From a virus, in the IMG/VR virus record IMGVR_UViG_3300020424_000038, positions 1 to 21,696 of that record: a DNA stretch of 21,696 bases; one strand, written 5' to 3'. Numbering within the stretch: the first letter of the stretch is position 1; each line of letters opens with the position of its first letter. Positions 1 through 21,696 of the stretch are shown one piece after another. Under the pieces are notes generated by a model, which was given only the letters and a program-made list of their open reading frames with translations, searched no databases and was not told the origin of the DNA. A program made the translations under genes and the position numbers.

Positions 1-1345
1 GTCTATAATAACAGATAGATTAAAGTTAGCTATCGTAGACAAGATTGTAACAATTATGGAAGATGCAACAGATCCTACGTACATAGGATTTGCTAAGTCA
101 GAAGTATGGAACGATTCTGATACTGCACCCACACCTTTAAACAATTTAAACGAAGAAAGAAAGTTTAGAAATGGTTTACAGAGTGTAAAAAAAGTTGCAG
201 GAGTTTCTACTGTAGTTCCAAGAGTAAATTGGATAAGTGGAACAACATATGTAGGTTGGGACGATCAAACAGTAGGATATGGTTCCAGTTCTTTTTACGT
301 ATTAACTGAAAACTTTGGAGTTTACATTTGTCTAAGAGGTGGAAAAAATAATTTAGGAGCTGCTGTTCCTTCTACTGTACAGCCTACAGGATCTAATAAT
401 GATCCTTTTGAAACTGCTGATGGTTACGTTTGGAAATTTTTATATACCATAACAGAGAATGAAGCTCGAAAATTTATGACGGCATCATTTATGCCAACAA
501 GAATAATACCATCAATTGATTCTAACTCTAGCGGTGCTCATATAAGACAATTTGAGATTCAGAATGAAGCTGATAAACGACAAATAACTCAAATTATTGT
601 TACCAATGGTGGAAGTGGTTATACATCACCTCCTACAGTTTTAATTACGGGTGATGGAGATAGTTCTTTTACCGCGGTTTCAACTATCGATAGTAACTCT
701 GGTACAGTTACAAAAATAGAATTCGGCAATGATTCAACTACATTAGACTATGCTCAAGGATATACTAATGCTACAATTAGATTATCAGGCGGTGGTGGAT
801 CTGGTGCTACTGCAAGAGCAGTAATAAGCCCACCTGATGGTTGGGGAAAAAATGCGAAGTTTGACTTAAAAACATCTGCATTATGTGTACATTGTAGAGT
901 TGAAGGTAGTGATTCTGATTTTATTACAGGACAAGATTTTAGACAAGTAGCAATACTAAAAGGAGTTCAAAAAACCGCTAATGATTCAGCATTCACTGGT
1001 TTAACTGGTAGTTGTCTAAAACATTTAACACTTTCATCAATTACTCAAGTGTTTTCATCTGATAAACTTATAGTTGGTACAACTACTGGTGCAAAAGCGT
1101 TAGTTGATAAGATTGATTCTAACAAAGTATTTTATCATCAAAATGATGAAACTGGATTTGTACCATTTTTAAACGGTGAACAACTTACAGAAAGTAATGG
1201 CAGTGGCGTTGGAGTTATTGATTCTGCACTAATATCTCCTTTAATTAACACCGCTTCCGCTAGATTACATTACTTAAATAATAGAACGCCAGTCGATAGA
1301 ACATCGTCTCAAAACGAAGACATAAAAATTATTTTACAAATTTAA
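1..1345 (+). CDS. 8: Baseplate wedge subunit gp8 (T4-like), 5' end cut by window edge
   Basis: The reading frame is open from base 2, so the ATG at 56 is internal; 447 residues are visible and, judged against T4 gp8, only a few N-terminal residues seem missing. In T4, gp8 is a dimeric protein of the baseplate wedge, assembled with gp6, gp7, gp10 and others. Family marks are visible in order: a YIGFAKSEVWND segment (T4 has FGRSEPW), VVPRVNW, DGYVWKFLYTI (T4 YVWEYLFEI), GQDFRQVAIL (T4 GFRQISII), and the C-terminal LHYLNNRTPVDR then QNEDIKIILQI, which parallels the T4 ending MIYMENRPPI...EEINILFTF. Between about nt 600 and 835 there is an inserted Gly-rich module with a GGSGYTSPPTVLITG motif, absent from T4 gp8 but of a kind common in marine T4-like phages. 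Another insert with TTGAKALVDKIDSNK lies near nt 1080-1210. The next gene starts 10 nt after the stop. The assignment is firm. Confidence 0.9.
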   Translation, partial: SIITDRLKLAIVDKIVTIMEDATDPTYIGFAKSEVWNDSDTAPTPLNNLNEERKFRNGLQSVKKVAGVSTVVPRVNWISGTTYVGWDDQTVGYGSSSFYVLTENFGVYICLRGGKNNLGAAVPSTVQPTGSNNDPFETADGYVWKFLYTITENEARKFMTASFMPTRIIPSIDSNSSGAHIRQFEIQNEADKRQITQIIVTNGGSGYTSPPTVLITGDGDSSFTAVSTIDSNSGTVTKIEFGNDSTTLDYAQGYTNATIRLSGGGGSGATARAVISPPDGWGKNAKFDLKTSALCVHCRVEGSDSDFITGQDFRQVAILKGVQKTANDSAFTGLTGSCLKHLTLSSITQVFSSDKLIVGTTTGAKALVDKIDSNKVFYHQNDETGFVPFLNGEQLTESNGSGVGVIDSALISPLINTASARLHYLNNRTPVDRTSSQNEDIKIILQI

Positions 1346-1355
1346 GAGTTTATAA

Positions 1356-4300
1356 ATGCCAACTACATTAACTGAAAATTTATTTGCGACAAAGTACAAA
1401 GACGACTATCAAGACAGTCATGGCTTTCACAGAATATTATTTAATCCTAGAAGAGCTCTTCAAGCAAGAGAACTTATACAATTACAAACTATCATACAAA
1501 AAGAAATTGAAAGATTTGGAAAAAATATATTTAAAGAAGGTTCAGCTGTTAATCCTGGTGGATTAGTCATAAACAGCAATTATGAATTTATTAAAATAAC
1601 TGATCCAACTTTTCCAACAGATATTATAGGAACAGAATTTACTGGTCAGACATCTGGTGTCATAATAAAAGTATTAAATACCGTTGCTACAGAAGGATCA
1701 GATCCGAATACGTTATACGTAAGATATACAAACAGTATAGCAGGAACATCAGGTAATACTCCGATTAGAGTTACACCAGGTGAGCAATTAACATCTAATG
1801 TTGGTGCTTCAAATATGACGGTGCAAACAATCAATACCGCTTCTAATCCAGCAGTAGGTGCTGGGGTTAGAGTTAGTATTGGTGCGAGTGACTTCTTTGT
1901 ACAAGGATTTTTTGTAAGTGTAGATGCTCAATCATTAATTATATCAAAGTATGATAAGTCCAAATCAGTTGACATCGGATTCAAAGTTACACAAGATATA
2001 GTAAATGTTAATGATGATGTTAATTTATTTGATAATCAAGGTGGATCATTAAATCAAACAGCACCTGGAGCAGATAGATTTAGAATTAAACTTTCATTAG
2101 TAACTCAAGATTCTATTGTTGCAGGTGAAACATTTGTACCTATTGCAAAGATAGAAAATTCTAGAATTATTGAAACAAACAACGGTCAAAACTCTTATAA
2201 CAGAATAAATGATATTATAGCGCAAAGAACAAAGGAAGAGTCTGGAAATTATATTGTTGATCCTTTTACAGTTTCATATGATTCTGCAGATGTTTCTAAT
2301 TTACAACTTACAGTAAGTGAAGGTACAGCATATGTTAATGGTTATAGAGTTAATAATCCAACACCAACAAAAATAAACGTACCAAGATCTACAGATACTA
2401 TACCATTTAATAATCAGCCTGTTTCTATTTCATTTGGAAATTTTATTATAGCTTCTAGTGCAAAAATTACTGCTGATATGATATCCGCTCATACTAAATT
2501 AAATATATCAACTCATGCCTCGAATCCTGCAGGAAGTATAATAGGATCTGCCAGAGTGAGATCTTTAGAAAAACTTACTGATGGAACATTTAAAGTCTTC
2601 TTATTTGATGTTAAAATAAACTCAGGATCTAACTTTAGAGCAGCGAGAACAATAGGAACATCTGCAAATCAAACTTTTATTTTAAAAACAAAAACTGATA
2701 CAAACAATAATGTTGTAGCAGAACTTTTTGAAGCTGATAATGAAAAATTATTATTTCAATTACCTTCAGTAAGACCGTCATCAATTTCTGATATCAATGT
2801 GGCTGTTCAAAGGATATTTGAAGGTACAACCGATTCAGTTGGTAACCTTGGTATAAACCTGACTGCACCTGGTGAAACTTTTACATTAACCTCTGATTGG
2901 TTAGCTTTTAGATCAGATAGTGGTCCTGAGATTACAATGCCAAGTATTCCTACTGGAAATGCTACTGCAGCATCTAGTGTTAGTACTAATATGCCAAATA
3001 AACAAATAACGGTTTTTGGTTATGTTAATAAGGCTTCAGCTGGAGCAAAAGGTAAATCAATTACTACCAGAACCGTTACTGGTACTGCTGCCGTTGAATC
3101 TGATGGAATGGGCAACTCAATAACGGCTTTAGCGCTGGGTGCGAATGATATAATCAGTATCACTTCTATTAACAAAGATAGCGCCAGTGGAATAGATGTT
3201 ACGCATATGTATGATCTCGATAATGGGCAAAGAGATGCATACTATCAACAAGGTAAGGTTGTTCTTAAAAATGAATTTTCTAATCCTGGATCTGTGGTGG
3301 TAGCATGTCAACATTATGTTCATACAACTACTGGTGACTTTTATAATGTTAACTCATACAATACTACAGCGTATTCTGACATTCCAGAGTTTACTTCCAA
3401 AACTGGTGATGTAATTAAACTTAGAGACGTTTATGACTTCAGACCATCAAAAGATGTTAATGGTGGGTTTACAGGATCTGGCCATAGGATTATCGGTCTT
3501 CCAAAAAATACTACAACTTTAACTTCAGATAATACTTATTTTAAACCTAGAAACGATAAGATTACAATTACAGAAACTGGTGATATTAAGGTTATACAAG
3601 GATCTTCATCTTTAACTCCAAAATTTCCAGAAACGCCAACAAACTCACTAGAACTATATAGAGTAAAAATGGGTGCGAATACTCTTAATGGTGAAGATGT
3701 TTCATATGATTTGATAGAGGCAAAAGGCTTTACGATGAAAGACATCGGAAAGATTGAAAAAAGAATTGAAAGAATAGAAGAATTACATAGTCTCAGCATA
3801 TTAGAACTTGATACTAATAAGCTTTCTGTAACTGATTCATCTGGAAATGAAAGAGTTAAAGTTGGATTTTCAGTAGATAACTTTAAAGATCAAGCGCAGT
3901 CAGCAATTACTAGCTCTCAATATAGCGCTTCAATAGATCCAAAAGATCATTCGTTACATCCTGCATATTATGAAAATAATATAGGACTAGTTTATGATTC
4001 AGATGATACTGATACATCAGGTGTTATAAGAAAAGGTGATAACGTTTACATCGACTTTATTGATTCTGCTGAAATTGAGCAACTTCAAGTTTCAAAAGCA
4101 ATTGATATAAACTCATTTGATATATTTCAATTTAACGGGCATATTAGGTTATCTCCATCTTCAGATGATTTCAGAGATAAATTTAAGTCTGGAACAAAGT
4201 CTATTTCTGGTGCTAATACTCTTTCAAAAGATGAAAATACACTTTGGGAAAGTTGGAAATGGAATTGGATTGGAACAAGCTTTGATGGAACAGTAACTGA

Positions 4301-6455
4301 AGAAGAAACCCATGAAGGTACAAATAGTAGATCATTTGGTAATAATACCTCACAATTATTAAATAGTGGCCTAGAAGCTGTGGAAAAAACTATTGTTAAT
4401 AGAGTTGTATCTTCTGAGACAATAAGAAAAGTAATAGATGATCGTGTTGTTGATATTGCTATCATTCCTTTTATTAGATCAAGACTTGTACATTTCGAAG
4501 CAATTGGTATGAGACCAAATACTCGAGTCTTTCCTTTCTTTGATAATATTGATGTATCAGCTTTTTGTAGAGAAGAAACATTTATTTTTCATGGCGCTGA
4601 TTCAGATGGTGCAGAATTTGGTAACACTCAAGGTGCGGCGACTGCTCATCCATCAGGAAGTACAAACTTAACAACAGATGCTGAGGGAAAGGTTTCTGGA
4701 ACATTCTTTATCCCAAATACTCCACAGATAAGTTTCAGAGCTGGTGTAAGAGAATTTAAACTTCTTGATATCACAACATCAGATGAAAGTAATGCTTCAA
4801 CAAGAGCAGTTGCTTTGTATAACTCATCAGGAACTATTGAAAGAAATAGAACTAATGTTATATCAACAAGACATATATCTGTTTTAGGATCAGACACAAA
4901 TATTTTATCAGATAGAGTTATTGGAACTTCTGACACCAGAGGAAGAATCGATCCACTTGCACAGTCTTTCTTTGTTAATAATGAAACTGGAATGTTTGTA
5001 TCTTCAATAGATCTTTTCTTTAAGGCAAAAGACGCTGACTTGCCTGTATGGATTCAAATTATGCCAATAATAAATGGTGCACCATCAAGAGAAGTTATAG
5101 TTCCAGGATCTACAAAATATCTTTCACCAGCATCTATTAATATTTCAGATAATGGATCTATAGCCACAACATTTCGGTTTGATGAACCTTTATTTCTTGA
5201 TTCATTTACAGAATATGTTATTGCGGTGCAGTCCGATAGTAAGGACTATAAGGTTTGGGCTGGAAAAACTGGTGACCTTATTGTTGGATCAACTCAAGAA
5301 AGAGTTTCAAAGAGAACTATTATAGGTGCTCTTTATCTTCCACAAAACACTTATAAGTGGGAACCAGTTTATGATATGGATCTTAAGTTTAGGATTAACA
5401 GATGCAAATTTACAACTGGAAATCATACAGCAATATTAAATAATGCTACACTACCAGAAAGATTACTTCCAGGTAATCCAATTGATGTGACATCAGGATC
5501 TGCTGAAGTAAAAGTTAATATGAAGAATCACGGATTGAATGTAGGTGATTCAGTTGTATTAAAGAACATGGGAACAATTGGTGGAATTGCTTTTGGTGCA
5601 AGTCAAACTGTGACCATAACAAAAATATCTGGTGATTGTTATTTCTTTAATGCGGGTGGAACAGCAACTTCCACTACTTCTGGTGGGGGATTAGATGTTA
5701 CATCAACAGTTAACTATCAGTATGACTTAATAGTACCATACGTTGAAAATCTTATTCCACAGAATACTAGTGTAGTTGCTCAAATGAAACAAACAACAGG
5801 TAAATCATTAGCAGGAGCTGAAACACCTTACATTAAGGACACTTCTTATTCTGATGTTACGTTAAAAGATAATAATTTTCTTTCAGCTCCGAGAGTTGTT
5901 ACGCATGCGGGTAAGGCTACAAAATCTGCTCAAATGAAGATTACCATGTCATCTAGTAATGATTATGTTTCACCAATCGTTGACTTACAAAGAAGTTCAT
6001 TAATACTTGTAGGAAACAGAATTGACAATCAAGCTAGCAGTGCTGCTGCAGGATTTAATGTTTCATATCCTTATGTTGAAGAAACTGATAAAACAGCTGG
6101 GACTCATCTATCTAAGCATGTTACTAAACCAGTAACGTTATTATCTGATGCTGTAGGATTAAAAGTACTACTAAGTGCTAATAGACCTTCAGTTGCAGAT
6201 TTTGATCTTTATTATAAAGCAATAACAGAAGATCAATTACTAGATAATATCTCTTGGACATTAGCTTCTAAAACAGCAAATGTTGCAAGTGATGAAAATA
6301 AAGACGTATTTAGAGAGTATACATACTTAATAGGTGGTGATAATGGTTCACTACTACCATTTACAACATTTCAACTTAAGATCGTGATGAGAACAACTAA
6401 CTCAAGCTTGGTTCCCATCATAAAAGATTTAAGAGCAATAGCTTTAGGAGTCTAA
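1356..6455 (+). CDS. Large virion structural protein, DUF4815 family (1699 aa)
   Basis: The N-terminus, with YQDSHGFHRILFNP and RALQARELIQLQTII followed by FGKNIFKEGSAV, is the signature of DUF4815, a domain of phage tail/baseplate proteins that often follows gp8 in marine T4-like phages. A short charged helix (IGKIEKRIERIEELHS, about residues 790-810) may form a coiled coil. Around residues 1035-1070 comes the conserved block RSRLVHFEAIGMRPNTRVF with PFFDNIDVSAF, and near residue 1198 the block DPLAQSFFVNNETGMF, both typical of this family. Near residues 1385-1445 a small module with NHGLNVGDSVVL and a Gly-rich end looks like a beta-rich insertion found in many phage fibres. No membrane segment or signal peptide is seen, as expected for a virion part. 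It probably forms part of the baseplate periphery or links fibres to it; that role is inferred from family and position. TATAAATG overlapping the start codon looks accidental. Confidence 0.85.
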   Translation: MPTTLTENLFATKYKDDYQDSHGFHRILFNPRRALQARELIQLQTIIQKEIERFGKNIFKEGSAVNPGGLVINSNYEFIKITDPTFPTDIIGTEFTGQTSGVIIKVLNTVATEGSDPNTLYVRYTNSIAGTSGNTPIRVTPGEQLTSNVGASNMTVQTINTASNPAVGAGVRVSIGASDFFVQGFFVSVDAQSLIISKYDKSKSVDIGFKVTQDIVNVNDDVNLFDNQGGSLNQTAPGADRFRIKLSLVTQDSIVAGETFVPIAKIENSRIIETNNGQNSYNRINDIIAQRTKEESGNYIVDPFTVSYDSADVSNLQLTVSEGTAYVNGYRVNNPTPTKINVPRSTDTIPFNNQPVSISFGNFIIASSAKITADMISAHTKLNISTHASNPAGSIIGSARVRSLEKLTDGTFKVFLFDVKINSGSNFRAARTIGTSANQTFILKTKTDTNNNVVAELFEADNEKLLFQLPSVRPSSISDINVAVQRIFEGTTDSVGNLGINLTAPGETFTLTSDWLAFRSDSGPEITMPSIPTGNATAASSVSTNMPNKQITVFGYVNKASAGAKGKSITTRTVTGTAAVESDGMGNSITALALGANDIISITSINKDSASGIDVTHMYDLDNGQRDAYYQQGKVVLKNEFSNPGSVVVACQHYVHTTTGDFYNVNSYNTTAYSDIPEFTSKTGDVIKLRDVYDFRPSKDVNGGFTGSGHRIIGLPKNTTTLTSDNTYFKPRNDKITITETGDIKVIQGSSSLTPKFPETPTNSLELYRVKMGANTLNGEDVSYDLIEAKGFTMKDIGKIEKRIERIEELHSLSILELDTNKLSVTDSSGNERVKVGFSVDNFKDQAQSAITSSQYSASIDPKDHSLHPAYYENNIGLVYDSDDTDTSGVIRKGDNVYIDFIDSAEIEQLQVSKAIDINSFDIFQFNGHIRLSPSSDDFRDKFKSGTKSISGANTLSKDENTLWESWKWNWIGTSFDGTVTEEETHEGTNSRSFGNNTSQLLNSGLEAVEKTIVNRVVSSETIRKVIDDRVVDIAIIPFIRSRLVHFEAIGMRPNTRVFPFFDNIDVSAFCREETFIFHGADSDGAEFGNTQGAATAHPSGSTNLTTDAEGKVSGTFFIPNTPQISFRAGVREFKLLDITTSDESNASTRAVALYNSSGTIERNRTNVISTRHISVLGSDTNILSDRVIGTSDTRGRIDPLAQSFFVNNETGMFVSSIDLFFKAKDADLPVWIQIMPIINGAPSREVIVPGSTKYLSPASINISDNGSIATTFRFDEPLFLDSFTEYVIAVQSDSKDYKVWAGKTGDLIVGSTQERVSKRTIIGALYLPQNTYKWEPVYDMDLKFRINRCKFTTGNHTAILNNATLPERLLPGNPIDVTSGSAEVKVNMKNHGLNVGDSVVLKNMGTIGGIAFGASQTVTITKISGDCYFFNAGGTATSTTSGGGLDVTSTVNYQYDLIVPYVENLIPQNTSVVAQMKQTTGKSLAGAETPYIKDTSYSDVTLKDNNFLSAPRVVTHAGKATKSAQMKITMSSSNDYVSPIVDLQRSSLILVGNRIDNQASSAAAGFNVSYPYVEETDKTAGTHLSKHVTKPVTLLSDAVGLKVLLSANRPSVADFDLYYKAITEDQLLDNISWTLASKTANVASDENKDVFREYTYLIGGDNGSLLPFTTFQLKIVMRTTNSSLVPIIKDLRAIALGV

Positions 6456-6456
6456 T

Positions 6457-6666
6457 ATGAAATTAGTAAGAATAGGAAAAGATTTAGTGAAAGATGAAGA
6501 AACTGGAGCTATACTTAATACTAATGAGCAAGAAATAGAAAAGGCAAAGAAAGTCAAAGAAGCAAAAGAAGCTGAAAAAGATGAAATTGCACAGTTAAAA
6601 GACGATGTGAGTGAGTTAAAAGATATGATGAAACAACTATTAGAAAAGATGAACAACGATGGCTAG
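6457..6666 (+). CDS. Small charged coiled-coil protein (69 aa), unknown function
   Basis: The gene starts one nucleotide after the stop of the DUF4815 gene, with an AGGAG ribosome site at 6446-6450, so translation is probably coupled. The protein begins MKLVRIGKDLVKDEETGA and from about residue 23 becomes almost entirely Lys/Glu/Asp/Ala with spaced Leu and Met (EIAQLKDDVSELKDMMKQLL), a pattern expected of a single amphipathic coiled-coil helix. Its last 8 nt overlap the start of the next gene. Small proteins of this kind are common beside virion genes in T4-like marine phages, but I do not recognise a specific function. It could be a minor virion component or an assembly helper for the neighbouring fibre protein. 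A minus-strand frame covering the same bases is a codon-bias shadow. Confidence 0.75.
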   Translation: MKLVRIGKDLVKDEETGAILNTNEQEIEKAKKVKEAKEAEKDEIAQLKDDVSELKDMMKQLLEKMNNDG

Positions 6667-7114
6667 AAAAACTTTTGTAGATTTAAGCGATACGCTTAAT
6701 GCATTTAGAGTTAAAACTAATGTTATATCATTTAACGTTGGAGACTTGGATAGTCTTCATTCTAGTTTACCTGATTCTGATTTAGTACAAGCAATAAATC
6801 ATTTAAGACTAACAGATTCTTCCCTTCAAGCTGGGGTGGATAGTAATCACGCACAGATTTTGACCGTAAAAGCTGGAGTAGATAGTAATCAAGCACAAAT
6901 TATTGGTAATGATTCTGATATTGCTGCTTTAAATTTATATACTGGATTTGGTGGCGGTGGCGGAACATCATTGCAACAGCAAATACTTAATAATGATTCT
7001 GATATTTTAGCTTTGCAGACTGCCGTTGATGTAAGAACAGTTCAACTTAGTATATTGAAATCTGATGGATCATTGGTAAAAAGGATTTTTGGTTTCTCTG
7101 ATTCAGGAGATTAA
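6659..7114 (+). CDS. Small fibre-like virion protein with Asp-Ser repeats (151 aa)
   Basis: The N-terminus MARKTFVDLSDTLNAFRVKT is followed by a region in which short units repeat: AGVDSNHAQILTVK then AGVDSNQAQIIGND (about residues 58-85), and later NDSDIAALN and NDSDILALQ. A Gly run (GFGGGGG, about residues 97-103) looks like a hinge. The repeats place hydrophobic residues at regular spacing, as in trimeric coiled-coil shafts of phage fibres, and they match the style of virion proteins in marine T4-like phages. Eight Asp-Ser dipeptides occur in 151 residues. The start overlaps the upstream gene by 8 nt, and the next gene begins two nucleotides after the stop, so the three genes are likely co-translated. 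I infer a minor tail or fibre component; no enzyme motif is present. Confidence 0.72.
   Translation: MARKTFVDLSDTLNAFRVKTNVISFNVGDLDSLHSSLPDSDLVQAINHLRLTDSSLQAGVDSNHAQILTVKAGVDSNQAQIIGNDSDIAALNLYTGFGGGGGTSLQQQILNNDSDILALQTAVDVRTVQLSILKSDGSLVKRIFGFSDSGD
6830..6913 (+). repeat. Two 42-bp tandem repeat units inside the 151-aa fibre-like gene
   Basis: Two adjacent 42-nt units start at 6830 and 6872, each encoding a 14-residue unit beginning AGVDSN(H/Q)AQI. The DNA copies differ at several positions, many of them silent (for example GGGGTG versus GGAGTA), so the duplication is not very recent and the peptide appears to be under selection. Confidence 0.8.
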
Positions 7115-7116
7115 TT

Positions 7117-8151
7117 ATGGCTTTTAGAAGACCACTTGTAATAAAAGGTGACGCTCTTCATGAAATGAGTGATTCTGATATTGCTCTTATAAGAAATAGA
7201 GTGATAGTCAATCATGGAAGAGATCAGGGTTTTAGATTAAGTGTTGTCAATACAAACATAGGCACATTAAATAGCATGATTGATACACGTAAGAAGTCAG
7301 GTGCTATTTCTCAAGTTGATTCTGCGCAAGCAACACCGGTAACGACAGAGCCAACAACATATAGAAGAATATTACATAGTGTTGATGGCGGAGGATACAT
7401 TAGTGATACAACAAAAATAGATTATCCAGTCTATTATGAAAGTGATGGTAATCCTTTAAACATGAAAATCAGAGCTATGACTGATTCTGATTTTAGAGAT
7501 ACTTTTATAAGACCTGTTATTAATGATCTCGTTGATGGAACAACAGGGAATAATCGTCAAGGAGTTTATTTTATAACTCAAGATAGTACTGCAACTGGAG
7601 TCTTAAGTACCGTTCCAGTTTTTATTGATACACTTTTCGATGCTAATACATATGCAGGAGGTTTAGCAGGAAATTTAAATTTTCCAGAAGACAGTGATCA
7701 GCCAATAATTAATGCAAAATATTATCTCGGTAGAGTTCCTACGGACTCGAGTCTAGCGCCACTTAATAGCTCTAATTATTTTCCAATGTTGAAAATTGAT
7801 CCTGATTCAGGAGGAAGTGGAACTAATTCTCATATCAGACTAAAAGAAATGGATAGTAGTACTTTAGACCATTATCTACTAACATCATTAAATTATACTG
7901 AGGCTTTTGATAGTCATGGATATAAATTAAGATATGCCATTGATCCAGCAAATGATTTTACTGGAAATCAAGTAGGTACTGCTATAACAGATAAAGCTCT
8001 GATGAATCAAAAAGTATTTTCAGGCCCTGGTGCAGGAGGTGGCGGTGAACAATATTTTCAATATTTACCTTATGGTGCTTTAGGTGACTCAGCTGGTGCA
8101 GGACTACCAGGTGTTGTAAGAACATATAAATTAAAAATAAGAAGAGAATAA
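7117..8151 (+). CDS. Virion structural protein (344 aa), T4-like marine phage type
   Basis: The start is supported by an AGGAG at 7105-7109, eight nucleotides before the ATG. The N-terminus reads MAFRRPLVIKGDALHEMSDS; the conserved-looking middle contains VDGGGYISDTTKIDYPVYY and MTDSDFRDTFIRPVINDLVD. A Gly-rich stretch (GPGAGGGGEQYFQYLPYGAL) lies near the C-terminus, and the protein ends in a basic tail (YKLKIRRE). There is no signal peptide, membrane helix or enzyme motif. About ten Asp-Ser dipeptides are present, as in the neighbouring fibre proteins. I recognise the style of a virion structural protein seen next to baseplate and fibre genes in marine T4-like phages, but not a specific name. 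Its position between a fibre-like gene and the glycosyltransferase cassette is consistent with a tail or whisker component. Confidence 0.72.
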   Translation: MAFRRPLVIKGDALHEMSDSDIALIRNRVIVNHGRDQGFRLSVVNTNIGTLNSMIDTRKKSGAISQVDSAQATPVTTEPTTYRRILHSVDGGGYISDTTKIDYPVYYESDGNPLNMKIRAMTDSDFRDTFIRPVINDLVDGTTGNNRQGVYFITQDSTATGVLSTVPVFIDTLFDANTYAGGLAGNLNFPEDSDQPIINAKYYLGRVPTDSSLAPLNSSNYFPMLKIDPDSGGSGTNSHIRLKEMDSSTLDHYLLTSLNYTEAFDSHGYKLRYAIDPANDFTGNQVGTAITDKALMNQKVFSGPGAGGGGEQYFQYLPYGALGDSAGAGLPGVVRTYKLKIRRE

Positions 8152-8167
8152 TTATTATGGATATATT

Positions 8168-8638
8168 ATGGCAATTTTTTCAAAAACTCATGTAAACGCT
8201 TATTTTATAGATAATAAAAAAAATCAGATAGAAGTTATCTATAAAAACGAATCAGGACAAAATATCCCTTATAACATACCAGTCAATTGGAGTCATCCAG
8301 ACTTTCAAGAGGTTATTAGATTATACCCTCTAGAAGAGTTAGAGCGAAAGTGGGATAATGCTCATGACATACGAAGTTGGAACCCTGAAGCTCGATTACG
8401 AAAAGCATTAGATAAAAAAATTAAAGAAGAAACAGAACCAGTTACTGATGCTTATCAAGTGTTAAGATTTTTAGAAAAAAATTCAACTGACATGAAATAT
8501 TTGTTTCCCTTTAAAGTCAAAGTACTATCATTACCCGTTATAAAAGAAGCTGATCAAGACATCAAAAATAAAATACAAAAAGCAAAAAACATGTATTCTG
8601 TAATTGGAATAATAGGAGAAGTTTTAAGTGGCGAATAA
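8168..8638 (+). CDS. Unknown protein (156 aa) heading the glycosyltransferase cassette
   Basis: I do not recognise this protein. It begins MAIFSKTHVNAYFIDNKKNQ, continues with strand-like sequence (IEVIYKNESGQNIPYNIPVN), and is then mainly helical and charged: YPLEELERKWDNAHDIRSWN, KALDKKIKEETEPVTDAYQV. A hydrophobic C-terminal stretch near VIGIIGEVL is too short for a confident membrane helix. It has no signal peptide and few Asp-Ser dipeptides, unlike the virion proteins before it. Its stop overlaps the next start by 11 nt, tying it to the glycosyltransferase genes. The ATG at 8168 has no good Shine-Dalgarno; a 12-codon frame starting at the ATG at 8157 and ending at 8195 overlaps it and may feed ribosomes to it. 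It could be a partner or adaptor of the cassette or a small virion protein. Confidence 0.65.
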   Translation: MAIFSKTHVNAYFIDNKKNQIEVIYKNESGQNIPYNIPVNWSHPDFQEVIRLYPLEELERKWDNAHDIRSWNPEARLRKALDKKIKEETEPVTDAYQVLRFLEKNSTDMKYLFPFKVKVLSLPVIKEADQDIKNKIQKAKNMYSVIGIIGEVLSGE

Positions 8639-9344
8639 AGTAATTTATTTAAGATGGGGTAAAAGATATACTAAAGATCATGTTGTGAGATTAGAAGAAC
8701 AAGTAAAAAATAATTGTTCGGTACCTTATGAATTTTTAACTATAAATCATTGCTATGCTGGTGCAGAATATGACACAATGGATTGGGCTCAAAGAACTTA
8801 TTATAGAGGAGAAGATGATGTTGAAGAATCTACCTCATCACAAAACAATTTTTTAAGAGAAGATCTTGGAGGACTAGCTCACTGGCAAAAATTATTAATG
8901 TTTAGATTTGATAGAGAATATTTTGATTGGGAAGATAAATTATTGTATATAGACTTAGATTCAAATATTAAAGGAGATCTTGCTTACTTTTTTAATTTAC
9001 CGGTAGAAAAACCAATGATTGCCTATGATTGGGATGCTTATGATAATAACAAATGGCAACACTCATACACTACCAGAGCACATCCATTATATAATAGCTC
9101 AGTCATATTATGGAAAACTCACCACCTCCAAAAAATTTGGAGCGAAATTGAAAAGCTCAATGGATCTTATTATCAATTTGGAATGATAGATAATTGGTTA
9201 TTTCACAGGTTTGGGCCGTGGGCTTATAATTCTAAACATAAAAATTTCTTTACTCCTTTTGATAGAGATATTATATCAAAAAATGGAATTATTGAAACTA
9301 TGTCTGGTACAACTATTGAAGAAAAAATAAAATGTCTGGCTTAA
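8628..9344 (+). CDS. GT-A type glycosyltransferase 1 (238 aa)
   Basis: Predicted sugar-nucleotide glycosyltransferase of the GT-A fold. The metal-binding DxD motif lies in LLYIDLDSNIKGDL (Asp109 and Asp111), at the expected place after a first alpha/beta half that starts VIYLRWG. Later family-like elements are PLYNSSVILW (about 153-162), which would build the acceptor side, and DNWLFHRFGPW (from about 188), whose Asp may be catalytic or metal-linked. The length of 238 residues suits a compact GT-A domain with no membrane segment, so it should act in the cytoplasm. The start codon is GTG, supported by AGGAGA about eight nucleotides upstream; it overlaps the preceding gene by 11 nt. The gene at 10048 encodes a clear paralogue. 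Donor and acceptor cannot be told from sequence. Confidence 0.8.
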   Translation: MANKVIYLRWGKRYTKDHVVRLEEQVKNNCSVPYEFLTINHCYAGAEYDTMDWAQRTYYRGEDDVEESTSSQNNFLREDLGGLAHWQKLLMFRFDREYFDWEDKLLYIDLDSNIKGDLAYFFNLPVEKPMIAYDWDAYDNNKWQHSYTTRAHPLYNSSVILWKTHHLQKIWSEIEKLNGSYYQFGMIDNWLFHRFGPWAYNSKHKNFFTPFDRDIISKNGIIETMSGTTIEEKIKCLA

Positions 9345-10060
9345 AAATGTTTAAAACATATGACATGATGTGGCAAGTGCTTCATAACGTACTTGATGAA
9401 CCTGTTCTCAGTATGAAAATGTTTGAAGCATATGATGGTGCAATAAAGTTTGTAACGGACGTTTATCCTTACAGAGAAAAAGAGGTGTATGAAGCAATTA
9501 GAGACGGTAAGGATTCGATCTATAATTGTGATGTATATAAGAAATGGTGCTATAAAAAATTACTAGAATTAAATTTACATGAAGCGTATGACTTGTCAAA
9601 AACTAATGTAGTTTCTGCCGGATATTGTTTTTATGACGCTCGTTTTTGGTTAAAGCTTGGTATCAAAACTATTTGGCTTTATGAACTTGATGAAGAAATA
9701 CGAAAAATAAATTGGAGACTGACTGACTATGTTAAAGAAGATATTAAAATATTAGGAAAAACTTTAGACTGCGTTCTTGATAAAGATTATTTAATAAAAG
9801 ATGTAGGGCTTCATATTAATTTTAACTGTGAAAAATATTATCACATGAAAGAAGCCATAAAAAAAGAAGAGTATCCTAGTAATTGTGTGTTTGTTTTTTG
9901 CGGATCAAGTTTAAAATACAATGGTCCAGGAACTATTGGTAATGGTAACATAAACATATGTGATACACTAGATGATTTTATAGAGACATTACCAAATATG
10001 AATATATTTTTTAAAGATACAATGAATCATAAACACATGGTGATTGGATGCTTAGAGTAA
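9332..10060 (+). CDS. Rossmann-like protein 1 (242 aa), divergent methyltransferase-type fold
   Basis: After a helical N-terminal third, the segment VVSAGYCFYDARFWLKLGIK (from about residue 93) followed by TIWLYELDEE has the strand-loop-helix-strand pattern of class I SAM-dependent methyltransferases, with an acidic residue ending strand 2, but the classical GxGxG loop is degenerate. Further on come HINFNCEKYYHM (about residue 160) and CVFVFCGSS, then GNINICDTLDDFIE. The same order occurs in the protein at 10721 (WINTSCEHCYPM, LCVVSGND, GHINLITSLDELK), so the two are paralogues. Nine cysteines in 242 residues is unusual beside nearly Cys-free virion proteins. The first ATG overlaps the upstream gene by 13 nt; an in-frame ATG at 9347, just after the upstream stop, is an alternative start. 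Methyltransferase activity is not assured; a sugar-nucleotide-binding or structural role is possible. Confidence 0.6.
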   Translation: MSGLKMFKTYDMMWQVLHNVLDEPVLSMKMFEAYDGAIKFVTDVYPYREKEVYEAIRDGKDSIYNCDVYKKWCYKKLLELNLHEAYDLSKTNVVSAGYCFYDARFWLKLGIKTIWLYELDEEIRKINWRLTDYVKEDIKILGKTLDCVLDKDYLIKDVGLHINFNCEKYYHMKEAIKKEEYPSNCVFVFCGSSLKYNGPGTIGNGNINICDTLDDFIETLPNMNIFFKDTMNHKHMVIGCLE

Positions 10061-10743
10061 TATGCGCCAAGTGGGGTAATTATGATGATAATACTATAAC
10101 ACAATTATACAACAATGTAAAGGAAAAAAGTTCAGTTTCTTTTGATTTTTTATGTTTTACAGAGTTTAGTGATGAGTTTAATAAATATCAACATCAAAAA
10201 GATGGATATGACTATTGGGATCAAGGTGGTCTCCCTCATTCAAATAAGATTCAATTATTCAAGTTAGATGAAAAGTTTGATAAAAACGATAAGATATTAT
10301 ATCTTGATCTTGATGTTGACGTTACTGATGACATAGCGTATTTCTTCGAACTTCCAAATGATAAACCTTACATGACTTGGAACTATTGGGCTGAATACAA
10401 ACCAGAAGAATGGAGACGATTGTATAATATATCTCATTGTCCTCTATATAATAGTTCAGTGATGTTATGGAAACCTGGTCAAAATAGATCAATATATAAT
10501 TTTTTAAAGAAAAATGCAGATAAAGCATTTTTTACGTATAGAGGAATAGATACATTTATGTTTCATCATTTCGGTCCGTACACACCAATGAAAGATCATT
10601 TTAATTATTTTCGAGAAGGTGTGATCACAACTCATAGAATACATGGACATCCTGATTACGACTATGATCCACCTGTTATACATATATTAGAAGGATTAAC
10701 ATCAGAAGAGAAAAAAAGATATGTATCTAATAGAAGAAGATGA
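10048..10743 (+). CDS. GT-A type glycosyltransferase 2 (231 aa), paralogue of GT1
   Basis: This is a second GT-A enzyme, alignable with GT1 over its whole length: VICAKWGNYDD matches the GT1 start, QGGLPHSNKIQLFKLDEKF matches its LGGLAHWQKLLMF region, and KILYLDLDVDVTDDIAYFF carries the DxD motif (Asp87, Asp89). PLYNSSVMLW (about 132-141) and DTFMFHHFGPY (from about 168) match the corresponding GT1 motifs almost residue for residue. The C-terminal part contains HRIHGHPDYDYDPP, not obvious in GT1, so acceptor specificity may differ. There is no membrane segment. The start overlaps the Rossmann gene by 13 nt. Family knowledge supports transfer from a nucleotide-sugar with a divalent metal; the actual sugar and acceptor are unknown. 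Confidence 0.8.
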   Translation: MLRVICAKWGNYDDNTITQLYNNVKEKSSVSFDFLCFTEFSDEFNKYQHQKDGYDYWDQGGLPHSNKIQLFKLDEKFDKNDKILYLDLDVDVTDDIAYFFELPNDKPYMTWNYWAEYKPEEWRRLYNISHCPLYNSSVMLWKPGQNRSIYNFLKKNADKAFFTYRGIDTFMFHHFGPYTPMKDHFNYFREGVITTHRIHGHPDYDYDPPVIHILEGLTSEEKKRYVSNRRR

Positions 10744-11296
10744 TGTAATACGAATTCAGAGAATTGTTGATGAAACAAGATGGCATCACCCTTATATGTG
10801 GCCAAGTATAAGTAATCAGATTTCATTGACAGAATTCAAGATACAAAAATGGTGGGCTAGTAAAATAGATCTAATAGACAAAACTGTAAATATTTTTAAC
10901 TCTGGTTTTGGATTTTATTCAGTACCTTTTGCAAAAGAAAAAGGTGCAAAGAAAATATACACTTATGATATGTGCCCTACAATGAGTGAACTGATTAGTG
11001 GAAGTATACACTTTCAATCTAATTTTATTTTTATACCAGAAGATATTGAAGAAGCTGACGTATGGATTAATACAAGTTGTGAACATTGTTATCCTATGGG
11101 TGATATAATACCTGAAAATCAATTATGTGTTGTAAGTGGAAATGATTTAAATAAACCAGGTCATATAAATCTTATAACTAGTTTAGATGAACTAAAACAA
11201 CAATGCAACTTTTCAAAAATAATAGATGAGGATGTGATGACATTTGAAGAAGACGAAGAGAAATATTTTCAATATTTTATAATAGGTGTAAAATGA
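10721..11296 (+). CDS. Rossmann-like protein 2 (191 aa), putative SAM-dependent methyltransferase
   Basis: The sequence NIFNSGFGFYSVPFAKEKGA followed by KKIYTYDMCP (from about residue 56) resembles motif I and strand 2 of class I methyltransferases: a Gly-x-Gly loop, then an acidic residue that would bind the ribose of SAM. ADVWINTSCEHCYPM (about 113-126) resembles the strand-4 element, of NTSCEH type, found in phage proteins annotated as methyltransferases. LCVVSGND and GHINLITSLDELKQQ follow, as in the paralogue at 9332, which is longer at its N-terminus. The ATG at 10721 lies inside the GT2 gene (23-nt overlap), and its ribosome site is a weak AGAAG-type run. The stop overlaps the next start as ATGA. 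It may modify a sugar or protein made by the cassette; this is inference. Confidence 0.65.
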   Translation: MYLIEEDDVIRIQRIVDETRWHHPYMWPSISNQISLTEFKIQKWWASKIDLIDKTVNIFNSGFGFYSVPFAKEKGAKKIYTYDMCPTMSELISGSIHFQSNFIFIPEDIEEADVWINTSCEHCYPMGDIIPENQLCVVSGNDLNKPGHINLITSLDELKQQCNFSKIIDEDVMTFEEDEEKYFQYFIIGVK

Positions 11297-12192
11297 AGAG
11301 AATAATTTTTTCACTTTACATTGATATACCAGAAGAAAACTTAGACGAGACTGGTTATTCAAAACATGCCAGAAATAATAGACATAGAGAGCCAAGAGCA
11401 GCTGCGACAAAAGATAAACTAAGTGCATTTAGAAATAATTTGATCTGGAGTCATAAAACTTATGCAGATTATTGCGGTGCTGATTATCGAATATATCTTA
11501 CTGACAAAAAATGGTTTGATTACTACTTATCAATAAAAAAAATTCATGATAAGCTTCCAATGTATCATATTGTTAATTACTACAAGCATCATTTGATGTA
11601 TGAACTTGCTCGCGAAGGTTATGACGAAGTGTTTTATTGTGATATGGATGTTATTCCAGTTACAAAAGAAAGTATATTCGAACGTCATGATCTTTCATAC
11701 TTTTGGGCTAAAAATAATAATGAACTTGCAGAATGGTCAAAACATTGGGATTTAACTGAATATAATACTTGTGATAGAAATCCTGCTACAAAGTATTGGA
11801 ACACTTATGCTTTACTATTACAAGAAGGATGTGAACCTGAAAATGATGTTATTAATACTGGAACTATGATTGCAGGTAAAGATGTCATACTAGAAGTTAA
11901 TTGGGAAAAAGAATTTCCTATTATGGTTGAAAAAATGAAGAAACTTCAAGAAGATAAAGACACTATGTTTCCAGAAGCACTTCACAGTAGATTTGCTTTT
12001 GATAATGAAACTATGTTTAGCTATTTAGTACAATCTAAAAAGTTTAAATATAAAAGTCTTAGTAATATATGGCATGGTAGAATGCCATCTGATGGTCCAA
12101 ATCCAGATCATAAGATAATACATGCAATCAATAAAAAGTTTGAATTTATATGGCCTGAAGTTGATTACGAAGGAAGGGTTTATGACGAATGA
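11293..12192 (+). CDS. GT-A type glycosyltransferase 3 (299 aa)
   Basis: The protein starts MKRIIFSLYIDIPEEN; about residues 48-75 (NLIWSHKTYADYCGADYRIY) form the usual donor-binding half. VFYCDMDVIPVTKESIF holds the metal-binding DxD (Asp117, Asp119). VINTGTMIAGKDVI (about residue 186 on) and FDNETMFSYL (Asp237) are the later elements that in GT8-like and related GT-A enzymes line the active site. An IWHGRMPSDG segment near the C-terminus carries a His that could bind metal. It is larger than GT1 and GT2 and not obviously a recent copy of either. The ATG lies in an ATGA overlap with the upstream stop, with AGGTG just upstream, and the stop makes another ATGA overlap with GT4. Substrate is unknown. 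Confidence 0.8.
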   Translation: MKRIIFSLYIDIPEENLDETGYSKHARNNRHREPRAAATKDKLSAFRNNLIWSHKTYADYCGADYRIYLTDKKWFDYYLSIKKIHDKLPMYHIVNYYKHHLMYELAREGYDEVFYCDMDVIPVTKESIFERHDLSYFWAKNNNELAEWSKHWDLTEYNTCDRNPATKYWNTYALLLQEGCEPENDVINTGTMIAGKDVILEVNWEKEFPIMVEKMKKLQEDKDTMFPEALHSRFAFDNETMFSYLVQSKKFKYKSLSNIWHGRMPSDGPNPDHKIIHAINKKFEFIWPEVDYEGRVYDE

Positions 12193-12857
12193 AGATATAT
12201 GCGTTAAGAATAGGAGATAAGTATGGACCTGAATACGAAACGTATATTAAAAGCAAACTAAAAGACTATGATTTAACAATTGTAAATGAACCTTTTGATC
12301 CTAGGGTTGCATTACAATGGAATAAAATGTTCTTTATGGCTCTTGAAATCGATGAGCCTATTTGCGTTATTGATATTGACCTAATACTAATTAATGATTA
12401 CAAAAAGATATTTGATTATCCTATCAAAAAAGGTCAGTTTTTAGGAATGAGACAATGGTGGGATAACACTGACGTGCAACTTATTAATGGTGGATTTTTT
12501 AAATACTATCCAACAGATTGTAAGTATATATTCGATAAGTTCATGAAAAATATAGAATATTGGCAGTCATACTATATTGAAAAGGGTGTAACTGTTGGAC
12601 CTGTCAATGGTGAACAAAACTTTGTAGAAGAATCAGTAAAAGAAAAACTTGAATTAATTACATTTAGCGACAAATGGTGTACACGCTGGACTCAAAATCC
12701 TGAAATTAATAAAAATCTAAATAATCGATATTTCAAATATTTTCGTGAACCTATGATACTAGGAAGTGAATTTAATGTAAGAATTAAGATGGTACACTTC
12801 ACCTATTCACTTAATAAACCACATGAAAGTCAAATGTTTAAACATCTGTACACTTGA
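12189..12857 (+). CDS. GT-A type glycosyltransferase 4 (222 aa), last gene of the cassette
   Basis: The short N-terminus MKIYALRIGDKYGPEYETY is followed by ALQWNKMFFMAL, then ICVIDIDLILINDYKKIF with the DxD motif (Asp62, Asp64). QLINGGFFKYYPTDCKYIF (about residues 97-115) and NGEQNFVEE (from about 140) correspond to the product-side loop and the Asp/Glu-Gln element of compact GT-A enzymes. The end has MVHFTYSLNKPHESQM, where a His could be the third metal ligand. It has no membrane segment. It overlaps GT3 by 4 nt (ATGA), with AAGGAAGGG about ten nucleotides upstream as ribosome site. After the stop comes a 70-nt gap with a late promoter, so this gene closes the cassette. Donor and acceptor unknown. 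Confidence 0.78.
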   Translation: MKIYALRIGDKYGPEYETYIKSKLKDYDLTIVNEPFDPRVALQWNKMFFMALEIDEPICVIDIDLILINDYKKIFDYPIKKGQFLGMRQWWDNTDVQLINGGFFKYYPTDCKYIFDKFMKNIEYWQSYYIEKGVTVGPVNGEQNFVEESVKEKLELITFSDKWCTRWTQNPEINKNLNNRYFKYFREPMILGSEFNVRIKMVHFTYSLNKPHESQMFKHLYT

Positions 12858-12862
12858 TTCTG

Positions 12863-12870
12863 TATAAATA
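12863..12870 (+). promoter_or_regulatory. T4-type late promoter TATAAATA
   Basis: An exact TATAAATA octamer, the consensus of T4 late promoters (read by RNA polymerase with the phage sigma gp55 and coactivator gp33), lies in the only sizeable intergenic gap of the window, 57 nt before the ATG at 12928. By analogy with T4 the transcript should begin near 12876. It would drive the small virion genes and the two large fibres downstream. I saw no other exact copy in a gene-start position. Confidence 0.75.
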
Positions 12871-12882
12871 TAGTTAAATCTT

Positions 12883-12898
12883 GAGGTTTCGAAACCTC
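12883..12898. repeat. 16-bp perfect palindrome in the leader of the late transcript
   Basis: GAGGTTTCGAAACCTC is its own reverse complement. As RNA it gives a 6-bp stem (GAGGUU/AACCUC) with a UCGA loop. It starts about 7 nt after the predicted late start site and ends 18 nt before the AGGAG ribosome site at 12917-12921. It is flanked by two CTTGAG copies (12880-12885 and 12898-12903). Only UU follows the stem, so it is a poor intrinsic terminator; a 5'-end stabilising hairpin or a dimeric protein operator is more likely. Confidence 0.6.
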
Positions 12899-12927
12899 TT
12901 GAGAAGACTCAGATACAGGAGTAAAAA

Positions 12928-13134
12928 ATGGGTAAGCAGATTATAAACATTGGCACAACAGCCAATGATAACACGGGTGATGATCTCCGTACAGCTGGAG
13001 ATAAAATAAACGACAATTTCACAGAACTTTATAATTTCGATTCAGTTGGTATAGTCAATAAGGCTAAACTACAACAAATACTTACATCTTCTGATAGCTA
13101 TGGCTCCTTTAAATCTGCAATATTAGCACTTTAA
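12928..13134 (+). CDS. Small virion protein (68 aa) with NIGTTANDNTGDDLR motif
   Basis: First gene after the late promoter, with AGGAG at 12917-12921. The whole N-terminal half is the motif INIGTTANDNTGDDLRTAGD followed by KINDNFTELYNF, a signature widely found at the N-terminus of phage tail-fibre, neck and minor structural proteins, including many in marine T4-like phages, where small stand-alone versions also occur. The remaining 30 residues are mostly helical (NKAKLQQILTSSDSYGSF). No enzyme motif is present. It is probably a minor virion protein or an attachment/trimerisation module for the fibres encoded downstream; that role is inferred. The stop codon overlaps the strong ribosome site of the next gene. 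Confidence 0.75.
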   Translation: MGKQIINIGTTANDNTGDDLRTAGDKINDNFTELYNFDSVGIVNKAKLQQILTSSDSYGSFKSAILAL

Positions 13135-13140
13135 GGAGGT
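13133..13140 (+). promoter_or_regulatory. Near-perfect Shine-Dalgarno AAGGAGGT
   Basis: AAGGAGGT starts within the TAA stop of the 68-aa gene and ends three nucleotides before the ATG at 13144. It is the strongest ribosome site in the window, though with short spacing, which suggests high and coupled translation of the 129-aa protein. Confidence 0.8.
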
Positions 13141-13143
13141 CTT

Positions 13144-13533
13144 ATGGCACAGTACGAAGACTTAATTATAGATCAGGGTAGTGATGTAGAGATTAAACTC
13201 GAATTGTTTAATCCAGACGGTTCTGCTAAAATTTTAAATAAGTATGTTGAAGCAACAAACAGTATTGTCCCGTTATTCTCCGCTACAGGAAAAATCAAAA
13301 AAGGTTTTAATTCAACAGATTCCAATACATATAGTTTTGGAACCACAACCTTATCTCCGAGTAATGAAGAAAATTGTGTATTTTTGAGTCTTACAAACGC
13401 AGTAACAAACTCAATGAAAGCTGGAAGATATGTCTACGATGTAGAAATATCAGCCACTGATAGTGGTGGAAACGTTACTGTTGAACGAATATTAGAAGGA
13501 AAACTTACTGTTTCACCTTCAGTCACTAAGTAG
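13144..13533 (+). CDS. Beta-rich virion protein (129 aa), baseplate/fibre N-terminal domain type
   Basis: The sequence opens with YEDLIIDQGSDVEIKLELFN and has the alternating strand pattern of a small beta-sandwich domain common at phage baseplates and fibre bases (QGSDxxxxLxLxxxDG, then ATGKIKKGF, then VFLSLTNAVTNSMKAGRYVY, ending RILEGKLTVSPSVTK). Such domains, resembling the N-terminal domain of BppU-like upper baseplate proteins, occur as single-domain proteins in many myoviruses. Full length here is just the domain. There is no signal peptide or membrane helix. The next gene begins six nucleotides after the stop. I infer a small baseplate or fibre-attachment component; the exact position in the virion is unknown. 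Confidence 0.72.
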   Translation: MAQYEDLIIDQGSDVEIKLELFNPDGSAKILNKYVEATNSIVPLFSATGKIKKGFNSTDSNTYSFGTTTLSPSNEENCVFLSLTNAVTNSMKAGRYVYDVEISATDSGGNVTVERILEGKLTVSPSVTK

Positions 13534-13539
13534 GTAGTT

Positions 13540-13830
13540 ATGGCAGAAATTAAATTAGTATCTGGAAAAACCATAATCAAGAAGATCACAGTTGGTGTTC
13601 CTATAAGAGCTGTAAAAGCTTTTAATGTTGAAACTACCGTAGGTCAATTAAATGATGTAGTAGGTGCTGGTGGCAAGTTTAGAGATGGTTATATGTTAAT
13701 ATACGATAGTAGCAGGTCTCAGTGGACCGCTAAAGGTATATTGAATAGACAAATAATAGACGGTGGAGAAGGATTTGCTATTGATTCTTTATCGCCCAAT
13801 CCACTTAACTACGCTGTTGTTCCAGTATAG
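13540..13830 (+). CDS. Small virion-associated protein (96 aa), unknown
   Basis: Beta-rich and short: MAEIKLVSGKTIIKKITVGV, then VGQLNDVVGAGGKFRDGYML with IYDSSRSQWTAKGIL. The DGYMLIYDSSRSQW segment resembles a motif of fibre-like proteins in which a strand-turn-strand with a central Trp recurs (as in FEGYDGNAWGSLGG of the next gene), so this may be a small relative of fibre modules. It ends in LNYAVVPV. No enzyme or membrane feature is seen. The ATG is six nucleotides after the previous stop, with a weak GTAGGTAG ribosome site; the fibre gene begins eight nucleotides after its stop. I infer a minor virion protein encoded with the fibres. Confidence 0.65.
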   Translation: MAEIKLVSGKTIIKKITVGVPIRAVKAFNVETTVGQLNDVVGAGGKFRDGYMLIYDSSRSQWTAKGILNRQIIDGGEGFAIDSLSPNPLNYAVVPV

Positions 13831-13838
13831 GATTTATA

Positions 13839-16800
13839 ATGACTTCACTAATTCAAATAAAGAGATCGGCCACTCAATCAAAACCAGATAAACTGAGAAT
13901 AGGTGAACTTGCTTATTCATATCTTGATAGTGGTGCGGCTGATGACTCCAATCGCGGTTTAAAATTATGGATAGGTGCTGGAGTTCCAGCAGGTGGTTTA
14001 GATTCAAATTTTATCGCTGATAGTGTACAATCTATTGGAGGTAAATTCTACACAGAAAAATTAGATGTTAATAAATTTGGTATTACTGAAGGAAACAAAT
14101 TTGTACTTCTGGACAGTAATCGTAATATTAATTTTATTAACATTGATTCATCAACAGTAAATGAACTACAAGCAAATCAGTTAGTAACGATGAATAATTT
14201 AGTAGTGCCTGTTGGTACTACAGCTCAGAGACCTTCACCTTTTGCTTTAGGACAAATAAGATTTAACACAGATACTACAACGTTTGAAGGTTATGATGGA
14301 AATGCTTGGGGATCTTTAGGCGGAATAAAAGATATTGATCAGGATACTTTTATTCAAGCTGAAACAAGTCCAAATGCTGATAATGATGATTTAAGATTTT
14401 TTACTGCGGGTACTAAAAGATTAGATATTGATGAGCAAGGAAAGATTGTTGTACCACCGACATATACACCTGATAGCGCATTTTCAATAACTACTAAAAA
14501 ATATGTGGATGAGAGAGTACTGTTTACTCCTACTGACTCAAGTTTAACAGATGGTGCATTTACAGGATTCACTGCAAATGATACGCTTACTGATGTAATC
14601 GATGGTTTGAATGAAGCTATTAATAATGTGAGAACTAATACATTTGTAAGAGGGCTAACGTTTGTAGCAAATCCACTACAAGGTGGCGCAGGTTTTACCA
14701 CTACATTAGCATTTACAAATGATGGAAATCCAAACAGATATGATATAAACTGGGGAGATGGATTTATTGATTCAGCTGTTTCAAGTAACAGTCCAACACA
14801 CGTTTATAATAATCCTTTAGTAAGTCCAGCATCAATTACTGTGAGAGCTTTCAATACAGGCGCGGTTGGAACAGGAAGTGAAGCATTTAGGACAAATGCA
14901 GATTACATTACAATATTTACTGCTGATCCCGTTGCAAACTTTGAGTTATATAGAAATGCCACTGGAGGTTCTGCTTTAACAGGTAATGATGTTTATGTTA
15001 TTGAAGGACAACCTTTATATTTAAGAAACACAACAACAAATACTCAAGTTGCAAACAAACTTGGACCGGCAGCAGTCGAATACTCAGTTAACTGGGGTGA
15101 TGGAACTTCTTTAGATAATGTTGCTAATGATAGTGCCTCTGGTGGTGTCATAGGATCTAGATTGATTCATACTTGGGCAAATGGTACTCATTCTTATAAA
15201 TCAAGAGATACAGTACTATTAAGTTTAGATAGTCATACGACTGCTGATCCATCAGTTGTACCGTCAACCAAAAGTATTTTATTAAAAGTATATGACGATA
15301 ATCCCGCAACTCCAGAGGGTTTATCAACAAAAACAGTATCTTTTGGTGGACCCTCATCTGGAATATCTCCACTTTTACCTGCTGGCGCAACAAAACATTT
15401 TACAGGTGCAGCCCAAACATCCGCAGGATCTTCTATTGCAAGAACAATAACAACAACAGGTGATATATCAACTACAGCAATATCAACATTTGCACATGAT
15501 GCAGGCGCCGGGACGTTAAGTGCTCAAGTAAACGGTAATGCAAATGGTAGTGTAGTAATGGACGGATCAAGTAAAGTTGGTAGATATACGAGTTTAGATG
15601 TTACTGATCATTCTGATTTTAATTTATTAGATTCATCAGGAACAAACACAACTTTTGCTCTTAGTCATATTCATCCAAATAAATTTTTTGGATTTAAAGC
15701 AAGAGTACTTAAAGCTGCCAGTGCCGTTAACGCAGGTTTAAATGACTTTGGATTAGATCATAGTACAACTGGAACAACTAACATTGTTGAATATGTAAAA
15801 GATGATGTTACAGCAGCTCCTACAGCTGCAAGTGGAACACTAACACAAAACGTGGCAGGTGGTTTTAGATTTATTAGTGGAATACCATATTATAATTCAG
15901 GATCTCCAAGTCTAACATTATCAGGAATCACACTAGCTAATTTAACAGGCAAGGCCTATAGAGATACAAACTCACCTTTCCAAGTCAAAAGTGGAACAAA
16001 CTTTGAAGGTACTACACAAAATGCCATAACCGATCAAGATTATACATATGCGCAAATAGATGGATCAACAACATTTTTAACTGGTGGTATTCCTCAAGAG
16101 GACGTTGGTGTTGCTTCACCCTATGCCATTGGAAATGTTACTATTCCAATAACAAGTGGTAGTGTTCGAACAGTTGAGGAATTAAGAGTAAGAGGAAGAA
16201 ATTGTAATGGTAATGGTGCATTTCATAATCTTACAGCTACAAAAGTTCAAGTACATACTGCAGCTCAATCAGGTGTTCATGAAATTTCGACTTCAGTTTC
16301 TAATTCATTAGGTGCTACATATGCAGATAATGCAATAAGAATATTTGATTTCAGCGCGGCAACAATAAATACTCCTAGTTACACTGGAACAACTAATTTT
16401 TATACAAACAATGTTTATACAGAAGCAAGTGATCCTGGTGTAGCTGGAACACAAGAGGCATCAATAAGAATTGGAATTCTAAAACATGATGTAACTAACT
16501 ACAGTACTGGATTTCTTCCTGTTGGTCCAAATCGATCAGGTGATACTGGAACTCAATTTGCAACATTTGCTTTTAGAAGAACGGCAGTTGCAAGTTTTAC
16601 TATAAACTTGATAAGTCCAACTGGAATATTAGGAGCCTTTATTGCTCTTCCAGGAACTGCTACTGACAACACTAGTAGTTTAAATGGTTGGCTCGAATGT
16701 TCAACACAGTATGCCGGTGCTGGAACACCTGGTCAAAACTTAGGGCCTGGAGGAAATGGAAGTAATGGTGTTGCATCAACTGGTGGAGATAGAATTTTAA

Positions 16801-16934
16801 GTAATACATCATTGAATGGTGCATTTACAATGAATCTTGGAACACAAAATATGACAAATTCAACTGGTAATGTTTGTTTAATAAGATTTGCCTTGACATC
16901 AGGTCAAAGCATAACCTCTTTTAGTATAACGTAA
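13839..16934 (+). CDS. Tail fibre-like virion protein with two PKD-like domains (1031 aa)
   Basis: The start MTSLIQIKRSATQSKPDKLR and NRGLKLWIGAG match the N-terminal attachment region of fibre proteins in marine T4-like phages. About residues 125-190 hold a widespread fibre module: VPVGTTAQRPSPFALGQIRF, TFEGYDGNAWGSLGG and IKDIDQDTFIQAETS. About 265-345 and 417-490 each contain an Ig-like PKD-type domain, recognised by INWGDG...HVYNN and VNWGDGTSLD followed by a later LLKVYD strand. The remaining 540 residues are Gly/Ser/Thr-rich beta sequence with PYYNSGSPSLTLSGIT and AYRDTNSPFQV, also typical of marine phage fibres, and end in FALTSGQSITSFSIT. No signal peptide or membrane helix is seen. 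PKD domains are protein- or carbohydrate-binding beta sandwiches, so this is a candidate receptor-contact or fibre-linking protein. The gene is complete; AGGA at the upstream stop serves as ribosome site. Confidence 0.8.
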   Translation: MTSLIQIKRSATQSKPDKLRIGELAYSYLDSGAADDSNRGLKLWIGAGVPAGGLDSNFIADSVQSIGGKFYTEKLDVNKFGITEGNKFVLLDSNRNINFINIDSSTVNELQANQLVTMNNLVVPVGTTAQRPSPFALGQIRFNTDTTTFEGYDGNAWGSLGGIKDIDQDTFIQAETSPNADNDDLRFFTAGTKRLDIDEQGKIVVPPTYTPDSAFSITTKKYVDERVLFTPTDSSLTDGAFTGFTANDTLTDVIDGLNEAINNVRTNTFVRGLTFVANPLQGGAGFTTTLAFTNDGNPNRYDINWGDGFIDSAVSSNSPTHVYNNPLVSPASITVRAFNTGAVGTGSEAFRTNADYITIFTADPVANFELYRNATGGSALTGNDVYVIEGQPLYLRNTTTNTQVANKLGPAAVEYSVNWGDGTSLDNVANDSASGGVIGSRLIHTWANGTHSYKSRDTVLLSLDSHTTADPSVVPSTKSILLKVYDDNPATPEGLSTKTVSFGGPSSGISPLLPAGATKHFTGAAQTSAGSSIARTITTTGDISTTAISTFAHDAGAGTLSAQVNGNANGSVVMDGSSKVGRYTSLDVTDHSDFNLLDSSGTNTTFALSHIHPNKFFGFKARVLKAASAVNAGLNDFGLDHSTTGTTNIVEYVKDDVTAAPTAASGTLTQNVAGGFRFISGIPYYNSGSPSLTLSGITLANLTGKAYRDTNSPFQVKSGTNFEGTTQNAITDQDYTYAQIDGSTTFLTGGIPQEDVGVASPYAIGNVTIPITSGSVRTVEELRVRGRNCNGNGAFHNLTATKVQVHTAAQSGVHEISTSVSNSLGATYADNAIRIFDFSAATINTPSYTGTTNFYTNNVYTEASDPGVAGTQEASIRIGILKHDVTNYSTGFLPVGPNRSGDTGTQFATFAFRRTAVASFTINLISPTGILGAFIALPGTATDNTSSLNGWLECSTQYAGAGTPGQNLGPGGNGSNGVASTGGDRILSNTSLNGAFTMNLGTQNMTNSTGNVCLIRFALTSGQSITSFSIT

Positions 16935-16944
16935 GGAAAGTATA

Positions 16945-19900
16945 ATGGCAATAACAGACCAACAAAAACTAGACTTTCTATTTAAAAAGCTCGGATTTGG
17001 AGCTGCTAAAACAGATACTAATGCTTTAAAGGCTGCCGTTAATGAAGAAAATCCAAGTCCATTACTTTTAAATGGTAACGATCTCTTTACTGAAGCTTAT
17101 GGTATTCCTTCAACAAAGCCAACATCTTCTACTTATCCCGTTAAAGTTTATCAAGATGCAGCCGGTGGAGAAAATACCAAAGAAACTAGTATGCTTGGAA
17201 CAGCATCTACAAATAGGTCTTGGGTTACAGGACTTACAGATTGGATTCCTCCTCAGTTCGGTTCAACTTATCAAATTAAAGTTTACATGGATAATCCCGG
17301 TGCCAGTAATCCTGAAAGTACTGGAACACAGTTGTTTGCCGCTGGTTCTGGCAACAATGACGAATGGTTTTTCGACTATCAATCTGGTATTTTGAATTTT
17401 ATTGGAGTAAATCTTCCTTCTGGTATCGGAGGAAAGAGAATATACATTGTTGGTGCAAGGTATATCGGTAAAAAAGGAAATAGATTTTCTGTACTTTACT
17501 CAGATTCACTAGATGCTGGTCATTTGATGGCAGACTCTGCCAATATTACCAGAGGTGAAATAATAACTGCTGTTATCGATTCTGCCGATATTATGCATGC
17601 TATCATAGATTCTGCTGATATTACTTTAGGTAGAATTTCAACTGTTACTGCAACAAATCTTACAGCAGATTCAGCTCATATCAAAAAATTAAGTGCTGAT
17701 AGTCTATCATTATCTGAATTAACTGCTAATATAATTACTGCAAATCAGATACAAGGTCCAGCGAATATGGTTATTGATCCTGCTGCAGTAGGAGATGCGA
17801 CAGGACTTGTACAAATACTTGGTAATCTTCAAGTTGAAGGAACTACAACAACTATAAACTCAACAACGGTTTCTTTAAATGATAAAAATCTAGTTCTTGC
17901 AGATTCTGCAATAAATGCAGCCGCTGCAGATGGAGCTGGAATAACTGTAAAACTAGATCAAATAGGTAATGTTGCAACAATATTATATAAATCAACTGAT
18001 GATAAATGGGAGGTCAATAAAGACTTTCACGTTCCTAATTTAAATGCTGATTCAGCCGACATCGGTTTACTAAGATCTGATAGTGCAGTTATTACAAATG
18101 CAGAAATAACTAACTTAACTGCAGATTCTGCAAGATTAAAAATCTTTCAACTTGACTCTGGCAGAATTGGAAAGATCCAATCAATTGATTCTGCTCGAGC
18201 AACTAACTTTCATATTGAACAAGGAACAGCAGCAAAACTTGATGTTGACTCGGCATCATTTGAAACCTTAAGTGCTAGATCATTTCAAATGGCTACAACG
18301 CCTAATAGATTTTTAGTTGCTGATGCAAATAACGTTGTAGGAACATCTGTTAATTTTGTTGGAAATAATGCTAGAGTTGATTTTTATAGCAGTGCTGTTC
18401 AAATTCATAATACTGGTATTATTGACGCGACTGCTGGTGTTAACGTTGGAACCGGAACTGCTCTTTCCTCACAACATGTAAATACTAATAATGTCAGCAC
18501 CTCTAAATTAAAAATTTCTAGTATTCTTCAGAAAAGAATACCATTTACTAAATCAGGAGATTCATTAGCTGGAACTGATGATCTTATGTTTGGATCTCAC
18601 ACATCAATGTTCCAAACTCATGACGGAGTAGGAGTAGGTTTCAATCCACTTATGGATAGTGGAAACTATAGATTTACTATAGACACACTTTCAGGAAAAA
18701 TTACTAATACTGGTGGATTTAAAATAGGTAGACATAATAATATACCTACTGGACAATATATTTTTAATCGTCCCTACAGATTAAATTCATCACAACAGGC
18801 TGCGGATCATCAAGTAGAAGATCATAATAGAGATTTCTATGGACTTGAACTAAAGCTTGACTCTGGACAATTAATATCGACCGCATTCAGAAATGAATTT
18901 AAATCACCCATGCATGTGATCAACCCGGTATCAACTGATAGAAAAATTATAGATGTAAAAGGCTTAGGTGATTCAGATGTATTTGCTGTTTTTGCTGATG
19001 GCTCAATCGATTTCTTTGGAAATCTAAGACGTAAAGGAGTACCTTTTGCGGCTGGTGGTATTTTCCAAAAAGATAGTGATACACAAAATTCTCATTTTGT
19101 TCCAAAAATTACTAGTGAAATACAAAATACAAATCAATTTGGATTTGGATTTGTAGCTATAAATCAAGAGCCTCATGAACAAGGCGAACATATTGCTAAA
19201 CTACAACATTCAGTTCCTTCTACACATCAGTCTCATAGTAATGTTATAAACAGACAAAAATATAATTTAAGTGTCGATGGAACCTTTGCAGTTAGAGGAG
19301 ATATTGATTCAACTGGAGTGGACTATGTTATAACTCCTGGCGCGGTTTACAATTGGACTAACCCAACAACAGGAGTAACAAATAAGGTTAATTATGCAGA
19401 CGACAGTGATAAATCAAGATTACTTTATATTCCAAGTAAAGCAATTTTAAGAGCTGGATTATTACATGATAGTGCAATAAGATCTGCCACAATGGGTATG
19501 TTTTCAACTGGAACTGGTTATGCACCAGTTGCACAAGGAGAAGGATCTATAGCTATGGGTATGAATGCCCGAGCTAGAAGTAATCATTCAATATCTCTAG
19601 GTTTTCACAATGATAATAAAAGTTCGTTAAACATTCATACTGTTCAGATAGGATCTCAAAATACTGCAGATCCTAGTGCTGCTTCGACCCAAAAGACAAC
19701 TTTTATTGGTCATGAAAATCACTTGCGCGGAAATAACTCTGTTGTAATCGGTAGCGGAAACAACACTATGGATGATACTATCGGTGCTGGTGATAATTCT
19801 GTTATAATTGGTACTCTAAACAAACTAGGTCTAAGAGGATCTAACGCGTCTGCCAATGGTGCGGGATCAGTTATAATTGGTAGACAAAATGAGTTAGGTC

Positions 19901-21696
19901 CTACTACCGCAATGTACGCAATAGGTGCACAAAACAGAATGACTGTAAGAGCAGCTGGATCTTATGTTCTAGGTGCAGGTAACTATGTTGATGCTGCACA
20001 AACTCTAACGCTTGGTACAAATCACACTGTTGCGGCTAATAATGGCGTTGCGATAGGTACAAGAGGTAAAATAGATTCAAATGCTAACTTCAGTGTAATT
20101 ATTGGTTTAGATGACAATACAGATCAAGATGTATCTGATCCTAACATTATGTCAGTGCAAGGCGGAAACGTAATTCTTGGTGATAGCGTCGACAAATTTA
20201 CTGCCGTACAGTATCCTGCTCAAGGAAACTTATATGTGGCAGGATCACTTATAGTTGCTGGTAGCATCTTAGAAGAAACAGCTCCTGGAATAACATCTTC
20301 TACTACACCGTTTACAGATGATGGAAGAGACATTTCAGCTAATCTTACCGGAGCAGTTAGAAGATTTGGTTTTAATGATGCTCATCCATATCAGTCGGCA
20401 GTTTTCAAAGGACAAGAGGGATTTCAATATTCAGGTAGTCTTCTCCTCCCTGGAGTAAGTGGACCAACTGGGTATACGATAGATCCATATCCATTTGTAG
20501 ATGATGATGATGATCCTTCTACACCAGAAGTTCCAACTGGACAAGTTGATTCCGCTTTATATGATTCAAATGATACTAACAATAGTATGATCAGCTATAT
20601 TGGTAAGACTGGTACTTTTAAACTTGGTACATTCAGTGGTGGTGCTATATATGACACATACTTGAGACCAGGAAGAGTTGGTTTTCAATCAATATCAATC
20701 GGTAAGAACAATATAAACGCTGGTTTAAGAACAACTGTAATAGGACAAGGAAACAATATTCAAAGAGGCGGTGGTCCTAAGTTAATTCCTGGAACTAACA
20801 GACCGTTAAATCCTGGTGATTCTTTAAACGTTGCTTCACTTAGAGCGAGCGATATGATCGTCATTGGTGACGAGAATGTTTATGACAGTGCAGCTACTGG
20901 TAAGAAAGTTATGGTTCTTGGTCATGGTAATATTATCCAAGGTTCTGCAGAAAATAAGATTGTCATAGGTGGTTTCGCAAAACCTATTAATAACAGTATT
21001 CTATCTGGCGGAACAAAGTATGACAGAGAAATTATAATGAAATATGCTGACTCTATAGGTCAGGATTCATTAAACAATACTCATATAGCGGTAGGAAAAA
21101 ATAAAGTATCGGGTAATTATACCATAGACATGAGAGGTGATCTTCATCTTGATAGTGGATCAAGAATTATAATCGGCGATGAAGCTGGGCAAGGGCTTAA
21201 AATACTTCCCGTTTCTTTTTTCAATCCAATAGTTCCACAAGTTGGTCCAGATCCATTAGAAAGAACTGTACAAATAGCAACAGAAGCTAGTGCAATAGGA
21301 GGCGGAATACTAAGCATCACTACTGATCCTTCTAATAGAATCGTTGTTACAACTATCAGTAATCATAATCTTCCAAGCGCTGGAACAGATTCAACTGTAG
21401 GTGTTTCATTCCATACTGTGCCAACTTCACCTAATGGAATAACCGGACTGGAAGATGCTGATCGCCACTTTATCCCATCAGTCATTAACGCCACTTCGTT
21501 CTTTTTACTTGAAGACTCTTACAGATCAGGAACTTTTGTTAAAAGTGGAGTACAAGCAACTGATGAAGATGGTGATACTTTTACAATTTCAAAGGTAGGT
21601 ACCGGTGTTGGAAATATAAACAACATAAGACTGGACAGAATGCACTATGCTCGCCCATTACGGCTTGCAGATAACTTCTCCACAGATGGTGATTTG
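16945..21696 (+). CDS. Very large tail fibre-like virion protein, runs off the right edge (at least 1584 aa)
   Basis: The frame from ATG 16945 (AAGGAA upstream) stays open to the last base, 1584 codons without a stop. The N-terminus (LDFLFKKLGFGAAKTDTNAL, LTDWIPPQFGSTYQIKVYMD, GSGNNDEWFFDYQSGILNFI) is a conserved fibre attachment domain of marine T4-like phages. About residues 186-439 carry an Asp-Ser repeat shaft (IDSADI, ADSAHIKKL), interrupted near 290-340 by the common fibre module VEGTTTTINSTTVSLNDKNL. About 867-1058 and 1247-1415 are blocks of short GSIAMGM / NSVVIGSGNN units like the beta-roll of YadA-type trimeric adhesin heads. Between them is an acidic DDDDDPSTP linker. A NHNL...GITGL module lies near 1470-1510. 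It is probably a trimeric receptor-binding or long side fibre. A C-terminal chaperone or knob would lie beyond the window. Confidence 0.82.
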   Translation, partial: MAITDQQKLDFLFKKLGFGAAKTDTNALKAAVNEENPSPLLLNGNDLFTEAYGIPSTKPTSSTYPVKVYQDAAGGENTKETSMLGTASTNRSWVTGLTDWIPPQFGSTYQIKVYMDNPGASNPESTGTQLFAAGSGNNDEWFFDYQSGILNFIGVNLPSGIGGKRIYIVGARYIGKKGNRFSVLYSDSLDAGHLMADSANITRGEIITAVIDSADIMHAIIDSADITLGRISTVTATNLTADSAHIKKLSADSLSLSELTANIITANQIQGPANMVIDPAAVGDATGLVQILGNLQVEGTTTTINSTTVSLNDKNLVLADSAINAAAADGAGITVKLDQIGNVATILYKSTDDKWEVNKDFHVPNLNADSADIGLLRSDSAVITNAEITNLTADSARLKIFQLDSGRIGKIQSIDSARATNFHIEQGTAAKLDVDSASFETLSARSFQMATTPNRFLVADANNVVGTSVNFVGNNARVDFYSSAVQIHNTGIIDATAGVNVGTGTALSSQHVNTNNVSTSKLKISSILQKRIPFTKSGDSLAGTDDLMFGSHTSMFQTHDGVGVGFNPLMDSGNYRFTIDTLSGKITNTGGFKIGRHNNIPTGQYIFNRPYRLNSSQQAADHQVEDHNRDFYGLELKLDSGQLISTAFRNEFKSPMHVINPVSTDRKIIDVKGLGDSDVFAVFADGSIDFFGNLRRKGVPFAAGGIFQKDSDTQNSHFVPKITSEIQNTNQFGFGFVAINQEPHEQGEHIAKLQHSVPSTHQSHSNVINRQKYNLSVDGTFAVRGDIDSTGVDYVITPGAVYNWTNPTTGVTNKVNYADDSDKSRLLYIPSKAILRAGLLHDSAIRSATMGMFSTGTGYAPVAQGEGSIAMGMNARARSNHSISLGFHNDNKSSLNIHTVQIGSQNTADPSAASTQKTTFIGHENHLRGNNSVVIGSGNNTMDDTIGAGDNSVIIGTLNKLGLRGSNASANGAGSVIIGRQNELGPTTAMYAIGAQNRMTVRAAGSYVLGAGNYVDAAQTLTLGTNHTVAANNGVAIGTRGKIDSNANFSVIIGLDDNTDQDVSDPNIMSVQGGNVILGDSVDKFTAVQYPAQGNLYVAGSLIVAGSILEETAPGITSSTTPFTDDGRDISANLTGAVRRFGFNDAHPYQSAVFKGQEGFQYSGSLLLPGVSGPTGYTIDPYPFVDDDDDPSTPEVPTGQVDSALYDSNDTNNSMISYIGKTGTFKLGTFSGGAIYDTYLRPGRVGFQSISIGKNNINAGLRTTVIGQGNNIQRGGGPKLIPGTNRPLNPGDSLNVASLRASDMIVIGDENVYDSAATGKKVMVLGHGNIIQGSAENKIVIGGFAKPINNSILSGGTKYDREIIMKYADSIGQDSLNNTHIAVGKNKVSGNYTIDMRGDLHLDSGSRIIIGDEAGQGLKILPVSFFNPIVPQVGPDPLERTVQIATEASAIGGGILSITTDPSNRIVVTTISNHNLPSAGTDSTVGVSFHTVPTSPNGITGLEDADRHFIPSVINATSFFLLEDSYRSGTFVKSGVQATDEDGDTFTISKVGTGVGNINNIRLDRMHYARPLRLADNFSTDGDL
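17500..18261 (+). repeat. Asp-Ser repeat shaft in the large fibre
   Basis: At least a dozen units of the form (A/I/L/V)DSxxI/L recur in two runs: DSLDAG, DSANI, IDSADI, IDSADI, ADSAHI, ADSLSL, then ADSADI, SDSAVI, ADSARL, LDSGRI, IDSARA, VDSASF. Spacing is irregular (about 8-20 residues). The pattern of hydrophobic positions suggests a repetitive trimeric shaft. Confidence 0.7.
19543..20118 (+). repeat. YadA-head-like beta-roll block 1 in the large fibre
   Basis: Successive units of about 14-20 residues share a hydrophobic-x-hydrophobic-Gly core often followed by Asn: SIAMGMNA, SISLGFHN, TVQIGSQN, TTFIGHEN, SVVIGSGN, SVIIGTLN, SVIIGRQN, MYAIGAQN, SYVLGAGN, LTLGTNH, VAIGTRG, SVIIGLDD. This matches the repeat of YadA-type head domains (left-handed parallel beta-roll, trimeric). 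Confidence 0.72.
20683..21189 (+). repeat. YadA-head-like beta-roll block 2 in the large fibre
   Basis: A second series of the same kind: SISIGKNN, TTVIGQGNN, MIVIGDEN, VMVLGHGN, KIVIGGFA, HIAVGKNK, RIIIGDEA. It is separated from block 1 by about 190 residues that include an acidic DDDDDPSTP linker, so the two rolls are probably distinct folded units. Confidence 0.68.

Follow-up and report, generated by a model that had tools for sequence, protein, structure and literature searches.

YadA-like domains in marine phage fibers are already in print; fibers with three such domains each, as in the family treated here, are less described. Earlier papers mention a T7-like tail fiber of a pelagiphage with a C-terminal YadA domain, reported in 2014 (PMC3909814), yadA homologues named in several phages, including P-HM2 (PMC3728262), a virion structural protein of cyanophage S-SZBM1 that contains a YadA domain (PMC9146016), and YadA domains among the structural proteins of pelagimyophages, where a cluster of tail fibers and glycosyltransferases lies between VrlC and gp14 (PMC7029224). 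The autotransporter BpaA carries several heads per chain (PMC2942831), as does the fiber described here. A comparison with the pelagiphage fiber shows one C-terminal YadA domain in a T7-like protein (PMC3909814), whereas the relatives of our giant fiber bear three rolls. No triple-roll giant fiber is described in the titles and abstract openings of the open papers surveyed on YadA-like domains in phages.

A further case is ORF108 of S-TIM4, a marine phage like ours. In gene order, ORF108 follows VrlC and two small ORFs and precedes gp13/gp14. It has been called a YadA-domain protein, and whichever of the three tested hosts the phage populations evolved on, the gene acquired mutations, at a larger number of sites when the hosts were sub-optimal (PMC6224464). 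However, Pfam shows Mtd_N and, at E ≤ 10, no YadA_head in the protein encoded at L098:35210-41920, and the roll profiles do not match it either. The YadA label is therefore not borne out by these tests, and ORF108 was rejected as the closest relative.

Gene neighborhood and layout of the fiber

The window, that is, the whole stretch of DNA analyzed, is IMG/VR record IMGVR_UViG_3300020424_000038, with 21,696 bases. Its genes suggest that this is the part of a T4-like myovirus genome that encodes the baseplate and host recognition. Upstream of the fiber are a gp8-like baseplate wedge protein (phrog_438, 2.4e-72) and a 1699-aa DUF4815 protein (Pfam), which is VrlC-like, the phage records that it matches including VrlC-annotated ones. 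Small ORFs, together with GT8-like and other enzyme-like genes, separate the DUF4815 protein from an ORF of 1031 aa (13839..16934, +; phrog_8578, E = 2.9e-63). The latter is found directly 5' of the fiber and is a syntenic partner, its counterpart directly preceding the giant fiber in the relatives L002, L004, L087, and L095. The locus resembles the host-recognition cluster already described for T4-like phages from the sea. In that cluster, the fiber comes after VrlC, accompanied by glycosyltransferases, and before gp14; in the window, gp8, the VrlC-like protein, and the GT8-like genes are upstream and the contig ends in the fiber. Identity to the cluster of L002 is 64-82% for the four genes just upstream of the fiber and 32-45% for four others. 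As for the larger context, the capsid protein encoded on the 177.5-kb contig of L095 is nearest to those of Phage C48C1 (66%), Methylophilales phages (61.6%), and Pelagibacter phage HTVC008M (61.2%).

Enzyme-like genes form a run at 8628-12857 within the tail cluster, a cluster that is retained in L002. A GT8-like match at 8628-9344 is just under the cut-off (4.4e-5), a second one is found at 10048-10743 (0.028), and 10721-11296 gives a weak methyltransferase match (0.0061). Also, a 68-aa ORF at 12928-13134, 72% conserved in L002, matches only the N-terminal 35-50 residues of connectors of the T4 gp9/gp10 type (Pfam 3.4e-8; phrog_677 6.3e-16) and appears to be a stand-alone connector N-terminus.

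The giant tail-fiber ORF (16945..21696, +) shows 1584 aa and no stop up to the end of the window. Its N-terminal domain (residues 1-215; 16945..17589, +) matches phrog_9417 (E = 8.3e-30) and is probably the part that attaches to the virion. An Asp-Ser shaft had been proposed in the preliminary description, and it is real: at residues 180-280 (17482..17784, +), DS pairs are 10, 15, 10, 20, and 10 residues apart, and autocorrelation and DS spacing give a period of 5/10/15. Asp-Ser shafts occur with two periods, this N-terminal one and another of 9/18 near the C-terminus of L002 and L095 (residues ~3150-3560). A regular Asp-Ser repeat, with DS spacing alternating between 10 and 15 residues, is likewise seen at the open 5' end of the fiber of L089 (L089:3-840).

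Repeat blocks and their relation to YadA heads

The preliminary description counted about 20 units with a hydrophobic-hydrophobic-Gly-x-x-Asn core in two blocks, which is confirmed here. If units are counted loosely, as x-hydrophobic-Gly centers at least 10 residues apart within block limits chosen by the analyst, 21 are obtained, 13 of them in roll 1 (residues 850-1060; 19492..20124, +) and 8 in roll 2 (residues 1245-1415; 20677..21189, +). The shuffle comparison (2000 shuffles) was made for the strict core, hydrophobic-hydrophobic-Gly-x-x-Asn, and for the same core without Asn, the loose count standing outside it. The strict core is found 11 times in the ORF, 9 of them inside the two blocks, against a shuffle mean of 1.9, and 0 of the 2000 shuffles reached 11. 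Block 1 holds 6 strict cores against 0.5 in shuffles, none of which reached this number, and block 2 holds 3 against 0.33 (0.3% reached). Without Asn, the core is far less striking, being 17 against 12.2 for the ORF (9.7% reached), 5 against 1.9 for block 1 (2.8%), and 5 against 2.1 for block 2 (4.9%).

The commonest unit spacing is 14 when rolls 1 and 2 of the window and of five relatives are taken together (33 of 112), the window fiber alone contributing 4 of 19; for roll 3 of the relatives it is 13. Block 1 is fairly regular, whereas block 2 is irregular with long inserts (spacings of 14, 41, 18, 16, 30, 12, and 27). The division into two blocks holds. The start first given, 19543 (residue 867), falls somewhat inside roll 1, which runs from about residue 850 and has a conserved cap before it. 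This entry cap (residues 825-849; 19417..19491, +) is recognized by a profile of bacterial caps, and the roll is followed by an exit element (residues 1061-1111; 20125..20277, +) with several invariant columns in six aligned fibers. Roll 2 is preceded by a degenerate entry cap (residues 1205-1244; 20557..20676, +), located with alignment A7, and has its exit motif at residue 1381.

A comparison of the block 1 profile, made from five fibers, with the PDB gives 30 sequences at E ≤ 10 and 8 at E ≤ 0.001, all adhesin heads. The best are CbpF (1.4e-16), 9gh4 (9.6e-9), 3wp8 (4.4e-8), and YadA (1p9h, 1.7e-7), 9gh4 being deposited as 'cell surface protein' and aligning almost like CbpF. The other matches at E ≤ 0.001 are EibD, BpaC, and two UspA1, and all eight are taken to be of the trimeric autotransporter kind. 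The reversed block 1 profile yields a single match in the PDB, with E = 1. For block 2, the five-sequence profile finds two CbpF-like chains, 9gh4 (3.2e-6) and CbpF (2.3e-5), and also weakly resembles LpxA left-handed helices (1.9e-3); with three sequences, the values for the CbpF-like chains (0.0039 and 0.046) and for LpxA (0.025) were not significant. Roll 3 matches YadA with L002 alone (4.3e-6) and with a two-sequence profile (1.2e-4), whereas L004 alone gives only 0.2. A single-sequence phmmer search of the whole ORF against the PDB is at chance level, its best E being 0.094.

The Pfam YadA_head model (PF05658) has a gathering score of 25 bits, which is missed by the window (14.3), L002 (17.8), L004 (22.0), and L095 (18.9), the scans of the L002 and L004 fibers covering all but their last 80 and 271 residues, respectively. 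For this reason, the blocks are called YadA-head-like and not members of the Pfam family. Block 1 of L002 matches NCBIfam YadA_autotrans at 3.4e-5, far below the family cut-off, and among the PHROG families, 36911 (function unknown) gives 5.8e-8 with block 1. In PF05658 heads as in the rolls of the fiber, a unit of about 14 residues built on a hydrophobic-Gly core (SVAIG-type) is repeated in tandem, the fiber often having Asn where the YadA motif has Ser. A search against YadA head families, proposed at the outset, is in this way favorable for the profile matches in the PDB and unfavorable for the Pfam gathering score. As whole proteins, type Vc autotransporter adhesins have a C-terminal YadA membrane anchor, whereas the complete L095 fiber (4062 aa) shows none in Pfam at E ≤ 1 and the N-terminus of the fiber is phrog_9417.

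A scan of genomes with roll 3 of L002 and L004 led to 20 bacterial loci, all titled metagenome-assembled genomes, so that some of the contigs may be of phage origin; 14 of the 20 are presumably Bacteroidetes, by title or taxonomic placement. In the proteins of these loci, the cap GARMMW-P-K-AFR-G stands at the entry to classic YadA-head repeats, and the exit motif is present in 4 of the 20 loci. All five of the proteins scanned in Pfam are above the YadA_head cut-off, and four of these five have Peptidase_S74. A profile of the 20 bacterial caps and first units matches residues 825-890 of the window fiber with an i-E of 7.5e-10 (E-values assuming Z = 1000 sequences) and also, in each of the five relatives, the beginning of roll 1 and of roll 3, whereas no match under 1 is obtained with 12 reversed or shuffled fibers. 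At roll 2, the values are 1.3e-7 for L095, 9.9e-6 for L087, and 7.4e-5 for L002, being weak for the window (i-E 0.1) and L004 (0.26); in L089 only the roll part is touched. Since the bacterial loci were picked by their likeness to roll 3, the cap test is independent for roll 1 and not for roll 3. In both the bacterial and the phage proteins, an entry cap precedes YadA-head repeats; however, the phage fiber has three modules per chain, N- and C-terminal domains of its own phage type, and no Peptidase_S74 in the complete L095 fiber (Pfam, E ≤ 1). Judged by the shared cap, the phage rolls are placed closer to these cap-roll proteins than to autotransporters taken as a whole.

Full-length relatives and the third roll

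Residues 1-220 find 266 relatives in IMG/VR, and the analysis covers the best 80 of them. The N-terminal domain is common to these 80 loci and the distal parts differ, which suggests a common base with exchangeable distal parts. Complete ORFs are present in 65 of the 80 (263-2970 aa, median 423); the other 15 extend past the end of their locus. The roll profiles match two of the 80, L002 and L004, both open when first retrieved; the remaining 13 open ORFs have 174-2273 aa. L003, the nearest relative after L002, ends at residue 846, just short of the roll. In addition, the frame after the giant fiber in the contig of L002 (L082:82-699) contains a stretch 43% identical to residues 256-474 of the window fiber.

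The first scan of viral contigs, with block 1 alone, found no relative, and the scan with a three-sequence profile recovered only the contigs of L002 and L004. Scans with roll alignments (A5 and A6) added L087, L088, L089, and L095. Among 50,697 phage records, no tblastn match was obtained for block 1 of the window (E ≤ 1), roll 3 of L002 (E ≤ 0.001), or roll 3 of L095 (E ≤ 1), searches in which the low-complexity filter may hide some matches. L088 is a near-copy of L087 (3823 of 3826 positions equal), the six contigs corresponding to five distinct proteins, with lengths of 3633 (L002), 3803 (L004), 3823 (L087), 4062 (L095), and at least 3736 aa (L089, 5' open). Each of them has three blocks at corresponding places, with loose counts of 12-15, 6-9, and 33-37 units in rolls 1, 2, and 3. 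Beyond roll 2, the relatives have a third, longer roll and a second Asp-Ser shaft, the shaft being examined in L002 and L095. The window fiber ends before the position of roll 3, and because all five distinct relatives have three blocks, the window probably shows two of three rolls. The multi-headed character proposed in the preliminary description was, if anything, understated.

Proposed receptor binding and alternative explanations

Based on these comparisons, we consider it probable that the two blocks are YadA-head-like beta-rolls in a giant, multi-headed, trimeric receptor-binding fiber of a T4-like myovirus. In this mechanism, the fiber, encoded downstream of VrlC in an apparent host-recognition cluster, would be attached to the virion by its N-terminus, the Asp-Ser segments would form the shaft, and three chains would assemble side by side. 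Each roll would then be a rigid head of three chains, able to bind molecules of the host envelope with its surface and its inserted loops, the loops being the likely contact points, and the succession of rolls would give several binding sites per fiber. The receptor-binding step is proposed by analogy and from the position of the fiber. The paper on CbpF discusses an interaction 'likely involving the identified loop' (PMC12012533).

A different role for the same fold is a live rival, namely that the rolls are real YadA-like heads serving as rigid spacers while the receptor is bound by the C-terminal domain beyond the window. At the C-terminus, where a chaperone or knob was sought, each of the five distinct relatives has a conserved domain of about 95 aa as its last part, the S74 chaperone being absent from L095 as noted above. 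The same domain ends shorter fibers that share the N-terminus (L039, L046, L052, L066, and L067), and it is this common ending, together with the internal position of the rolls, that keeps tip binding in play. Divergence is of little help: identity between the window and L002 is 70% for the N-terminal 180 residues, 38% for roll 1, and 32% for roll 2, and other distal stretches have 31% (residues 361-560) and 23% (residues 1418-1584). The rolls are no more diverged than other distal parts or some cluster genes, so divergence does not mark them as receptor-facing, which suits a spacer; the low identity of the rolls, equaled or undercut by other distal parts, was dropped as a mark of receptor contact. 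However, the C-terminal domain is somewhat more conserved between relatives (36-58%, the L004-L087 pair 84-89%) than the core stretches of roll 1 (24-45%), and a receptor tip would usually vary. Also, the YadA roll binds collagen (PMC2942831). We regard the spacer role as possible, although rather unlikely.

The fold itself could be another one, a right-handed beta-solenoid (tailspike- or TibA-like) whose 14-residue repeats only resemble YadA-head repeats. This is what the AlphaFold2 (AF2) models favor, which were built as single chains and for block 1 only. Their mean pLDDT is 60.6 with 3 alignment rows and 67.8 with 6 rows; in the 6-row model, long and short strands alternate, the first coils have a period of 14, and ten-residue means of pLDDT are 63-88 over residues ~11-190. 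Foldseek with these models gives nothing at E ≤ 0.001, and neither does the BFVD search, where two phage proteins named LbR/YadA appear at 0.36 and 0.67. In VIA-align, which only re-aligns Foldseek's list, the top rows are right-handed beta-helices (Vag8, Z 13.6, rmsd 4.0 over 255 residues; TibA for the 6-row model, Z 14.1, rmsd 3.1 over 196 residues), both models fitting such helices best with rmsd 3.1-5.6 over about 200-260 residues. The left-handed LpxD rows have Z 10.2-10.7 with rmsd above 10, and YadA-type heads are absent among the rows listed, their presence further down being possible. From this ranking, the models are taken as right-handed, which contradicts the left-handed roll expected from YadA. 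On the other hand, no right-handed helix is found in the profile searches at E ≤ 0.001, whereas adhesin heads reach 1e-16, and the commonest spacings (14 for rolls 1 and 2, 13 for roll 3) also speak against this fold. Moreover, the solenoids that AF2 builds from perfect repeats are reportedly unrealistic (PMC11795689), a caveat that applies only in part to the imperfect repeats of the fiber. Given these reported artifacts, the shallow alignments of 3 and 6 rows, and the single-chain modeling, the sequence evidence was weighted above the models, and a right-handed solenoid seems to us improbable. A different fold predicted with confidence would have counted against the YadA-head reading; the prediction found is different, but its confidence is only middling. 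That reading is partly supported, the match of block 1 to solved heads and of block 2 with five sequences speaking for it and the handedness of the single-chain models against it.

Finally, a chance or compositional repeat of a Gly/Asn-rich fiber, with no defined relation to YadA heads, is scarcely credible, because the sub-threshold YadA_head score, the irregular block 2, and the Asn-less core barely above shuffles are outweighed by the excess of the strict core over shuffles, the reversed profile, and the reversed or shuffled cap targets, which already contradict it.

Returning to the multi-headed receptor-binding fiber, a bolder version would be that the fibers of 3600-4100 residues are three strung cap-roll adhesin heads, of a kind that bacterial proteins have as well, each with its own envelope receptor, giving a multi-receptor, multi-point grip on the host; this is speculative and, in our estimate, unlikely. 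If the multi-headed reading is true, it would link a cap-roll module of bacterial proteins with the fibers by which marine myoviruses bind receptors, and a phage fiber could bear several heads in series, as multi-head autotransporters do. It would also provide candidate receptor-binding segments for phages whose fibers often carry no annotation beyond structural or hypothetical, and further segments of this kind could be sought with the cap and roll profiles.
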